Assembly (NCBI RefSeq): GCF_019392195.1
Contig: NZ_JAHXKI010000002.1
Span: 930,001 to 994,000 of the forward strand
Direction: 5' to 3'
Length of the DNA stretch: 64,000 bases
Source: Marinobacter sp. F4206
GTDB lineage: Bacteria > Pseudomonadota > Gammaproteobacteria > Pseudomonadales > Oleiphilaceae
This document shows positions 1 to 64,000 of this stretch, piece after piece; positions within the stretch are counted from its first letter, which is position 1; each line of letters starts with the position of its first letter. Below the pieces are notes generated by a model. The model was not told the DNA's origin. It made no database searches and worked only from the letters and a program-made list of their open reading frames with translations. Position numbers and translations under genes: made by a program.

Positions 1-207
1 CATGGTATCCCGGGTACTGACCCGGGCTTCGTACTGCAGGGCAAGGTCCCGCAGGGCTGCCTGACGGGCATCGGCGCGCGCCGACTCCACATCCCCATGG
101 ACAATGGTGCCGTGGCCGACGCCCTCAAGCACAATGGCGTGAACAGTGCCGGTAAAAGCCAGTACCGTCGCCAACAGAATGCATCGTAGTACCCTGAATA
201 GCACCAT
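1..207 (-). CDS. flgT: FlgT-like flagellar assembly protein (3' part outside window)
   Basis: The reading frame runs off the left edge, so only the first 69 residues are visible. They begin with a hydrophobic signal peptide (residues about 4-21, ending VHA) followed by a segment in which a short beta-like stretch precedes an Ala/Arg-rich helix (ESARADARQAALRDLALQY). This layout is that of the N-terminal domain of FlgT, the periplasmic H-ring protein of sheathed or sodium-driven flagella. The FlgP-like lipoprotein gene lies 27 bp upstream on the same strand, which is the usual partner. The ATG at 205-207 follows a GAGGC ribosome-binding site. Assignment rests on the N-terminus and context only; another LPP20-like envelope protein is possible. 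Confidence 0.62.
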   Translation of the reverse strand, partial: MVLFRVLRCILLATVLAFTGTVHAIVLEGVGHGTIVHGDVESARADARQAALRDLALQYEARVSTRDTM

Positions 208-234
208 GAAATAAAGCCTCAAAATGCCTGCGGA

Positions 235-771
235 TCAGTCAAGATAGTACAGAGAGTCGACACCCTTACTCTGGACGTCGCCGATGCTGTCGTTATCCCG
301 TGGCATGGGGATCGGGCACAAATCCTGGACCTGATCATCCGCGACCTTCGACACACAGGCGCGGAACCTCGGCTCCAGTTTCAGTTCCATCACGGTTTCA
401 ACCACGCCGTCGCTGTGCTCGTTCACTGCCACCATTTTGGCGCCGCGAATGTAGCTGTCGACATAGGTACGGAAGGTGTCATTGCGCAGGACAAAGTCAT
501 TCACCGTGGAGCTGCCGTAAATGACCGTCCCGTACACACGCTCGGCAAGATTGCGATAGGCATCAAGCTGCGACGCCCGCCTGGCCAACAGTCGTTTGCG
601 GGTGTTCAGGCGGTCCCTGGAGGCATCCTCATAGGTGCCGAAGCCGCTGACCCGAACGGTAATCGGTTCCAGTTGGGCGTCACGCTGATCCGCATCCTGA
701 TACCCGCCATTCGACGCACACGCGCCGAGTGCCAGGGCAAGAACGGGAACAACTATCCTGCGAAGGTTCAT
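235..771 (-). CDS. flgP: FlgP-like LPP20 family outer membrane lipoprotein
   Basis: This encodes a 178-residue lipoprotein. The signal peptide ends in a lipobox (LGAC, Cys18), so the mature protein should be lipid-anchored in the outer membrane. The central part (about residues 50-145) resembles the LPP20/FlgP fold, with an Arg/Lys-rich helix (RLNTRKRLLARRASQ) after a short beta strand. FlgP forms or stabilises the basal-body outer disk and is encoded with FlgO and FlgT. Here flgT follows 27 bp downstream, but no flgO is seen upstream. The frame is open 31 codons further upstream, but the ATG at 769-771 is preferred because the signal peptide begins there and an AGAGTGG ribosome-binding site precedes it. 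Confidence 0.72.
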   Translation of the reverse strand: MNLRRIVVPVLALALGACASNGGYQDADQRDAQLEPITVRVSGFGTYEDASRDRLNTRKRLLARRASQLDAYRNLAERVYGTVIYGSSTVNDFVLRNDTFRTYVDSYIRGAKMVAVNEHSDGVVETVMELKLEPRFRACVSKVADDQVQDLCPIPMPRDNDSIGDVQSKGVDSLYYLD

Positions 772-1029
772 TTCCACTCTCCGAAAAACATCATTTCCGG
801 ATCGCCATGAAAGATTCACGCCAGTTTCCCTAAGCCACTGATATTCCTGCCCACAAACCATCACATCCCAACCCCGGATTCCGGAGCGGCAAAAAACTGC
901 CTCCGTTTACATATCGAAAACAAACCGTTACCGCTTAGGTCATGCTTCGCCCCGGGTTCTGCTCTAACCTCTTATTTCCAAGACATTTATCAGCATTATT
1001 GCCCGCTCTCGTAACAGGACACTTCATAA

Positions 1030-2331
1030 ATGCATAACAACCGCCTGACCAAACTGTCCCTGGCCATTGGCCTGTCTGTGGCCTCTGCCTCCGTGCTGGC
1101 CAGCCCCCAGCAATTCATGTCGGCCCGCTCATTCGCAATGGGTGGCACCGGTGTGGCGACCGCCCACCCCGCTGACGCAGCGGCCACGAATCCGGCCATG
1201 ATGGCAGGCAACCATCACGACTGGTCAGACGATTTCGGCCTGATACTGCCGTCGGTAAATGCCCGGGCAGCGGACGAGGAAGAAACCATTGATCAGGTCG
1301 ATGACATTCAGGATGTGATCGACCAGTTTGAATCGGCGATCTCCGGTTTCGACCCGAATACCGACGATCCCCAGAGCATCCAGGACAGCGCCGCGGACCT
1401 CCGTGATCGTCTGGTGAACTTTGATCAGGATACCGTGCGGGTCAACGCCGGGCTGGGCCTGGCCCTGGCGATACCCAGCAAAACGATCTCCGTTGGTTTC
1501 TTCACCAACGCCAACCTGACCGCCACGGTTCGTGGCGAACTCGATGACAATGACGAAGCCCTGCTCGACGCGGTTGCCAGCGCGGCCACGGCACAGGATG
1601 TCGACAACGCCCTCGATAATGTGACCAATACCGATGGCAGCCTTCAACTGGACTCCCGGGGACGGATTCTGGCCTCGGCGGTCGGAGAAGTGGGCATCAG
1701 TTTCGCCCGGCAGTTTGAGCTGAACAACGGCGACCGATTCCAGCTCGGCCTGTCGCCCAAGCTTGTGGAACTTCGCACGTTCCAGTACACCGAAACGGTT
1801 TCCGGGTTTGAAGACGACGACTTCGACGCCGATGAAAACCAGACCGACAAGAGCGGTTTTAACGTCGACATCGGCGCTGCCTACCGGTTTGGCGAGGATC
1901 GCCAGTGGAACGCCGGACTGACCGTCAAGAACCTGATCCCGATGGAACTGGATTCTGCCCGGAGCAAGCCGGCCCTTGAGCAGCAGTACACCCTGAAACT
2001 CGACCCCATGGTTACCGCGGGTATCGCCCACAACAGCGAGTACCACGTCATCACCGCCGAGCTCGACCTGACCAAGAAAGAGGCCTTCGGCTACGAGGAC
2101 GACACCCAGTGGCTGGCCCTGGGTGCGGAATTCGATGCCTACCGTTATGCCCAGTTGCGGGTCGGGGTGCGCCACAACCTGGCCAGCAATGACAACAACG
2201 ACGGCATTGAGGAAGAGACCCAGTTTACAGCCGGTTTTGGTCTGAACCTGATGGGCGTGCGCATGGATCTGGGCGCACTCTACAGCGACGCCGACGTGGG
2301 CGCGGCCCTGGAGTTCGGCACCGAATTCTGA
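1030..2331 (+). CDS. TraF-like (PF13729-type) outer membrane beta-barrel protein
   Basis: A 433-residue protein with a signal peptide (cleavage near Ala24) and a C-terminal Phe typical of BAM-inserted barrels. Residues 33-58 contain the motif ARSFAMGGTGVA followed by DAAATNPA, shared by FadL/TraF-like barrels and by proteins annotated as conjugal transfer protein TraF (PF13729), although no conjugation genes are near. An acidic, helical stretch (about residues 78-125) lies between the N-terminal plug-like segment and the barrel strands. A Rho-independent terminator follows immediately, so the gene is probably monocistronic. Substrate and role cannot be read from the sequence; a FadL-like uptake porin is the alternative. 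Confidence 0.62.
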   Translation: MHNNRLTKLSLAIGLSVASASVLASPQQFMSARSFAMGGTGVATAHPADAAATNPAMMAGNHHDWSDDFGLILPSVNARAADEEETIDQVDDIQDVIDQFESAISGFDPNTDDPQSIQDSAADLRDRLVNFDQDTVRVNAGLGLALAIPSKTISVGFFTNANLTATVRGELDDNDEALLDAVASAATAQDVDNALDNVTNTDGSLQLDSRGRILASAVGEVGISFARQFELNNGDRFQLGLSPKLVELRTFQYTETVSGFEDDDFDADENQTDKSGFNVDIGAAYRFGEDRQWNAGLTVKNLIPMELDSARSKPALEQQYTLKLDPMVTAGIAHNSEYHVITAELDLTKKEAFGYEDDTQWLALGAEFDAYRYAQLRVGVRHNLASNDNNDGIEEETQFTAGFGLNLMGVRMDLGALYSDADVGAALEFGTEF

Positions 2332-2353
2332 CCCCGCACAGTGTGGTCAACAA

Positions 2354-2385
2354 AGCCCGCCCGGTTTTGACCGGCCGGGCTTTTT
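2354..2385 (+). terminator. Rho-independent terminator after the TraF-like gene
   Basis: A 12-bp GC-rich stem with one mismatch (AGCCCGCCCGGT and ACCGGCCGGGCT) with a 4-nt loop is followed by a run of five T. It sits 22 bp after the stop codon of the upstream gene and separates it from cca. Confidence 0.85.
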
Positions 2386-2470
2386 CTGTGTCTGCCGCCT
2401 CTGGTTTGCCTCTCCCCTTCAGGAGCCGGATAATCCCCGGATTGACTACTTGAGAGGAAACTACCCGTTC

Positions 2471-3601
2471 ATGCAAACCTATCTGGTTGGTGGCGCTGTC
2501 CGTGATGAACTGCTGGGTCTGGAGGTCAAGGATCGGGACTGGGTCGTTGTCGGGGCCACTCCCGACAAGATGCTGGATCGGGGCTTCAAACAGGTGGGCG
2601 CGGATTTCCCGGTCTTCTTACACCCCGGTACCCGCGAGGAATATGCCCTGGCCCGTACTGAGCGCAAGCAGGGCCACGGCTATCACGGCTTCAGCGTTTA
2701 CAGCGCGCCCGATGTCACCCTGGAGGAGGATCTCAAGCGTCGCGACCTCACCATCAATGCCATGGCCAGAAGCGAACAGGGCCAGATCATCGACCCGTTC
2801 CACGGCCGGCAGGATATCGACAAGCGCCTGTTGCGCCACGTTTCCGAGGCGTTTTCCGAAGACCCCCTGCGGATTCTCAGAACCGCCAGATTTGCCGCCC
2901 GGTTCCAGCCCCTGGGCTTCCGGGTGTGCGAGGAAACCATGGCCCTGATGCGCCGGATGGTGGCATACGGAGAAGTGGACCATCTCGTGGCCGAACGGGT
3001 GTGGCAGGAGTTCCAGCGGGCCCTCCATGAACAGGAGCCAGTTGCCTTCTTCGAAGTGCTGAGGGACTGTGGCGCGCTCGCCAGCCTGATACCGGAACTG
3101 ACACAGGAAGGCCGGTTCGAGCAGGCCATGGCAGCGCTTCGCTGCAGCCATGGCGAGCAGGGCTCAACCGAAGAACGCGTTGCCGCACTCATGTCTCCGG
3201 TCCCCAAGCCTGACTGCGAGCGGCGCATGGCCGCGCTCAAAGCGCCGAACGACTGCCAGAATCTGGCCTGCCTTGTGGCGGAGTTCATCCCGGCCATCCG
3301 TCATCCGGACGCCACCGGTACCGGCCTAATCTCGGCCGAGAACCTGCTTTCGTTACTTGACGCAGCTGACCTCTGGCGCCGTCCGGAACGATTTGCGGCG
3401 CTGCTGAAGGTGTTGGCCTGCGCCCTGCCGAAATCGGACCAGCCTACCCTCCAACTGCTGGAACAGAGTGCCAATTGCGCATCCGGCGTAGAGCCGAGAA
3501 CGCTGATGGCTGAGGGATTCAAGGGCAAGGCACTGGGCGAAGCAATCCGCCATGAGCGCCTGCGTCGTATAGAGCAGGCACTGTCCCACTCTTCCAACTG
3601 A
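2471..3601 (+). CDS. cca: CCA tRNA nucleotidyltransferase
   Basis: Adds or repairs the 3' CCA end of tRNAs in the cytoplasm. The class II nucleotidyltransferase core is clear: the GGAVRD motif at residues 7-12, the catalytic Asp pair in KDRD (D21 and D23), the RRDLTINAMA motif, and the EDPLRILRTARFAARF helix of the neck domain. At 376 residues it is shorter than E. coli Cca (about 410), and the C-terminal HD phosphohydrolase motif (HDLGKG in relatives) is absent; residues about 215-260 there are low in recognisable motifs. The ATG at 2471 is chosen because homologues start MQxYLVGG; a TTG at 2450 is in frame. The SDR gene follows after 9 bp. Confidence 0.93.
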   Translation: MQTYLVGGAVRDELLGLEVKDRDWVVVGATPDKMLDRGFKQVGADFPVFLHPGTREEYALARTERKQGHGYHGFSVYSAPDVTLEEDLKRRDLTINAMARSEQGQIIDPFHGRQDIDKRLLRHVSEAFSEDPLRILRTARFAARFQPLGFRVCEETMALMRRMVAYGEVDHLVAERVWQEFQRALHEQEPVAFFEVLRDCGALASLIPELTQEGRFEQAMAALRCSHGEQGSTEERVAALMSPVPKPDCERRMAALKAPNDCQNLACLVAEFIPAIRHPDATGTGLISAENLLSLLDAADLWRRPERFAALLKVLACALPKSDQPTLQLLEQSANCASGVEPRTLMAEGFKGKALGEAIRHERLRRIEQALSHSSN

Positions 3602-3610
3602 GGAACCATC

Positions 3611-4357
3611 ATGGCCGATACCGCTCCCGTTGCCCTGATAACCGGCGCTGCCCATCGCCTGGGCGCAAGAACCGCTCAGGCCCTGCACGACCGCGGCTGG
3701 AACACTGTCATTCACTACCGCAGCCGAAGGGAACAGGCCGAGACGCTGGCAGCCAGCCTGAACCGGATTCGCCCGGAGTCAGCCACTGCCCTGCAGGCGG
3801 ATCTGAGCGACCTCGATCAGGTCCGGAGTCTCGGTGAAGTGTCGGCCGCCCAATGGGGCAGGCTGGACGGGCTGGTGAACAATGCCTCCGTGTTTTATCC
3901 CAACGCCACCCCGGAGGCGCGCCCTGAAGACTGGGACGCCATTCTCCATACCAACCTGAGGGCGCCGTTCTTTCTGCTCCAGTCATGCCTTCCGGCGCTT
4001 CGAGAGCAGGGCGGCAGTGTGGTCAATATGATCGATATCTACAGCGAAAAGCCGCTGACCGACCACCCGCTGTATTGCGCCAGCAAGGCCGGACTCGCAG
4101 CGCTGACCCGGTCCTGGGCCAAGGACCTGGCACCGGCCATCCGGGTTAACGGGGTGTCGCCCGGGGCAATCCTCTGGCCGGAAGGCGATGCCTCGGTCGA
4201 CGACAGCCACCAGCAGACGATCCTGAACAAGACGCCGATGGCAAGGACTGGCCAGCCTGATGATATCGCCCGGACCATTGCCTTCCTGATGTGCGATGCG
4301 CCCTTTGTGACTGGCCAGATCCTGCCGGTGGATGGTGGACGTAGCCTGAACATGTGA
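3611..4357 (+). CDS. folM: Pteridine reductase-like short-chain dehydrogenase
   Basis: A 248-residue NAD(P)H-dependent short-chain dehydrogenase. The cofactor motif is TGAAHRLG (residues 11-18), the form with Arg and Leu found in pteridine reductases (PTR1/FolM) rather than the usual TGxxxGxG of sugar or ketoacyl reductases. The NNAS motif is at residues 90-93, the catalytic Tyr155 and Lys159 are in YCASK, and an Asp (D142 in IDIYSEKP) replaces the usual catalytic Ser, as in PTR1. FolM reduces dihydromonapterin or dihydrofolate. It follows cca by 9 bp, which suggests co-transcription. Naming as folM is by family resemblance; the substrate is not proven. Confidence 0.8.
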
Positions 4358-4472
4358 CCGCTGCTTTGGTCCCTTTGGCCGTTCGGCGCTTTCCGGATAC
4401 AATGGCGGCAGAGTCCCATTCTGTCCGCGCGGTCACCCCGGGATCCGCGCCCAATCGAACCGGAGAACACCC

Positions 4473-5651
4473 ATGCGTGATGTCGTCATCGTTGCAGCCA
4501 AACGTACTGCCATCGGAACCTTTGGTGGTGGCTTGTCGAGCCTGCGCGCCGACCAGTTAGGCACCGCGGTCATCAAGGCCATCCTGGAAGATACCGGCGT
4601 CCCCGCTGATCAGATTAATGAAGTCGTGCTCGGCCAGGTTCTGACCGCAGGCTGCGGCCAGAACCCGGCCCGTCAATCCTCGATCAACGCAGGCATCCCG
4701 GCATCCGTACCGGCCATGACCATCAACAAGGTCTGCGGCTCCGGCCTGAAAGCCGTTCATATGGCGGTCCAGGCGATTCGCTGCGGCGACGCCGAACTGA
4801 TGATTGCCGGCGGTCAGGAGAGCATGAGCCAGGCCCCCCACGTCCTGCCTAACAGCCGTAACGGCCAGCGCATGGGCAACTGGAACATGGTCGACACGAT
4901 GATAACAGACGGCCTCTGGGACGCCTTCAACGACTACCACATGGGCGTTACGGCCGAGAACATTGTCGAGAAGTATGGCATCAGCCGTGAGGAGCAGGAT
5001 GAGTTTGCCGCTGCCTCCCAGCAGAAAGCGGTGGCCGCGCGCGAAGCCGGTTATTTTGATGGCCAGATCGTACCGGTGTCGATCCCCCAGCGGAAAGGCG
5101 ATCCGATCGTGGTCAGCGAAGACGAAGGTCCACGGGACGGCGTCACCGGCGAAGGCCTGGGGAAATTGCGTCCGGCGTTCAAGAAAGACGGCACCGTTAC
5201 CGCGGGCAATGCCTCGTCCCTGAACGATGGGGCCGCAGCGGTGATGGTGTGCAGTGCCGACAAGGCCAAAGAGCTTGGGCTGACCCCGCTTGCCACCATC
5301 AAGGCGCACGCCAACGCCGGAGTGGATCCGACCATCATGGGTACCGGCCCGATCCCTGCCAGCCAGCGCTGCCTGAAACTGGCGGGCTGGAGCGTTGACG
5401 ACCTCGACCTGATTGAAGCCAACGAAGCCTTCGCCGCCCAGGCTATCTCCGTCAACCGGGATCTGGGCTGGGATACCAGCAAGGTGAACGTGAATGGCGG
5501 CGCCATTGCCCTGGGCCACCCGATTGGCGCCTCCGGTTGCCGGGTCCTGGTATCGCTGCTGCATGAAATGGTCCGGCGCGACGCCCACAAAGGCCTCGCC
5601 ACCCTGTGCATCGGCGGTGGCATGGGCGTTGCCCTGGCTGTCGAGCGCTGA
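4473..5651 (+). CDS. phaA: Acetyl-CoA C-acetyltransferase (thiolase)
   Basis: A 392-residue biosynthetic-type thiolase that condenses two acetyl-CoA to acetoacetyl-CoA or runs the reverse cleavage. The acyl-accepting Cys88 lies in [11 protein letters not shown], the active-site His in GHPIGASG and the second Cys in the C-terminal LCIGGGMG motif. The length and motifs match AtoB/PhaA enzymes. The downstream trmL starts 5 bp after the stop, so both may share a transcript. No phaB or phaC is in the window, so a role in polyhydroxybutyrate synthesis, ketone-body use or amino-acid degradation cannot be chosen here. Confidence 0.9.
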
Positions 5652-5656
5652 GCGCG

Positions 5657-6121
5657 ATGCTGAATGTGGTGCTGTACGAGCCGGAGATTCCGCCGAACAC
5701 GGGGAACATCATCCGGCTGTGCGCCAACACGGGCTGTCAGCTGCATCTGATCCAACCCCTGGGGTTTACCCTGGAGGACAAACAGATGCGGAGGGCCGGG
5801 CTGGATTACAGCGAGTACGCCACCGTCCGGATACATGAGAACTATCAGGCTTTTCTCGACACAGAGCAGCCAAAACGGCTGTTCGGGCTCACAACCAAGG
5901 CCAGCCGTCGGTATCATGAAGTGAGTTACCGGGCCGGTGATTACCTTATGTTTGGCCCCGAGACCCGGGGTTTACCCGCCAATGTGCGGGAAGGCCTGGC
6001 ACCGGAGTGTCGGCTGAGAGTGCCGATGCGAAGGGAGAGCCGCAGTCTTAACCTGTCCAATACCGCAGCTCTGGTGGTTTACGAAGCCTGGCGACAACTG
6101 GGATTTGAGGGTGCCATCTGA
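5657..6121 (+). CDS. trmL: tRNA (cytidine(34)-2'-O)-methyltransferase TrmL
   Basis: A 154-residue SPOUT-fold methyltransferase that 2'-O-methylates the wobble base of leucine tRNAs (CmAA and cmnm5UmAA anticodons in E. coli). The three knot motifs are present: [14 protein letters not shown] near the N-terminus, FGPETRGLP, and the C-terminal [15 protein letters not shown] that binds S-adenosylmethionine. The ATG at 5657 gives the standard [13 protein letters not shown]-terminus, and the frame upstream lies inside the thiolase gene. A terminator follows 16 bp after the stop. Confidence 0.94.
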
Positions 6122-6137
6122 GCCCCTGTTCCAGACA

Positions 6138-6166
6138 TAAAAAAACCGGCCGAAGCCGGTTTTTTT
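6138..6166. terminator. Bidirectional terminator between trmL and secB
   Basis: A stem of ACCGGC and GCCGGT with a CGAA loop is flanked by an A-run on the left and a T-run on the right, so it can terminate transcription from both sides. It lies between the convergent trmL and secB genes. Confidence 0.9.
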
Positions 6167-6184
6167 ATACAAGGTCGGGCAGAT

Positions 6185-6688
6185 TCAGTGGGTCTGCTGC
6201 TCTTCCTTGGCCTCACCCGCTGCTTCGTCTTGCTTGCGCTTGAGCGCCTGGGCGTAAATCGCGTCGAAATTCACCGGCGCCAGCATCAGGGCCGGGAAAC
6301 TACCCTTGCCAACGATGCCATCGATGGCTTCACGGGCATACGGGAACAGAATAGTCGGGCAATAGGCGCCCAGCATCTGGCCCAGTTGCGCGCCCTCAAT
6401 ACCCTGCACCAGGAATACACCCGCCTGCTGGATCTCGACGATGTAGGCAACCTTCTCACCCACCTTGGCGGTAACCGTCAGGGACAACACCACTTCATAC
6501 TGGTTGTCGCTTACCTTGTTGTGCGAGGTGTTCAGATCCATATTGACCTGCGGCTTCCACTGCTCCTGAAACACCAGCGGAGAATTCGGTGATTCGAAAG
6601 ACAGGTCCTTCACATAGATGCGCTGAAGGGCAAACTGGGGTTGGTTTTCGTTTTCACTGCCTGCTGCGGCTTGCTGATTCTCAGCCAT
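6185..6688 (-). CDS. secB: Protein-export chaperone SecB
   Basis: A 167-residue cytosolic chaperone that keeps precursor proteins unfolded and passes them to SecA. The conserved core is clear: FALQRIYVKDLSFESPNSP, the WKPQVNMDLNT segment, and the GAYCPTILFPYAREAID motif near the C-terminus. The acidic, Gln-rich tail (AGEAKEEQQTH) is typical. An AAAGGA ribosome-binding site precedes the ATG. The rhodanese-like gene lies 142 bp upstream on the same strand, an arrangement common in gammaproteobacteria, but the grxC gene that often sits between them is absent. Confidence 0.96.
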   Translation of the reverse strand: MAENQQAAAGSENENQPQFALQRIYVKDLSFESPNSPLVFQEQWKPQVNMDLNTSHNKVSDNQYEVVLSLTVTAKVGEKVAYIVEIQQAGVFLVQGIEGAQLGQMLGAYCPTILFPYAREAIDGIVGKGSFPALMLAPVNFDAIYAQALKRKQDEAAGEAKEEQQTH

Positions 6689-6830
6689 GTTCAGTCCTTT
6701 CGTTCTCGATCAGGGGCTCTGGGCCCGTTGTTATGAAGTGTGCTGCCGGAACAGTTTACTGCGTGGCTCCGCCGGCTAATGTGAAACAGTGCGGCAGATT
6801 CCGGTTCAGATCAAGGGCCAGCCAGCACCG

Positions 6831-7247
6831 TTACTTTTTCACCAGGGGCAGGTTGCTGGCCTTCCAGTCGGCCACACCGCCATTGAGCCGGACCACATTC
6901 GAAAAGCCTTCGGCATTTAGTTGCTTCACTGCCATGGCAGAATGCTGGCCCATCTTATCGGCAACAATGATCTGCTTCTCCTTGAACTTGTTCAGCTCCG
7001 CCGCGCGGCTCTTGAGGCTGTTCAGGGGAATATTGACCGAACCGGTAATCCGGCCTTCGCCAAACTCCTTCCGGTCGCGGATATCCACCACCACGGCCTC
7101 ATCCTTGTTGATCAGCGTCACAGCCCCCTGCGCGGATATTTTTGCCCCACCCCGGCGGGACTCAAGCAACAGGATGGCCAGCAGGAACGCCACGAACAGC
7201 GACACAAGAATGTAGTGGTTAACAACGAATTCGAACAAGCGATCCAT
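6831..7247 (-). CDS. yibN: Membrane-anchored rhodanese-like protein (YibN) without catalytic Cys
   Basis: A 138-residue protein with one N-terminal transmembrane helix (about residues 10-28) and a cytoplasmic rhodanese domain (VVDIRDRKEFGEGRITGSVNIPL, then NGGVADW). The active-site loop reads ADKMGQHS: the position of the sulfur-carrying Cys holds Asp97. Sulfurtransferase activity is therefore unlikely, and the domain may act in binding only. Its position upstream of secB and divergent from gpmI matches yibN of other gammaproteobacteria. It starts with ATG after AGGGT. Confidence 0.82.
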   Translation of the reverse strand: MDRLFEFVVNHYILVSLFVAFLLAILLLESRRGGAKISAQGAVTLINKDEAVVVDIRDRKEFGEGRITGSVNIPLNSLKSRAAELNKFKEKQIIVADKMGQHSAMAVKQLNAEGFSNVVRLNGGVADWKASNLPLVKK

Positions 7248-7276
7248 GAAAATACCCTGAAAAATAATTTGGCAGG

Positions 7277-7305
7277 ATTATACACACCCGGGCCCGGTCA
7301 CAGAA
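7277..7305 (-). promoter_or_regulatory. Probable sigma-70 promoter of yibN
   Basis: Read on the minus strand, a perfect TATAAT (-10, at 7277-7282) lies 30 bp before the yibN start. The best -35 at 17-bp spacing is TTCTGT, which is weak. The call depends mainly on the -10 box. Confidence 0.4.
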
Positions 7306-7389
7306 GGCGGCCGACATGGCTTGTGCGAATGAAAACGGTTAGAATCTGCACTCCCGTTTACTTACATTTTCACCAAACCGGATGAAGTG

Positions 7390-8937
7390 ATGACCGCGAC
7401 CCGCAAGCCGACTGCACTCATTATCCTGGATGGCTGGGGCCACCGTGACCCGGCTGAAGACAACGCCATCAGCAACGCCAGCACGCCGTTCTGGGACAAG
7501 CTCTGGCAGAACCAGCCCAAGACCCTGATCAACACCTCGGGTATGTTTGTCGGGCTGCCCCAGGGCCAGATGGGCAACTCGGAAGTCGGACACATGAATC
7601 TGGGCGCCGGTCGTGTCGTCTACCAGAGCCTGACCCGCATCGACAAGGATCTTGAGGACGGCACCTTCCAGAAGAATGAGGTGCTCTGCGCCGCCATCGA
7701 CAAGGCGGTCAGCAGCGGTCGCGCGGTTCACCTGATGGGCCTGATGTCGCCCGGCGGCGTTCACAGCCACGAGGACCACATCATCGCCGGCGCCGAACTG
7801 GCCGCAGCCCGGGGCGCGAAAGAAGTCTACATCCACGCCTTCCTTGACGGCCGGGACATGCCGCCACGCAGCGCCAAGCCCTCCCTGGAAAAAGCCGCTG
7901 CCCGGCTGGCAAGCCTGGGCGTTGGCCGGGTCGCCTCCATCGTAGGCCGCTACTATGCCATGGACCGCGACAACCGCTGGGACCGCGTGGAAGCCGCTTA
8001 CAACCTGATGACCCAGGGCACTGCCGAATTCACCGCTGCGGACCCGGTAAGCGGCCTTGAGCAGGCGTACGAGCGCGGCGAAAACGACGAATTCGTAAAA
8101 CCAACCCGGATTCACGCCGCTGGCGAGCCTGAAGGCACCATCAACGACGGCGACACCGTTTTGTTCATGAACTTCCGCGCCGATCGTGCCCGCGAGATGA
8201 CCCGCACCTTCGTCGAGCAGGATTTCGACGGCTTCGACCGCCGGAAGCACCCGGAACTGGCCGATTTTGTGATGCTCACCGAGTATGCGGCAGACATCAA
8301 GACCAGCTGCGCCTACCCGCCCGAGCAACTCGTCAATGGCCTGGGTCAGTACGTCGCCGACCAGAACAAAACGCAGCTGCGCATTTCGGAAACTGAAAAG
8401 TACGCCCACGTCACCTTCTTTTTCAACGGCGGCCTTGAGACCCCGTTCAACGGCGAAGACCGTATTCTGGTGCCTTCCCCGAAGGTGGCCACCTACGATC
8501 TGCAGCCGGAAATGAGCGCGCCGGAAGTCACGGACAAGCTGGTTGAGGCTATCAGGAGCGGCAAGTACGACCTGATCGTGTGCAACTACGCCAACGGCGA
8601 TATGGTCGGACACACTGGCAAACTGGACGCCGCCATCAAGGCTGCCGAATGCCTGGACGAGTGCGTCCGGCGTGTGGTCGAAGCCCTCGACGAAGTCGGC
8701 GGTGAATCGCTGATCACGGCGGACCACGGCAACTGCGAGCAGATGACCGACCCGGAATCCGGCCAGGTCCATACTGCCCACACCATCGGCCCGGTTCCGC
8801 TGATCTACACCGGTCCGCGCAAGGTGTCCCTGCTGGATGATGGCAGCCTGAGCGATGTCGCCCCGACCCTGCTGACCCTGATGGGTATGGACCAACCCGA
8901 GGAGATGACCGGACACAGCCTGGTCAAAATCGATTGA
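7390..8937 (+). CDS. gpmI: 2,3-bisphosphoglycerate-independent phosphoglycerate mutase
   Basis: A 515-residue, Mn-dependent glycolytic and gluconeogenic enzyme interconverting 3- and 2-phosphoglycerate. The alkaline-phosphatase-superfamily metal site is visible: LDGWG near the N-terminus, the phosphorylated Ser64 in GNSEVGHMN, and the C-terminal [13 protein letters not shown] and ITADHGNCE motifs. The phosphoglycerate-binding domain ([16 protein letters not shown]) is intact. ATG at 7390 is used rather than the GTG one codon upstream. The stop overlaps the region before envC by only 17 bp, so gpmI, envC, ctpA and yibQ likely form one operon, as in many gammaproteobacteria. Confidence 0.97.
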
Positions 8938-8954
8938 TCTCAGGGCAGATAGCC

Positions 8955-10091
8955 ATGCTGCAGTCGCTATCGGCCGTGGCGCTCGCTCTGTTACTGGGCG
9001 CAGCGCCGGCATACGCTCAGGACGAAGTCACACCGGCCCAGATCGAAGACCTCAAGGAACGAATAGAGGACATCGACGACTGGCTGGCCGATGCCGAGGA
9101 CGATCGTTCTTCCCTGGAGCGCCAACTGGCCTCGACTGAGCGCAAAATCAGCACCTTAACCCGGGAGCGTCGGTCACTGCGCCAGCAGGCCGCCGAGCAG
9201 CAACAACGCCTGCGCGTCCTCAAGGATGAAGAACAGAGCCTGACCCGCACCCTTGATCGCCAGCGCGAGAGCCTGAAGCGTCAGATTCGGGCCGCCTGGA
9301 TGGAAGGCGACGCCCCGGCGGTCAAGGTCCTGCTGAACGAAATCGATCCGGACCGGATCGCCCGGACCATGACCTACTACGAATACCTGAGCCGGGATAC
9401 CGTCGACCGTCTGGAAGCCTTTCGCAAGAGCTTGCAGGAGCTCAAGGAAACCCGGGCCAACGTCCAGGCGACCCGGGTACAACTGGCCAGAACCGAAGCG
9501 GACGTCGCCCAGCGACAGGAACAGCTCGCCCAATCACGCAAGGAGCGTGAGGAAACCCTGGCAGCCCTGAACGCCGACATTCGGAATCGCCAGAGCGAGC
9601 GTGAGGAACTGGCGTCGGATCGAAAGCGCCTGGAGCAGCTCCTCAAGGAAGTTCAGCAGGCAATTGCCAGCATCCCCTCCCCCAACGAGTCACAGCCCTT
9701 CGGCTCTCTAAAGAAAAAACTACCCTGGCCCGTGCGAGGCAAAGTGCACAGTGGCTTTGGTGACCGCTACGCCGACGGCAAGCTTCGCCGCAACGGCCTG
9801 TTGATCGGCACCGGCGAGGACGCCGAAATCAAGGCCATCCATTATGGGCGCGTTGTATTCGCCAATCGGCTCAGGGGTTTTGGCCTGATCACCATCATTG
9901 ATCACGGTGATGGCTACATGACACTCTACGGCCACAGTAGCAGCCTATTTACCAGCCCAGGCGACTGGGTGGCGGCAGGCGAACCGATTGCGCTGGCCGG
10001 GCGTACCGGCGGCACCGAAAGCCCGGCGCTTTACTTTGAAGTGCGCCACAACGGCAAGCCTGACAACCCCAAACGGTGGCTGGCCAACTGA
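8955..10091 (+). CDS. envC: Murein hydrolase activator EnvC
   Basis: A 378-residue periplasmic protein that activates amidases at the division septum through the FtsEX pathway. After a signal peptide (cleavage near AYAQ) comes a long coiled coil (about residues 25-245), then a linker and a LytM/M23 domain. That domain is degenerate: the first metal ligands are replaced (RNGLLIGT instead of HxGxD) and the last motif reads YFEVRH, so it should be an activator, not an endopeptidase, exactly as in known EnvC. ATG 8955 follows AGGGCAG; an in-frame TTG overlapping the gpmI stop is the alternative start. Confidence 0.92.
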   Translation: MLQSLSAVALALLLGAAPAYAQDEVTPAQIEDLKERIEDIDDWLADAEDDRSSLERQLASTERKISTLTRERRSLRQQAAEQQQRLRVLKDEEQSLTRTLDRQRESLKRQIRAAWMEGDAPAVKVLLNEIDPDRIARTMTYYEYLSRDTVDRLEAFRKSLQELKETRANVQATRVQLARTEADVAQRQEQLAQSRKEREETLAALNADIRNRQSEREELASDRKRLEQLLKEVQQAIASIPSPNESQPFGSLKKKLPWPVRGKVHSGFGDRYADGKLRRNGLLIGTGEDAEIKAIHYGRVVFANRLRGFGLITIIDHGDGYMTLYGHSSSLFTSPGDWVAAGEPIALAGRTGGTESPALYFEVRHNGKPDNPKRWLAN

Positions 10092-10188
10092 AGCGCAGCA
10101 TGAGGGCTGACAAACGCCCCAGCTAACGCCATACTGTCGGAAATCAGGGAATCCAGTCCAACTATCGGAATAAAAACGGGATAAGTGA

Positions 10189-11607
10189 ATGAAACGGGTC
10201 AGAAGTCCACTCAACGCCTTTCCTTTGCGCGCCATTGCTCTCGCGACCTGTTTCAGCACAGCATCCGGACTGGCCCTCGCCCAGGATGAAGCCCAGGGCC
10301 AGCAACTGCTGGAAGGTATCCAGGATGGCGAACGGGTCGAAATCACCCTCCCGGATCCGGAAAAACAGCTTCCCCTGGACGACCTGCGCAAGTTCACCGA
10401 AGTGTTCAGCCGCATCAAAGACGCGTACGTGGAAGAGGTGGACGATCGCCAGTTACTGGAAAGCGCCATCAAGGGCATGCTCTCCGATCTGGATCCCCAT
10501 TCTACCTACCTCGCGCCCAAAGATTACGAAGAACTGGAGGAGAGCACCTCCGGTGAGTTTGGCGGCCTCGGCATCGAAGTCGGCATGGAAAACGGTTTTG
10601 TGAAGGTAATAGCCCCGATCGACGACACGCCGGCTCAAAAAGCCGGCGTTCAGGCGGGCGACCTGATCATCAAGCTCGATGAAAAGCCGGTCAAGGGCAT
10701 GGGCCTGGAAGAAGCGGTCCAGCTCATGCGCGGCAAGCCCGGCACCATCCTCACTCTGACCATCATGCGAGAAGGCGAAAGCGCGCCCATCGAGATCAAG
10801 GTTGAGCGCGATGTCATCAAGGTCACCAGCATAAAATCCCGGATGCTCGAGAATGGCTACGGCTACGTCCGCATTACCCAGTTCCAGGCGGACACCGGCG
10901 GCCAGTTCCTTCAGGCTCTTGGCTCGCTTGAGGACGACAACGGCAGCGATCTCGATGGCCTGGTCATCGATCTGCGCAACAACCCCGGTGGCGTGCTTCA
11001 GGCAGCCGTCGAAACCGCTGACGCCCTGCTCGATGAAGGCCTGATTGTCTACACGGAGGGGCGCATCCAGAGCTCACGGCTGCGTTTCAGTGCGAAGGCG
11101 GGCGATGTGATGGCGGACACGCCGATCGTGGTTCTGATCAACGGCGGCTCGGCCTCAGCGTCGGAAATCCTGGCCGGCGCTCTTCAGGATCACGAGCGCG
11201 CCGTCATCATGGGTACCCAGTCCTTTGGCAAGGGCAGTGTCCAGACCGTGATCCCGCTTGACGAGACCCACGCCATCAAAATGACCACCGCCCGTTACTA
11301 CACCCCGGACGGTCGCTCCATCCAGGCCACCGGCATCAAACCGGATATCGAAGTCCGCCCGGCCGAGCTCAAAGAACTGGACAGCCAGCCCTTCTTCACT
11401 GAAGCAGATCTGAGCGGGCACCTTGAAGGCCAGAATGAGGGCGACCAACCGGCGACGGACGGGACTCCTGAAGATGCCTCAATGGCTTCACTGACCGACC
11501 GGGACTACCAGCTGCGCTCTGCCCTGAACCTTCTCCAAGGGATGCACATCCTCAACCGTAAGGGTAATGGCAACGCCACGTCAGAGGGACAGGACGCCGA
11601 GCAGTGA
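10189..11607 (+). CDS. ctpA: Carboxyl-terminal processing protease (S41 family)
   Basis: A 472-residue periplasmic serine protease. It has a signal peptide, a PDZ domain (about residues 115-195, with GGLGIEVG and PAQKAGVQAGDLI), and the S41 catalytic domain. The Ser/Lys dyad lies in NGGSASASEILAGALQ (residues 318 onward) and in QSFGKGSVQTV. CtpA-type proteases trim and degrade envelope proteins, including peptidoglycan hydrolases, often with a lipoprotein adaptor. It sits 97 bp after envC and overlaps yibQ by 4 bp. The C-terminal tail after residue 400 is acidic and variable. Confidence 0.94.
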   Translation: MKRVRSPLNAFPLRAIALATCFSTASGLALAQDEAQGQQLLEGIQDGERVEITLPDPEKQLPLDDLRKFTEVFSRIKDAYVEEVDDRQLLESAIKGMLSDLDPHSTYLAPKDYEELEESTSGEFGGLGIEVGMENGFVKVIAPIDDTPAQKAGVQAGDLIIKLDEKPVKGMGLEEAVQLMRGKPGTILTLTIMREGESAPIEIKVERDVIKVTSIKSRMLENGYGYVRITQFQADTGGQFLQALGSLEDDNGSDLDGLVIDLRNNPGGVLQAAVETADALLDEGLIVYTEGRIQSSRLRFSAKAGDVMADTPIVVLINGGSASASEILAGALQDHERAVIMGTQSFGKGSVQTVIPLDETHAIKMTTARYYTPDGRSIQATGIKPDIEVRPAELKELDSQPFFTEADLSGHLEGQNEGDQPATDGTPEDASMASLTDRDYQLRSALNLLQGMHILNRKGNGNATSEGQDAEQ

Positions 11608-12431
11608 GGTTGTTGAAGTTATCCATCCTGGCGGCAGCATTGACTGCCATGCCCCTTGCCGCGCAAGAACCGGACAAGGAGGGCGCGGGCAGCTCCCTGC
11701 CGCCGACCATTGCCATCATCATTGATGACATGGGCCACAACCTCCACGAAGGCGAGCGCCTGGCCCGGATAGACCAGCCTCTGACCCTCGCGTTTCTGCC
11801 CTACCGGCGCTACACGGTCCCGCTGGCCAAACTGGCCCACCAGCAGCACAAGGAAATCATGCTGCACGCCCCCATGGCCAATACCCGAAACTTTGATCTC
11901 GGGCCCGGCGGGCTGACGTCCGACATGGATGAACGTCGCATCGCAACTACCCTGCGACGGTCACTGCAGTCCATCCCACACGTCCAGGGCGTGAACAATC
12001 ATATGGGCAGCCTACTGACCCAGAAGCTCCAGACCATGGACTGGGTGATGCAGGAACTCAGGCAGTATCCGGTCTACTTCGTCGACAGCCGGACCATCGC
12101 CTCATCCGTCGCCGGCGATGTCGCCCGGGCCTACCAGATTCCGAGCCTGACCCGTGACGTTTTTCTTGACCACGAGCAGACTGAGGCGTTTGTCGACCGG
12201 CAGTTCAAACTGCTGATCAAGCGCGCGCGGGAAAACGGCAGCGCCATCGGCATCGGCCATCCGCACAAGGTGACGGTGGATTACCTGGAGAAACACTTGC
12301 CGGAGCTGGACGCCCAGGGTGTGGCCGTAGCGACCATCAGCGGGCTATGGGCCATCCGCAATGGCAATCGCGAGATGTTCGTGGAAGGGGAAAAGCAGGC
12401 CATACGACCTGCCTACGCCAGAAAGCCCTAA
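11604..12431 (+). CDS. yibQ: Divergent polysaccharide deacetylase family protein YibQ
   Basis: A 275-residue protein with a signal peptide (residues 1-19, ending PLAAQ) and a divergent polysaccharide deacetylase domain (PF04748): [34 protein letters not shown] and AIGIGHPH are visible. Its substrate is unknown, but its constant link to envC and ctpA points to envelope or peptidoglycan metabolism. The GTG start overlaps the ctpA stop (GTGA), suggesting translational coupling. At its 3' end it overlaps the convergent hisF gene by 4 bp. Confidence 0.9.
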
Positions 12432-13201
12432 TCGCGGACTTCGATCCCCTGACTCTTCATGAAAGCCTTGGCCTCGGGAATGGTGTGCTGACCGAAGTGA
12501 AAGATGGAGGCTGCCAATACCGCATCGGCGCCACCTTCGGTCACGCCATCGGCCAAGTGCTGGAGCTCACCAACGCCACCTGAGGCTATCACCGGAACAA
12601 TCACCGCATCACTGATGGCACGGGTTAGCCCCAGATCGAAACCGATCTTGGTGCCGTCACGGTCCATACTCGTCAGCAGCAGCTCGCCGGCACCCATCTC
12701 GACCATTTTCCGGGCCCATTCCACGGCATCCAGCCCGGTGGGCTTGCGGCCACCGTGGGTAAAGATTTCCCAGCGCGGCTCTTCACCTTCTGAACTGACC
12801 CGCTTGGCGTCGATGGCTACCACAATGCACTGGCTACCAAAACGCTCGGCGGCTTCGTGCACGAATTCGGGATTGAACACCGCGGCGGTGTTGATGGAGA
12901 CCTTGTCAGCACCGGCGTTCAGCAGCTTGCGGATATCGTCTACCGTTCGGACACCGCCACCGACGGTCAACGGAATGAAAACTTCGGCCGCCATGCGCTC
13001 GACCGTCTCATAGGTGGTGTCACGGCTTTCGTGACTGGCGGTGATGTCCAGGAAGGTAATCTCGTCGGCGCCCTGCTCGTTGTAACGGCGGGCCACTTCG
13101 ACGGGATCGCCGGCGTCCCGGATATCAACGAAGTTGACCCCTTTTACCACTCGGCCTTTATCGACATCGAGACACGGGATAATGCGTTTTGCCAGACCCA
13201 T
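12428..13201 (-). CDS. hisF: Imidazole glycerol phosphate synthase cyclase subunit HisF
   Basis: A 257-residue TIM barrel that, with HisH, converts PRFAR and ammonia into imidazole glycerol phosphate and AICAR. Both catalytic aspartates are in place (D11 in [13 protein letters not shown] and the second in VAIDAKR), as are the phosphate-binding loops (VGGGVRT and ASGGVG). ATG 13201 is chosen because it gives the family N-terminus [12 protein letters not shown]; the longer frame covers the hisA end. It is last in hisB-hisH-hisA-hisF, 10 bp after hisA. Confidence 0.97.
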
Positions 13202-13211
13202 GATTGCTCCC

Positions 13212-13949
13212 TTACGCCTTGAGGCCGTCGCAGAATGCCTGCGCTTCGGCAACGTCCAACGTACCTTCGTAGATGGCACGACCGGTAATGGCACCAAGAA
13301 TTCCCTTGTCCGCGACGGTTGCCAGCCGCTTCAGGTCATCCATGTTGGTGACCCCGCCGGAGGCAATCACTGGAATACCACCCTCTTCAGCCAACGCAGC
13401 GGTGGCTTCCACGTTTACACCCTGCATCATGCCGTCGCGACTGATGTCGGTGTACACGATTGACTCGACGCCATCATTGGCGAAACGCCTGGCCAGATCG
13501 GTTGCCATCACTTCGGACACTTCCGCCCAGCCATCGGTGGCGACACGACCATCCTTGGCATCCAGACCCACAATGATGTGGCCGGGGAAGCGCTTGCACA
13601 TCTCGGTCACAAACTCAGGTTCCTTGACCGCCTTGGTGCCAATGATCACCCACTGCACTCCGGCCTTGAGGTAGGCCTCGATCGTTTCTGCAGAGCGGAT
13701 ACCACCACCGATCTGGATCGGCAGGTCAGGATACTTGCGGGCAATGGCCTGCACGATTTCACCGTTGACGGGCTCACCGGCGAAGGCGCCATTGAGATCC
13801 ACCAGATGCAGGCGACGGGCGCCGGCCTCTACCCAACGGGTGGCCATATCAACCGGGTCGTCACCGAAGACGGTTGAATCGTCCATCCGGCCCTGGCGCA
13901 GGCGCACACACTTACCGTCTTTGAGATCAATGGCAGGGATAATCAGCAT
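13212..13949 (-). CDS. hisA: Phosphoribosylformimino-AICAR phosphate isomerase HisA
   Basis: A 245-residue TIM barrel that isomerises ProFAR to PRFAR in histidine synthesis. The catalytic Asp8 is in [12 protein letters not shown], the second Asp is in [12 protein letters not shown], and the two phosphate loops read QIGGGIR and ASGGVTN. Lengths and motifs match hisA of Pseudomonas-like bacteria. The gene lies 38 bp after hisH and 10 bp before hisF. The ribosome-binding site is weak (no clear AGGAG). Confidence 0.97.
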
Positions 13950-13987
13950 AAAGCAATGTCCGTGTTAATCGTTCAGACGCTCCGGCG

Positions 13988-14626
13988 TTACTTGCCGGAC
14001 CAGTCAACAAAGTTTTTCAGCAGCTGCAGGCCGGCCCGGGCGCTCTTCTCCGGGTGGAACTGCACCGCAAAGATGTTGTCGCGGGCGACGGCCGCAGCGA
14101 GGTCCACACCGTAGTGGCTACGCCCGGCGATGTCGGCATTACCCTCGGCCTCGGCGTAATAGCTGTGAACAAAGTAGAAGCGGTCGCCATCGGGGATGTT
14201 GTGCCACATCGGATGATCGACGGTCTGATGCACCTCATTCCAGCCCATGTGCGGCACCTTGAGGCGCTCACCGTTCTCGACCAGGTGGTCGCCAAAATAA
14301 CGGACCTGGGAAGGAAAGAGATTAATACAGTCAACGCCGCCGTTCTCTTCACTGCGGGACATCAAGGCCTGCATGCCGACACAGATCCCCAGAAACGGAC
14401 GGTCCCTGGAGACTTCCCGCACCAGTGCGTCCACCTCCAGACGACGGATTTCATGCATGCAGTCGCGGATGGCGCCGACGCCGGGCAGGATGACATGGTC
14501 TGCCTCGCGGATCTGATCAGCGTTATCGGTAACCAGCACCCTGACGTCCGGCGCCACGTGCTCAACCGCCTTACGGGCCGAGTGCAGGTTCCCCATGCCG
14601 TAATCGATAATGGCAACGGTCTTCAT
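13988..14626 (-). CDS. hisH: Imidazole glycerol phosphate synthase glutaminase subunit HisH
   Basis: A 212-residue class I glutamine amidotransferase that feeds ammonia to HisF. The nucleophilic Cys is in [11 protein letters not shown], the His in AVQFHPEKS, and the N-terminus IIDYGMGNL is standard. ATG 14626 is used; the upstream 26 codons overlap the hisB end and lack family similarity. It is 31 bp after hisB in the his operon. Confidence 0.96.
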
Positions 14627-14657
14627 AATGGAATTCGGTGTCCTGTTCGGTGACGTG

Positions 14658-15251
14658 TTACAGAGAGCCTTTGGTGGACGGCGTAATGCCCGCCATCCGC
14701 TCATCCATTTCGATCGCCATGCGCAGGGCTCGGCCGAAGGCCTTGAAGACGGTCTCGATCTGATGGTGGGTATTCTTGCCCTTCAGATTATCGATGTGCA
14801 GCGTCACCATGGAATGGTTCACGAAGCCATGGAAGAACTCTTCGAACAGATCGACATCAAAACCGCCGACAGCCCCGCGGGTATAGGGCACGTCCATCAT
14901 CAGGCCAGGACGACCAGACAGGTCAATCACCACGCGCGACAGCGCCTCATCCAGAGGCACGTAGGCGTGGCCATAGCGACGGATGCCTTTCTTGTCGCCC
15001 ACGGCCTGCTTGAACGCCTGCCCCAGGGTAATACCGATATCTTCCACGGTGTGGTGATCATCGATATGCAGGTCACCTTGGGAAACGATGTTCAGATCCA
15101 CCAGCCCGTGGCGGGCAATCTGGTCCATCATGTGTTCGAGGAAGGGAACGCCAGTATCAAAACTGGATTTACCGGTGCCGTCGAGGTCAATCTCAACGGT
15201 AATCTGGGTTTCGAGGGTATTTCGTTCTACCCGAGCCTTACGTTCGGCCAT
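14658..15251 (-). CDS. hisB: Imidazoleglycerol-phosphate dehydratase HisB
   Basis: A 197-residue monofunctional dehydratase forming imidazole acetol phosphate. The two His-rich metal motifs are present ([10 protein letters not shown] and the C-terminal NTHHQIE), plus [12 protein letters not shown]. It lacks the phosphatase half found in E. coli HisB, as in Pseudomonas. It is the first gene of the his operon, with a CGGAG ribosome-binding site and a candidate promoter 50 bp upstream. Confidence 0.97.
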
Positions 15252-15303
15252 GGGGACTCCGTAGCAATTGGGCGGCAGACGACCGCAAACTTTCGATTCG
15301 CGG

Positions 15304-15309
15304 ATTATA
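15304..15309 (-). promoter_or_regulatory. -10 box of a likely his operon promoter
   Basis: A perfect TATAAT on the minus strand lies about 53 bp before the hisB ATG. No good -35 hexamer is found at 16-18 bp, so the promoter would need an activator or other contacts. Confidence 0.38.
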
Positions 15310-15368
15310 CCTTTTATGCCCGCCGGAGTCCCACAACCGGTTTAATTGCCCTGATAGCCCGAAACGGT

Positions 15369-15830
15369 TCAGACGGCCTTTTTCAGGTTGCTCATGTAGG
15401 TGTCCACGAGGCTGTTGAACTCGTGCTTGATGACCGGGCTGATTGCCAGCTTCAGCAGACTCGGCAGCGGCACCGTAAGCTCGGCGCTGGTCTGGAATTT
15501 CACCGCCGTGACCTTGTCATCCTTGGCCGTAATGGTCCAGGAACCACGCACGACGCCGTTACCCTCGCCCTTGACCGGCTCCCAGGTGATACGCCCGGCT
15601 TCCTTGTCCGCGTGGTATTTGCAGGCGTAGATGGACTGGATCGCGTGCTTGTCGACCCCCACCTTTTCCATTTCCCAGCGGTAGGCGTTATCTCCCAGAT
15701 CGGTCAGCTTGTGCACCTTCGGGAAATAGCTGGCAGAACGTGGCACATCCGCCAACAAATCAAAGACTTCATCGTAGCCACCGGAAATTTCGAGATCCCG
15801 GTTGAGCTCAATCGATACGGTAATAGCCAC
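15369..15830 (-). CDS. SRPBCC family (polyketide cyclase/CoxG-like) protein
   Basis: A 153-residue protein with the START/SRPBCC helix-grip fold: an N-terminal strand, DEVFDLLADVPRSASYFPKVH, several antiparallel strands and a C-terminal helix (SLVDTYMSNLKKAV). Such proteins bind hydrophobic ligands; no specific function can be assigned. The open frame begins at 15902, but a GTG start at 15830 is preferred because an AAGGAG ribosome-binding site lies 6 nt upstream of it and the family domain begins right there. The gene is monocistronic in appearance, between his and the divergent asmA-like gene. Confidence 0.7.
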   Translation of the reverse strand: MAITVSIELNRDLEISGGYDEVFDLLADVPRSASYFPKVHKLTDLGDNAYRWEMEKVGVDKHAIQSIYACKYHADKEAGRITWEPVKGEGNGVVRGSWTITAKDDKVTAVKFQTSAELTVPLPSLLKLAISPVIKHEFNSLVDTYMSNLKKAV

Positions 15831-16020
15831 AGCCAACTCCTTCTTATGTTTATTTGCATCAATGTAGTCGGAAAATTGAGGATGTGTATTTTGGCCCAAC
15901 ACTACAGCATTGTCATACTCCCCCGCTGTTAATTTGTTAACCCTGCGTTATCCTTTGGCTAATTAGCCCCAGGATTCGCTCCGAATCCCAACAAGCTCTC
16001 CGGAAAAGGATGCCTCATTC

Positions 16021-18225
16021 ATGAAAGCTGTTCGTTATCTGCTGATCGCGGTTATTGCACTGATACTGCTGGCCGTGGTGGCAGTCGCCGTTGCGATGGC
16101 GGTCATCAATCCCAACGATTACAAACCACAGATTGAGCAGGCAGTCGAGAAACAGACCAATCTTGACCTGGTCCTCGAAGGCGACATCGGATGGTCGTTC
16201 ATCCCCCTTGGCCTTGAACTGAACAATGTGCAAGCCAACCTCGAAGGCAACCGTTTTGTGGCGCTGGAGCAGATGGTGGCCCAACTCGATTTCTGGTCTC
16301 TGATCAGCATGTCGCCCCAGGTGGATACCTTTGTCCTGAGCGGACTGGAAGCAAACCTTGAGGTGAACGAAAAAGGCGAAGGCAACTGGACGAGGATCAT
16401 GCCGGAGCCTGCCGAAGGCGACGCGGGCGGCGAACAGGAGACCGCACAAGCCGAACAGGAACAGCAGGCGGAGCCGGCCGGGGAGGAAACCGGTGGAGAG
16501 CCGTTGAATTTCAACGTCGACAACGTCGAGATATCCAACGCGCAGGTGCACTACACCGACAAGAGTACCGGCCAGGCCGTCACGCTTGAAAACTTCAACG
16601 TGAACGCGAGCCAGATCACCCTGGGCTCGGAGTTCCCCCTGGATATCAGTTTCCGGGTCGAGACGGCCAAACCACAGTTTGAGGTAGACGGCAGCATCAG
16701 CGCCCGCCTCGCCGCCAACGAAGCGCTCAATGACTTTGCGGTATCCGGCCTGAAAGCCGTTTTCGACATGAACGGCGAACCCTTCGGCGGAAAATCCGTA
16801 ACTGCGGAGCTGACCGGTTCCGCCAACGCCAATCTGGAGAACGAGACCGCGACCCTGAGCGAATTCACGGCCAGTGTCGCCAACCTCTCGATGACCACGG
16901 ATCTGGACGTCAAAGGCTTTGGTGACAAGCCGTCCCTCAGCGGTTCGATTAATGTGCAGGAGTTTTCCCTGAAGGATCTGCTCAACGAGCTCGGGCAGCC
17001 TGCCGTGCCCACCAGCGATCCGGACGTGCTTGATGCCCTTGCATTTTCCACCAGCATTGGCGGCGAACCCGGCAAGATTGGATTGTCGGACCTGACGCTC
17101 AAGCTCGACGACACCACGTTCACCGGGGCTGGCAGCTACAACCTCGCCAACAGTGGGCTGGTCTTCAACCTCCAGGGCGACAAGCTGAATGCCGACCGCT
17201 ACCTGCCGCCGAAATCCGAAGACGACACCAAAGCGGGCGAAAGCGCCAGTGGTTCGCAGGAGCAAACAGCCTCCACCAAGACGGCACAGAGTACTCCGGA
17301 AAGCGACCTGCTGCCGCTTGAAACCCTGCGCACCCTGCTGCTCGATATCGACTTCGGCCTGGCAGAACTGGTTGTCAGCAACCTGACCATCAACGAGGTC
17401 AAGGCCAGCACGACAGCCAAGGACGGCCTGATCAGGGTCGACGAGTTCAGCGGGAAACTCTATGACGGCAGATTCGGTGCCAATGTAACCCTGGACGCTC
17501 GCAGCGATAATCCGAAATGGAAGATCGGCTCTGATGTGACCAACGTGCAGACCTTGCCCCTGCTCACGGACCTCGCCGAGGTGGACATGCTCTCGGGCGG
17601 CGCCAACCTGAAGGTCAATGTGACGACCTCAGGCAACCGCGTTTCGGTATTGCGCGAGAAGGCAGACGGGCAAATCAGCTTCAACCTGGCCGAGGGGCAG
17701 TTCCGCAAGATGAACCTGACCCGCATGGCCTGCCAGGGCATCGCCATTGCCAACCAGGAAAGCCTGAGCACCAGCGACTGGGGCGCCACCACGCCCTTTA
17801 ACGACATGCGCGGCACCCTGGACATCAAGGGTAACACCGTGACGAACACCGACCTTGTCGCCGCGCTTGCCGGCATGAAGCTCGAGGGCGTCGGCACCAT
17901 CGACCTGAAGCAGACCACGCTTGACTACGAAGCCGGCCTGCGGATTGTCGGCGAAATCCACCGGGATGAAGCATGCCGGGTAACCGAATACGTTGAGAAC
18001 GTGGTGATTCCGGTTGAATGCCGCGGCAACTTCTCGGAAGACCCGGCCGGCCTGTGCTCCTTCGACGGCTCCCGCTTCCGCGACACCCTGAAAACCATCG
18101 CCTCCAATGCCGCAAAAGCCAAGGCTGAGGAAGAGGTAGATCGGGCCAGGGAAAAAGCAGAGAAGAAGATCAATGAAAAGCTTGAGGAAGAGCTTGGCGA
18201 CAAACTCAAGGGTCTGTTCAAGTAA
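16021..18225 (+). CDS. AsmA family inner-membrane-anchored protein
   Basis: A 734-residue protein with one N-terminal transmembrane helix (about residues 5-28) and a large periplasmic part rich in repeating beta strands. The AsmA N-terminal signature (INPNDYKPQIEQAVEKQTNLDLVLEGDIGW) and the C-terminal AsmA domain (LRTLLLDIDFGLAEL, later GQFRKMNLTRMACQGI) are visible. AsmA-like proteins are thought to bridge the periplasm and carry phospholipids to the outer membrane. A charged linker (about 122-160) and a Lys/Glu-rich C-terminal tail are unusual. It overlaps mutY by one base (TAATG). Confidence 0.87.
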   Translation: MKAVRYLLIAVIALILLAVVAVAVAMAVINPNDYKPQIEQAVEKQTNLDLVLEGDIGWSFIPLGLELNNVQANLEGNRFVALEQMVAQLDFWSLISMSPQVDTFVLSGLEANLEVNEKGEGNWTRIMPEPAEGDAGGEQETAQAEQEQQAEPAGEETGGEPLNFNVDNVEISNAQVHYTDKSTGQAVTLENFNVNASQITLGSEFPLDISFRVETAKPQFEVDGSISARLAANEALNDFAVSGLKAVFDMNGEPFGGKSVTAELTGSANANLENETATLSEFTASVANLSMTTDLDVKGFGDKPSLSGSINVQEFSLKDLLNELGQPAVPTSDPDVLDALAFSTSIGGEPGKIGLSDLTLKLDDTTFTGAGSYNLANSGLVFNLQGDKLNADRYLPPKSEDDTKAGESASGSQEQTASTKTAQSTPESDLLPLETLRTLLLDIDFGLAELVVSNLTINEVKASTTAKDGLIRVDEFSGKLYDGRFGANVTLDARSDNPKWKIGSDVTNVQTLPLLTDLAEVDMLSGGANLKVNVTTSGNRVSVLREKADGQISFNLAEGQFRKMNLTRMACQGIAIANQESLSTSDWGATTPFNDMRGTLDIKGNTVTNTDLVAALAGMKLEGVGTIDLKQTTLDYEAGLRIVGEIHRDEACRVTEYVENVVIPVECRGNFSEDPAGLCSFDGSRFRDTLKTIASNAAKAKAEEEVDRAREKAEKKINEKLEEELGDKLKGLFK

Positions 18226-19289
18226 TGCCGGACCGCTTCGCCGATAAACTCCTCGACTGGTACGACCAACACGGCAGGCATGACCTGCCGTGGCACACAG
18301 ACCAGAACGCTTATCGAGTCTGGGTCTCCGAGATCATGCTTCAGCAGACCCAGGTGGCCACCGTCATCCCCTACTTCAGTGCTTTCATGGAGCGGTTCCC
18401 GGACGTGAGGGCCCTCGCCGAAGCGCCGGTGGACGACGTACTGGGCCACTGGTCCGGCCTTGGCTATTACGCCCGTGCCCGAAACCTCCAGAAAGCCGCC
18501 AAAACCGTGGTCGAGGAATTCGGGGGCGAGTTCCCGGATAGCCAGGATGAACTGGAAACGCTGACCGGCATTGGGCGCTCCACCGCTGCCGCTATCGTGG
18601 CTCAGGCCTTCGGCAAACGCGCCGCGATTCTGGACGGCAACGTCAAACGCGTGCTGGCGCGCTATCACGCCGTTCCTGGCTGGCCCGGACAGACCGCTGT
18701 GCTGAAACAGCTTTGGCAACATGCCGAAGCACACACACCCGACGCCCGGGTAAGAGACTATACCCAGGCGATCATGGATCTCGGGGCTATGGTATGCACC
18801 CGCAGCCGCCCAAAATGCGACACCTGCCCGCTCCAGCGGGGCTGTACCGCGTACGCCAGGGGCGAGACAACGCTGTACCCCGGCTCCAAGCCCAAGAAGG
18901 CCAAACCCGAAAAGACCACCTGGATGCTCATCCTCGAGGACGCCGCAGGTCGCATCCTGATGGAACGCCGACCACCCAACGGAATCTGGGGAGGCTTGTG
19001 GAGCCTGCCTGAACTGGACCCAGCCATTGGGGCGGATGAACTGCAAGAGGCCTGTGAGCAACAGCTGGGTGTGAGATGCGGCGACCCCGACCTGATCAGC
19101 GGCTTTCGCCACACCTTCAGCCACTACCATTTGCACATCCAGCCCGCGAGGCTGACGGTGTCCGTGGATAACAACGTGGCCGATGATGACCGACTTCGCT
19201 GGCTGCATCGGGATGAAGCCCTGACGCTTGGCCTGCCCGCACCCATTCGCACGCTGCTGACAGAACCGGAGCAGGCCACCCTGCTCTGA
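18225..19289 (+). CDS. mutY: A/G-specific adenine DNA glycosylase MutY
   Basis: A 354-residue glycosylase that removes adenine mispaired with 8-oxoguanine. The helix-hairpin-helix and catalytic Asp (LTGIGRSTAAAI, then DGNVKRVLAR), the iron-sulfur cluster spacing Cys-X6-Cys-X2-Cys-X5-Cys (CTRSRPKCDTCPLQRGC) and the C-terminal NUDIX-like 8-oxoG recognition domain (from about residue 225) are all present. The ATG overlaps the asmA stop, so translation may be coupled. yggX follows 72 bp downstream, a conserved pair. Confidence 0.96.
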   Translation: MPDRFADKLLDWYDQHGRHDLPWHTDQNAYRVWVSEIMLQQTQVATVIPYFSAFMERFPDVRALAEAPVDDVLGHWSGLGYYARARNLQKAAKTVVEEFGGEFPDSQDELETLTGIGRSTAAAIVAQAFGKRAAILDGNVKRVLARYHAVPGWPGQTAVLKQLWQHAEAHTPDARVRDYTQAIMDLGAMVCTRSRPKCDTCPLQRGCTAYARGETTLYPGSKPKKAKPEKTTWMLILEDAAGRILMERRPPNGIWGGLWSLPELDPAIGADELQEACEQQLGVRCGDPDLISGFRHTFSHYHLHIQPARLTVSVDNNVADDDRLRWLHRDEALTLGLPAPIRTLLTEPEQATLL

Positions 19290-19361
19290 GACCGACCTGC
19301 GCGACGGCTGCCCACGATCTGTTATCATGCCGCGGATTCAATTCGCCAAACAGGAGCCAAC

Positions 19362-19634
19362 ATGAGCCGCACTGTTTTTTGTCGCAAGTACCAGAAAGAG
19401 CTCGACGGCCTGGACTTTCCCCCGATGCCTGGCAAGAAAGGGCAGGAACTGTTCGACACCATCTCAAAACAGGCGTGGGAAGAATGGCAGGCGCAACAAA
19501 CCATGCTGATCAACGAAAAACACCTGAGCCTGATGGACCCGAACACCCGGAAATACCTGCAGGCACAGATGGAACGCTTCTTCGACAATGAGCCGTTCGA
19601 CAAGGCCGAAGGGTACGTTCCACCAGAGCAGTAA
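19362..19634 (+). CDS. yggX: Fe(II) trafficking / oxidative damage protection protein YggX
   Basis: A 90-residue cytosolic protein of the YggX family, linked to protection of iron-sulfur clusters from oxidative damage. The invariant N-terminus ([24 protein letters not shown], split here only for description) carries the conserved Cys7, and the family motif [11 protein letters not shown] is near residue 60. It lies just after mutY, the standard arrangement, and is probably co-transcribed with it. Confidence 0.95.
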
Positions 19635-19695
19635 CGCCTTTCTGATCAAAGCCTGATCAACCCTGAAAAGATTCGGAAATTTTTCCGGCGCAGCC

Positions 19696-19724
19696 TTGAC
19701 TCAAAACATCGAAACCGGTTTAAT
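19696..19724 (+). promoter_or_regulatory. Sigma-70 promoter of tRNA-Phe
   Basis: TTGACT (19696-19701) and TTTAAT (19719-19724) are separated by exactly 17 bp, followed by a GC-rich discriminator (AGCGCCCCG). This is typical of stringently controlled tRNA promoters, with the tRNA starting about 25 bp after the expected start point. Confidence 0.75.
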
Positions 19725-19755
19725 AGCGCCCCGTTGCACAGCAGTAGCGCAACAC

Positions 19756-19831
19756 GCCCGGATAGCTCAGTTGGTAGAGCAGGGGATTGAAAATCCCCGT
19801 GTCGGTGGTTCGATTCCGCCTCCGGGCACCA
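19756..19831 (+). tRNA. tRNA-Phe (GAA)
   Basis: A 76-nt cloverleaf with encoded CCA end. The acceptor stem pairs GCCCGGA with TCCGGGC, the D arm reads GCTC...GAGC, the anticodon stem GGGGA/TCCCC holds the loop TTGAAAA with anticodon GAA at 19789-19791, and the T arm contains GGTTCGATTC. It has its own promoter and terminator. Confidence 0.97.
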
Positions 19832-19847
19832 TCAGATTCAATGACTT

Positions 19848-19875
19848 AGCCCGCCCTTGTGCGGGCTTTGTTGTT
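19848..19875 (+). terminator. Terminator after tRNA-Phe
   Basis: A stem of AGCCCGC and GCGGGCT with a 6-nt loop is followed by TTGTTGTTT. It starts 17 bp after the tRNA 3' end. Confidence 0.75.
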
Positions 19876-20086
19876 TCTGAAAAGCTGTTTGTAAGCAAGC
19901 CTACCCTTCTCCCGAACGCTCCCGTCCATAATCACGTGCATAGCAAGAACTCCAAGCTAGACTACGCTGGTATAGAACGACCTGAATGGAAAACCAGCAA
20001 AAGGTTTGAATATTTTCTTTCAATCGGACGGCGGTAACTGAATACCGGCTCTCGTTGATTCATTCTATGTATCAAGGGTGACAAGG

Positions 20087-20230
20087 ATGTTTGTACGAAT
20101 TTTCACGGTGATCATGCTGCTAGGGTTGGGCGCGTACCTGCAGGTACAGATACCGGCCAGCGATCATAGTTTATACACGTCCGGTGTATTGTGGTTTTTT
20201 ATTTGGATACTGTTCACGCTTTTAAGATAA
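20087..20230 (+). CDS. Possible 47-residue membrane micro-protein
   Basis: A short frame starting with ATG, 6 nt after an AGGGTG ribosome-binding site. The product would have two hydrophobic segments (about residues 5-18 and 33-46), joined by a polar link (QIPASDHSLYTS), so it would be a small double-spanning inner membrane protein. No family is recognised. It stands alone between tRNA-Phe and the convergent hydrolase gene, and no promoter was identified. It could be a chance frame; hydrophobic pattern and ribosome-binding site are the only support. Confidence 0.38.
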   Translation: MFVRIFTVIMLLGLGAYLQVQIPASDHSLYTSGVLWFFIWILFTLLR

Positions 20231-20283
20231 AGATGCTTAGCGTTCTCCCAAAACGATTCGCCTTCGTCGACTGATGAAAAAAG

Positions 20284-21636
20284 CTATCGGTGCGTCCCAG
20301 ACACGTCCGGATTCAATCGCTGGATGTTTTCCCACAGGCGAGAGATGTAATCAGGCGGGAAGGTAAAGACGGGCAGATCCTCTTGCCGGACAAGACCTCG
20401 CTCCTCGGGCCCCAACCCATAATATAAGGTCATGAGTATGTCGCTGCTGGCCCAGGGGCTTTGGCGGAAGTAATGGTGACCGTTGCCGGAGGAGGAGCCC
20501 TCTGCTTCGCTGACATTGATAAAGCTTATCTGTCCTCGCAGTTTTTCCAACGCCTGGCGCGCCTGTGGGTGAATCTCATTACCGTCAGCCGTCCACAGCT
20601 CTCCCAGGCGGCGCTGGTTGGTTAGAAACCTTGAGATGCCAAGGGCCTTGTCATGCTCTGACACATAGATCGAGAGATGCCGGCTTACTCTCAAGAGACC
20701 ATCAGCAAGCGAGTTTCCGAATGCGGCTCGGTCAATATCGCTACCGACCAGAATAACGTTGCCGATACGAAGGGCTTGCTGGATCTCCTCCTCGGTCCGG
20801 TTGTGGTTCATCAGCGCCAGCTGTTCCAGGGCTCTCACCACGAGCCTGGTTCCATTGCTATAGCCAATGATGTGAATCTCGTCAGCGACGGTTTTCTCGG
20901 CCAATACCTCCAAGAGCAATCGCAGATTTCTGGCGTATCCGATTGCTGTGTCCGAATCCCTGATGTAGGCCAGACGATGTGGTGTCGCCGGCCATGAATA
21001 AGCAATGAAAGCCCCACGATACCCCAGGAAGTGCCAAAGCTCCGCCGACACCAGCAAAGGGTTTTCAAAGGTCACCAGATAGCCATGGGTGTAAACATAA
21101 ACGTCTTTTGAATCCGAGCGCGCCAGTTGTGAATTGATGGCTTCAGCAAAACGATCAACAGCGTCCGGCGGCAACGGCCCTTCTTCCGGTAGATCGACAT
21201 CCACCCAGTAGGGAATCGTCTCTCCTACGATCCCCCACTCGGTCGCATCCACCACTTTTACCGGAAACTCATCCGTTCTGGATTTCAGTAGAGACACTTG
21301 CCGTGCCTGCTCCCAGGTCAGGTCACTCTCTCCCATCTGAATTTCGGCATAACCCAGGCGAAGAACCTGTCCACGCTCATTCAGGTAGAAGGACTCTTTA
21401 TCATCCGGGCCGGCAGGCTGGCGGTCGGTTGCGTAAAGAATCCCGTCGTAGGGGATATCCAGATAGGGGGCTCGCTCTGGCAGCGGATTGAGTCGGTCAC
21501 TACCGTAAACATCCGGTGGTGGCATAAGCTCCAGTTCGCCGACCGGTTTTTCCGCACATGCGGAAATAAGTTGTGTAATGAGCAGCAGGACGAGGCCCCA
21601 TCCAAACGAGTAATCGTCAACCGAGCTGTCTCTCAT
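20284..21636 (-). CDS. Alpha/beta hydrolase (DUF900-type) lipoprotein
   Basis: About 450 residues with an N-terminal hydrophobic segment ending in a lipobox-like ISAC, so it is probably a lipoprotein. A DUF900-like alpha/beta hydrolase domain follows: YVYTHGYLVTF (oxyanion region), AYSWPA, and the nucleophile elbow GYSNG (Ser about 260). The probable catalytic Asp and His lie in the later segments. It is the last gene of a four-gene minus-strand cluster with DUF1254, DUF3604 and beta-barrel proteins. The start is uncertain: ATG 21636 is given, but a TTG two codons upstream sits at better distance from a GGAGG, and the frame is open to 21663. Confidence 0.72.
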   Translation of the reverse strand: MRDSSVDDYSFGWGLVLLLITQLISACAEKPVGELELMPPPDVYGSDRLNPLPERAPYLDIPYDGILYATDRQPAGPDDKESFYLNERGQVLRLGYAEIQMGESDLTWEQARQVSLLKSRTDEFPVKVVDATEWGIVGETIPYWVDVDLPEEGPLPPDAVDRFAEAINSQLARSDSKDVYVYTHGYLVTFENPLLVSAELWHFLGYRGAFIAYSWPATPHRLAYIRDSDTAIGYARNLRLLLEVLAEKTVADEIHIIGYSNGTRLVVRALEQLALMNHNRTEEEIQQALRIGNVILVGSDIDRAAFGNSLADGLLRVSRHLSIYVSEHDKALGISRFLTNQRRLGELWTADGNEIHPQARQALEKLRGQISFINVSEAEGSSSGNGHHYFRQSPWASSDILMTLYYGLGPEERGLVRQEDLPVFTFPPDYISRLWENIQRLNPDVSGTHR

Positions 21637-21699
21637 GGACAAGCTACGCCTCCACATCCACAATCACCTGACTCAACCGGACCGAATAATCGCCGTGCC

Positions 21700-23148
21700 T
21701 CACAGTCGGCTGGCTTTTGGCGCCTGCCATGTTCCGAACTTCTCAAGATCGGGAGAATAGATCCGCATAATGACATTGAGATCGATATCTCTCCGCTCTA
21801 TGGGTAGCCAGTTTTCCGCCGCCACCCCCTGAGGCCGCTCAGCAGAGATGACAATTCGGATGCCACCGTCCTCGTCCAGCTTGTAACCTGTATTCTCGCC
21901 AACGCTATATTTCTTGCGGTCATTGGGGATGAAAAAGCCGTTTTCCTTGTCATACAACGTCACCGACCAGAAGGCCCTGGCGGGCGGCATATCTTCAGGC
22001 GCCATCACAATTTCATAATCGAACATGGCGTTCATGGGTTCGCCGCTACCGGTGTTCACTGGCGGATAGAGGGCTTCCTTTGCCGGCTGCCCGATCGGTC
22101 CGATGACCGACTGGCTGGCCAGGGCTTCGGCTGTCATCTCGCCTTTTGGCTGGAAATACGTGAACCCACTCCGGCTGACGAACTCCTCATCGCCCATCTT
22201 CTCCAGGCTCTGGATTGCAAAGCGTTCGGCGATCTCTCGCAGGGCGGCGCCGTCGATCTCAACCACAGTCTCCGGGTCAAAGTCTTTACCTGGCTCAACA
22301 CCGAGCGGCTCCAAAGCCTCGAGCAGAGCATTGTCTAACTCGTTACTAGGATCAAAGGTGGTATGGTTCACCACAAATTGCATGACTTCGAGGAAGCGAT
22401 CCTCGAAGATCTCAAAATCTGAGCCAAATTCCGGGAAGCGTGCCATATCCTCCTTGAAATCCAGGCTTTTCAAGATACCCGGCGGGCTGCCCCAGGGAAC
22501 GAAATGGGCGCCGTTGTCAGCTTTGCCCAGAAACTCAGACAGTGGCTCCAGATCCACGCCCCGCATCGCGGCAAGATTGGCGCGGAAGCGCTCGGGCTCG
22601 GCCGCGTGCGGCATGACTCGAAGCACAGCGCTGACGAAGTCGCCCGTCACCTCAAAGACTTCATCCACTCCTGGCACGGCTTCACCGCCGTAACCAGGGG
22701 TGCGCTGGCTGTAGAACAAAATCGTGGAGGGCTTGCCAAAGTCACCTTCGCCCGTGGACATCGGGATGTTCACATAATGGTCGTAAGCGGTAACCATGAG
22801 GGAAACATACTTCGAGTCAAATGCCGGGAGTTCCATCACAATCGGTTCCTCAGTCACGTCGACCATGGCCCCCAGATAGAGTGTGTCATTGTTCGGCCGC
22901 GCGATGGCCTGAACCGTGTGGTCAGCCAGCTCTGTGTTGGCTTTTACACGATTGTAGCCGCCCGAACTCATCGGGTTGTTCGCATCGAGCGCGAATTTGT
23001 TGTTGACATTGAACATGGCGACATAGGGGTAGGACCGAAGGACGAGATTCTCCATCTCCTTGTCGTTAAGGTCCGCCGCCGATGTGGTAGTTGTTCCGGC
23101 GATCGCGAAAATTGCAGCGTTAATAACGCACGTTACTGTGTACCTCAT
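21700..23148 (-). CDS. DUF1254/DUF1214 domain secreted protein
   Basis: A 482-residue protein with a signal peptide (cleavage near SAADL). The N-terminal DUF1254 part has the typical RPNNDTLYLGAMVDV segment; the C-terminal DUF1214 part contains FDYEIVMAPEDMPPARAFWSVTLYD and a late LPIER motif. Proteins of this pair are periplasmic, of unknown activity. The ATG at 23148 follows GGGAGAAG; the much longer frame upstream (to 23580) overlaps the DUF3604 gene and is not used. It follows that gene by 31 bp, so they are co-transcribed. Confidence 0.82.
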   Translation of the reverse strand: MRYTVTCVINAAIFAIAGTTTTSAADLNDKEMENLVLRSYPYVAMFNVNNKFALDANNPMSSGGYNRVKANTELADHTVQAIARPNNDTLYLGAMVDVTEEPIVMELPAFDSKYVSLMVTAYDHYVNIPMSTGEGDFGKPSTILFYSQRTPGYGGEAVPGVDEVFEVTGDFVSAVLRVMPHAAEPERFRANLAAMRGVDLEPLSEFLGKADNGAHFVPWGSPPGILKSLDFKEDMARFPEFGSDFEIFEDRFLEVMQFVVNHTTFDPSNELDNALLEALEPLGVEPGKDFDPETVVEIDGAALREIAERFAIQSLEKMGDEEFVSRSGFTYFQPKGEMTAEALASQSVIGPIGQPAKEALYPPVNTGSGEPMNAMFDYEIVMAPEDMPPARAFWSVTLYDKENGFFIPNDRKKYSVGENTGYKLDEDGGIRIVISAERPQGVAAENWLPIERRDIDLNVIMRIYSPDLEKFGTWQAPKASRL

Positions 23149-23179
23149 ATCGCTTCTCCCTCTGCTAAACGACTTTCCC

Positions 23180-25084
23180 TCAAGGCGTGTACCAGACCGG
23201 TGAGGTATAGGCGCGTTCCTGGTGGCTCGGCGGGATTCCGTCCGGAAGCGATACACCGAAGACCTTCGCGTCGAAGGTGGTCCAACGCAGTGTGGGAATC
23301 TCAATGACTCGCACGTAATAGAACGCGCGCGACGCCGGGTCGAACTCCGGGTCGCTCCAGAAAGCCTGCAACCAGGCACTCCCAATTGAATTCGAGTAGG
23401 TCGCCTCGGAAACATTGACGGTATTGCCCACAGCCGGCAGCTTGCCGTCTGGCCCCGGAGGTCTGTCACCTGACCAGGCGACATCGAAGACCCTCTCCTG
23501 CCTCTCACCGCTTTCGTCGACCCAACCTTTGACCACTTGCACTCGGTCGAGATTGGCCCCGTCCGGATCACGCAGAGCACGGATGAGCATGGTTAAGGGT
23601 TTGCCGTCCTCGGCGGCTGTGAGGTCACCGCCCATGGGAACTCCGGATGCGTAGCCATACTCTGCGAAGTCAGAGCGATTCAGGTCTTCCTCTTTGAACT
23701 CCCACCCAGCAAACACCCGAACCCGTATCCGCGTGCCGGTGGTGGCAAACACCTCCTTGCGTTCAAAGGCGTCCCAGATGGCCTCACGCGTGTTCTCCCG
23801 CGCCCAAACCGCCGCAAGCCCGGATGCGAGGGCCTCGGCATGGACTATATCGTCACTGGGATCATCGGGAGTGGAACGGCCGGTAATTGGCTCGTTAAAG
23901 CGGACGGGATCACTGGTTGGCTCCACGGAGGCGGCCTTGCCGAAGAAGTTGTCCTCCTGCGTCGTCGCCAGTCCGGTGTGGGCATCGGTGGATCCGATCA
24001 CACCGAACTTGAAGGGATTGGCCCCGAGTGAATCCTCGTATGCGAGCCCGCGCTTCCATGCCTCTCTGGCATATTCCCGGGGGAGCATCTCGGGCGTTTT
24101 CGGCTCGGGCCCAAAACTGCCTTTGTCCCAGGTACCGTAGTCGGCGAACTCATCACTGGGAGACAGCGCCGGGTGGGCCTCACCGTCCCCCTTGATCTGG
24201 GTGACTTCGTAAACCGGCTCGAACCTCATCCGCCGTTCCGCATAAGCTGCATCGATCGGTTCTTTGCTGGTCAGGGTAACGTCGTCAAACATCAGTCCAT
24301 TCGACAGGTTGCCATTATGGGGAATGGCGAGCAGGCGGCCGTCCGTCGCCTCTTCATACTGTTCCATCCAGTCCCATAGGTCTTCAGGATCGCTGCTGTC
24401 ATAGGCGCTGAACGGAACGATCTGATCCGCTTTATCCTTGCCATCGCGGAAAATGATATTGCGATGAAGGTTGTTGCCCTGTGGGCCGGAGGTCCACTCA
24501 TAGCCAATCAGAGCCGTAAACACCCCTGGCGCATTATGCTGTTCCGCCGCGTCTGTCATTCTTTGCCACATGGATTCGTTGAATCCGGTCCCTTCAAGCG
24601 GGTCTTCAGGCTCTTCCGACAGGGCGAAGGTGTTGGCCCAGTATAAGTAGGACTTTGCCATGGCGTCCGCTGTGCCGGGAGCAAACAGCTCCGCTATTTC
24701 CTGGCCCCAGTTGGTACCCAGCAAAGCCTGGTTTTTCTCTTTGAGCCCGAAAAGCAGCCCCAGATTCTCTGCGTGATCGGCCACAACCAGAAAATCCAGG
24801 GGGCGTTGCAGCCGCGTGAGAATACCTTGGGAAGACTTCACAGTCTCTCCCTTGGCAAAGCGATAGGCATCGTCCGGCGTTGTCAGACCACCCACAAGGC
24901 CGGCATCCGCCGAGTACCCCGTGTGCAGATGGGTATCACCAAACAGCACCTGATTGGGAAAGTCATGTTGAATGTAGGGCGAGTACACGGCGTCTGAATC
25001 GGGCACCATGCCAACCAGTTCCTGCGCATTCAGTGGAGAAACCACCAAAGCGCCGACCAGTGCAAAGGGAATTATTTCTCGCAT
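23180..25084 (-). CDS. DUF3604 domain protein (PHP-like metal site), exported
   Basis: A 634-residue protein with a signal peptide cleaved near Ala20. The DUF3604 family begins with the His motif GDTHLHTGYSADA (residues 49 onward), similar to PHP phosphoesterase metal sites; VADHAENLG, AIPHNGN and GSTDAHTG supply further likely metal ligands. The biochemical role is unknown; a metal-dependent hydrolase is the best guess. It lies 36 bp after the beta-barrel gene and 31 bp before the DUF1254 gene. Confidence 0.85.
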   Translation of the reverse strand: MREIIPFALVGALVVSPLNAQELVGMVPDSDAVYSPYIQHDFPNQVLFGDTHLHTGYSADAGLVGGLTTPDDAYRFAKGETVKSSQGILTRLQRPLDFLVVADHAENLGLLFGLKEKNQALLGTNWGQEIAELFAPGTADAMAKSYLYWANTFALSEEPEDPLEGTGFNESMWQRMTDAAEQHNAPGVFTALIGYEWTSGPQGNNLHRNIIFRDGKDKADQIVPFSAYDSSDPEDLWDWMEQYEEATDGRLLAIPHNGNLSNGLMFDDVTLTSKEPIDAAYAERRMRFEPVYEVTQIKGDGEAHPALSPSDEFADYGTWDKGSFGPEPKTPEMLPREYAREAWKRGLAYEDSLGANPFKFGVIGSTDAHTGLATTQEDNFFGKAASVEPTSDPVRFNEPITGRSTPDDPSDDIVHAEALASGLAAVWARENTREAIWDAFERKEVFATTGTRIRVRVFAGWEFKEEDLNRSDFAEYGYASGVPMGGDLTAAEDGKPLTMLIRALRDPDGANLDRVQVVKGWVDESGERQERVFDVAWSGDRPPGPDGKLPAVGNTVNVSEATYSNSIGSAWLQAFWSDPEFDPASRAFYYVRVIEIPTLRWTTFDAKVFGVSLPDGIPPSHQERAYTSPVWYTP

Positions 25085-25120
25085 GATGCTCTCCTTGCCT
25101 GATTGGCATGCGATTCCAAA

Positions 25121-25870
25121 CTAAAAACTCCAGGTCAAACCCAGCACCCATCCGGCTTGCTCGACGTCGTAGACAAAGCCGTCATCGTCATAGTCCACGT
25201 CGAAAACCCGGTACCCCAGCGTTGTGCCAATAGCCCTGTTCCACTGGAAGCCCCCATTAACCGAGAAGTCGTAGAACATGTCCGAGCCAACCCCGAACCC
25301 TCCTGCTGCTGCCCATCCCGCCAGGTAGAAGCTGGAATCCCCCAGTTGCAATCGCCCCCTGGCACCCAGGAAAGGATCCACCCACTCTTCCTTATTTTTT
25401 AACCGTATGTCAGCGAGTTCGCCGGAGCCCCCACCAAATGACAGGATGGTCTCAATGCCCCAATAGCGTACCCCGGCCAACAGGCCCAGTCGGGTTGGTC
25501 CCTGATCGTGAAATTCGTAGAGGTAGGCGGCCGAATAGGCCTCGTTCTTTGACGTGGATTTCAGGGAAAGGTCGATTTCAGGCGCCAGTTGCTCTTCGGA
25601 GCGGACGTCGGTGTAGAGCGTATCCAATACAAAGCCGTGGTGGCCCTTCCTCGCTTCAAAGATCAACATGAAGCTGGCTTCGGTATCGTCGAGGGCGTCG
25701 CTCGGACTTACATCGATGGGCACCACCGGAGAGCCCGGGATGGAGGACACATCGCCCTCAACGCCAGCGAACCAGAGGTAGGGACTTACGGCAAACGACC
25801 AATCCTGAGCCTGGGCAAGCGTCGGCAGTAGCAATAGAGCCCCGAGCAGGCACGCGATCACTGTGTTCAT
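25121..25870 (-). CDS. Outer membrane beta-barrel protein
   Basis: A 249-residue protein with a signal peptide (ending LAQAQ), alternating hydrophobic strands and a terminal Phe (GLTWSF), all signs of an outer membrane barrel. The N-terminus WSFAVSPYLWFAGVEGDV resembles proteins often annotated as porin family or hypothetical barrel. ATG 25870 has a GGGAGGG ribosome-binding site. It is the first gene of the cluster with DUF3604, DUF1254 and the hydrolase, and could be the passage for their substrate or product. Confidence 0.75.
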   Translation of the reverse strand: MNTVIACLLGALLLLPTLAQAQDWSFAVSPYLWFAGVEGDVSSIPGSPVVPIDVSPSDALDDTEASFMLIFEARKGHHGFVLDTLYTDVRSEEQLAPEIDLSLKSTSKNEAYSAAYLYEFHDQGPTRLGLLAGVRYWGIETILSFGGGSGELADIRLKNKEEWVDPFLGARGRLQLGDSSFYLAGWAAAGGFGVGSDMFYDFSVNGGFQWNRAIGTTLGYRVFDVDYDDDGFVYDVEQAGWVLGLTWSF

Positions 25871-26191
25871 TGTCACACCCTCCCGGGGAAAGATCAGGGG
25901 ATGGAAACGGGAGTCGGCCACTCCTTGGCAACAGCAGTGATACCTTGATGCCGCTTAATGCAGGGTTTCCCTCAAGTATTGAAGTCTAGTCGAGATATCA
26001 GGGACCACAATGCAAGACGTGCAGCCTGTTGCGCCAGCTTGACCCGCGTCAATGTCAGGGGCGTTTCCGGGGCCAGCGCAAGCTCTTCGGGACACCTTAG
26101 CGTGGACTATACTCTCGGGAAAGGCATCACATGCCGCCGTTTGATGCTGCCGGCACCTAATCTGATGAGCCGTCGACTGGAGGTGGACGCA
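25871..26191. other. Divergent intergenic region
   Basis: No gene is supported in these 321 bases, although the frame of the downstream lipoprotein is open through them. A TATACT at 26106-26111 could be a -10 box for the rightward genes, with no good -35. An imperfect FNR-type palindrome (TTGAC-N4-GTCAA) lies at 26039-26052. Confidence 0.4.
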
Positions 26192-26599
26192 ATGCCAGAG
26201 CATAGCCCGCTCCCCCAACGAATTACTTACCGAGGCTGTTCGGTCAGCTTGATGATACTGGCGCTGGTGGTGGCGCTTCAGGGCTGCGCCAACTGGTCCG
26301 AAGAGGCAGGCGTAGAGAATACCTGGCGATCCGAGAGCACACCCACGTGGGAACCCGGAACAACCACCGCGGATGACGTCATCAACGCGTTGGGCCCGCC
26401 CTCCCAACTGATCAATCTGCGACAGCAGGCCGTTTATTACTACATGCGGGAACAGGTAACGGGCGAAGGGTACTTCCTGTTGCTCTATAACCGCTCCAGC
26501 AAGGTGACACGCTACGACCGGGCCGTCTTCTTCTTTGACGAGGATGGCCTGCTGCAGCGCTATGCCTACAGCAAGGAAACCCTGCCCGATGATTCGTAG
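26192..26599 (+). CDS. Small lipoprotein, ALGPP motif type (first of a pair)
   Basis: A 135-residue predicted lipoprotein with signal peptide and lipobox LQGC. The mature part has TTADDVINALGPPSQLINL, a hairpin-like YYYMREQ strand and FFFDEDGLLQRYAY, a pattern like small SmpA/OmlA-fold envelope proteins. ATG 26192 follows GGAGG at 8 nt; an upstream in-frame ATG (26165) lacks a ribosome-binding site. The next gene overlaps its end by 11 bp and shares the ALGPP segment, so the two look like ancient tandem copies. Function unknown. Confidence 0.7.
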   Translation: MPEHSPLPQRITYRGCSVSLMILALVVALQGCANWSEEAGVENTWRSESTPTWEPGTTTADDVINALGPPSQLINLRQQAVYYYMREQVTGEGYFLLLYNRSSKVTRYDRAVFFFDEDGLLQRYAYSKETLPDDS

Positions 26600-27200
26600 G
26601 GCGATCGGATGGTCTGTGACCAGCACTGTACTGATCTGCCTCAGTGGCTGCACTCACTTCGATAATGATGTGGGTCGCAACTTCATGCCCGCCGTCGAGC
26701 GGGTCATGGCCGATAGCACCACCCCGGATTCCGCCCAAATCCTTGATGCGTTGGGGCCGCCGCACCAAATCACGGCCCTGCAGGATGGCTACTCATTCCT
26801 GTACCAGCAGGTGGACATTGACGAATTCCAGGTAGGAATCAGCTCATCGAAGCCGGTGCTGCGCGTCTTTAAACTGGCCTTCGCACGATCAACTGCCCAC
26901 ATCAGAACCGCCCTTTTCCAGTTCGATCATGCCGGAAGCCTGATCGCCAGTGGCACCGACGACACATACGCCAATATCGGCGATGGCGGTAGCCTCGCTT
27001 TTGTTCTCGCCGTCATGCCGGTGGTGGATGCGGAGAGTTACGAGCATGGCGAGGTGAATCCGGCCCTTTGGGGCATCAGCCTTCTGGATTCAACCACCAT
27101 CGCCCGGGACCGAAGCAGCGACCTGGACAGCGGCGAAGGCGGATTTGAACTGCGCGGCAGCCCAAAACACGCTGGACAGCGCACCATGGAGTACCGCTGA
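26589..27200 (+). CDS. Small lipoprotein, ALGPP motif type (second of a pair)
   Basis: A 203-residue predicted lipoprotein with lipobox LSGC. Its segment DSAQILDALGPPHQITAL, followed by a YSFLYQQ strand and a FQFDHAGSL strand, parallels the upstream protein, with about 60 extra C-terminal residues. The ATG lies within the last codons of the upstream gene (11-bp overlap), suggesting coupled translation. No known family was recognised; both could be membrane-assembly or stress lipoproteins. Confidence 0.68.
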   Translation: MIRRAIGWSVTSTVLICLSGCTHFDNDVGRNFMPAVERVMADSTTPDSAQILDALGPPHQITALQDGYSFLYQQVDIDEFQVGISSSKPVLRVFKLAFARSTAHIRTALFQFDHAGSLIASGTDDTYANIGDGGSLAFVLAVMPVVDAESYEHGEVNPALWGISLLDSTTIARDRSSDLDSGEGGFELRGSPKHAGQRTMEYR

Positions 27201-27405
27201 CAGCTGCCTCCTGGCGTGGGAATGGTTTTCCGTGCAGGCCGAACAGCGGCTGAAAAGCGAGCAAAGAGGAAACCTACAACCTGCGTTTTTGGGGCCCTAT
27301 GTTCTAACTGACACTCAGTTTCTGACAAGCACCAGACGGTAAGCGCTCATGGCTGTGCAGTCGCAGGCTGACACCAATTCTTCTTCAACTCTCCACCCTA
27401 CCCTG

Positions 27406-28407
27406 CTACAGCACCGGGAATCCCGGCGGCTGTAGTTCTTCCGGCAGTTCCGATTCAGGCGCTGGAGCGGAATCATCCAGTGCATTTGCTTCCACCGTGT
27501 CAGCTTCGTCACCTGTTGGAGCGACCTCCGGCTCTGGCGTCGGCTCTGGCGTCGGCTCCGGCTCCGGCTCTGGCTCCGGCTCCGGCTCCGGCTCTGGCTC
27601 CGGCTCCGGCTCCGGCTCCGGCTCTGGCTCCGGCTCCGGCTCTGGCTCCGGCTCCGGCTCTGGCTCTGGCTCTGGCTCCGGCTCTGGCTCTGGCTCCGGC
27701 TCCGGCTCCGGCTCCGGCTCTGGCTCTGGCTCCGGCTCTACAGGAGGATCTTCATCGTCTTCCTCATCATCGTCGTCCCTACCTGGCGGGCCGCCACCAC
27801 CGCCATTACCTCCACCGTTACCTCCACCGTTGCCTGGTGGGTCGTCATCAACCGGGGGCTCTTCTTCGGGAGGGTCTTGGTCGTCTACGGGCGGTTCAGG
27901 GGGAGCTGGGGGTGTGCTGCCCCCGGGGGCCAGGTTAATCGATGCCCCCAGGTCTCGAGTCTGGCAGAGCAGGTTTCCGGATCGGGCAAACATGCAGGCT
28001 TCAAACACCAACTGAAAGTTGTTTTCACTCAGATCGGTTGGACTCTCCTCTCCCTGGCAGGACACCTGACCGCCGGCGTCCAGAAGGCACTCGATCTGGC
28101 CCAGGGCAGTGCAGGAAAAGTTGCCCCGGGTGCCCGGTTCTGCGCACTCTCGGAAGGCAATGTCCGTTCCTTCTGAGTCAGCGTCGCTGACCGCTCTGAC
28201 CCAGACCGAGTATCGCTGTTCCGGTCTTACGGCAGCCACATTCCAACTGACGATGAAGGTCTGGTTCGGGAACACCGAATCCAGTTCCGTGCCGTCGCTG
28301 TCCGTGACAGCGGTCGCGCGAATGCTGATGGATTCGCCATCGTTGGCTCCGCTGCAGGCAACCAACGAGACTGCGACCAGCCCCACTCCTATGGGTCGTC
28401 CGAACAT
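27406..28407 (-). CDS. Lipoprotein with (Glu-Pro)31 repeat
   Basis: A 333-residue predicted lipoprotein (lipobox LVAC). Residues about 20-165 form a Cys-containing globular domain with six or more cysteines ([37 protein letters not shown]). Next comes a low-complexity stretch: Pro/Asp, Gly/Asn, then Asp/Glu runs, then 31 consecutive Glu-Pro dipeptides and a degenerate Thr-Pro/Glu-Pro end. Such Glu-Pro arms form rigid extended rods that span or project from the envelope. It follows the beta-helix gene by 12 bp. The C-terminal 40 residues are acidic with no motif. Confidence 0.75.
27526..27738 (-). repeat. Hexanucleotide array coding for Glu-Pro
   Basis: About 35 tandem 6-bp units of GGCTCC or GGCTCT (plus strand). 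From 27553 to 27738 they encode an unbroken 31-fold Glu-Pro run; two units with Thr codons interrupt the far end. The synonymous C/T changes are scattered, which suggests older duplications plus slippage. Length is expected to vary between strains, always in frame because the unit is two codons. Confidence 0.97.
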
Positions 28408-28419
28408 ATCACCGGCCCC

Positions 28420-30387
28420 TCATTTCTTGACCCAAAAACCGCGGCCAGCAGGAATTTTTGAAATCATCGGGATGCCGTTGGCGTTGAGGATACGAATCAC
28501 ATCCGGTTGCGTGGAAAACGCCTCCCAGGTGCCGCGGTTGTGAAACCAGACAACACGCGCGTCAGCAAACACGGTCGCCAGATCGGTGATATCGCGCCCG
28601 GTGCCATAGAGGTTCCAGTCACCTGGAGTCATGGAGGAAATCAAGCCGCCATCAAAGGAGCCGGCTTCGATCTGGCAAGAGGAAGGGTCGTTCTTGCAGG
28701 AGGTTTTGGCTTCCTCAATGGCTTGCGCGACGAACGACTCAACGTCAATCCCGCAATATTCCATATCCTCCGCACACGCCGCCCGAATCTCTTCCTCAAC
28801 TCTGAGTGCCACGCCCTCCGTGCTCAGGCTGTTCAACGTGAACGAGTAAAGTGCCTCTGAACGTTCACCCCTCGAATCGGTCACACGAATCCTTATCTGG
28901 TGCGCGCCACCGTTCACAAATACCACGCCGCCAAAAACACCGCCCTCGGCCGGGATCGCCTGGTAGTCAGGTTCTTCATCGGTCCAGAGCTCCGTGAGCA
29001 CAACCGAGCGCCCCTCCGCCAGCTCGACATTGAATGAAAAGCTCAAGCTATCCAGATTGCTGGCTCCAGCCGTTTCCAAAGCCAGGTTGGAAATAACCGG
29101 AGCCGTCGGGCTGGAACCGAATTCCACCCAACCGATGTCGACATTGGCGCCTGCCACTCTCGGATTTCCTAGGTAATCCATTTCGGCCAGCGCAACCAAT
29201 TGAGCCTGGGACGTCCCCGCGTCAATCAGGTCTGACCCTTCAAGGGGAGAGTAGTCCGGCCCCAGGGCCGGATCCGGCTGATTCAGGATATTGTCCTGCT
29301 GGTTAATCTGGGATTCCGGAAGTGGCAGCAAGGACAGGGAAATAAAGTTATTCAGTATCGTTGCGCGAGCATCGGCATTGGCAAAAGCGAACGCGGACGC
29401 ATTGCCACCCAGGAAGAGCGAATTGGCAATGACCAGGTTATCGGCGTTCCCGGATTGCATCTTTATTGCTGGCGCACCGGTGTTACGCTCAAAGACACTG
29501 TTCACCACGCTGCAGGCTTGCTCACAACGAACCATACCGCTGTCGGTTCCATCCGGTACCTGATTCCGCTCAAACAGGCTGTTCTCTGCGTGGAATTCTC
29601 GGGACGCAGAGACAATGGAAAGCCGGGTCGCCGTGTTGTCGGAAACAACCGAACTCTTGAGCTCAATCGCTGCGCCGGCAATGGCGCCGCCGTTTTCCGA
29701 CGCCTCGTTATTACGAAATTCCGACCCGGAGATTGTCAGGCGTCCGCTATAGGCGCAGATTGCCCCGCCCCGCCTCGCACGGTTAGAACGGAACTCCGAA
29801 CCGGTCACCGAGCCGTCCAGGGCACCTTCCGAGTAAACAGCACCGCAGGCGTCGCTGACATTCCCCACAAACTTGCTCGCGTTGATGGCAAATGAGCCTC
29901 CGGAAAGGAAGACGGCAGAGCCTGAATTTGGCTTGTCGGAGAAATTGTCGACGAATTCGGATCGGTCCAGCAGCATGTCGGCATTCAGGACGGTCAGCCC
30001 GCCGCCGCGACGGCCAGCCGCCCCCACTTTGCCATTTTGAAACCGAATACCCTTGATCGAAATGCTGGCGGTATCGGCGGATGCATCACCACTCAGGTAA
30101 AGAATCTCACCCAACGACTGACCATCCAGAATCACCTCGCCTGGAATTTCGGCTTCAATCCTCAGGTCATAACTTTGGGTGCTGTCATAGGTAAACGGCT
30201 GGCCCGGGGACTCAGGAACGTAAAGGGCGGGGGAAAGTACGATGGTATCGTCCTGGCCGTTGGACGCCGCCGCCGTCAGTGCGCTCTGAAATTCGTCATT
30301 GGTTGAGACTTCGAAGAGCTGCGCGCTAACGGGCAACGCCATTAAGCCCGTTATGGTCGCGACCAATAGGGATTGATTGATGTTCAC
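28420..30387 (-). CDS. Secreted right-handed parallel beta-helix protein
   Basis: A 655-residue protein with a signal peptide (ending VSAQ). Residues about 90-390 contain repeating short strands with asparagines and glycines (SEFVDNFSD, SKFVGNVSD, SEFRSNRARRGGAI, SEFRNNEASENGGAI), typical of a parallel beta-helix, with a choice-of-anchor-like segment (IDAGTSQ...DYLGNPR...VDIGWVE). An Ig-like region follows (about 430-520), then a Cys-rich helix and a C-terminal domain with GDWNLYGTG and GRGFWVKK. Such proteins are often surface-bound adhesins or polysaccharide-acting proteins. Operon with the Glu-Pro lipoprotein 12 bp downstream. Confidence 0.78.
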   Translation of the reverse strand: MNINQSLLVATITGLMALPVSAQLFEVSTNDEFQSALTAAASNGQDDTIVLSPALYVPESPGQPFTYDSTQSYDLRIEAEIPGEVILDGQSLGEILYLSGDASADTASISIKGIRFQNGKVGAAGRRGGGLTVLNADMLLDRSEFVDNFSDKPNSGSAVFLSGGSFAINASKFVGNVSDACGAVYSEGALDGSVTGSEFRSNRARRGGAICAYSGRLTISGSEFRNNEASENGGAIAGAAIELKSSVVSDNTATRLSIVSASREFHAENSLFERNQVPDGTDSGMVRCEQACSVVNSVFERNTGAPAIKMQSGNADNLVIANSLFLGGNASAFAFANADARATILNNFISLSLLPLPESQINQQDNILNQPDPALGPDYSPLEGSDLIDAGTSQAQLVALAEMDYLGNPRVAGANVDIGWVEFGSSPTAPVISNLALETAGASNLDSLSFSFNVELAEGRSVVLTELWTDEEPDYQAIPAEGGVFGGVVFVNGGAHQIRIRVTDSRGERSEALYSFTLNSLSTEGVALRVEEEIRAACAEDMEYCGIDVESFVAQAIEEAKTSCKNDPSSCQIEAGSFDGGLISSMTPGDWNLYGTGRDITDLATVFADARVVWFHNRGTWEAFSTQPDVIRILNANGIPMISKIPAGRGFWVKK

Positions 30388-30619
30388 GATCTGTCGTCCC
30401 TGAACGTGTTGGTGTTAAACCAGGACTCCCAACTCCCTCTGGCAGCTTAGATGAACGCCATGTCGCTATTTTGTACAAATTTTAGTCAAGACTCTCCCTT
30501 TTTGCATCCTTTCGACCGGAAGAAAAAAACGCTCAAGGAGTGACTTTTTGTTTTACTCAGGTTTCCGGCAGCGCCTGCGATCAGTAAAGTCTTTAAGATT
30601 AGCGCGTTCCAAAGAGAAC

Positions 30620-31210
30620 TCAATCCAACGCCACAAGACAATCAGAGTATGAAATCATGGCAGTCGTATCCTGGCTGTAGGTGGCTGACCAACCGGTAGA
30701 AAAGAATCTCACCACGTCCGTGTCATAACAGAGCTCACCTTGCGGGGTGATGTCATAGGGGGTCAGGGATTTTCTTTCCAATTCATTGGATGCGTTATCC
30801 TCGGGCAGCTCGAACTGGATGCGCCCCTCCACGTTTGCTTCATCCTCTCCGACGACTCGTGGAAAAAGTTCAAAACTGATGTCCGAAAACAACTGATCAG
30901 TGCGAATGGCGGGCTCAGTGCAGTTGGCATTATCAAAACGCTGCAGGTAATGGCGAACCTCTCCGGAGTTCGCAAACGATACGACGGAGCGGAAATACAG
31001 ATCCTCAAATTCCGCCCGAGCCGGATCACAGGATGTCGCCCAACAGCCCGGAATGTCTGGGGACGTGTCAGAACAGATCAGACCATCGACCGTTGTTGAG
31101 GTTCTGCCAGAATCGTCGGTGCCGGCATCTTCAACCACCTCGCCACTGCCGGACCCGCCACACCCAGCTACAACGAGCACAACTCCCAGGAACATCCCTT
31201 TCAATTTCAC
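30620..31210 (-). CDS. Hypothetical Cys-containing lipoprotein
   Basis: A predicted 196-residue lipoprotein (lipobox VAGC followed by a Gly/Ser linker). The mature domain holds several cysteines (LICSDTS, GCWATSCDPA, NCTEP, LCYDTD, YSDCLVAL) that could form disulfides. No family is recognised. The GTG at 31210 is chosen because GGAAGG lies 9 nt upstream and it begins the signal peptide; the frame is open to 31240. It follows the ParA gene by 36 bp, suggesting an operon of ParA and lipoprotein. Confidence 0.6.
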   Translation of the reverse strand: MKLKGMFLGVVLVVAGCGGSGSGEVVEDAGTDDSGRTSTTVDGLICSDTSPDIPGCWATSCDPARAEFEDLYFRSVVSFANSGEVRHYLQRFDNANCTEPAIRTDQLFSDISFELFPRVVGEDEANVEGRIQFELPEDNASNELERKSLTPYDITPQGELCYDTDVVRFFSTGWSATYSQDTTAMISYSDCLVALD

Positions 31211-31246
31211 GAGTACAAGCCTTCCTTTGGGGAACAACACGAACTA

Positions 31247-32017
31247 TCAGTCTACTACGACTCTTCGCCCCTTGCGCCACAGATCATGCCGTATTTCCGA
31301 CCACATACCCCGAAGGTTTTCGGCCGGCACCGAGCGCGGGGCAAGAACCTCGAGAGGCAAACCCTCTTCCCCCATCCGCTCGACGATACTCGAGTACGGG
31401 ATGGTGGCCCGCAACGCGTTGTCGAACAGCTCACTGCGCCTGTCGACCAGATCCCGATGCAATTTCTTTCTGCGGTCAACCTGGGCAAAAAAGGGACGGA
31501 GTTTTTTGATGCCCAGTTTTTTATCCGCCACAAACTCCCGGAACTGGTCCCAGCTGTTCATCGATAACCAGGTTGGCAACAACGGCACGTAGACCTGGTC
31601 GGCGATCTTCATAACCTGCTCGGTTAAACGGGACAGGGTGGGCGGGCAATCCAGCACCACCAGACTTGTGTCCTCGGACAAAGGCGCGAGCAAGGACTTC
31701 AACACGCCGTTGCCATCCTCATGCTCGAGCTTGATATCGAAGTTACGAAAACTCTTGTGGGCAGGAATGAAATCCAGATCGGGATAGACATTCTCTTCGA
31801 TGAACTTCGCGATCGGCGCAGTGCCCTCTAGCAACTTCGACAGCTTCTTGCCCTGAACCGGTTGGGCACCGGACAGGTAGAAACTCGCAGCGCCCTGGGC
31901 GTCGAGATCCCACAGTAACGTGGAACATCCTTCCCGACTGGCCAGATAGGCAATGTTGACGGCAGCTGCGGTTTTTCCGACTCCACCCTTGGGACTGTAA
32001 AACGCGATGACCCGCAT
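31247..32017 (-). CDS. Orphan ParA-family ATPase
   Basis: A 256-residue MinD/ParA-type ATPase with the deviant Walker A motif KGGVGKT (residues 10-16), the A' region LLWDLDAQGAAS and the Walker B region SLVVLDCPPTL. It has no N-terminal DNA-binding domain, and no ParB or parS-like site is next to it, so it is not a plasmid partition system. Such orphan ParAs place flagella, pili, chemotaxis arrays or other surface machines. Neighbours are a 97-residue protein upstream and Cys-rich and beta-helix surface proteins downstream, which suggests a spatial role for surface structures. That link is inference. Confidence 0.85.
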   Translation of the reverse strand: MRVIAFYSPKGGVGKTAAAVNIAYLASREGCSTLLWDLDAQGAASFYLSGAQPVQGKKLSKLLEGTAPIAKFIEENVYPDLDFIPAHKSFRNFDIKLEHEDGNGVLKSLLAPLSEDTSLVVLDCPPTLSRLTEQVMKIADQVYVPLLPTWLSMNSWDQFREFVADKKLGIKKLRPFFAQVDRRKKLHRDLVDRRSELFDNALRATIPYSSIVERMGEEGLPLEVLAPRSVPAENLRGMWSEIRHDLWRKGRRVVVD

Positions 32018-32071
32018 AGAAAAATCTGACCTCTGATAATGCCGGAGTGCCCACGGGCTGATGCTTGCGGT

Positions 32072-32365
32072 TTAGAGACTGGAGCGTGCCCGGGACCAGG
32101 CAGCCTTTGGCAGCTCGGACGGGTGCGCTTTCGAGAACACTTTCCAGTCCAGCACTTTGCCGTCGGCATCAAAGTGCACAAAACCGGCAAAGCCGTCTTC
32201 CTCATGCCAGGTTTTTACGTAACCGACCAGCTCGCCCTCCTCCGAGAGCAGCTCAAACGATGACTGGGACTCGTCCGACTCAGACTCGGAAACTTCCTGA
32301 CGATTCGATTGCAGGGTGTAGTTTGGATCGTTCAGCAGGGCCAGTGCGAGAAGATGGGCATTCAT
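32072..32365 (-). CDS. Hypothetical 97-residue protein upstream of ParA
   Basis: A small soluble protein with an N-terminal helix (NAHLLALALLNDPN), a Ser/Glu/Asp-rich linker (SESESDESQSS) and a beta-rich half (FELLSEEGELVGYVKTW, then GFVHFDADGKV). No signal peptide and no known family. It is 54 bp before the ParA gene on the same strand and is probably in the same operon, so it may be its partner or cargo adaptor. Confidence 0.58.
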   Translation of the reverse strand: MNAHLLALALLNDPNYTLQSNRQEVSESESDESQSSFELLSEEGELVGYVKTWHEEDGFAGFVHFDADGKVLDWKVFSKAHPSELPKAAWSRARSSL

Positions 32366-32509
32366 ATTAGCGTGCTCCGATGGTTACATACGGTTACAGC
32401 TTTTGGCCCATCAAATATAGTTGCCCACGGAGAAATGAACACCCCTTCAGATCAATTTTTCCGACATTTTCGCTCAAAAAATAATCACCCGCTGCCGTGA
32501 GCGCGCGCT

Positions 32510-33313
32510 TTATTTACGCCCCATCTGCTCCATCATCCGGTTCACGGCTTCCAGGTGCTCAGGCTCGTTGTGACACATCCCCTGGAAGCAGGCACAGATA
32601 TCCAGAAAGTCCTTGAGCTCCATGCGCTGAGCCATCTTCATCAACCGTTTGGTCAGTCGCGTTGCCTTGGGTGGCTGACTGGCCATTCGGCTGGCCAGCT
32701 TGAGCGCCTGCGGCATCAGGTCCTCAGCCGGCACCACCTCCATCACGATCCCCAATTCTCGGGCTTCGGCAGCCTCAACGATGCGGCCCGTCATGGTAAG
32801 CTCAAACGCACGCTGGTATCCGATCAGCCGCTGCATCAGCCAGGCACCACCATCACCGGGGATAATGCCCAGGTTGAGAAAGGTCTCGCCGAATTTCGCT
32901 TTGTCGGAAGCAATCCGGATATCCGCCATATTGGCCAGGTCAAACCCCGCGCCAATGGCAGGGCCGTTGACCGCCGCGATGATCGGAACCTCAACCGCCT
33001 GCAGTGCCAGAGGAATCCTCTGGATGCCCTGACGGTAACGCTCGGAACACTCGGCGACATCGCCGGCGAAATCACCGCCCCGCTCCGCCATGTCGCGGAT
33101 GTTGCCACCGGCACTGAACGATGACCCGGCACCGGTGATGACCAGCACGGAGACATCCTCGCACCGGTTTACCCATTCGGCGGTAGTCACGATATCGTCT
33201 ATCAGGTGTGACCCGGTCAGAGCGTTGCGCAGGTCATGCCGATTCAGGGTGAGGACGGCGACTCGCTCTTCAAGAGTCAGCAGTGCGTCAGTCAGTTGCG
33301 GCAGTGTATTCAT
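32510..33313 (-). CDS. Enoyl-CoA hydratase/isomerase (crotonase) family protein
   Basis: A 267-residue crotonase-fold enzyme. The oxyanion hole is formed by FSAGGNIRDM and the second loop NGPAIGAGFDLANMADIRIAS, and GETFLNLGIIPGDGGAWLM carries the first catalytic Glu position; the second reads Asp (PGDGG), so the enzyme may be an isomerase, thioesterase-like or another crotonase rather than a typical hydratase. ATG 33313 has GGAGC 7 nt upstream. Stands alone; metabolic role unknown, most likely in acyl-CoA breakdown. Confidence 0.85.
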   Translation of the reverse strand: MNTLPQLTDALLTLEERVAVLTLNRHDLRNALTGSHLIDDIVTTAEWVNRCEDVSVLVITGAGSSFSAGGNIRDMAERGGDFAGDVAECSERYRQGIQRIPLALQAVEVPIIAAVNGPAIGAGFDLANMADIRIASDKAKFGETFLNLGIIPGDGGAWLMQRLIGYQRAFELTMTGRIVEAAEARELGIVMEVVPAEDLMPQALKLASRMASQPPKATRLTKRLMKMAQRMELKDFLDICACFQGMCHNEPEHLEAVNRMMEQMGRK

Positions 33314-33403
33314 AGTCGGTGCTCCACGCTTGTTTTTGACCTTGGCAATATACACCCATGGCCGTTTCGGTGCGCCTTACCTGATACCTTACCCCGTAAA
33401 CCT

Positions 33404-33844
33404 CTACCTCAAAATACAGTCCCGGCTGTGTTGCTGGCTGATGGCGCGCCTCTGGCGGCGCAACGTGTTGCCCTTGTCGTTACTGTAACCGGTTCGGAGT
33501 TTTGACTGGATCCGATCCAGCTTGCGGCGGTAGCTGTCGCAGATCTTCTGGAGCTTTGCTCGGGATCGGGCGATTGCGTCGCTGCTTTTGGCTGGCCGAT
33601 CCGGAGTAGACAGCAGTCCCCTTACGTTGTCGCGGATGCCGGACACGCGTTTTTCCTGACGGAGATTCTCGGACATCGACACTGTCGACGGCGGCCGGAT
33701 CTCGATCTGCTGGTGGGCAATCTTGCCGGGTGGATAATCCGAGAAATGCGCGACGCCCTGGCTGTCGATCCAGGTGAAAACCTCGGACTGCGCCGGGGCA
33801 CTAAAAAAAGCAATAAACACGAAGGCTGCCAGAATCCATGGCAT
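33404..33844 (-). CDS. DUF4124 domain periplasmic protein
   Basis: A 146-residue protein with a signal peptide (ending PAQSE) and the short DUF4124 motif (VFTWIDSQGVAHFSDYPP), followed by a basic, helical tail rich in Arg and Lys (SRAKLQKICDSYRRKLDRI). DUF4124 proteins are common, periplasmic, and of unknown role. No operon partner is evident. Confidence 0.82.
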   Translation of the reverse strand: MPWILAAFVFIAFFSAPAQSEVFTWIDSQGVAHFSDYPPGKIAHQQIEIRPPSTVSMSENLRQEKRVSGIRDNVRGLLSTPDRPAKSSDAIARSRAKLQKICDSYRRKLDRIQSKLRTGYSNDKGNTLRRQRRAISQQHSRDCILR

Positions 33845-33929
33845 AAGAATCCACTCCCTGTGGGTACGTTATGTGCCGCGGCAGTATAACGAACCCGATA
33901 GGGAATACCTTGAAGCCGCTACGATTTTT

Positions 33930-33983
33930 CTGATCCGGTAGTGCAATCCAATGCTGTACCGGCAATTCCGAATCAGTCTCCAC
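33930..33983 (-). pseudogene. Short remnant resembling the 3' end of glcF
   Basis: On the minus strand these 18 codons read VETDSELPVQHWIALPDQ, matching the last 18 residues of GlcF (LETKAKVPVQHWVELLDQ) at 10 positions, including PVQHW and the final DQ. No stop follows at the corresponding place and no further glcF sequence is seen upstream, so it is a detached fragment of glcF or of a related gene. The intact glcF end lies 1.5 kb away on the same strand, beyond the metalloprotease-like lipoprotein gene. Confidence 0.5.
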
Positions 33984-34143
33984 CGACAAAATTTTGAGCA
34001 ATTGATCATTCAGGACTACTTTATAAAGAGTTGACTGGCAGAAATGGCAGTTTTAGAAGCATGGTCTGTTTAGCGGGACATGGAACGCCCATCAGGACGT
34101 TCTTGTCGAAAGTATGTAGTTAGGCAAAAGATAGGGAACGTCG

Positions 34144-35379
34144 ATGAACAGTAGACTATGGACTTTGATGAGTGCACTCATGTTTACCTTTGCTTTGTCA
34201 GCCTGCGGCGGAGGTGGCGGCGGCAGCACTACAAACTCGAGCGGTTCGGAAGGTAGCGAAAATGAGCCCGGTGACCTGGATCCGGTGGATGGGGATTTCT
34301 ACTTCAGCAGCGAAACTAATAAGCGGTACCAGAATCCTGATGCCGATATTTTTCCGGAGAAATGTTCTTCAAGCGATTACTATTTTGAATCCGAAAACTT
34401 CATCGTGTTTTCAAACCTGACGACCCACTCCAACGACGATCTGAGAACCGCGGCAACCAAGGCCCAGAGTGCAATGGACTTCATCCTGCCGCAGTTCGGT
34501 TTGAACTGGGACACCTTTTACGCAATGAAGCGAGTGGTGAGTTTCAAGGATCTCAACCAATTTGCCCTGGAGGTCAGCCAGCTTACCTATGAAGATGGAA
34601 GTGGAACCGATAAGCGAGTAACGATCGACCAAATTTCCGACTACTTTGCGACGGAAATAGCAGAAAAAATGCCAGATGGATATACAGACTGGCAGAATAT
34701 TAGTTCCAACCCTAACCTCCAGTATGCCTTCGTATACAACACCCTGGTCAACGAGAGAGATCCCAAGAAAGTCCGCGACGTCATGGTGGAAACCCACGAA
34801 GGGTATGAGCAATTTTTTGCGGATAACCCCAATTATGCCCCCAGCCAATCCCCTTGGCCGGACAAATGGGCCCCCTTCTTCAAAAAGATTCAGATTTGCG
34901 CCACCAGCAACGATCGAATCGGAAGATCATCCACCAGCGGAATCAAGATTTCGCCGGACTTTGCCGCCAGAGAGTACCGTCATGAGTTAACGCATCTCGT
35001 TATTAACCAGGTATCTAAAGTGACTGCGTTTTGGGCGAAAGAGGGTCAAACCCATCTGTTCCTGGGCGAAGACGTCCCCGCGTCCTTAACGGATGTCGCG
35101 GTTGTTCGTGACCATATCATTGGCACTGACGAAACCGATCCGGGCCTTGAAAATATCGATAAGTTCAAGAAGGCGTATGTAGAGCTTGTGGCAATAGAAG
35201 GCATTGATGCCCAAAGAGTGCTGGATTGGCATCGACTCTCGATGAACATCAAGGCGGAGTGGTTAGATCCAGATGGAACCGGGGGAACCATCACCGACGC
35301 CGAAAGAGAAGCATGGATAATGGAAGCATTCGGCGAAGTTATGCCAAAGAGCTACGACGCATTTTTCGACGACCTCTAG
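34144..35379 (+). CDS. Lipoprotein with zincin-type HEXXH motif
   Basis: A 411-residue predicted lipoprotein: signal peptide, lipobox LSAC, then a poly-Gly and Ser/Glu linker. The globular domain contains REYRHELTHLVI (H280-E281-x-x-H284) and, 16 residues after the second His, WAKEGQTHLF with Glu300, the layout of gluzincin (peptidase MA-like) metalloproteases. It would be anchored at the cell envelope and could cleave proteins or peptidoglycan; no exact family is recognised. Its coding sequence is richer in A and T than its neighbours, and it is flanked by a terminator and a glcF-like remnant, which suggests it arrived separately. Confidence 0.68.
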   Translation: MNSRLWTLMSALMFTFALSACGGGGGGSTTNSSGSEGSENEPGDLDPVDGDFYFSSETNKRYQNPDADIFPEKCSSSDYYFESENFIVFSNLTTHSNDDLRTAATKAQSAMDFILPQFGLNWDTFYAMKRVVSFKDLNQFALEVSQLTYEDGSGTDKRVTIDQISDYFATEIAEKMPDGYTDWQNISSNPNLQYAFVYNTLVNERDPKKVRDVMVETHEGYEQFFADNPNYAPSQSPWPDKWAPFFKKIQICATSNDRIGRSSTSGIKISPDFAAREYRHELTHLVINQVSKVTAFWAKEGQTHLFLGEDVPASLTDVAVVRDHIIGTDETDPGLENIDKFKKAYVELVAIEGIDAQRVLDWHRLSMNIKAEWLDPDGTGGTITDAEREAWIMEAFGEVMPKSYDAFFDDL

Positions 35380-35392
35380 TCTACAGGAACAG

Positions 35393-35422
35393 AAAAGGCC
35401 GGTGGGAAACCACCGGCCTTTA
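35393..35422. terminator. Bidirectional terminator between lipoprotein and glcF
   Basis: A perfect 12-bp stem (AAAGGCCGGTGG and CCACCGGCCTTT) with a GAAA loop, bordered by A- and T-rich ends, between the convergent lipoprotein and glcF genes. Confidence 0.88.
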
Positions 35423-35453
35423 AAGCGCCACCTGCTGGTGGCTCAACCCCGCC

Positions 35454-36662
35454 TTACTGATCCAGCAATTCAACCCAATGCTGAACCGGCACCTTGGCCT
35501 TGGTCTCCAGGTGCATCTGGCAACCGATGTTGGCAGTCACGATACGATCCGGATTGTCCACCGTCAGCGCCTTGAGCTTGTTACCCAGCAACTGCTGGCT
35601 CAGTTCCGGCTGCAGCACGGAATAGGTGCCCGCAGACCCACAGCACAGGTGCTTGTCCTTGGTTTCCGCCAGGTTCACCCCGGCCTTCGTAAGTACCTGT
35701 TCGACCACGCCGTTCTGCTGCATGGCATGCTGCAATGTGCAGGGGCAATGGAAGGCAACCTTGCCTGGGCTCTGGTGAAGCTTGAGTTTTTCGAGATCCT
35801 GCTTCAGCAGGAAGGCACCAAGATCGGTACACAGCTCGCTGACTTTGTGGGCCTTGGCCGCATACACCGGATCATCCTTCAGCAGATGGCCGTAGTCCTG
35901 AACCATGGCGCCACAGCCGGAAGCCGTCATGACGATGGCTTCGGCACCGGCCTCAATCGCCGGCCACCAGGCATCGATATTCTGACGCATCCGCTCCAGG
36001 CCCTTTTCATGCTCGGACAGGTGATAATTCACCGCACCACAGCAGCCGGCTTCGGGCGCTTCCACCATGGTGATGCCCAACTTATCCAGCACCCGGGCAG
36101 CCGCCGCGTTGGTATTGGGGGTCGCAGAAGGCTGCACGCAGCCTGCGAGCGCCAGCACAATCCGGTTGTGACTGGCGGCGGGCCACGGACTGGCCTGCTT
36201 TCTCGGCGGCACCTTGGTGCGCAGCTTTCCCGGAAGCACCGGCCTGAACACCTGCCCGAGCCGAAGCAGCAAGCCAAACAACTGGCGGTTGGGAAGCACC
36301 CGCGCCAGGCCCCAGCGAAGCCATTTGTCCTTGGGATCGCGCGGCAGCTCTTTTTCCATCAGACCACGGCTGATGTCGATCAGGCGACCGTATTGCACGC
36401 CGGACGGACACGTGGTCTCGCAGCTTCGGCAGGTCAGGCAACGATCCAGGTGTTCCCGGGTTTTTTCCGTTGCCTCCTCCCCTTCAAGGAACATTTTCAT
36501 GAGGTAGATGCGGCCCCGTGGACCGTCGCGCTCGTCATTCAGTTCCTGATAGGTGGGGCAGGTTGCGGTGCAGAACCCGCAATGGACACAGGCCCGCAGA
36601 ATGGATTCGGCCTCCTGCCCTTCCGCCGTGTTGGCAAATTGTTGAACGAGATTAGTTTGCAT
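35454..36662 (-). CDS. glcF: Glycolate oxidase iron-sulfur subunit GlcF
   Basis: A 402-residue membrane-associated subunit that carries electrons from GlcD to the quinone pool. Two 4Fe-4S motifs are at the N-terminus (CVHCGFCTATCPTY and CLTCRSCETTCPSG), and two CCG domains follow (AGCCGAVNYHLSEH and LCCGSAGTYSVLQ). It is the last gene of dctPQM-glcG-glcD-glcE-glcF, 13 bp after glcE. Confidence 0.94.
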   Translation of the reverse strand: MQTNLVQQFANTAEGQEAESILRACVHCGFCTATCPTYQELNDERDGPRGRIYLMKMFLEGEEATEKTREHLDRCLTCRSCETTCPSGVQYGRLIDISRGLMEKELPRDPKDKWLRWGLARVLPNRQLFGLLLRLGQVFRPVLPGKLRTKVPPRKQASPWPAASHNRIVLALAGCVQPSATPNTNAAAARVLDKLGITMVEAPEAGCCGAVNYHLSEHEKGLERMRQNIDAWWPAIEAGAEAIVMTASGCGAMVQDYGHLLKDDPVYAAKAHKVSELCTDLGAFLLKQDLEKLKLHQSPGKVAFHCPCTLQHAMQQNGVVEQVLTKAGVNLAETKDKHLCCGSAGTYSVLQPELSQQLLGNKLKALTVDNPDRIVTANIGCQMHLETKAKVPVQHWVELLDQ

Positions 36663-36675
36663 CGTATTCCTGCTC

Positions 36676-37743
36676 TTACAACCAGCTGTATAAGCGTCCG
36701 GGATTGAAAATGTTATCCGGATCGAAGGCGTTCTTGAGACGGCGCTGGATGCCCTTCAGGGCCTCCGGCTGATGGTGCATGACCTCACCGGAGCGGTCGC
36801 CGCCACGGAACAGGCTGACCTGACCTCCGGCAGCCCGGGCCAGGGGCTCCATGTCTTTGAGCTCACCGGGGCCACGGTACCAGCGCTGGGCGCCGGACCA
36901 GTCGATGAACCAGTTACCCTCAAGCTTCGGATTGGCGGCGGTAGAGCCGACGGAGAACCGCCATAGCGGGACATCGTTACCGGCAAAAAACTCGTGCTGC
37001 ATGTCCTGGACGGATTGCCAGAACTCCTCGCCCTGCTCCATCACCTGGCCCGACCATTTCTCCGCCGTGGCTTCGACCGCCGACTGCGCCCCCGACAATC
37101 TCAGATAGACCTTGCCATCAACCCAGCACGCACCCGTAATGGGTTTTGGCTCGGCGGACCGGCTGTTCATGTAATGGATGACCTCATCCATCGACATGTC
37201 CTGGACCAGGGTCATGGACGCGGCGGGCTTGGGCATCACCTTGAGACTGATCTCCGTGATCAGACCCAGGCTACCCAGGGCACCGGCCTGCAGCCGGGAC
37301 ACATCGTAACCGGCCACGTTTTTCATGACCTGGCCACCAAAGCGTAGATGCTCGCCCTTGCCATTGAGCAAGCGGATGCCCAGCACCTGGTCCCGTACCG
37401 AGCCGGTCCAGGGCCGCGCCGGGCCGGACAGGTTCGCGGCCAGGGTGCCACCGATGGTGGAAGCCGCGCCCAGCCGGGGCGGTTCGAAGTGCAGGGCTTG
37501 CCCCTGCTCGGCCAAAGTGGCCTCAATCTCGCTCAGCGGCGTGCCCGCCCGGACAGTGAGAACCAGCTCTACCGGGTGGTATTCAACAATACCGGTATGC
37601 TCGCCCACGCTGAGGGTACCGGCATCAGGATCGGCCTCCCGGCCCATGAAGGCCTTGGTACCACCGCCGACGATATTGAGTTTGTGCCCGCCATCGCGGG
37701 CGTGGAGCACTTGCTCCTGCAATTGTTGGAAATTATCAGCCAT
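36676..37743 (-). CDS. glcE: Glycolate oxidase FAD-binding subunit GlcE
   Basis: A 355-residue FAD-linked subunit of glycolate oxidase. The PCMH-type FAD-binding region is visible (NIVGGGTKAFMG, GAASTIGGTLAANLSGP, NVAGYDVSRLQAGALGSLG), and the C-terminal FDPDNIFNPGR motif closes it. GlcE is shorter than GlcD and cannot replace it. ATG 37743 overlaps the 3' end of glcD by 8 bp, so translation is probably coupled; the longer frame lies wholly inside glcD. Confidence 0.93.
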   Translation of the reverse strand: MADNFQQLQEQVLHARDGGHKLNIVGGGTKAFMGREADPDAGTLSVGEHTGIVEYHPVELVLTVRAGTPLSEIEATLAEQGQALHFEPPRLGAASTIGGTLAANLSGPARPWTGSVRDQVLGIRLLNGKGEHLRFGGQVMKNVAGYDVSRLQAGALGSLGLITEISLKVMPKPAASMTLVQDMSMDEVIHYMNSRSAEPKPITGACWVDGKVYLRLSGAQSAVEATAEKWSGQVMEQGEEFWQSVQDMQHEFFAGNDVPLWRFSVGSTAANPKLEGNWFIDWSGAQRWYRGPGELKDMEPLARAAGGQVSLFRGGDRSGEVMHHQPEALKGIQRRLKNAFDPDNIFNPGRLYSWL

Positions 37744-39208
37744 GGGCGGCTTCCGTAGGTTCGTGCTTGTGTTGTTTGTGTTCGAGGGAACGGTATTCCT
37801 GGCAGAACTTGAGCGCCGGGACGCCCTTGCCCGGATTGAGAATGCCGGCGGGATCAAAGGCGGCCTTCACGTCGTGGAACTGTTGCAGCTCATCGTCACT
37901 GAACTGCACTGCCATCTGTCGAATTTTCTCAACGCCGACCCCGTGTTCGCCGGTAATGCAACCGCCCACCTCAACACACAGATTGAGAATGCTGCTGCCG
38001 AACGCTTCGGTGCGTTCGAACTCGCCTGGCACGTTGGCATCAAACAGGATCAGTGGGTGCAGATTGCCATCGCCGGCGTGGAAAACGTTGGCGACGCGCA
38101 GCCCGAACTCCTCGGACATTTCCTCCATACGAAGCAGGACATTAGCCAGCTCGCGCCGGGGAATAGTGCCGTCCATGCAGTAGTAATCCGGGGAAATCCG
38201 GCCAACCGCGGGGAACGCGGACTTGCGGCCCTTCCACAGCAACGCCCGTTCTTCCTCGCTCCGGGAGGTCCGTACCGAGGTCGCGCCGAACTTGCGGAAC
38301 ACCTCCTCGGCCTGAGCAATGTGCTCGTCCACTTCCTCTTCCGTGCCATCAACCTCGCACAGCAGCAGCGCCTTGGCCTCCCGGGGGTACCCGGCCCGGG
38401 CGAAGTCGTCGGCGGCGACAATGGCGTGACCGTCCATCATTTCCAGGCCACCCGGAATGATGCCGTGCGAGATGACGCCGCCGACGGCATCACCGCCATT
38501 CTGAACGCTGTCAAAACCGGCCATGACCACGCGGGCCACCTCGGGTTTCGGGAGCAGTTTCACCTTCACTTCAGTAACCACACCCAGCAAGCCTTCGGAA
38601 CCGGTCATCAATGCCAACAGATTCATACCGCAGGCGTCCAGGCCGTCACTGCCGACAGTCACGACGTCGCCCTCGGCGGTGACCATCTCAACGCTGTGAA
38701 GGTTGTGCACCGTCAGGCCATATTTCAAGCAGTGCACGCCACCGGAGTTTTCAGCCACGTTGCCGCCAATGGTGCAGGCAATCTGGGATGACGGGTCCGG
38801 TCCATAGTACAGCCCGTACTGGGCAGCCTCCTCACTGATCGCGAGGTTGCGAACACCCGGCTGCAGCCGTGCCGTTCGTGCCAGCGGGTCGATCTCGAGG
38901 ATACGATTGAACTTGGCCAGCGAGAGCACCACACCTTCCTTGTTGGGCATGGCGCCGGCACTGAGACCGGTACCCGCGCCCCGGGCCACCACGGGAACCT
39001 GGTTTTCGTTACAGATGCGCATGACCCGCTGCACCTGCTCAACCGTTTCCGGAAGCACCACCAGCAAAGGCATCTCGCAGTACATCGACATGCCATCGCA
39101 TTCGTAAGGTTTCATGGTTTCGTTATCGGTGATAACGAAGTTCGGGTCGATAAAGGCCCGGAACTGCTCGGCCAGCTCGGCTTTGCTGACTTTCGGCTTG
39201 GTAGTCAT
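37736..39208 (-). CDS. glcD: Glycolate oxidase catalytic subunit GlcD
   Basis: A 490-residue FAD enzyme that oxidises glycolate (and D-lactate in relatives) to glyoxylate. The FAD loops (VARGAGTGLSAGAMP, TIGGNVAENSGGVHCLKYG) and the C-terminal substrate and metal motifs (HAGDGNLHPLILFD and CITGEHGVGVEK) are intact. With GlcE and GlcF it forms the membrane-bound complex. The order after the TRAP genes indicates a dedicated uptake-oxidation operon. Confidence 0.95.
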   Translation of the reverse strand: MTTKPKVSKAELAEQFRAFIDPNFVITDNETMKPYECDGMSMYCEMPLLVVLPETVEQVQRVMRICNENQVPVVARGAGTGLSAGAMPNKEGVVLSLAKFNRILEIDPLARTARLQPGVRNLAISEEAAQYGLYYGPDPSSQIACTIGGNVAENSGGVHCLKYGLTVHNLHSVEMVTAEGDVVTVGSDGLDACGMNLLALMTGSEGLLGVVTEVKVKLLPKPEVARVVMAGFDSVQNGGDAVGGVISHGIIPGGLEMMDGHAIVAADDFARAGYPREAKALLLCEVDGTEEEVDEHIAQAEEVFRKFGATSVRTSRSEEERALLWKGRKSAFPAVGRISPDYYCMDGTIPRRELANVLLRMEEMSEEFGLRVANVFHAGDGNLHPLILFDANVPGEFERTEAFGSSILNLCVEVGGCITGEHGVGVEKIRQMAVQFSDDELQQFHDVKAAFDPAGILNPGKGVPALKFCQEYRSLEHKQHKHEPTEAAHG

Positions 39209-39300
39209 AACGTTCTCTGGATTCGTATCACGTCATTCTCCGCTCATCTGCGGATGGTGCAGGCGGACCCGAAGGCCCGCCCGTTCACATCAGACAGCGA

Positions 39301-39726
39301 TCAGCTGCGTTTGGTTTCAAAGTGGTCAATACCCGCCTGGGCGCAGTCCATGTCCTGCTGGGGCGTGCCCGAGCTCAGCCCGATGCCACCGACCACTTCG
39401 CCGTCCACAATCACCGGCAGGCCACCGCCCACGGAACTCAGACGACCACCGACCTCGGTGTGAATGCCAAACGCCAGGCTACCCGGCACGTTGGCCTTGT
39501 TGTAGTCGTGGGTGGCTTTCTTGGCGGCTGCCGCCGTGAACGCCTTGTCCTGGGCAATGGTCACACTGGTGATCTTGCCACCGTCCATGCGCTCAAAGGC
39601 GATCAGATTGCCGGATTCGTCAACGATCGCAATGCACATGGGCACTCCGATCTCTCGGGCCTTTTCCGCCGCGCCCTCAATCAGAATGCGGGCATCGGCC
39701 AGATCCAGCCTGTTAATAGTCAACAT
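39301..39726 (-). CDS. glcG: GlcG/HbpS-like protein
   Basis: A 141-residue protein of the GlcG/HbpS (DUF336) family: REIGVPMCIAIVDESGNLIAF, then SVTIAQDKAFTAAAAKKAT and the Gly-rich GGGLPVIVDGEVVGGIGLSSGTPQQDM. Family members sit in glycolate operons and some bind haem, cobalamin or small molecules; the function in glycolate use is not settled. It has a GAGGAG ribosome-binding site and lies between the TRAP transporter and glcD. Confidence 0.9.
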   Translation of the reverse strand: MLTINRLDLADARILIEGAAEKAREIGVPMCIAIVDESGNLIAFERMDGGKITSVTIAQDKAFTAAAAKKATHDYNKANVPGSLAFGIHTEVGGRLSSVGGGLPVIVDGEVVGGIGLSSGTPQQDMDCAQAGIDHFETKRS

Positions 39727-39748
39727 AGTGCGTTACTCCTCAAGTGTA

Positions 39749-41284
39749 TTAGCCGTAAACCAGTCCCGGCAGCCAGGTCACGATGCCTGGAATCAGGATG
39801 CACATAAATAGTCCAAAAGCCTGAATGGCCAGGAATACCAGCGACGACTTGAAAATCGTGGCCATGGATATTTCAGGCGGGCATACGCCCCGGAGGTAGA
39901 ACAATGCGTAACCGAATGGCGGGCTGAGGAACGACATCTGCATATTCACCAGATACAGCACACCAAACCAGAGCACAACGTCATCGCCTGCCACCGGTGG
40001 GAAACCGAGCAGCCCCGGGAACTCCAGCGCTTTGACGATAGGAATGAAGATAGGAACTGCCAGCAGCAGAATACCGACCCAGTCCAGGAACATACCCAGA
40101 ACAACCAGCAGGAACATCAGCAGGAACAGGATGCCGTAAGGCGACATGCCCGTACCCAGGATGGCATCCGTCACAAACTGCTGCCCACCCTGAAGGATGT
40201 AGAAGCCAACAAAGACCGAGGCACCGAACATGATCCACAGCACCATGGCGGATGCCTTGGTCGTGGTTACCGATGCTTCCCGCAGTCCGGCAATGGAGAA
40301 CTTGCCGTGCATCATGGCCACCACGATCGCACCAAAGGAGCCGATACCGGCCGCTTCCACAGGCGTTGCGATGCCGCCGAACAACAGGCCCAGCACCAGA
40401 AATACCAGAATCAGTGGAGCAATCAGGTTTTTCGTGAGCAGGAGCTTTTCCTTCATGGAAATCCGCTCTTCCACCGGTACCGGCGGCCCCAGCTTCGGAT
40501 TAATCCAGCTGCGGATCAGCACATAGGCAATGTACATGGAAGACAGCATCAGGCCCGGGACCACGGAGCCGAGATACAACTCACCGACCGATTGCTGCGC
40601 AACAACCGCGTAGAGAATGGCCAGGATTGAGGGAGGAATCAGTATGCCCAGAGTACCGCCAGCCATGATTGAGCCCAGCGCGATCTTCTGATCGTAACCG
40701 CGCTTGAGCATCGCCGGCAGAGCGATGATGCCCATGGTGACAACAGCGGCACCAATAACACCCACCATCGCTGCAAGCAGGGTTGAGGCCAGAATGGTTG
40801 CTGTCGCCAGACCGCCGCTCAGGCCACCCATCCACTTGTAGACCACACTGAACATTTCCTCAATCAGGCCTGCGCGCTCGAGCATCGAGGCCATGAAGAT
40901 AAACAGCGGTATCGCCGCCAGATCAGAGTTGGTCATCATCGGAAAGATGCGTCCCGGCACGAGGTTGAGCATCATTGCGTCGCCCACCAGGTAGATGAAC
41001 ATCACCCCCAGACCACCGGTCACGAAAGCCAGCGGCAGCCCCATCATCAGGGCCACGGCGAGAGAACCGAACATCAGGTAGGTCAAAGGCCCGACCTTGA
41101 CGTCAGAAAGGCTACCGGAGAGTTTGAACAGGAACTGCTCATCGCTCCACGGGTCGTAGAAAAGAATGTTGATCATTTCGACACAGATGACAAACGCCAG
41201 TGCCACTGTGGCGATAATCATCAGCCAGGTACTCAGCTTCCCGACAAGGTTACTGCCCGGCGCAGTTGTTGTATTTGTAGTCAT
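39749..41284 (-). CDS. dctM: TRAP transporter large permease (DctM)
   Basis: A 511-residue inner membrane protein with about 12-13 hydrophobic segments, typical of the DctM subunit that drives sodium-coupled uptake. The family signature region with IPLFIFMASMLERAGL and the loop GGTLGILIPPSILAILYAV is clear. It overlaps dctQ by 4 bp (ATGA). With DctQ and the periplasmic DctP it forms a TRAP carrier, here most likely for glycolate or a similar 2-hydroxy acid given the glc genes downstream. Confidence 0.93.
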   Translation of the reverse strand: MTTNTTTAPGSNLVGKLSTWLMIIATVALAFVICVEMINILFYDPWSDEQFLFKLSGSLSDVKVGPLTYLMFGSLAVALMMGLPLAFVTGGLGVMFIYLVGDAMMLNLVPGRIFPMMTNSDLAAIPLFIFMASMLERAGLIEEMFSVVYKWMGGLSGGLATATILASTLLAAMVGVIGAAVVTMGIIALPAMLKRGYDQKIALGSIMAGGTLGILIPPSILAILYAVVAQQSVGELYLGSVVPGLMLSSMYIAYVLIRSWINPKLGPPVPVEERISMKEKLLLTKNLIAPLILVFLVLGLLFGGIATPVEAAGIGSFGAIVVAMMHGKFSIAGLREASVTTTKASAMVLWIMFGASVFVGFYILQGGQQFVTDAILGTGMSPYGILFLLMFLLVVLGMFLDWVGILLLAVPIFIPIVKALEFPGLLGFPPVAGDDVVLWFGVLYLVNMQMSFLSPPFGYALFYLRGVCPPEISMATIFKSSLVFLAIQAFGLFMCILIPGIVTWLPGLVYG

Positions 41285-41985
41285 GCGGTGCGCTCCCGGC
41301 CAAGGCGGACAAACAGGACAATATCCTTGATCAGCTTGGAGATGCCTGCGAGTAAAAGAAGTGATGAACCCAGCACCATCATGCCTTTGGCCGGCCAGTG
41401 CTGAATGCCCCAGGTCTCAACCGTGGTTTCGTTCATGGCGTAGGAATCCAGGAAGAAAGTCCAGGAGGTGACCAGCAGAATCAGGGCGAAAATGAAGAAG
41501 AACATCGAAGTGAAGATGTCCAGACCAACTCTTCCCCGCGCCGGCAGCATGTTGTACATCACATCCACCCGCACATGGGCACCATGAAGCATGGCGAAGG
41601 CCCCGGCCAACATATACTGCATACCCAACAGCAGGAAGCTGGCTTCATGGACCCAGATGGAGGGCGTGTTAAAGACGTAGCGCATGATCACGCCAAAGAA
41701 ATAGAACACAACGGCATTGATCGTCCAGAACGAAACGAACAGACCGGATTTGTCGCAAATCCAGTCCACTACCTTGGTAAACCAGTTCCCTTCGAACTGG
41801 AGATAAATAAGCGGATCATCCTCTTCCGCCTGTAATTCCCCTGGTGTCAATTCCGGCTCAGCACTCCCGCCTCCGTGACCACTGCTCCATTTGTCCCAGG
41901 CCATCATGATCAGCGGCATGACCGCAAGCCAGCCCCAGTAGAACCAGTGCGGCATTACGAATCCGAAACCTTCAAGATCAGACAT
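41281..41985 (-). CDS. dctQ: TRAP transporter small permease (DctQ)
   Basis: A 234-residue protein with an extra N-terminal transmembrane helix and a charged stretch (GGGSAEPELTPGELQAEEDD) before the usual four-helix DctQ core (about residues 70-225). The core motif GMQYMLAGAFAMLHGAHVRVDVMYN is conserved. The N-terminal extension makes it longer than many DctQ proteins (about 170). It lies after dctP with a hairpin between, and overlaps dctM. Confidence 0.87.
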   Translation of the reverse strand: MSDLEGFGFVMPHWFYWGWLAVMPLIMMAWDKWSSGHGGGSAEPELTPGELQAEEDDPLIYLQFEGNWFTKVVDWICDKSGLFVSFWTINAVVFYFFGVIMRYVFNTPSIWVHEASFLLLGMQYMLAGAFAMLHGAHVRVDVMYNMLPARGRVGLDIFTSMFFFIFALILLVTSWTFFLDSYAMNETTVETWGIQHWPAKGMMVLGSSLLLLAGISKLIKDIVLFVRLGRERTA

Positions 41986-42010
41986 GTTGTTACTTCCTCA
42001 GCCACAAAAC

Positions 42011-42055
42011 GGGGAAGGCGGAACTCCTCGTTCGGAGTCGTCCCTGACCTTCCCC
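42011..42055 (-). terminator. Intercistronic hairpin between dctP and dctQ
   Basis: Outer arms GGGGAAGG and CCTTCCCC enclose an inner hairpin (AACTCC with GGAGT). On the minus strand it is followed by a short TTTT. It could act as a partial terminator or stabilise the dctP part of the message, giving more binding protein than permease. Confidence 0.5.
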
Positions 42056-42085
42056 TTGTTTCTTATTTGTTAGTCCAGGAAGGTG

Positions 42086-43228
42086 TTACCGGCCCGGTAC
42101 GCCTTCAAGATCAGATTCATCGATATAGCCGACGGTATCGTTCATCATATACTCGATCTGCATGTCGAAGATCTCACGGGCACTCTCGTCCTTGTTCGCC
42201 CACTTATACCAAATCGGGATGGCTTTGCGACGCCACTCATCCAGATCTTCCTGGCTCAGACGGCTCACGGTGTCACCCGCATCCTTGAACTTCTTCATGG
42301 CCTCAACGTTGCGTTTCTGAATGGTCAGGTAGTGCTTCTGGGAGTAGATGCGCACTTCGTCCTCTACCAGCTTCTGCAGTTTCGGATCCAGCGCATTCCA
42401 GGCACGCAGGTTGACGGTCAGGTCCATCAGATCCACCGGCTGGTAGATGGACATGACGCCGGGAGGTCCGAACAGGATGTAATCAGTCACCTGGGAAAAG
42501 CCCAGTTCCCAGTTCACCGCCGGCCCCACGTAATCGGCTGCGTCGATGGTGCCCTTTTCCAGGGCCGGGAAAATGTCAGAACCCGGCAGGCTCACGGTAG
42601 AAGCCCCGAACGCCTGAAAAACCTCGGCGACCATACCACCGGGAACCCGAAGCTTCATGCCTTTAAAGTCTTCGAGGCTGCTTACCGGATTCTTGGAGTG
42701 AATGATATTTGCGTCGTGCTGGATCGGGCCAACGTAGAACAGCCCGAACTTCTTGTAGATTTCCCGGGTCTTCTCGAGCATGCCCAGTGAGTAGAACATG
42801 GTGTCCCACTGATGAGGCTGATCGGGGCCGCCTGGATAGGATGACAGGAAAACCGAAGCGGGAATCTTGCCGGACCAGTACAGGGTGAACGGGTTCATGC
42901 CCTGAAGTACGCCACTGCGAACTGAATCGAACAGTGAGTTGTTATCGGCGGCAACGGCCTTGGCTGGGAAACATTTGAAAATCAGTTCACCGCCGGATTT
43001 TTCTTCCATTCCATTACACCAGTCTTCGAACAGGTCATAGCCGACCGTACCGGCATCCCAAACGGACTGGATTTTCCAGGTCGTTGCGGCCTGGGCCTGG
43101 CCTGCGCCCATCAGCATCGCGCCTGCGAAGGCCGCGCCCACCGCGGCCGTTTTCAGAAAACTTCTCCGAGGTGGGGCCTCGGCCGTGTCACCGTGAATAC
43201 GGATGTTTTTATTCGAGTTCATCGACAC
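42086..43228 (-). CDS. dctP: TRAP transporter substrate-binding protein (DctP), Tat-exported
   Basis: A 380-residue periplasmic solute-binding protein. Its N-terminus carries a twin-arginine signal (PRRSFLKTAAVG) with a long leader, so it is probably folded before export by Tat. The DctP domain includes FEDWCNGMEEKSGGEL, the ligand-anchoring Arg region (GMKLRVPGGMVAEVFQAFGAS) and DAADYVGPAVNWELGF, resembling binding proteins for 2-oxo or 2-hydroxy acids. It is the first gene of the operon; ATG follows GGAG. Substrate is inferred from glcDEF. Confidence 0.92.
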   Translation of the reverse strand: MSMNSNKNIRIHGDTAEAPPRRSFLKTAAVGAAFAGAMLMGAGQAQAATTWKIQSVWDAGTVGYDLFEDWCNGMEEKSGGELIFKCFPAKAVAADNNSLFDSVRSGVLQGMNPFTLYWSGKIPASVFLSSYPGGPDQPHQWDTMFYSLGMLEKTREIYKKFGLFYVGPIQHDANIIHSKNPVSSLEDFKGMKLRVPGGMVAEVFQAFGASTVSLPGSDIFPALEKGTIDAADYVGPAVNWELGFSQVTDYILFGPPGVMSIYQPVDLMDLTVNLRAWNALDPKLQKLVEDEVRIYSQKHYLTIQKRNVEAMKKFKDAGDTVSRLSQEDLDEWRRKAIPIWYKWANKDESAREIFDMQIEYMMNDTVGYIDESDLEGVPGR

Positions 43229-43343
43229 ATCTCCGTTAGCGTTGTTTTTCTCAGCGTCTGATCAACGCCGGTACGATGCAGTACAACGACCGGCATTAGA
43301 AAGATATTCGTAGCCAATCGCTGTTTAGTCCAGCCATCCTGGC

Positions 43344-43358
43344 ACTGGTCAGACCAGT
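43344..43358. promoter_or_regulatory. GntR/FCD operator 1 (dctP side)
   Basis: The perfect palindrome ACTGGTCAGACCAGT holds the TGGTnnnACCA core known for FCD-type GntR regulators such as PdhR, LldR and GlcC. It lies 116 bp upstream of dctP in the shared promoter region. Confidence 0.75.
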
Positions 43359-43460
43359 TTTTCCTGCATTACAAATGGACGAATTGGACGGAATCGGCCA
43401 TATTTACAGGGCTTGGGAGCATACCGGTTGAAGGACTAATCACTTACAATTACAACAGTC

Positions 43461-43475
43461 ACTGGTCAGACCAGC
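43461..43475. promoter_or_regulatory. GntR/FCD operator 2 (regulator side)
   Basis: ACTGGTCAGACCAGC repeats operator 1 with a single change at the last base. It ends 20 bp before the regulator ATG, a position suited to autoregulation. The two sites are 117 bp apart, suggesting looping between the divergent promoters. Confidence 0.75.
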
Positions 43476-43495
43476 GAGTACAAACAGGCATCTGC

Positions 43496-44254
43496 ATGGC
43501 GATATCCCAGGAAATTTCGTACCGATTGGAGCGACTTATTCTCGACGGTGGACTGGCGCCGGAACAAAAAATTCCGTCGGAACGGCAGCTGGCCGCACGC
43601 CTTGGCGTGTCCCGGGCAATCATCCGTGAGGCACTGCATGAGCTTCAGGGCCGCGGTGTCATCGAGACCCGGCACGGCAAGGGTTCCTTTGTCGCCAGCA
43701 TGGTGCCCGGCTCCAACAGAATCGATGACCAGAGCCCGCTCATGCACCTGTTCGAGGGCCACCCCCGCACACTGTACGACCTCCTGGAAGTCCGCGAACA
43801 ACTGGAGGGTCAGGCGGCATTCCTGGCTGCCCAACGGGCAACCAGCCTGGACCGGCACCGCATCACCAAGGCCTTCCGGGCTCTGGAAGAGACAGACCCG
43901 TTGAGCAACGCGCGCTCGGACCACAGTTTTCACCTGGCCATCGTGGAGGCGTCACACAATCCGGTTCTCGTCCATGTTCTCAACAGCCTGAAGAACATGA
44001 TGCTGATGACGGTACAGGCCTCCGTGGCCAACCTGAACCCGCGGCAGGAAATGCGGAAAAAGATTGTCCGGCAGCACCGACAGCTGTACGAAGCGGTGAT
44101 CTCTGGAAAACCCGGCGCCGCCCAGAAAGCTGCTACCGCCCACGTTCGATTTGTCAGCGATGCCATGCGGAATTTGGAGAAAGATGGCAGTGAAGTGATC
44201 CGGATGCCGGTCCCGCCGGACACGTCGGCACAACATTCGCAAACAAGTCTGTGA
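43496..44254 (+). CDS. glcC: GntR-family FCD transcriptional regulator (GlcC-like)
   Basis: A 252-residue regulator. The N-terminal winged helix (LPEQKIPSERQLAARLGVSRAIIREALHEL-type, ending GVIETRHGKGSFV) binds DNA; the C-terminal FCD domain has its acidic metal/ligand motif (DLLEVREQLEGQAAF, DHSFHLAIVEASHNP). It is divergent from dctPQM-glc and has operator-like palindromes in the shared region, so it most likely controls glycolate uptake and oxidation in response to glycolate. LldR/PdhR-like lactate or pyruvate sensing is the alternative. Confidence 0.88.
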   Translation: MAISQEISYRLERLILDGGLAPEQKIPSERQLAARLGVSRAIIREALHELQGRGVIETRHGKGSFVASMVPGSNRIDDQSPLMHLFEGHPRTLYDLLEVREQLEGQAAFLAAQRATSLDRHRITKAFRALEETDPLSNARSDHSFHLAIVEASHNPVLVHVLNSLKNMMLMTVQASVANLNPRQEMRKKIVRQHRQLYEAVISGKPGAAQKAATAHVRFVSDAMRNLEKDGSEVIRMPVPPDTSAQHSQTSL

Positions 44255-44411
44255 TGCCGGCAGACTGCCACCGCATTTCGGACACTTTGATACACAGCGA
44301 CATGCCACGTATTGTGGGTAACAGCGGCAAAACCCTCTGTAATGGGTATTGATTTCCGCAGCCACAGTCCGTAAAACATGCGCCTTTGACTGACAGCCTC
44401 GGGAGCTACCA

Positions 44412-45182
44412 ATGGCGGACCAAGCGCCTTTGATCTGCAGGGATATTTACAAGACCTTCGACAAGCTGGAAGTGCTCAAGGGCATTTCCCTGGAAACCCG
44501 CAAAGGCGATGTTGTTTCCCTGATCGGCAGTTCCGGCTCTGGCAAGAGTACCTTCCTGCGCTGCATCAACCTGCTTGAAACTCCCACTTCCGGCGACATT
44601 ATCGTGCACGGTGACCCAATCCGGTTCACAACCAACCGCAAGGGCGAACGAATTCCGGCCGATAACAAACAGGTTGAGCTGATCCGGGCCAAGCTGTCCA
44701 TGGTGTTCCAGAGCTTCAATCTCTGGTCCCACATGACCGTGCTTGAAAACATCATTGAAGCGCCAGTGAACGTGCTGAAGGTGCCCAAGAAAGAAGCCAT
44801 CGAACGCGCGGAAGCCTATCTCCAGAAGGTCGGTATCTACGAGCGCAAGGATTACTACCCGGCCCAGATGTCCGGCGGCCAGCAGCAGCGGGCGGCGATT
44901 GCCCGGGCACTCGCCATGGAGCCGGAAGTCATGCTGTTCGATGAGCCGACATCGGCCCTGGATCCGGAGCTCGTTGGCGAGGTTCTGAAAGTTATGCAGA
45001 GTTTGGCCGAGGAAGGCCGGACCATGATCGTGGTCACTCACGAGATGGCTTTTGCAAGGGATGTGTCAACTCAGGTCCTGTTTTTGCATCAGGGCGTGAT
45101 CGAAGAACAAGGTACCCCCGAAAAAGTGTTTGATCATCCGGACTCGGAACGCATGAAACAGTTCCTGGCTCCCAACTTCTAA
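44412..45182 (+). CDS. aotP: Arginine/ornithine ABC transporter ATP-binding protein
   Basis: A 256-residue ATPase of the polar amino acid family (HisP-like). Walker A is GSSGSGKST, the signature [15 protein letters not shown], Walker [13 protein letters not shown], and the H-loop VTHEM. It leads the cluster aotP-aotJ-aotQ-aotM, which adjoins the arginine succinyltransferase genes, so arginine/ornithine is the most likely cargo. In Pseudomonas the ATPase is placed last; here it is first. Confidence 0.9.
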
Positions 45183-45267
45183 CACTCGGTGCTATCTTGA
45201 ATTCGTACTGGATGCAAAGCTTCCATAAAAAATAAGCCGAAAAGGCAAACCACTGGAGAAGTGACAC

Positions 45268-46023
45268 ATGAAAAAACTGATTGTTGCAGCGAGTTGCGCC
45301 CTGGCCATGGCGGCCGGCACCGTCCAGGCCAAGGACTGGAAAGAAATCCGTATCGCATTCGACGTGCCTTACGAGCCGTTCGAATACAAGGACGAAAATG
45401 GTGAACTGACCGGCTTCGAAGTCGAGCTGGCCGAAGCCATGTGCGAAGAAATGAAAGCGGACTGCGAATTCGTGATCCAGGCATGGGACGGCATGATTCC
45501 GGGCCTGCTGGCGCGCAAGTTCGACGCCATCATGTCCTCCATGTCCATCACGCCGGAGCGCGCCGAGCGCGTCCTGTTCTCCGAGCCGTACTACAACACG
45601 CCGGGCGGCTGGTTCGCTCGTGACGGGTTCGAGACCGACGTGACCGATATGGGCGCGATGGAAGGCAAGGTTGTCGGCGTTCAGCGCGGCACCACCATGG
45701 ACACCTTCGTGACCGAAGAGATGGGCGGCATCGTCAGCATCAAGCGCTACACCACCGCAGACGACATGGTTCTGGATCTCGAGGGTCAGCGCCTGGACGT
45801 AGTCTTTGTTGACTATCCGGTCGGTGAGCAGACCATCCTGAGCAAAGACGGCTTCAAGGAAGTCGGTGAGCCCGTCAAGCTGGGTGAAGGCGTAGGCGTT
45901 GCCATGCGTCAGCGTGACAAGGATCTTGCCGGCAAGGTAAACGCGACTCTGAAGAAACTGAAGAATGATGGCACCTACGACACCATCATGCAGAAGTACT
46001 TCAACTACGACATCAAGATGTAA
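45268..46023 (+). CDS. aotJ: Arginine/ornithine-type periplasmic binding protein
   Basis: A 251-residue periplasmic binding protein with a signal peptide (ending TVQA). The SBP_bac_3 fold is clear: IAFDVPYEPFEYKDENGELTGFEVELAEAMC, then AIMSSMSITPERAERVLFSEPYYNTP. It resembles LAO/HisJ-type binding proteins. Two nearby cysteines (CEEMKADC) may form the disulfide known from this family. A hairpin 6 bp after its stop codon may raise its level above the permeases. Confidence 0.9.
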   Translation: MKKLIVAASCALAMAAGTVQAKDWKEIRIAFDVPYEPFEYKDENGELTGFEVELAEAMCEEMKADCEFVIQAWDGMIPGLLARKFDAIMSSMSITPERAERVLFSEPYYNTPGGWFARDGFETDVTDMGAMEGKVVGVQRGTTMDTFVTEEMGGIVSIKRYTTADDMVLDLEGQRLDVVFVDYPVGEQTILSKDGFKEVGEPVKLGEGVGVAMRQRDKDLAGKVNATLKKLKNDGTYDTIMQKYFNYDIKM

Positions 46024-46028
46024 AACCG

Positions 46029-46055
46029 CAGGGGTGGCCACTCCGGCCACCCCTG
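46029..46055 (+). other. Intercistronic hairpin after aotJ
   Basis: A perfect 11-bp stem (CAGGGGTGGCC and GGCCACCCCTG) with a 5-nt loop but no T-run. Its position just after the binding-protein gene fits a role in message stabilisation rather than full termination. Confidence 0.7.
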
Positions 46056-46071
46056 ATTACCGGACTTTTCC

Positions 46072-46776
46072 ATGCTCGATCTGAAAGGCTATGGCCCGGC
46101 ACTACTTGACGGGGCAGTCATCACCATTGAACTGGCCTTCCTCTCTCTGGCCGTGGCCGTCACTCTCGGACTGATTGGTGCCTCTTCCAAACTTTCCAGT
46201 AACCGTCTGGCCAAAGGTATTGCGACAGCCTACACCACGCTGATTCGCGGAGTACCGGACCTGGTCATGATGCTGCTGTTCTATTACGGCGGCCAGGTGG
46301 CCGTGAATAACCTCTCCGATATGCTGTGGGAGGCTTACGAAATCGACTTTTTCTTCCAGTTCGACCCGTTCATTTCTGGAGTTGTCACCATCGGACTGAT
46401 CTTTGGCGCCTACATGACCGAAACCTTCCGCGGTGCCTTCCTGGCGGTCGAAACCGGGCAAATTGAAGCTGCCCGGGCCTACGGATTTACCCGCTGGCAC
46501 ACGTTCCGCCGCATTATTTTCCCGCAGATGCTTCGCCACGCGCTCCCGGGTATCGGCAACAACTGGCAGGTTCTGCTCAAGACCACCGCGCTGGTTTCCA
46601 TCATTGGCCTGACGGACATGGTTCGGGTCGCCGAAGAAGCCGCCAAGGCCGAGCGTATGCCCTTTCACTTCTTCATACCGGTAGCGTTCGTGTATCTGGC
46701 ACTGACGGCCGGTTCCGAGCTGTTCATCAAGTGGCTCGACAAGCGCGCCAATGTTGGCGTGGTTCAGGGGGGATAA
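46072..46776 (+). CDS. aotQ: Arginine/ornithine ABC transporter permease AotQ
   Basis: A 234-residue HisQ-like permease with five predicted transmembrane segments. The EAA loop is visible as IEAARAYGFTRWHTFRRIIFPQM. It ends 3 bp before aotM, with which it should form the heterodimeric channel. Confidence 0.9.
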   Translation: MLDLKGYGPALLDGAVITIELAFLSLAVAVTLGLIGASSKLSSNRLAKGIATAYTTLIRGVPDLVMMLLFYYGGQVAVNNLSDMLWEAYEIDFFFQFDPFISGVVTIGLIFGAYMTETFRGAFLAVETGQIEAARAYGFTRWHTFRRIIFPQMLRHALPGIGNNWQVLLKTTALVSIIGLTDMVRVAEEAAKAERMPFHFFIPVAFVYLALTAGSELFIKWLDKRANVGVVQGG

Positions 46777-46779
46777 ACG

Positions 46780-47502
46780 ATGCCGGACTTTATCGCCCAG
46801 TGGCTGAACCAGAACGAAATTTTCACCGCCATGACCATCATGGAATACTGGAACGGCCTGGTAAGCACCGTGCAGCTGGTGTTCCTGTCTCTGGTGATCG
46901 GCCTTCTCTGCGCTATCCCGCTGGCGATCATGCGCACCAGCAAAAACCCGTTCGTCTCCGGACCGGTGTGGCTTTACACCTACCTGTTCCGGGGCACGCC
47001 CCTGCTCATCCAGCTGTATATCATTTACTATGGCATTGCCCAGATTCCGGGTATCCAGGAAACCTTCTGGTGGGAGATCTTCCGGGAACCCTTCTACCCG
47101 GCACTGCTGGCCTTCACTCTCAACACGGCGGCCTACACCACCGAGATTATCCGGGGCGCGATTGCAGCGACTCCCCATGGCGAGATCGAGGCAGCCAAGG
47201 CCTACGGCATGAACTGGTTCATGCGGATCCGTCGCATTGTGCTGCCAAGTGCGGCCCGGCGGGCTGTGCAGGCGTATTCCAACGAAGTCATCTTCATGCT
47301 GCATTCGAGCGCAATCGCCAGTGTGGTAACCATTGTGGATCTGACCGGCGCGGCCCGGAACATATACTCCCGGTTCTATGCGCCGTTCGATGCGTTCATC
47401 TTTGTGGCACTGATCTACATGATGTTGACCTTCATTCTGGTGTTCGCGTTCCGCAAACTTGAGAATCATCTGTTGCGGCACCAGCGCCCGATTAACAACT
47501 GA
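46780..47502 (+). CDS. aotM: Arginine/ornithine ABC transporter permease AotM
   Basis: A 240-residue HisM-like permease. The EAA loop IEAAKAYGMNWFMRIRRIVLPSA is conserved, and the segment YLFRGTPLLIQLYIIYYG is typical of polar amino acid permeases. It partners AotQ. It ends the transporter block, ahead of a cloverleaf-like repeat and astE. Confidence 0.9.
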   Translation: MPDFIAQWLNQNEIFTAMTIMEYWNGLVSTVQLVFLSLVIGLLCAIPLAIMRTSKNPFVSGPVWLYTYLFRGTPLLIQLYIIYYGIAQIPGIQETFWWEIFREPFYPALLAFTLNTAAYTTEIIRGAIAATPHGEIEAAKAYGMNWFMRIRRIVLPSAARRAVQAYSNEVIFMLHSSAIASVVTIVDLTGAARNIYSRFYAPFDAFIFVALIYMMLTFILVFAFRKLENHLLRHQRPINN

Positions 47503-47539
47503 CGTTCACAAGTTCCCGAACTGCGGGTGCCCGGGCAGG

Positions 47540-47635
47540 CAGGGTGTTGCCTCCCGGGAGCCGCTCAAGCCCATCCATGGGTCGCTTGAGTGAAGCCATC
47601 CATGGCTTCACACACTCCCGGGAGGCAACACCCTG
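47540..47635. repeat. Cloverleaf-like inverted repeat element
   Basis: Two 21-bp perfectly complementary arms (47540-47560 and 47615-47635; each contains CTCCCGGGAG) enclose two further hairpins: 47564-47590 (CTCAAG with CTTGAG, then CCCAT with ATGGG) and 47591-47610 (TGAAGCCAT with ATGGCTTCA). Both inner hairpins share the tip CCATCCATGG. The whole can fold into a three-way junction in DNA or RNA. It lies in the 163-bp gap between aotM and astE. It resembles REP/BIME-type dispersed elements; no coding potential. Confidence 0.9.
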
Positions 47636-47665
47636 CCCGCCCCCAGACCTCTTTCGGGGATTCCA

Positions 47666-48715
47666 ATGAGCGTGTACTCGAATCTCTTTTCTGATTCCTC
47701 TGACTGGCTTGACCACACCCTGAGTTTTGCCTCCGCCGAGGTCCCTGAAGTTCGCACCGAGCTGGTTGATGGCACCGCCATCGTCCGAAAAGCCCTGGGG
47801 ATTCTGGAGCTCACGCCGCCAGCCGATCGGGCCAACACCAACCACGAAGCCCTTATCGTCTCCGCCGGCGTGCACGGCAATGAGACAGCACCCATCGAAG
47901 TACTCAACGGTTTGGTCAGTGAACTACTGAATGGCGACTGGCAGCTGGCATGCCCCACCCTGCTGATTCTTGGCAATGCGCCCGCCATGGTGGCCGGCGA
48001 ACGGTTCCTGGATGTGAACATGAACCGGCTGTTCCACGGTGCCCACGAAAAGCCCGAGTACCGCGACCTGCCCGAGGCGTCGCGAGCCCGGCAGATTGAG
48101 GCGCTGTGTCGGCAGTTCTCCGAGAGCCACCCGGACCATGCGCTTTCTCACTATGACCTGCACACGGCGATCCGGCCATCCCGGCGGGAAAAGTTTGCGC
48201 TGTATCCCTTTGTGGACGGCCGTCGGGTGCCGGCTGATCAGTGCGATTTCCTGCGGGAGGCCGAGGTGGAAACCCTGCTGCTTCAACACAAGTCGGGCAC
48301 CACCTTCTCGTCCTTTACGTCGTCTCAGCTGAGCGCCGAGAGCTTTACAGTGGAATTGGGAAAGGTTCGGCCGTTCGGTCAGAACGACCTGACCCGGTTC
48401 CGTGGCATCGGGGATGCCCTGCGCCGGCGGTTTCGCGGTGCCCCGGCGCCGCAGCCCAGCAGGTCATCAGCCGGGCTAACGGTATTTGAGGTCGTTCACG
48501 AGATTCTGAACACCGGGGCCAGCTTCGAGTTTCACGTCCCGGATGACGTGGCCAACTTTACCGAGTACGCGCCTGGCACGGTGATCTGGGAGGACGAAAA
48601 TACCTGTTACCGGGTGGGTGATATCGCCGAATCCATCGTGTTCCCGAACCGGGATGTCCCGGTTGGCCAGCGCGCGGGCCTGTTGATCAGACCCCGGAAA
48701 GATTCCGGGGTCTGA
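47666..48715 (+). CDS. astE: Succinylglutamate desuccinylase AstE
   Basis: A 349-residue zinc carboxypeptidase-like enzyme that cleaves N-succinylglutamate to succinate and glutamate, the last step of the AST pathway. Zinc ligands are in VSAGVHGNETAPIE (His and Glu) and in the later HYDLHTAIR (His). Its length is a little above the usual 320-340. It is split from the other ast genes, which lie 5 kb away on the opposite strand, and is next to the aot transporter. In Pseudomonas an AstE-like gene (aotO) also lies in the aot operon, so a desuccinylase-related role other than AstE is possible but the motifs fit AstE. Confidence 0.88.
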   Translation: MSVYSNLFSDSSDWLDHTLSFASAEVPEVRTELVDGTAIVRKALGILELTPPADRANTNHEALIVSAGVHGNETAPIEVLNGLVSELLNGDWQLACPTLLILGNAPAMVAGERFLDVNMNRLFHGAHEKPEYRDLPEASRARQIEALCRQFSESHPDHALSHYDLHTAIRPSRREKFALYPFVDGRRVPADQCDFLREAEVETLLLQHKSGTTFSSFTSSQLSAESFTVELGKVRPFGQNDLTRFRGIGDALRRRFRGAPAPQPSRSSAGLTVFEVVHEILNTGASFEFHVPDDVANFTEYAPGTVIWEDENTCYRVGDIAESIVFPNRDVPVGQRAGLLIRPRKDSGV

Positions 48716-48717
48716 TC
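48685..48717. other. Perfect inverted repeat across the astE stop codon
   Basis: Two 15-bp arms (GATCAGACCCCGGAA and its complement) flank a 3-nt loop; the right arm includes the astE TGA. It lies in the 12-bp gap between astE and the convergent RND gene. It has no T-run on either strand, so termination without Rho-type help is uncertain, but a strong hairpin will form in both transcripts. Confidence 0.75.
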
Positions 48718-48727
48718 GGTCGCCGGT

Positions 48728-51700
48728 TCACGCTGGCGCGTTTTCGGGCTCGGGCACGGGCGTTTTGATCAGCTGCGTGCACACGGCCGGAATCACCAGC
48801 AGGGTCAGGACCGTGGACGCCAGCAGGCCGGAGATAATCGCCCAGGCCATCGGCGGCCAGAGCGTTGAGCTCGAGAAGGCCAGGGGCAACAGTCCCGCCA
48901 CCGTGGTGGCCGTGGTCAGCAGGATGGGACGGGTGCGTTGCTCAACCGCCTTGCGCACGGCGTCACGAATACCCTCCCCCGCCTCCAGTTGCCGGTCCAT
49001 CACATCCAGCAACACGATCGCGTTGTTCACCACAATCCCCACCAGGGCAATCACCCCCAGCAGCGACTGAAAGCCGAACGGCGAATCCGAGAGAACCAGC
49101 CCTGGGAAGATGCCCACGGTGGCCAGGGGCACGGTCAACAGAATGATGCCAACACGGCGGAACGAATTGAATTGCAGCAGCAGGAAAAACAGCAGCAACA
49201 GCACGCCAATCGGCGCGGCCGTCAGCAAGGCCCCATTGGCATCCCCCGAGCCCTCGGCGTCGCCGCCCATTTCGATACGGGTACCGGCCGGCAAGGGGTT
49301 GTCCTCAAGGGCACGATACAGGCCATCAAGGGCCCGGCTGAAGCCGTACCCGGTCAGCAGGTTCGCGGTGACGGTGTTCATTCTCACGCCGTCTCGAAGA
49401 TACCGGACCGCCGGTTCCCAACTGGTCTTCACACTGGCAACCGCCGCCAGGGGTATGGCGTCGCCCTGATCGTTATAGATATTGACTGACAGCAGACGGG
49501 GCAGCGGCAGGGACGTGCCCTCCCGGGATCGCAGAACCAACGGGATCGGGTCTTCTTCCTGACGATAGCGCTCGGCGACGACGCCGAAGCTCTGACCATA
49601 GAGGCTCTGGGCTACGTCCGCCCGGGTCAGCCCGTAGCGGGCTGCGGTCGCATCGTCGACATTGATGGCGATGCTCGGCACGCCAATGTCCAGATCATGG
49701 CGGACATCAACGGTACCTTCGACATCGCGAAGAATGCCAAAGATCTGCTCCACCGCCTCGGTTCGGGTTTCGTCGTTGGCGTGATAAACCCGAACTTCCA
49801 CCGGTGCCGCCCTCGGCGGTCCCTGACCAAGAATACCAACGGTGACATCCAGCTCCGGCATCTCCTGGCTCACATGGGCGCGAACCCAGCGGATCATCTC
49901 GGTGGTGTCCGCCAGGGTCGGAGTACGGATCACCAGACGAGCGCGGTTTGGCGCCTGGGGTGCCCGTTGCAGGTTGTAATAGAAGCTCGGGCCGGTAAAG
50001 CCGACAAACCGGTGAATTTCGACCGCATCAGGCTGGGTACGGATCATCTGTTCCAGATCCGCCGCCGCCTGCGCGGTGCGCGCCTGATCCGTACCTTCCG
50101 GCATATAAAGCTCGACGATAACCCGTGGCCGGTCGGCATTCGGGAAAAACTGTTGAGCCATGAATGGAGTCATCGCCACACTGATGGCCACCAGCAGAAC
50201 CCCGGCGGCGATGAGTCGGCCGGGATAGCGCGAAACCAGGCCACCAAGAAATCGGGCCAGGCCAACCAACCGGTTCTTGCCGTTATTGGCCCGGGGCTTC
50301 AGGAACCTGGCTGCCAACAGGGGCACCGCGGAGATCGCCAGCAGGTAACTGACCGACAGAGTCAGCATGATCATGACCGGTACGCCCCGGGTGAAGTCGG
50401 CGGCACCGCCCTTGGATAACAACAATGGCGCGAAGGCGGCCAGCGTGGTTCCGGTGGAGGCGCCGAGGGGCCCTGCCAGCTCGGCCACGGCCTTGCGCAG
50501 CGCGTCCAGGCGCCGCATACCCTCGTCCAGGTGACCCTGGATGTTCTCGACGATAACAATGGCATTGTCGATGAGAATCCCGAGGGAAATGACCATGCCG
50601 ATGACCGCTATCTGGTGCAGTACGCCGCCACCCAGGTCATAGAGGCCAACACTGATCAGCGCCACCATTGGCAGTATCGACGCCATCAGCAATCCCATGC
50701 GGATGCCCATGCCGGTGAACACGACCGCGACAATGATCAGGACCGACAGCACCAGGCTCCAGGCGAGGTTATCCAGACGCTCCTCCACCTTGTCCGGCTG
50801 GAAGAACATTTCCCGGATCTCGTAGGGCTGAAACTCTGACCGGATCGACTCCACCCGTTCCCGGACCCGCTGACCGAAACGGATCGCGTCGGTTGTCCCC
50901 TCCTCCATAATCACAGAGACCAGAACGACCCGTTCACCGTCGAACCAGGTTTCCGGCTGCCTCGGTTCCACCGGCCCCCGCCAGACATCGGCGGCAGCCG
51001 CCAGGGGTACCTGTGAACCATCAGGCAGTTCGATCGGCGTGGCCCGAATGGCATCAATGTCGGCAAACTCGCTGTTTGGCAGCACCGACAGACGACGCCC
51101 GTTGACCACCACAAAACCACCGGGAATGGTTTGGTTGCGCCGGGCCAGCGTATCCATGACCCGCGCCGGTGAAATGCCCAGCCGATACAGCGCGGCATCA
51201 TCGAGCGCCAGGGTGATCTGCTCATCGGCATCGCCCTCCAGGTCAACTCGCGACACCCCGTTGATGCCCGAAAGATTCTGCTTCAGGCGTTCGGCCACCT
51301 CGCTCAGTTCCGTCACCGACGGTCCGCCGGCAACAGCCAGAACGATGGCCGGAATATCAATCAGCCGGTCATCCAGGGCCATCTGCCCGACATCATCCGG
51401 AAAATCCTTCCGGGCACGCTCCATGGCCAGTCGGACCCGGTCCCAGGCCGGATCGGTGTCGTAGATGGTGTCGTTCAGGCGCAGTTTTGCCAGAGCAACG
51501 CCGGTTCGGGCGGTGCCCTGAGTGAACTCAACTTCCTCAACCTGGCGCAGCTCATCAACGAGCGGCCGAAGAACAAGCCGCTCGACCGCATCGGCACTGG
51601 CACCCGGGTAGTTCACACTGATCATCCCGGCGCGGTAGGGAAATGACGGATCCTCCTGGCGGGGCATGGTGCTGTAGGCGGCCACCCCGAGCAGGCACAA

Positions 51701-51754
51701 CATCGTGACCACCATGCCCAGCAGGCGCTGGCAGTTGAGAAGCCGGCGAGTCAT
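48728..51754 (-). CDS. RND efflux transporter permease
   Basis: A 1008-residue inner membrane pump with the two-fold RND layout: 12 transmembrane helices and two large periplasmic loops (about 35-335 and 555-840). The TM4 motif reads LGILIDNAIVIVENI, with Asp then Asn where AcrB has Asp-Asp; the Lys-bearing TM10 region reads GIVVNNAIVLLDVMD. It is 0-bp overlapped with the adaptor gene (51754) and forms a pump with it; the outer membrane channel is not encoded nearby. Probable role is export of toxic compounds under control of the adjacent TetR regulator. Confidence 0.92.
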   Translation of the reverse strand: MTRRLLNCQRLLGMVVTMLCLLGVAAYSTMPRQEDPSFPYRAGMISVNYPGASADAVERLVLRPLVDELRQVEEVEFTQGTARTGVALAKLRLNDTIYDTDPAWDRVRLAMERARKDFPDDVGQMALDDRLIDIPAIVLAVAGGPSVTELSEVAERLKQNLSGINGVSRVDLEGDADEQITLALDDAALYRLGISPARVMDTLARRNQTIPGGFVVVNGRRLSVLPNSEFADIDAIRATPIELPDGSQVPLAAAADVWRGPVEPRQPETWFDGERVVLVSVIMEEGTTDAIRFGQRVRERVESIRSEFQPYEIREMFFQPDKVEERLDNLAWSLVLSVLIIVAVVFTGMGIRMGLLMASILPMVALISVGLYDLGGGVLHQIAVIGMVISLGILIDNAIVIVENIQGHLDEGMRRLDALRKAVAELAGPLGASTGTTLAAFAPLLLSKGGAADFTRGVPVMIMLTLSVSYLLAISAVPLLAARFLKPRANNGKNRLVGLARFLGGLVSRYPGRLIAAGVLLVAISVAMTPFMAQQFFPNADRPRVIVELYMPEGTDQARTAQAAADLEQMIRTQPDAVEIHRFVGFTGPSFYYNLQRAPQAPNRARLVIRTPTLADTTEMIRWVRAHVSQEMPELDVTVGILGQGPPRAAPVEVRVYHANDETRTEAVEQIFGILRDVEGTVDVRHDLDIGVPSIAINVDDATAARYGLTRADVAQSLYGQSFGVVAERYRQEEDPIPLVLRSREGTSLPLPRLLSVNIYNDQGDAIPLAAVASVKTSWEPAVRYLRDGVRMNTVTANLLTGYGFSRALDGLYRALEDNPLPAGTRIEMGGDAEGSGDANGALLTAAPIGVLLLLFFLLLQFNSFRRVGIILLTVPLATVGIFPGLVLSDSPFGFQSLLGVIALVGIVVNNAIVLLDVMDRQLEAGEGIRDAVRKAVEQRTRPILLTTATTVAGLLPLAFSSSTLWPPMAWAIISGLLASTVLTLLVIPAVCTQLIKTPVPEPENAPA

Positions 51755-52833
51755 CAGCGCACCTCCACTGCATCACCGTCGGTGAGGCGCGTCATGCCTG
51801 CGTAAACCACCTGGTCGCCCGGTGCGAGTGCATCCGCCCGAACCACAACACGCTCGCCAACAACCCGTTCCACAGTCACCGGAATACGTCTGGCCTCACC
51901 ACCGCGCACCCTAAACACACCGGTACTATCGGCCATACGAATCACCGAGAGCAGCGGCACCGTCGTTGCCGAGGTTCGAACCGGCGTAATGCCAACCTCG
52001 ACGGGCTCACCGGGTTCCAGGGTATCCACCGGCAGGCTGACCAGAACCGGGTGCAACTCGCCGCGCACCGCTCCGGCCTGGGCAATCTCCACCACCGAGC
52101 CGGTCTGCTTGCGCCGACTGCGGTCCTGAACGGACCAGACCGGCAGTTCCTGCTCCAACGCCACATGATCCAGCAGGTACGCTGGCACCCGCACTTCCAC
52201 TTCCCGTCCCTGCGGCGAGGACAGACGCATAACCGGCTGGCCGGCGGCAACGAATTCATCCGGTTCCACCAACAGGGCTTCCACCCGGCCGGCAAAGGGC
52301 GCGCGCAATGCGCTCTCGTTCAGCAACTGGGTGGCTTCGGCCAGAGCGGCTTCGGCAGTGGCTACGCTGGCCCGGAGCGAATCCCGACGGGCACCAATCT
52401 GCTCCAGACTCTGCTCGGATACTACGCCGCGCTCGTGCAACCGACTTGAACGGTCCCATTCCCGCTTAGCCTGTTCGTATTGGGTATTCAGCTCCTCCAG
52501 CTTGGCCCGGGCCGAATCCCGGGCCGGCGCCAACGCGGGGTTGTACACTCGAGCCAGGACATCGTCTGCTGCCACCCGCTGGCCCAACTCAACCGCGCGC
52601 TCTTTCAGCGTCCCGCTTACCTGAAACGTCAGTGTCGCCCGCTGGGTGGCCCGAACAATCCCCGAAAAACGCAGCGGTATTCCTTCAGTCTGTCCCCCTG
52701 TTACCTCGGCAACGCGCACGGACACCTTAGGGCTCTCTGAGTCAGCAGACACATCACCGGCCTTACACCCGGTCACAATGATGGAGGAAACAAGCAGAAA
52801 AATAGCGGCGATTGAATGGGGAAGTGGCTTCAT
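51754..52833 (-). CDS. RND efflux periplasmic adaptor lipoprotein
   Basis: A 359-residue membrane fusion protein with a lipobox (VTGC, Cys23), a split lipoyl domain (TLTFQVSGTLKERAVELGQRVAADDVLA and, later, LRAPFAGRVEALLVEPDEFVAAGQPVM), a coiled-coil hairpin between them (about 95-165), then beta-barrel and membrane-proximal domains. It links the RND pump to an outer membrane channel. Transcribed leftward with the pump, divergent from tetR. Confidence 0.92.
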   Translation of the reverse strand: MKPLPHSIAAIFLLVSSIIVTGCKAGDVSADSESPKVSVRVAEVTGGQTEGIPLRFSGIVRATQRATLTFQVSGTLKERAVELGQRVAADDVLARVYNPALAPARDSARAKLEELNTQYEQAKREWDRSSRLHERGVVSEQSLEQIGARRDSLRASVATAEAALAEATQLLNESALRAPFAGRVEALLVEPDEFVAAGQPVMRLSSPQGREVEVRVPAYLLDHVALEQELPVWSVQDRSRRKQTGSVVEIAQAGAVRGELHPVLVSLPVDTLEPGEPVEVGITPVRTSATTVPLLSVIRMADSTGVFRVRGGEARRIPVTVERVVGERVVVRADALAPGDQVVYAGMTRLTDGDAVEVR

Positions 52834-52910
52834 GATCAGTCCTTTCGTCCATGTTCGTGTCGGTGGCAGGTACCCGCTCCGTCGGAAACCCGAAAGATGC
52901 TTAACGACAT

Positions 52911-52936
52911 AATGTCACTCTTTGACATTTTGTCAA
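52911..52936. promoter_or_regulatory. Overlapping palindromes, likely TetR operator and promoter
   Basis: AATGTCA-N5-TGACATT (52911-52929) overlaps TTGACA-N3-TGTCAA (52922-52936) in the region between the divergent pump and tetR genes. TTGACA also works as a -35 for tetR with a TTTTAT -10 at 17-bp spacing. Binding of the TetR product here would block its own gene and the pump operon. Confidence 0.62.
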
Positions 52937-52999
52937 TAATCAGCTTTTATCCACTTTCAGGTATGATGCCCGTGCAGTTTCAGATAAATGGAAGACGCC

Positions 53000-53650
53000 A
53001 TGAGTGAACCGCTTAAAACCCGCCGCGAACGGGAAAAACAGGCCCGACACGATGCCATTCTGGACGCAGCCGAGCTGGTGTTCTCGGAAAAAGGCTACGA
53101 GCGCACTTCCATGGACGACATCGCCCGCACCGCCAGTCTGAGCCGGGCGCTGCTGTATGTGTATTTCAAGGACAAAGCGGCGATTCAGCGAGGAATCATG
53201 CTGAGGGCCGGCCAGAGCCTGACCGCACGTTTCCAGGACGCGAAAGCAACCGCCGATACCGGGCTCGCGCAGATTTCGGCCATGGGCGAGGCGTATTACC
53301 GGTTTTATCAGGATGAGCCGGATTACTTTTCCGCTCTGACCCAGGCCTCAACGGCCATGGCGGAAGCGGACGAAAGTCAGGCGGAGGAAATGCTGTGCTC
53401 GAAGTCCGAGCTGATGGAGCTGATGATCGGTGCCATCCGCCAGGGGCTTGAGGATGGCACCATGAGTCGGGAACGGATCACGGACCCGGTGCAGACGGCA
53501 CTCTACCTGCGGGGCGCCCTGCACGGCGTCATACTGCTATGCCAGTCCGAGCTTGGCGCGGCGGGTCATGGCGAGGCCAGCGGGAACTTCGCTGCCGATG
53601 CCCTGATCCGCCACACCATGGACATGCTGACGTCGTCGATCGCGTCCTAG
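53000..53650 (+). CDS. TetR-family transcriptional repressor
   Basis: A 216-residue repressor. The helix-turn-helix is at about residues 15-60 ([37 protein letters not shown], shown here in outline), with a ligand-binding domain behind it. It is divergent from the RND pump genes, the classic arrangement for efflux control. The ATG at 53000 is preferred (GGAAG 5 nt upstream); an in-frame ATG at 52988 lacks such a site. Its last 4 bp overlap the convergent astB end. Confidence 0.88.
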
Positions 53651-54987
53651 AGCTGGAAATCGTAGATCGATCCCAAACCAAGAATACCGGTCAGCTCGTC
53701 AAGGGCCTTACGGACCTCTTGAAGCAGCATCGGATCCGCGAGGTCCTCCTGCGAAAGCCGGTCCCGGTAGTGGGCCTTGACCCAGGTTGTCAGGCGCTCA
53801 TACAGGGCATCGGTGAGCAACACACCCCGGTGCATGGCCTGCTGCTCGTCGTCGTTCAGCACCACCCGTAACCGCAGACAGGCCGGACCGCCACCGTTGC
53901 GCATGGACTGTTTGACGTCGAACACTTCCACCGAGGTGATGGGGCCGCCGGACTTGACCAGTTCGTCCAGGTAGCGGCTGACCGAAGCCACTTCCCGGCA
54001 CTCGCCCGGTACCGCCAGCAACATGCCATCGGGGGTATTCAGCAACTGACTGTTGAACAGGTACGAGGCCACGGCATCCTCAATGGGCACCTCGGAACTG
54101 CTGACCCGAACAGCGTCCAGCTCGGCGCCGGTCAGTCGGGACCGAATGTCCGCCAGCACCTGTTCCTCCTCGAGAAACGCCATTTCGTGATAGAACAGCG
54201 TGTTGCCATTGCCCACGGCAATCACGTCGTTGTGGAACACGCCGGCATCGATGGCCGCGGGGTTCTGCTGGGCAAAGACAACGCCCTGATCCTTAAGCCC
54301 GTGCAGACGGGCGATGGCCTGCGAGGCTTCCAGGGTCTGGCGTGCGGGGAACTTTTTCGGAGCAGGCGCCTGCTCATTGAACGCGATCTGGCCGTAGACA
54401 AAGAGCTCAACGCCCGGTTCTCCGTAACGGCCGCACAACCGGGTGTGGTTGGCCGCGCCTTCGTCACCAAACTGACTGACCGACGGCAGCGCCGGATGAT
54501 GGGCGAAATAGCTTTCATCCGCGAAGATCGCCTTGAGCGCACGCCCGGTCACCACATGCTCAATGGAGCGGTGGAATTTGGCGCTCAGGTTCGCCGGGGT
54601 AAAGTGCACCCGGTGATCTCCGGTGTCGGCACTCGGGGAGACCGTCGCGGCATTGGCCGTCCACATGGTTGAGGCAGACGATACCGCCGCCAGAATGGAC
54701 GGGCTGGCCTTGGACACGCTCTCGAGAATCTGGCTGTCGGTGCCCTCGAAGCCCAGCTTCCTGAGCGTCGGCATGTGCGGGCGCTCGTGCGGTGGCAGGA
54801 TTCCCTGCACATACCCCCGGTCCGCCAGGCGCTTCATCTTCGCCAGCCCCTGAAGAGCCGCCTCTCGCGGATTGGACTCTGCGCGCACATTGGACTTCGA
54901 GGCAACATTACCCCAGGAGAGCCCGGCGTAGTTGTGGGTTGGGCCGACCAGACCATCGAAATTTGCTTCTACCGCGTGCTTCACCAT
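53647..54987 (-). CDS. astB: N-succinylarginine dihydrolase AstB
   Basis: A 446-residue guanidine-modifying enzyme converting N-succinylarginine to succinylornithine, two ammonia and CO2. The N-terminus ([21 protein letters not shown]) and the catalytic segments with His and Cys ([28 protein letters not shown]) are conserved. It is the last gene in astC-aruF-aruG-astD-astB, 17 bp after astD, and ends in a 4-bp overlap with tetR on the other strand. Confidence 0.96.
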
Positions 54988-55004
54988 CGCTGTCGGTTCC
55001 GTTC

Positions 55005-56483
55005 TTATTTGTCGAAATTGAGGCCGGGCGCGAGACTCTCCGGCACCTCACTTTTGCGGGCTTCCAGCGACGCCATTGGCCATGCGCAGTAGTCCGCTGC
55101 GTAGTAGGCACTGGGACGGTGGTTACCGCTGGCCCCCACACCGCCAAACGGCGCGGCACTGCTGGCGCCGGTGAGAGGCCGGTTCCAGTTCACGATGCCT
55201 GCACGCACTTCTTCCGCGAGGCGGTCGTAGAGTTTGCGGTCATCCGTCAGGATGCCGGCAGACAAGCCATAACGGGTATCGTTGGCCAGTTCCAGCGCGT
55301 CATCAAAGCTCTTGTACCGATAGACGGTCAGTAGGGGTCCGAAAAATTCATCGTCACTCAGATCCAGACCGGTCGCATCGACAATACCCGGCGTCAGCAG
55401 TCCGGTATCCGGCCTGACCTGTTTCATCTCCAGCAGAGACTTGGCGCCCTTCTCCAGCATGCTGGCCTGGGCAGCCAGGAGCTTCTCGGCCGCTTCCGCG
55501 GAGATCACTGAGCCCATGAACGGCTGTGGTTCAGCATCGAATTCCCCGACCTGGATACGGCCACACAGCTCAGCCAGACGATTCAGGAATTCGTCGCCCT
55601 TCTTCCCTTTCGGCACCAGCAGGCGGCGGGCACAGGTACAACGCTGACCGGCGGAAAGAAATGCCGATTGCAATGCATGGTGAGCCGCGCCGTCTACATC
55701 CGACACGTCCTGCACAATAAGAGGATTGTTACCGCCCATTTCCAGCGCCAGTATCTTTTCCGGCTGGCCGCCGAACTGTTCGTGCAGCAAGTGCCCGACC
55801 GTGGAACTGCCGGTAAAGAACAGTCCGTCGATCATGGGGTGGCCAGCCAGAGATTTTCCGGTCGTCGAGGCTCCCTGAACGAGGTTGATCACACCGTCCG
55901 GTGCGCCCGCTTTTTCCCATAGCTTGACCGTCATTTCCGCCACGCCGGGCGTCAGCTCACTGGGTTTGAACACAACGGTGTTACCCGCCAGCAGCGCAGG
56001 CACAATGTGTCCGTTCGGAAGGTGCCCCGGGAAATTGTAGGGGCCGAACACCGCCACCACACCGTGAGGCCGATGTCTCAGTACAGCCTGGCCACCGGCC
56101 ACCTCGGATTCGGAATGCCCGGTGCGATCATTGTAGGCCTTCACGGAAATGGCGATTTTGCCAATCATGGCCGCGACTTCCGTGCGCGATTCCCAAAGCG
56201 GCTTACCGGTCTCCAGACCGATCTGATGGGCCAGTTCCTCCTTGTGGGCCTCAAGCTGATCACGGAACGCTTCGACCACAGCCTGGCGCTCCGCGAAGCT
56301 TTTCCGGCGCCACTTGAGGAAGGCGTTCCGGGCTTCACGGACAGCGGCATCAACATCCTCGAGATTGGCACTGTTGCCATCCCAGACGGTTTCTCCGGTA
56401 ACGGGCTGAACCGACTCAAACCAGGCACCATGGCCCTCAAGCCATAATCCATCGATGAAAAGTCCGCCTGTCAGGTTTGCCAT
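55005..56483 (-). CDS. astD: Succinylglutamate semialdehyde dehydrogenase AstD
   Basis: A 492-residue NAD-dependent aldehyde dehydrogenase, oxidising N-succinylglutamate semialdehyde to succinylglutamate. The catalytic Cys is in [11 protein letters not shown], the Glu in [10 protein letters not shown], and the cofactor region has FTGSSTVG. Length and placement between aruG and astB match the family. Confidence 0.95.
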
Positions 56484-56543
56484 ATCAGAGCACCTCCCGG
56501 TACTGGAATTCTGTAGATTGGAAATGCGGCGACGAGCTGCAAT

Positions 56544-57665
56544 TCAGCTCTTCGTGGAACGGCTGCGGTGTTCCCGGATCCTGTCGTCCGCCTTGTCTTG
56601 TCCCCTGTAAGTATGGATGGGCAGAGGACCATTGTCTTTCAAGGGCGCCAGTCGAACCGGGTCGCCGGACTCAACATTCAGCGCCTCGGCCACCGCCGGA
56701 GGCATCTTGACGGTGTCGGGACCAATGCAACTGGCCGGTATCGTGGTAACCCGGAAGTCCCGGAATGAGCGGTTGGACACCATCACCCGTTCACTGGCCG
56801 GCACATCCAGATCCAGCGGGGTCTGGGTTATCATCGCGTACCGGTTGACCGAATCCCGGACCGTCCGGATGTTGTGGACGAAAGCCTCGACCACCGGGCC
56901 ACCATCGAAGATATCGACCAGGCCATTGAAGTTGAAACCTTCCGCCTGAAGCATCCTGAGCGCCGGCGCGGTGTTGTCGTGTACCCGGCCAATAACGGCC
57001 CGGGCGGAATCCGGCAACATCGGAAGATAAATCGGGTACTTAGGCATGAGTTCGGCAATGAAGGCTTTGTTCCCAAGCCCCGAGAGCATGTCGGCCTGGC
57101 TGAACTCCATATCGAAAAACTTGCAGCCCAGGGCATCCCAGAGCGGACTGCGCCCATGCGGGTCCGACACCCCGCGCATTTCCGCAAACACTTTCTCGGA
57201 GAAATGCTTCCGGAACTCATCGAGGTACATGAAACGGCAGCGCGACAGCAGGAGACCGCAGCCGCCTCCCTTGTAGTCATCGGACAACAACAGCGAACAG
57301 ATCTCGCTGGTATCGGTCATGTCGTTGGACAGGTGCAGGGTTGGCGTACGCACGTGTACCCCCAGCTCCCTGGAGGCATTGACCGTTACGCTGAGCCGAT
57401 AATTGTAGAAGACTTCATCCAGCCCGACCCGGGCCTGAATGCCGCTGATGCCCACGGTTTTCTTTTTCTCGGTGTCTTCCAGGGCAAACAGGTATAAACC
57501 GGCTTCCGGCGCACAGCGCTGATTGAAAGTTTCCCGGGCATGGGCAATCTTTCGCTGCAGAAGTTCCCGGTCTGCCGGCAGGGTCGTAAGCCCCTTACCG
57601 GCGTTCTGCGCCATGGTGTAGAGATCATCAAGATCGTTTTCCTGAAGCGGGCGAATCACCAGCAT
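56544..57665 (-). CDS. aruG: Arginine N-succinyltransferase, beta-type subunit AruG
   Basis: A 373-residue AstA-family enzyme that transfers succinyl from succinyl-CoA to arginine. MLVIRPLQENDLDDLYTMA at the N-terminus and YNYRLSVTVNASRELGVHVRTPTLHLSNDMTD in the core fit the family; GCKFFDMEFSQAD is the mid-protein signature. It is paralogous to the neighbouring aruF product; together they form the two-subunit enzyme of Pseudomonas. ATG 57665 has a strong GGAGG site; the longer frame starts before it. Confidence 0.94.
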   Translation of the reverse strand: MLVIRPLQENDLDDLYTMAQNAGKGLTTLPADRELLQRKIAHARETFNQRCAPEAGLYLFALEDTEKKKTVGISGIQARVGLDEVFYNYRLSVTVNASRELGVHVRTPTLHLSNDMTDTSEICSLLLSDDYKGGGCGLLLSRCRFMYLDEFRKHFSEKVFAEMRGVSDPHGRSPLWDALGCKFFDMEFSQADMLSGLGNKAFIAELMPKYPIYLPMLPDSARAVIGRVHDNTAPALRMLQAEGFNFNGLVDIFDGGPVVEAFVHNIRTVRDSVNRYAMITQTPLDLDVPASERVMVSNRSFRDFRVTTIPASCIGPDTVKMPPAVAEALNVESGDPVRLAPLKDNGPLPIHTYRGQDKADDRIREHRSRSTKS

Positions 57666-57693
57666 TGCACGCCCTCCTTCCGGGTTACTGTTG

Positions 57694-58710
57694 TCATAGT
57701 GGCGCAATCCTTACGACATCGCCGGCGCTCTTGCCGAGCACCGGCCAGGTCTTCACAGACACTTTCAGTTCGTCATCCAGGGTTTCCTCGACGTGCGTCA
57801 ACGTGCACCGGAAATCCGATGCTTCGCCAGCGGCAATCAGGCAGAGTTCCCCGGCTTCATCGTGCCGGCCATGCAGGGTTTTGCGATGACTGGTCACCAG
57901 GGTATGAAGCGAATCCGTTCGGGCTTCGAGCACCGGCCCGGCGTCGAAAATATCGAGGTAGCAACCGGCATGAAAGCCCTCGCGTTGCAACAGTTCGAAA
58001 TTCGGCGCCGTCATTGCGTGGGCCCGCCCCAGCGCCGACTGGGCCTCTTCGGTCAGCAAGGTCACATAGATCGGATTGGGCGGCATCAGCTCGGCAATAA
58101 AGGTCTTGCTGAGCATGGCCGAGTACTGATCCGCGGTTTCAAAATCCATGTTGAAGAAATGCCGGGCCAGGCTGTCCCAGAACGGCACGCTACCATCCTC
58201 CAGCTGCACACCCTGAATCTCCACAACCACCCGCGATGAAAACCAGTCCCGATGCTCGGCAATGAACAACATCCTGGCCCGGGACAGCAGCTCAAACGCC
58301 TCGGTGCTCCGAAGTTCCGGACGGATGGAGAAAGAGCAAAGCAGGGTCTGGTCGGTCAGGGAATGGGACGGATACAGCACCTCAACACGGCGAGATACGC
58401 CCAGCTCATGGGAGGCGTGGATCAGGGCATCACGCCGGTAGTTGTAGAACGGCTGGCCGTTGCCGGCGCGGGCATCGATACCTGCCGTGCCATCCACAGA
58501 GCCGGTCGCCGTATTCTCCAGGACGAAGAGAAACCTCGGTGCCTCGCCGGCCGGAACTCGCCCGGCAAATGAAGCGACCGAGTGTTCTATTTTCTGCGCA
58601 AGGGCCTCCGACTGTTTGGGCAGGGTCGAGGAAAGGCGGGCACTCTGAGTGCCCGCGATCTCGAGAATCTGCTCCAAATCATCCGGTTGCGCCGGACGTA
58701 CAAGCCACAT
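57694..58710 (-). CDS. aruF: Arginine/ornithine N-succinyltransferase, alpha-type subunit AruF
   Basis: A 338-residue AstA-family protein, the paralogue of aruG (shared YNYRRDALIHASHELGVSRRVEVLYPSHSLTD core and HFFNMDFETADQ). In Pseudomonas this subunit broadens use to ornithine. It lies 9 bp after astC with AAGGAG before its ATG. Confidence 0.93.
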   Translation of the reverse strand: MWLVRPAQPDDLEQILEIAGTQSARLSSTLPKQSEALAQKIEHSVASFAGRVPAGEAPRFLFVLENTATGSVDGTAGIDARAGNGQPFYNYRRDALIHASHELGVSRRVEVLYPSHSLTDQTLLCSFSIRPELRSTEAFELLSRARMLFIAEHRDWFSSRVVVEIQGVQLEDGSVPFWDSLARHFFNMDFETADQYSAMLSKTFIAELMPPNPIYVTLLTEEAQSALGRAHAMTAPNFELLQREGFHAGCYLDIFDAGPVLEARTDSLHTLVTSHRKTLHGRHDEAGELCLIAAGEASDFRCTLTHVEETLDDELKVSVKTWPVLGKSAGDVVRIAPL

Positions 58711-58719
58711 ATTGACTCC

Positions 58720-59934
58720 TTACGCCGCCAGCTTCTTCACCGCCGCTTCGAATCGCTCAAGCGCATCTTCAATGTCGGATTCCGGGATAATCAGCGAAGG
58801 TGCCAGACGCACAACGTTGGGGCCAGCCACCAGCACCATCACGCCCTCATCCAGACCCGCGTTGAGGAAGTCCTTGGCCTTGCCCTTCCACTCGTCAGTC
58901 AGCACACAACCGAGCAGCAAGCCCGCGCCGCGGACCTCACTGAACACGCCATAGCGCTCGCCGATGTCCATCATGCCCTTGCGCAGGCGATCAGACCGGG
59001 CCTTGACGCCCTTCAGAATGTCCGGCTGACGGATCGTATCCACAACTTTCTGTGCCACCGCACAGGCCAGTGCGTTGCCGCCATAGGTACTGCCGTGGGT
59101 GCCGACACCGAGGCTGGCCGCCACCTTGGCGGTGGTCAGCATGGCGGCAACCGGGAAGCCGCCGCCCAGGCCCTTGGCGCTGGAAAGAATGTCGGGGACC
59201 ACACCATACATTTCATAGGCATACAGGTGCCCGGTACGGCCTACGCCGGACTGGACCTCATCGAAGACCAGCAGGGCGTTGTTGTCGTCACAAAGCTCGC
59301 GCAGCCCCTTCAGGAATTCCGGATCGGCCGGCATGACGCCGCCCTCGCCCTGAATCGGCTCGACCACAACGGCACAGGTTTTCTCTTTCGAGATCAGCTT
59401 CTTTACCGATTCCAGGTCATTAAAATCGGCGTGGTGAATACCACCGGGCGCCGGCTCGAAGCCTTCCAGATACTTGGGCTGACCACCAACACTGACCGTG
59501 AACAGGGTGCGCCCGTGGAAGGCGTTCTTGAATGAAATGATTTCGTTCTTCTCGGCGCCGTAGTGCTCCCAGGCATAGCGACGAGCCAGCTTGAACGCCG
59601 CCTCGTTGGCTTCACCGCCCGAGTTGGCAAAGAACACACGCTCGGCAAACGTGTGATCGCACAGGGTCTTGGCCAGGCGCAAGGCCGGTTCATTGGTCAT
59701 GACATTGGACAGGTGCCAGAGTTTCTCTGCCTGGTCCTGCAGCGCTCCGATCAGGCCCGGGTGGGAATGCCCCAGACAGGTCACCGCGATACCGCCCTGG
59801 AGATCGACAAACTCCCGCCCTTCCTGATCCCAGATGCGGGACCCTTCGCCTCGGACCGGGATGATCGAACCGGGTGCGTAGTTGGGTACCATGACTTCGT
59901 TGAAAAGTTCGCGAGTGACGGGCTCTCTATTCAT
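58720..59934 (-). CDS. astC: Acetylornithine/succinylornithine aminotransferase AstC
   Basis: A 404-residue class III PLP aminotransferase. The PLP Lys is in [17 protein letters not shown], preceded by [21 protein letters not shown]. The enzyme converts succinylornithine to succinylglutamate semialdehyde and may also act in arginine synthesis (ArgD role). It is first in the ast operon. Confidence 0.95.
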
Positions 59935-59967
59935 AAATCTCTCTCGGGAAACGCGGTTGGACGCACA

Positions 59968-59995
59968 AAGATAGTAAAGTTACCGCACCGGGCAA
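59968..59995 (-). promoter_or_regulatory. Possible ast operon promoter
   Basis: On the minus strand TTGCCC and TATCTT are 16 bp apart, about 30 bp before the astC ATG. Both boxes match only four of six positions. Upstream lies an imperfect direct repeat (GTATCAT and CATATCAT) that could be a regulator site such as ArgR, but no clear ARG box was seen. Confidence 0.33.
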
Positions 59996-60034
59996 GTACG
60001 TACGTGTGCGGATGATATGCCCATGATACGCCAC

Positions 60035-61486
60035 TCAGGGCATAAGAACATCCGGTTCCCCCACCGCCGGCAGTTCAATGATTTCCCGATGTTTGCCATC
60101 CCGGCCCATCAATGCCTTGATCAGCAGTTTGTAGGAATCCAGGTCAAACGTGACTGCCTGGCCCCGCAGCGACAGATCACGGGCATCACTTTCCTCATGG
60201 ACCGTTGCCACGTGCATCCAGTTGTAGACCACGAGGATATCGGTTCGCCCGGCGAACCGGTCGCGCTCGACCACACCCACCGGCCCTTTCCATGGCCAGG
60301 TCTGCAAGCGAAGACCGTGGAACGCGATCTGGGTTCGGAGATTGTAACGGGTCACGTCCTCCAGGCCTTCGCAGGCACCTCTGCAACGCCCCAGAGCCCG
60401 CTGGAAACAGGCACCTTCGTGATCGGGCTCGAGTCCGAGCAGGCGGTTACACAGGTCATTTTTCGCGGCAATACCGCTGAGCGCCCGCTCGGCATCCCGC
60501 TTGCTCCGGAACAGGCCGAAATAGTCCCCCAAGCGGTGCGGCTTGATCTCCCGAACCAGGCGCGCCTGCAAAAAACCGTCGCTGTTTTCGCATAACTCGA
60601 TACTCACCAGGTTCTTGGCGGCACGGGACCGACGATTGAACATCGGCTTCAGGGTCTTGATCTGTTTCAGTTCCAGTAACAGGGCGCCCAGCTCCCCGGC
60701 CGTTTCTGTCCAGTCCACCCGCCGCAGGCTCTCGGACATGCGGACGCCACGACTGGTGTTGTGATCCCCAGAAAAGTGGGAAGCCACCCGCTGGGCAATA
60801 TTGGTGCTCTTGCCAACATAAAGCAGCACGTCGTTCTCACCGTAGAAGCGATATACACCAGGCCCGGAAGGCAGGTCCTGGAGCGTATCCGGAGGCAGGT
60901 GCGAGGGAATACTCGGGCGCTGAAGCAGATCCCGGACTGCCCTCTCCATTTGGTCATCGCCCTTGTCCATCCGGGCATGGAGGAAGAACGACAGCATGGC
61001 CTCCACGTCGCCCATGGCCCGATGGCGCTGCACTTGTGCCAGCCCATGGCGTTCAATCAGGGCATCCATGTTGTGGCGCCGGAATTCCGGATACAGACGG
61101 CGGGACAGCTTTACCGTGCACAACACCCTGGCCGAGAACGTCCGACCGAGCCGGCGGAACTCCGACTTGATGAAGCCATAATCGAACCGGGCGTTGTGGG
61201 CGACGAACACCGTGCCCTGCAACTGAGCTTCCAGGTCATCGGCGACGTCCGCAAACAGGGGCGCATCCGACACCATCTCATTGGAGATCCCCGTAAAATT
61301 CTCGATGAACCGGGAAATACGAGCCTCAGGGTTCAGCAGCGTCTGCCACTCTCCCACTGTTTTTCCGTCGCGCCAGAAACGAATGCCGATCTCGGTAATC
61401 CGGTCCCGGGAGGCGTTGCCTCCTGTCGTTTCGATGTCGAGAAAGGCAAACGTTGTGTTCTGCAGGTGTGTACTTTCGGATGTCAT
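60035..61486 (-). CDS. DnaQ-type exonuclease fused to UvrC/Cho-like GIY-YIG domain
   Basis: A 483-residue two-domain protein. The N-terminal DEDDh exonuclease has FLDIETTG (Asp and Glu), FVAHNARFDYGFI and HRAMGDVEAM. After a linker (about 170-205) a GIY-YIG nuclease domain follows (GVYRFYGENDVLLYVGKSTNI), then a region like the C-terminal part of UvrC/Cho with the Cys-rich CFQRALGRCRGACEG. The fusion suggests incision and 3' trimming of damaged DNA by one enzyme. Known as a conserved but little-studied architecture in several proteobacteria and actinobacteria. Confidence 0.88.
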   Translation of the reverse strand: MTSESTHLQNTTFAFLDIETTGGNASRDRITEIGIRFWRDGKTVGEWQTLLNPEARISRFIENFTGISNEMVSDAPLFADVADDLEAQLQGTVFVAHNARFDYGFIKSEFRRLGRTFSARVLCTVKLSRRLYPEFRRHNMDALIERHGLAQVQRHRAMGDVEAMLSFFLHARMDKGDDQMERAVRDLLQRPSIPSHLPPDTLQDLPSGPGVYRFYGENDVLLYVGKSTNIAQRVASHFSGDHNTSRGVRMSESLRRVDWTETAGELGALLLELKQIKTLKPMFNRRSRAAKNLVSIELCENSDGFLQARLVREIKPHRLGDYFGLFRSKRDAERALSGIAAKNDLCNRLLGLEPDHEGACFQRALGRCRGACEGLEDVTRYNLRTQIAFHGLRLQTWPWKGPVGVVERDRFAGRTDILVVYNWMHVATVHEESDARDLSLRGQAVTFDLDSYKLLIKALMGRDGKHREIIELPAVGEPDVLMP

Positions 61487-61544
61487 AGTTCAAGTGTACG
61501 TTTTACAACCAATCGCAGATGGCTGTATGGAAACGAAAAGCATC

Positions 61545-61562
61545 TTTAGACCTTCGTCTAAA
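61545..61562. promoter_or_regulatory. Inverted repeat between exonuclease and porin genes
   Basis: TTTAGAC-CTTC-GTCTAAA is a perfect 7-bp inverted repeat, followed by more A residues. It lacks a downstream T-run on either strand, so it is not an ordinary terminator; it may be a regulator site. A second repeat (AATTTG-N8-CAAATT) lies 15 bp to the right, before the porin. Confidence 0.4.
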
Positions 61563-61648
61563 AAAAGCGCGAATTAATTTGAAATGTCACAAATTCGTAA
61601 CTACGGTGTTTCTGGGTCCAACAACAATAATGTGTGGAGACAACAACG

Positions 61649-62785
61649 ATGCAAAGCAACAAATTAAGAACGGCAATTCGTGCGACAGCAGCTGTAGCAG
61701 TGATGGGTGCAGCTTCTCAGGCGGGTGCCGTTAGCTTGAATGTGGGTGACGACGTCGAAGCAAGCCTCTACGGCTACGCGCGCCTTAACATGAGCTACGA
61801 TCTGGACGATAACCGGGCTGTATCAACTCGTGCCGGTACCTTTACCTCTTCCGCCAACCCTGACTCTGAAGGCCACTTTGGTGCCGATGTTCAGCAGAGC
61901 CGCTTGGGCATCAAGGTAAACCACGCTTCTGGCGTTGCCATCACAGTTGAAGGTGATTTCCGTGGCTCCGGCAATGGCGCTGGCAGTCTGCGTATGCGTC
62001 ACGCCTTTGGTGAGTACAAGGGCCTGATGGCCGGACGTAACTGGTCTAACTACACAAGCTTCGTGGGCAACACCCCGACGCTCGACTTTGACAGCCTTGC
62101 CGGTACTGCGGGTAGCCAGGACCGTACGGAGCAGATCCGTTACACCACGGGCGCACTGTCCTTCTCTCTGGAAGACCCGAGTGCACAAGGCGTTCTCGGC
62201 GCAGGTGACAATACCCGCACCTCTGCCCCGGCCCTTACTGCTCGCCTTCAGGATTCAGCGGGTGGGTTCTCCTATGCAGCGGCGGTTCTGGTAAGCCAAG
62301 TCACTGCCGACGACGGCACCAACGATGACAGCGCACTGGGTTACGCTGCATTTGGTGCAGCATCACTTGATCTGGGCGACATGCTCTCTGTTCAGGGTGC
62401 GGTTAACTACACCGACGGTGCCAACGGCTACCTCTGGCGCTCAGGATCCAACTACTTTGGACCCAGCGCATATGTTGATGGCACCAGCATTGAAACCATT
62501 GAAGGCGTTGGCGGCTCCCTCGGCGTCAGCCTGGCACTCGGCGGTGGTCGCAGTGTTAACCTGGGCTACGGCCTGACGACTCTGGATCTGGACGACGCGA
62601 TTGCGGCTGGCGCAACAACCAATGCCGACGCAGAGACCAACCAGAACATGTTCCTGAACTACATGTGGACCCCTGTCCAGAATGTGATGATGGGCGTGGA
62701 GTACGGTTACTTCGATCAGGAAACTGTTGCCGGCGACTCCACAGACGCCAACCGCGTTCTGTTCGCTGCTCAGTATAGCTTCTAA
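61649..62785 (+). CDS. DcaP-like outer membrane porin
   Basis: A 378-residue porin with a signal peptide (ending QAGA), then a short acidic segment and 16-strand-type beta repeats; the protein ends QYSF with a terminal Phe. The early motif LYGYARLNMSYDLDD and QSRLGIKVNH are typical of DcaP-like trimeric porins that pass organic acids. ATG 61649 is chosen over the upstream GTG because it sits 9 nt after GGAG. It is followed by a terminator, and is likely well expressed as a single gene. Confidence 0.85.
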   Translation: MQSNKLRTAIRATAAVAVMGAASQAGAVSLNVGDDVEASLYGYARLNMSYDLDDNRAVSTRAGTFTSSANPDSEGHFGADVQQSRLGIKVNHASGVAITVEGDFRGSGNGAGSLRMRHAFGEYKGLMAGRNWSNYTSFVGNTPTLDFDSLAGTAGSQDRTEQIRYTTGALSFSLEDPSAQGVLGAGDNTRTSAPALTARLQDSAGGFSYAAAVLVSQVTADDGTNDDSALGYAAFGAASLDLGDMLSVQGAVNYTDGANGYLWRSGSNYFGPSAYVDGTSIETIEGVGGSLGVSLALGGGRSVNLGYGLTTLDLDDAIAAGATTNADAETNQNMFLNYMWTPVQNVMMGVEYGYFDQETVAGDSTDANRVLFAAQYSF

Positions 62786-62811
62786 CTTCCTTTAGAAGTT
62801 AACTCAGGGAA

Positions 62812-62838
62812 GGCCCCGGCATTTGCCGGGGCTTTTTC
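62812..62838 (+). terminator. Terminator after the porin gene
   Basis: A 8-bp GC-rich stem (CCCCGGCA with TGCCGGGG) is followed by CTTTTTC, 26 bp after the porin stop codon. Confidence 0.88.
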
Positions 62839-62945
62839 GTTCCATTCCGGTGCAACAGGCACCGTCATGATTCAAACCAGCCCCACCGCTTACACCACGC
62901 CAACCCGATCCTCAAAAAATTCAGAAACTTAGCAGCCCGAACTTT

Positions 62946-62962
62946 TTGGCACACCTGATGCT
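62946..62962 (+). promoter_or_regulatory. Sigma-54-type -24/-12 promoter
   Basis: TTGGCAC followed by ACCTG then ATGCT has the GG and GC dinucleotides 12 bp apart, as required by RpoN, and matches TGGCAC-N5-TTGC at all but one position. It lies about 70 bp upstream of the 36-residue gene, after the porin terminator. An enhancer-binding activator site would be needed; none is obvious. Confidence 0.62.
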
Positions 62963-63033
62963 TAGTAACCCTTGCATGGAATGCGACGGAGACACTCCGC
63001 CCCGTTCAGCTTATTAACCAATGAGGTGACACG

Positions 63034-63144
63034 ATGAAAAAGGCCAAAGACCAGAACCTGCTGTTCGAACTGACCCAGCCCTACGAGGCCGCAACGATGC
63101 AGGACCTGCACGACTACTTTGACTGGATGTTCTTCGCCAACTGA
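63034..63144 (+). CDS. 36-residue conserved-looking micro-protein
   Basis: A very short gene with a strong GAGGTG ribosome-binding site 5 nt before the ATG, its own sigma-54-type promoter and a good terminator 17 bp after the stop. The peptide starts with a basic MKKAKDQN, then FELTQPYEAATMQDLH, and ends in an aromatic-rich DYFDWMFFAN. No transmembrane segment and no known family. The FFAN end is reminiscent of PqqA (which ends near YFAN), but the Glu and Tyr that form PQQ are missing, so PqqA is not proposed. It may be a leader peptide, RiPP precursor or small regulator. Confidence 0.68.
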   Translation: MKKAKDQNLLFELTQPYEAATMQDLHDYFDWMFFAN

Positions 63145-63161
63145 GAGCAAACCCTACACAC

Positions 63162-63200
63162 AAAAAAGCCGGGAGGGCGTTATGCCCTCCCGGCTTTTTC
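63162..63200. terminator. Bidirectional terminator between micro-gene and aceF
   Basis: A perfect 12-bp stem (AAGCCGGGAGGGC with GCCCTCCCGGCTT) flanked by A-run and T-run, with a short GTTAT loop, between the 36-residue gene and the convergent aceF. Confidence 0.93.
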
Positions 63201-63232
63201 ATTCCCGGAAGACTTCGGATCCCGTCGCCGGT

Positions 63233-64000
63233 TTACAGCAACAGGGACCGAATATCCCCCAGCAGCTGGCTAAGCAGTGTCGTGAACCTTGCCGCATCGG
63301 CTCCGTTCACCGCACGGTGATCGTAGGACAGCGACAGCGGCAGCATCAGCCGGGGCTGGAACTCCTTGCCATCCCAGACCGGCTTCATGGCCGCCTTGGA
63401 GACGCCCAGGATCGCCACCTCCGGCGTATTCACGATCGGCGTAAATGCCGTGCCGCCAATACCACCCAGACTGGTGATCGTGAAACAGGCACCCTGCATC
63501 TCCGCAGGCTTCAACTGCTTGTCACGGGCCTTTTGGGCCAGGTCGGCACTCTCCGCCGCCAGCTCCCACAGCCCCTTCTTATCGACATCACGGATCACCG
63601 GCACCATCAGCCCGTGAGGCGTATCCACGGCAATGCCAATGTGGATGTATTTCTTGCGGATCACTTCCTTCTTGTCCATGTCCAGGGAGACATTGAACTG
63701 CGGCAGCTCCGCCAGCGCGGTAGCACAGGCCTTCAACATGAATGGAAGCGGCGTCATCTTCACGCCCTTCTTCTCACCGGCCGCTTTCTGCGCCTTGCGG
63801 AAATCCTCCATGTCGGTGATGTCCGCATCCTCGAACTGAGTGACGTGCGGCACATTCAACCAGCTGCGCTGCATGTTGGTGGCTGTCGCCGCCATCATGC
63901 GGGACATGGCCTCCTTCTCAATGTCACCAAACTGACTGAAGTCAGGCAGCTTCACGCCCGGGATTCCAGATGCAGTACCTACGGACCCGCCTTGCTGGGC
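63233..64000 (-). CDS. aceF: Pyruvate dehydrogenase E2, dihydrolipoyl acetyltransferase (5' end outside window)
   Basis: Only the C-terminal 255 residues are visible; the frame is open to the right edge, so the lipoyl domains and most of the linker are missing. The peripheral-subunit end and the full catalytic domain are seen: LPDFSQFGDIEKEAMSRM, then MTPLPFMLKACATAL, SLGGIGGTAFTPI and the catalytic DHRAVNGADAARF. The KLPDF start and the motif spacing point to AceF rather than SucB. It transfers acetyl from lipoamide to CoA. Confidence 0.93.
   Translation of the reverse strand, partial: AQQGGSVGTASGIPGVKLPDFSQFGDIEKEAMSRMMAATATNMQRSWLNVPHVTQFEDADITDMEDFRKAQKAAGEKKGVKMTPLPFMLKACATALAELPQFNVSLDMDKKEVIRKKYIHIGIAVDTPHGLMVPVIRDVDKKGLWELAAESADLAQKARDKQLKPAEMQGACFTITSLGGIGGTAFTPIVNTPEVAILGVSKAAMKPVWDGKEFQPRLMLPLSLSYDHRAVNGADAARFTTLLSQLLGDIRSLLL

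Follow-up and report, generated by a model that had tools for sequence, protein, structure and literature searches.

A 36-codon gene with its own sigma-54 promoter and putative NtrC sites encodes a conserved small protein in Marinobacter and its relatives

The window analysed here, a 64 kb stretch of the Marinobacter sp. F4206 genome, contains an intergenic region between a porin gene (end at 62785) and the convergent aceF gene (end at 63233), and a micro-gene sits there after the porin terminator. The initial annotation had described this unit as a self-contained sigma-54 gene for a 36-residue peptide, with a -24/-12 promoter whose GG and GC lie 12 bp apart, a leader of about 60 nt, a ribosome-binding site and a bidirectional terminator, and each of these parts was found in its place. 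The features of the locus are as follows.

62838-62854, + strand: candidate NtrC-type site 1, CGTTCCATTCCGGTGCA (9.5 bits with the glnK matrix described below)
62858-62874, + strand: candidate NtrC-type site 2, GGCACCGTCATGATTCA (6.2 bits with the same matrix)
62946-62962, + strand: sigma-54 (-24/-12) promoter, TTGGCACACCTGATGCT, with GG at 62948-62949 and GC at 62960-62961, 12 bp apart
62973-63033, + strand: 5' leader of about 61 nt, the putative transcription start being placed at about 62973 from the promoter geometry
63023-63028, + strand: ribosome-binding site GAGGTG, with the Shine-Dalgarno GAGG at 63023-63026 and the ATG (63034) 7 nt further
63034-63144, + strand: open reading frame MKKAKDQNLLFELTQPYEAATMQDLHDYFDWMFFAN, 36 codons plus TGA (63142-63144), read from the sequence and from homologue alignments
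63166-63199, both directions: rho-independent bidirectional terminator, common to the micro-gene and the convergent aceF, with a 14-pair stem at 63166-63196

When both strands of the window were scored, TTGGCACACCTGATGCT was the best -24/-12 match and the sole site reaching at least 11/13. Most Marinobacter loci keep the ribosome-binding site as GAGGTGACACC-ATG, and the terminator stem is preceded by an A-run and followed by a T-run, so that transcription can be ended from both sides; the fold of 62972-63200 gave z = -4.4. Upstream in the window, a minus-strand gene (60035-61486) appears by eye, from its translation, to fuse a DnaQ-type exonuclease domain to a GIY-YIG (UvrC/Cho-like) part.

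A tblastn search of 124 Marinobacter genomes returned 40 matches, one per genome, of which 39 had an intact frame and the 40th was a decayed copy. All 39 intact frames comprised 36 codons and ended in FAN, and the other two forward frames were interrupted by stops in 38 and 28 of the 39 loci, respectively. Over 19 non-overlapping Marinobacter pairs, a pN of 0.084 and a pS of 0.439 were determined, corresponding to a dN/dS of 0.135, with only 0.026 for residues 24-36; selection on the 36-residue frame is strongly purifying. Both frame and start, whose loss from related genomes was to have counted against the initial annotation, were conserved, and the selection that it had proposed to look for was found. 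With 39 intact frames and one decayed copy among 124 genomes, and a -24/-12 site upstream of all 39, the unit is more than a chance frame: it is a real conserved protein-coding gene. In the decayed copy (locus L040 of genome G076, ∼1331-1760), comparison with the window and with locus L026 revealed that ∼180 nt carrying the enhancer sites, promoter and leader were missing; the ATG was lost, the frame shifted and FAN changed to FAS, with the ribosome-binding site and the C-terminal codons still recognisable. Promoter and frame were thus lost together, as expected of one functional unit. About two thirds of the Marinobacter genomes gave no match at the sensitivity used, so the peptide is dispensable and its function accessory or replaceable.

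The promoter was retained along with the frame. A -24/-12 site of at least 9/13 with both GG and GC was present within 140 nt upstream of the frame in all 39 intact Marinobacter loci, 36 of them scoring at least 10/13, compared with a chance expectation of ∼0.05 such sites per search zone calculated from the window's own site density. Such a site was also detected in most other loci of the family, in copy B of the Ketobacter group, in the f7 genomes and in Pseudomonas sp. N040; some genera have long leaders, with the site at -294 in L081 and at -406 in L085. No sigma-54 site was found upstream of copy A of the Ketobacter group or of the most divergent members (L087, L091, L092, L093 and L106). 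Copy A is preceded in several genomes by a conserved TGTTACAAA...TTGAC, which looks like a sigma-70 promoter, and a copy lacking the sigma-54 site lies downstream of an SDR dehydrogenase gene in L094, L096, L098, L100, L044, L045, L047 and L048. This conservation of the promoter supports RpoN dependence of the transcript, and the description as a sigma-54 micro-gene for a conserved peptide stands, frame and promoter both being retained across relatives.

A profile (A1) built from 20 Marinobacter sequences detected relatives at E ≤ 0.1 in 71 of 163 family genomes, spanning 14 of 16 genera (the weakest few are doubtful); further relatives came from certain other families of the Pseudomonadales. 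The peptide recurs in most Oleiphilaceae genera, in Ketobacter and its relatives, and in two Oceanospirillaceae-type genomes; among named genomes, a pattern scan recovered Marinobacter, Hahella, Oleiphilus, Tamilnaduibacter, Mangrovitalea, Ketobacter and one Oceanospirillaceae MAG. In the family that contains Ketobacter it is present in 12 of 15 genomes and, leaving one genus aside, most of these have two copies. Alignment of the members defined a core motif, [DE]Y[FL][DE]xM[FY]FAN-stop. In most members LFELT stands ahead of it, and the N-terminus is variable. The most telling member is that of Pseudomonas sp. N040 (L121, 4760-4871), MDTNAASAPSADVTLVCSPAFLLFLNDYFESMYFAN, which has only the C-terminal DYFESMYFAN in common with the family and is preceded by the sigma-54 site CTGGCACGCCCCATGCT and by an NtrC-type site scoring 12.7 bits; since only this motif is shared and the promoter is of the same type, the C-terminal motif is taken as the conserved core. 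A class-wide draw of 369 genomes yielded nothing convincing outside the order: its four matches (E from 2e-4 to 7e-3) were partial, three of them within frames of 353-1561 codons, and were rejected, as was a Haploplasma match of the pattern scan (L116), a chance hit whose frame holds no corresponding small gene. No match to the peptide came from plasmids, phages or viral contigs. With conservation confined to the C-terminus, the searches may have overlooked divergent homologues in Pseudomonas and elsewhere. Two divergent cases are recorded here, namely a copy ending in AYFEEVVGK and lacking a detectable sigma-54 site in Hahella (L092, genome G509, ∼3985-4090, reverse strand), and a weak homologue (L106, ∼3980-5670, E 0.0015) lying ∼460 nt upstream of a same-strand Amt-type ammonium transporter gene.

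AlphaFold2 modelling with 28 family sequences predicted a short N-terminal strand pair followed by a helix at residues 16-35, with a mean pLDDT of 89 that drops to ∼73 at the C-terminal end. A Foldseek search with this model returned no similar solved structure, and sequence comparison gave no match in Pfam or NCBIfam for the peptide or seven divergent members, nothing in PHROGs for the window peptide (two relatives only at E ≥ 0.059), only E ≥ 1.6 in the PDB, and nothing near the gathering score in Rfam; no description of the peptide was found in the open-access literature. The protein is therefore conserved, yet named by no protein library. Membrane binding through an amphipathic helix was considered and is not supported, because the hydrophobic moment of the C-terminal helix was not above that of shuffles. 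That the final 9-13 residues and the position of the stop are extremely conserved would also suit an adaptor or decoy of proteolysis, in which a protease such as Lon or ClpXP reads an exposed C-terminal YFAN while a client is bound to the LFELT/helix part, and some members do end in FA or FG; no neighbouring gene recurs, however, and we consider this reading unlikely, although it fares best among the alternatives.

Upstream of the promoter, the inner halves of candidate sites 1 and 2 form a perfect palindrome, CGGTGC-AACAG-GCACCG (62848-62864). Both NtrC half-sites of the window have their strength on the inner side only, and the scores are moderate; judged from the sequence, this region probably represents two adjoining NtrC sites. 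The half-site GGTGCA recurs across species at about the same distance as in site 1, and many relatives have TGCACC-type half-sites at the position of site 2. Words of GGTGCA/TGCACC occurred upstream of the peptide promoter in 31 of 56 dereplicated loci, versus 3.1 expected; most Marinobacter loci have them ∼88-99 bp ahead of the promoter. For a non-circular test of NtrC, a 17-bp matrix (TGCnCCAnnnTGGnGCA) was built solely from glnK upstream regions of 16 genomes, and with it the peptide promoters of 55 dereplicated loci were scored for NtrC sites (TGCNCC-N5-GGNGCA). The best score averaged 9.9 bits in these 55 promoters, compared with 1.8 for block shuffles and 1.7 for 1100 real windows of background, and 60% of the promoters but only 1.8% of the genomic background windows reached at least 9 bits (Mann-Whitney ∼1e-31, a value to be read with the non-independence of related loci in mind). 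The signal was present separately in Marinobacter (mean 9.9, 26 loci), in other genera of the family (mean 10.8, 22 loci) and in Pseudomonas sp. N040, and the best sites clustered at -89 to -91, -100 to -103 and -108 to -110. Weak scores despite a clear -24/-12 site were obtained in L039, L105, L069 and copy B of the Ketobacter group, and the two f7 genomes were weak as well. Among the other sigma-54-type sites of the host, high scores fell mainly to nitrogen genes; the strongest were those of glnK (16.8), a urea-carboxylase-type gene (14.2) and a nitrate ABC transporter (10.3), and a further high-scoring one (10.3) adjoins an ABC permease. These patterns strongly suggest NtrC as the activator of the peptide promoter. 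Neither the NtrC-type sites nor the C-terminal core motif had been noted in the initial annotation; its proposal of a regulator tied to nitrogen status gains support as far as regulation of the gene is concerned, and no further.

The host encodes ten sigma-54 activators, among which FleQ, FleR, NtrC, PilR and PrsR were assigned from sequence, and so PrsR, PilR, FleQ/FleR or the unassigned regulators L164 and L169 could drive the micro-gene in place of NtrC. The GGTGC-N5-GCACC palindrome of many Marinobacter loci, whose half-sites are reversed relative to the canonical NtrC site, would fit such another enhancer-binding protein. Against this, the glnK matrix finds sites where the palindrome is absent, for example TGCGCTATCCTGGCGCA in L076 and CGCACTATAACGGCGCA in L034, and the motif is missing from the host flagellar, pilin and TRAP promoters (flgB, flgF, fliK, pilA and dctP-type, scores -3.3 to 3.5), leaving a non-NtrC activator somewhat less probable than the proteolytic adaptor. 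PrsR too drives small sigma-54 units. As a candidate here it was rejected, its described targets carrying a TTTACA motif (PMC1569441).

Known small RNAs of the NtrC/RpoN regulon are likewise short sigma-54 transcripts that carry a terminator of their own, and the transcript of the micro-gene could act mainly, or in addition, as an RNA regulator like NrsZ, the frame being secondary; the empty Rfam scan excludes known families only. Nevertheless, the dN/dS given above places the selection on amino acids, the leaders vary in sequence and have no consistent strong fold (mean z -0.64, 22 leaders), and the frame is retained where leader and flanks have wholly changed, which makes this reading improbable and places it behind the previous two.

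The surroundings of the gene offered no partner. Clustering of neighbours over 70-odd loci revealed no operon partner and, apart from local synteny, no recurrent gene; a porin gene lies upstream in 43 loci, and the convergent gene on the downstream side encodes AceF, an acyl-CoA dehydrogenase or an oxidoreductase. Of the roles suggested initially, that of an attenuator leader is not supported, as no co-directional gene follows, aceF being convergent with an intrinsic terminator in between; and a RiPP precursor or secreted signal peptide, although the product is short with an aromatic conserved C-terminus, is very improbable, given that no clade has in its flanks (∼1.5-4 kb) a recurrent gene for a maturase or other modification enzyme, a protease or an exporter, no signal sequence is apparent by eye, and the C-terminal end, where RiPP cores usually diversify, is constant.

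We therefore favour, at a probability of roughly 0.6, a stand-alone small protein of the cytosol that belongs to the response to nitrogen limitation, made under NtrC and sigma-54 and probably docking on a partner via its C-terminal helix. When nitrogen is limiting, phosphorylated NtrC would bind sites ∼90-110 bp ahead of the -24/-12 element and activate RNA polymerase carrying sigma-54; the short mRNA, covering this gene alone, would be translated from its strong ribosome-binding site and stop at the terminator; and the C-terminal helix, with its almost invariant end DYFDxM[FY]FAN, would dock on a larger protein and thereby tune nitrogen or linked carbon metabolism. Stability of the peptide, its binding to a protein partner and a role in nitrogen metabolism that goes beyond mere induction by nitrogen limitation are inferred. 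The NtrC and sigma-54 marks on its switch make it look like a small player in how marine bacteria meet nitrogen scarcity. More tentatively, and with less than even odds, the widespread Pseudomonadales family as a whole may be NtrC-activated and adjust a core protein of nitrogen assimilation (GlnK, GlnA, AmtB or NtrB) post-translationally, with the C-terminal helical motif as the docking element.

Nitrogen control by NtrC is among the best-studied bacterial circuits, and the small proteins described in nitrogen control are mainly archaeal and cyanobacterial; a conserved 36-residue protein of marine gammaproteobacteria, oil degraders among them, whose gene has an NtrC/sigma-54 promoter to itself, is a well-defined and readily deleted candidate for an undescribed layer of this circuit, and illustrates that very short genes overlooked by annotation are detectable by combining promoter and codon conservation. 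One comparison is with the glnK promoters of the same organisms, which likewise have a -24/-12 element with NtrC sites 80-110 bp upstream, but drive genes of PII proteins, whereas the micro-gene product is a 36-residue orphan. NrsZ of Pseudomonas aeruginosa, an RpoN/NtrBC-dependent small RNA, is likewise a stand-alone transcript of the NtrC/sigma-54 regulon; it works as RNA, whereas in the present unit the encoded protein is under selection. In cyanobacteria, the glutamine-synthetase inactivating factors and PirA are under the regulator NtcA. These are, like the peptide, small proteins under global nitrogen control, and are reported to work through binding to a metabolic or PII protein (PMC6316151, PMC8092223); they belong to another phylum and regulator, are longer, and have no recognisable sequence relation to the 36-residue peptide. 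In Methanosarcina mazei, the 61-residue sP36 binds AmtB1 and GlnK1 (PMC10714827). Like the present peptide, sP36 and sP26 are small proteins tied to nitrogen limitation, but they are archaeal, work without sigma-54 or NtrC, and are likened to it by description rather than by sequence match. With no sequence relation found and no partner indicated by the gene neighbourhood, membership in any of these types is not claimed, and the peptide may at most resemble sP36, the inactivating factors and PirA in its mode of action. Should this hold, the family would be a bacterial equivalent of the small proteins that regulate nitrogen metabolism in archaea and cyanobacteria.
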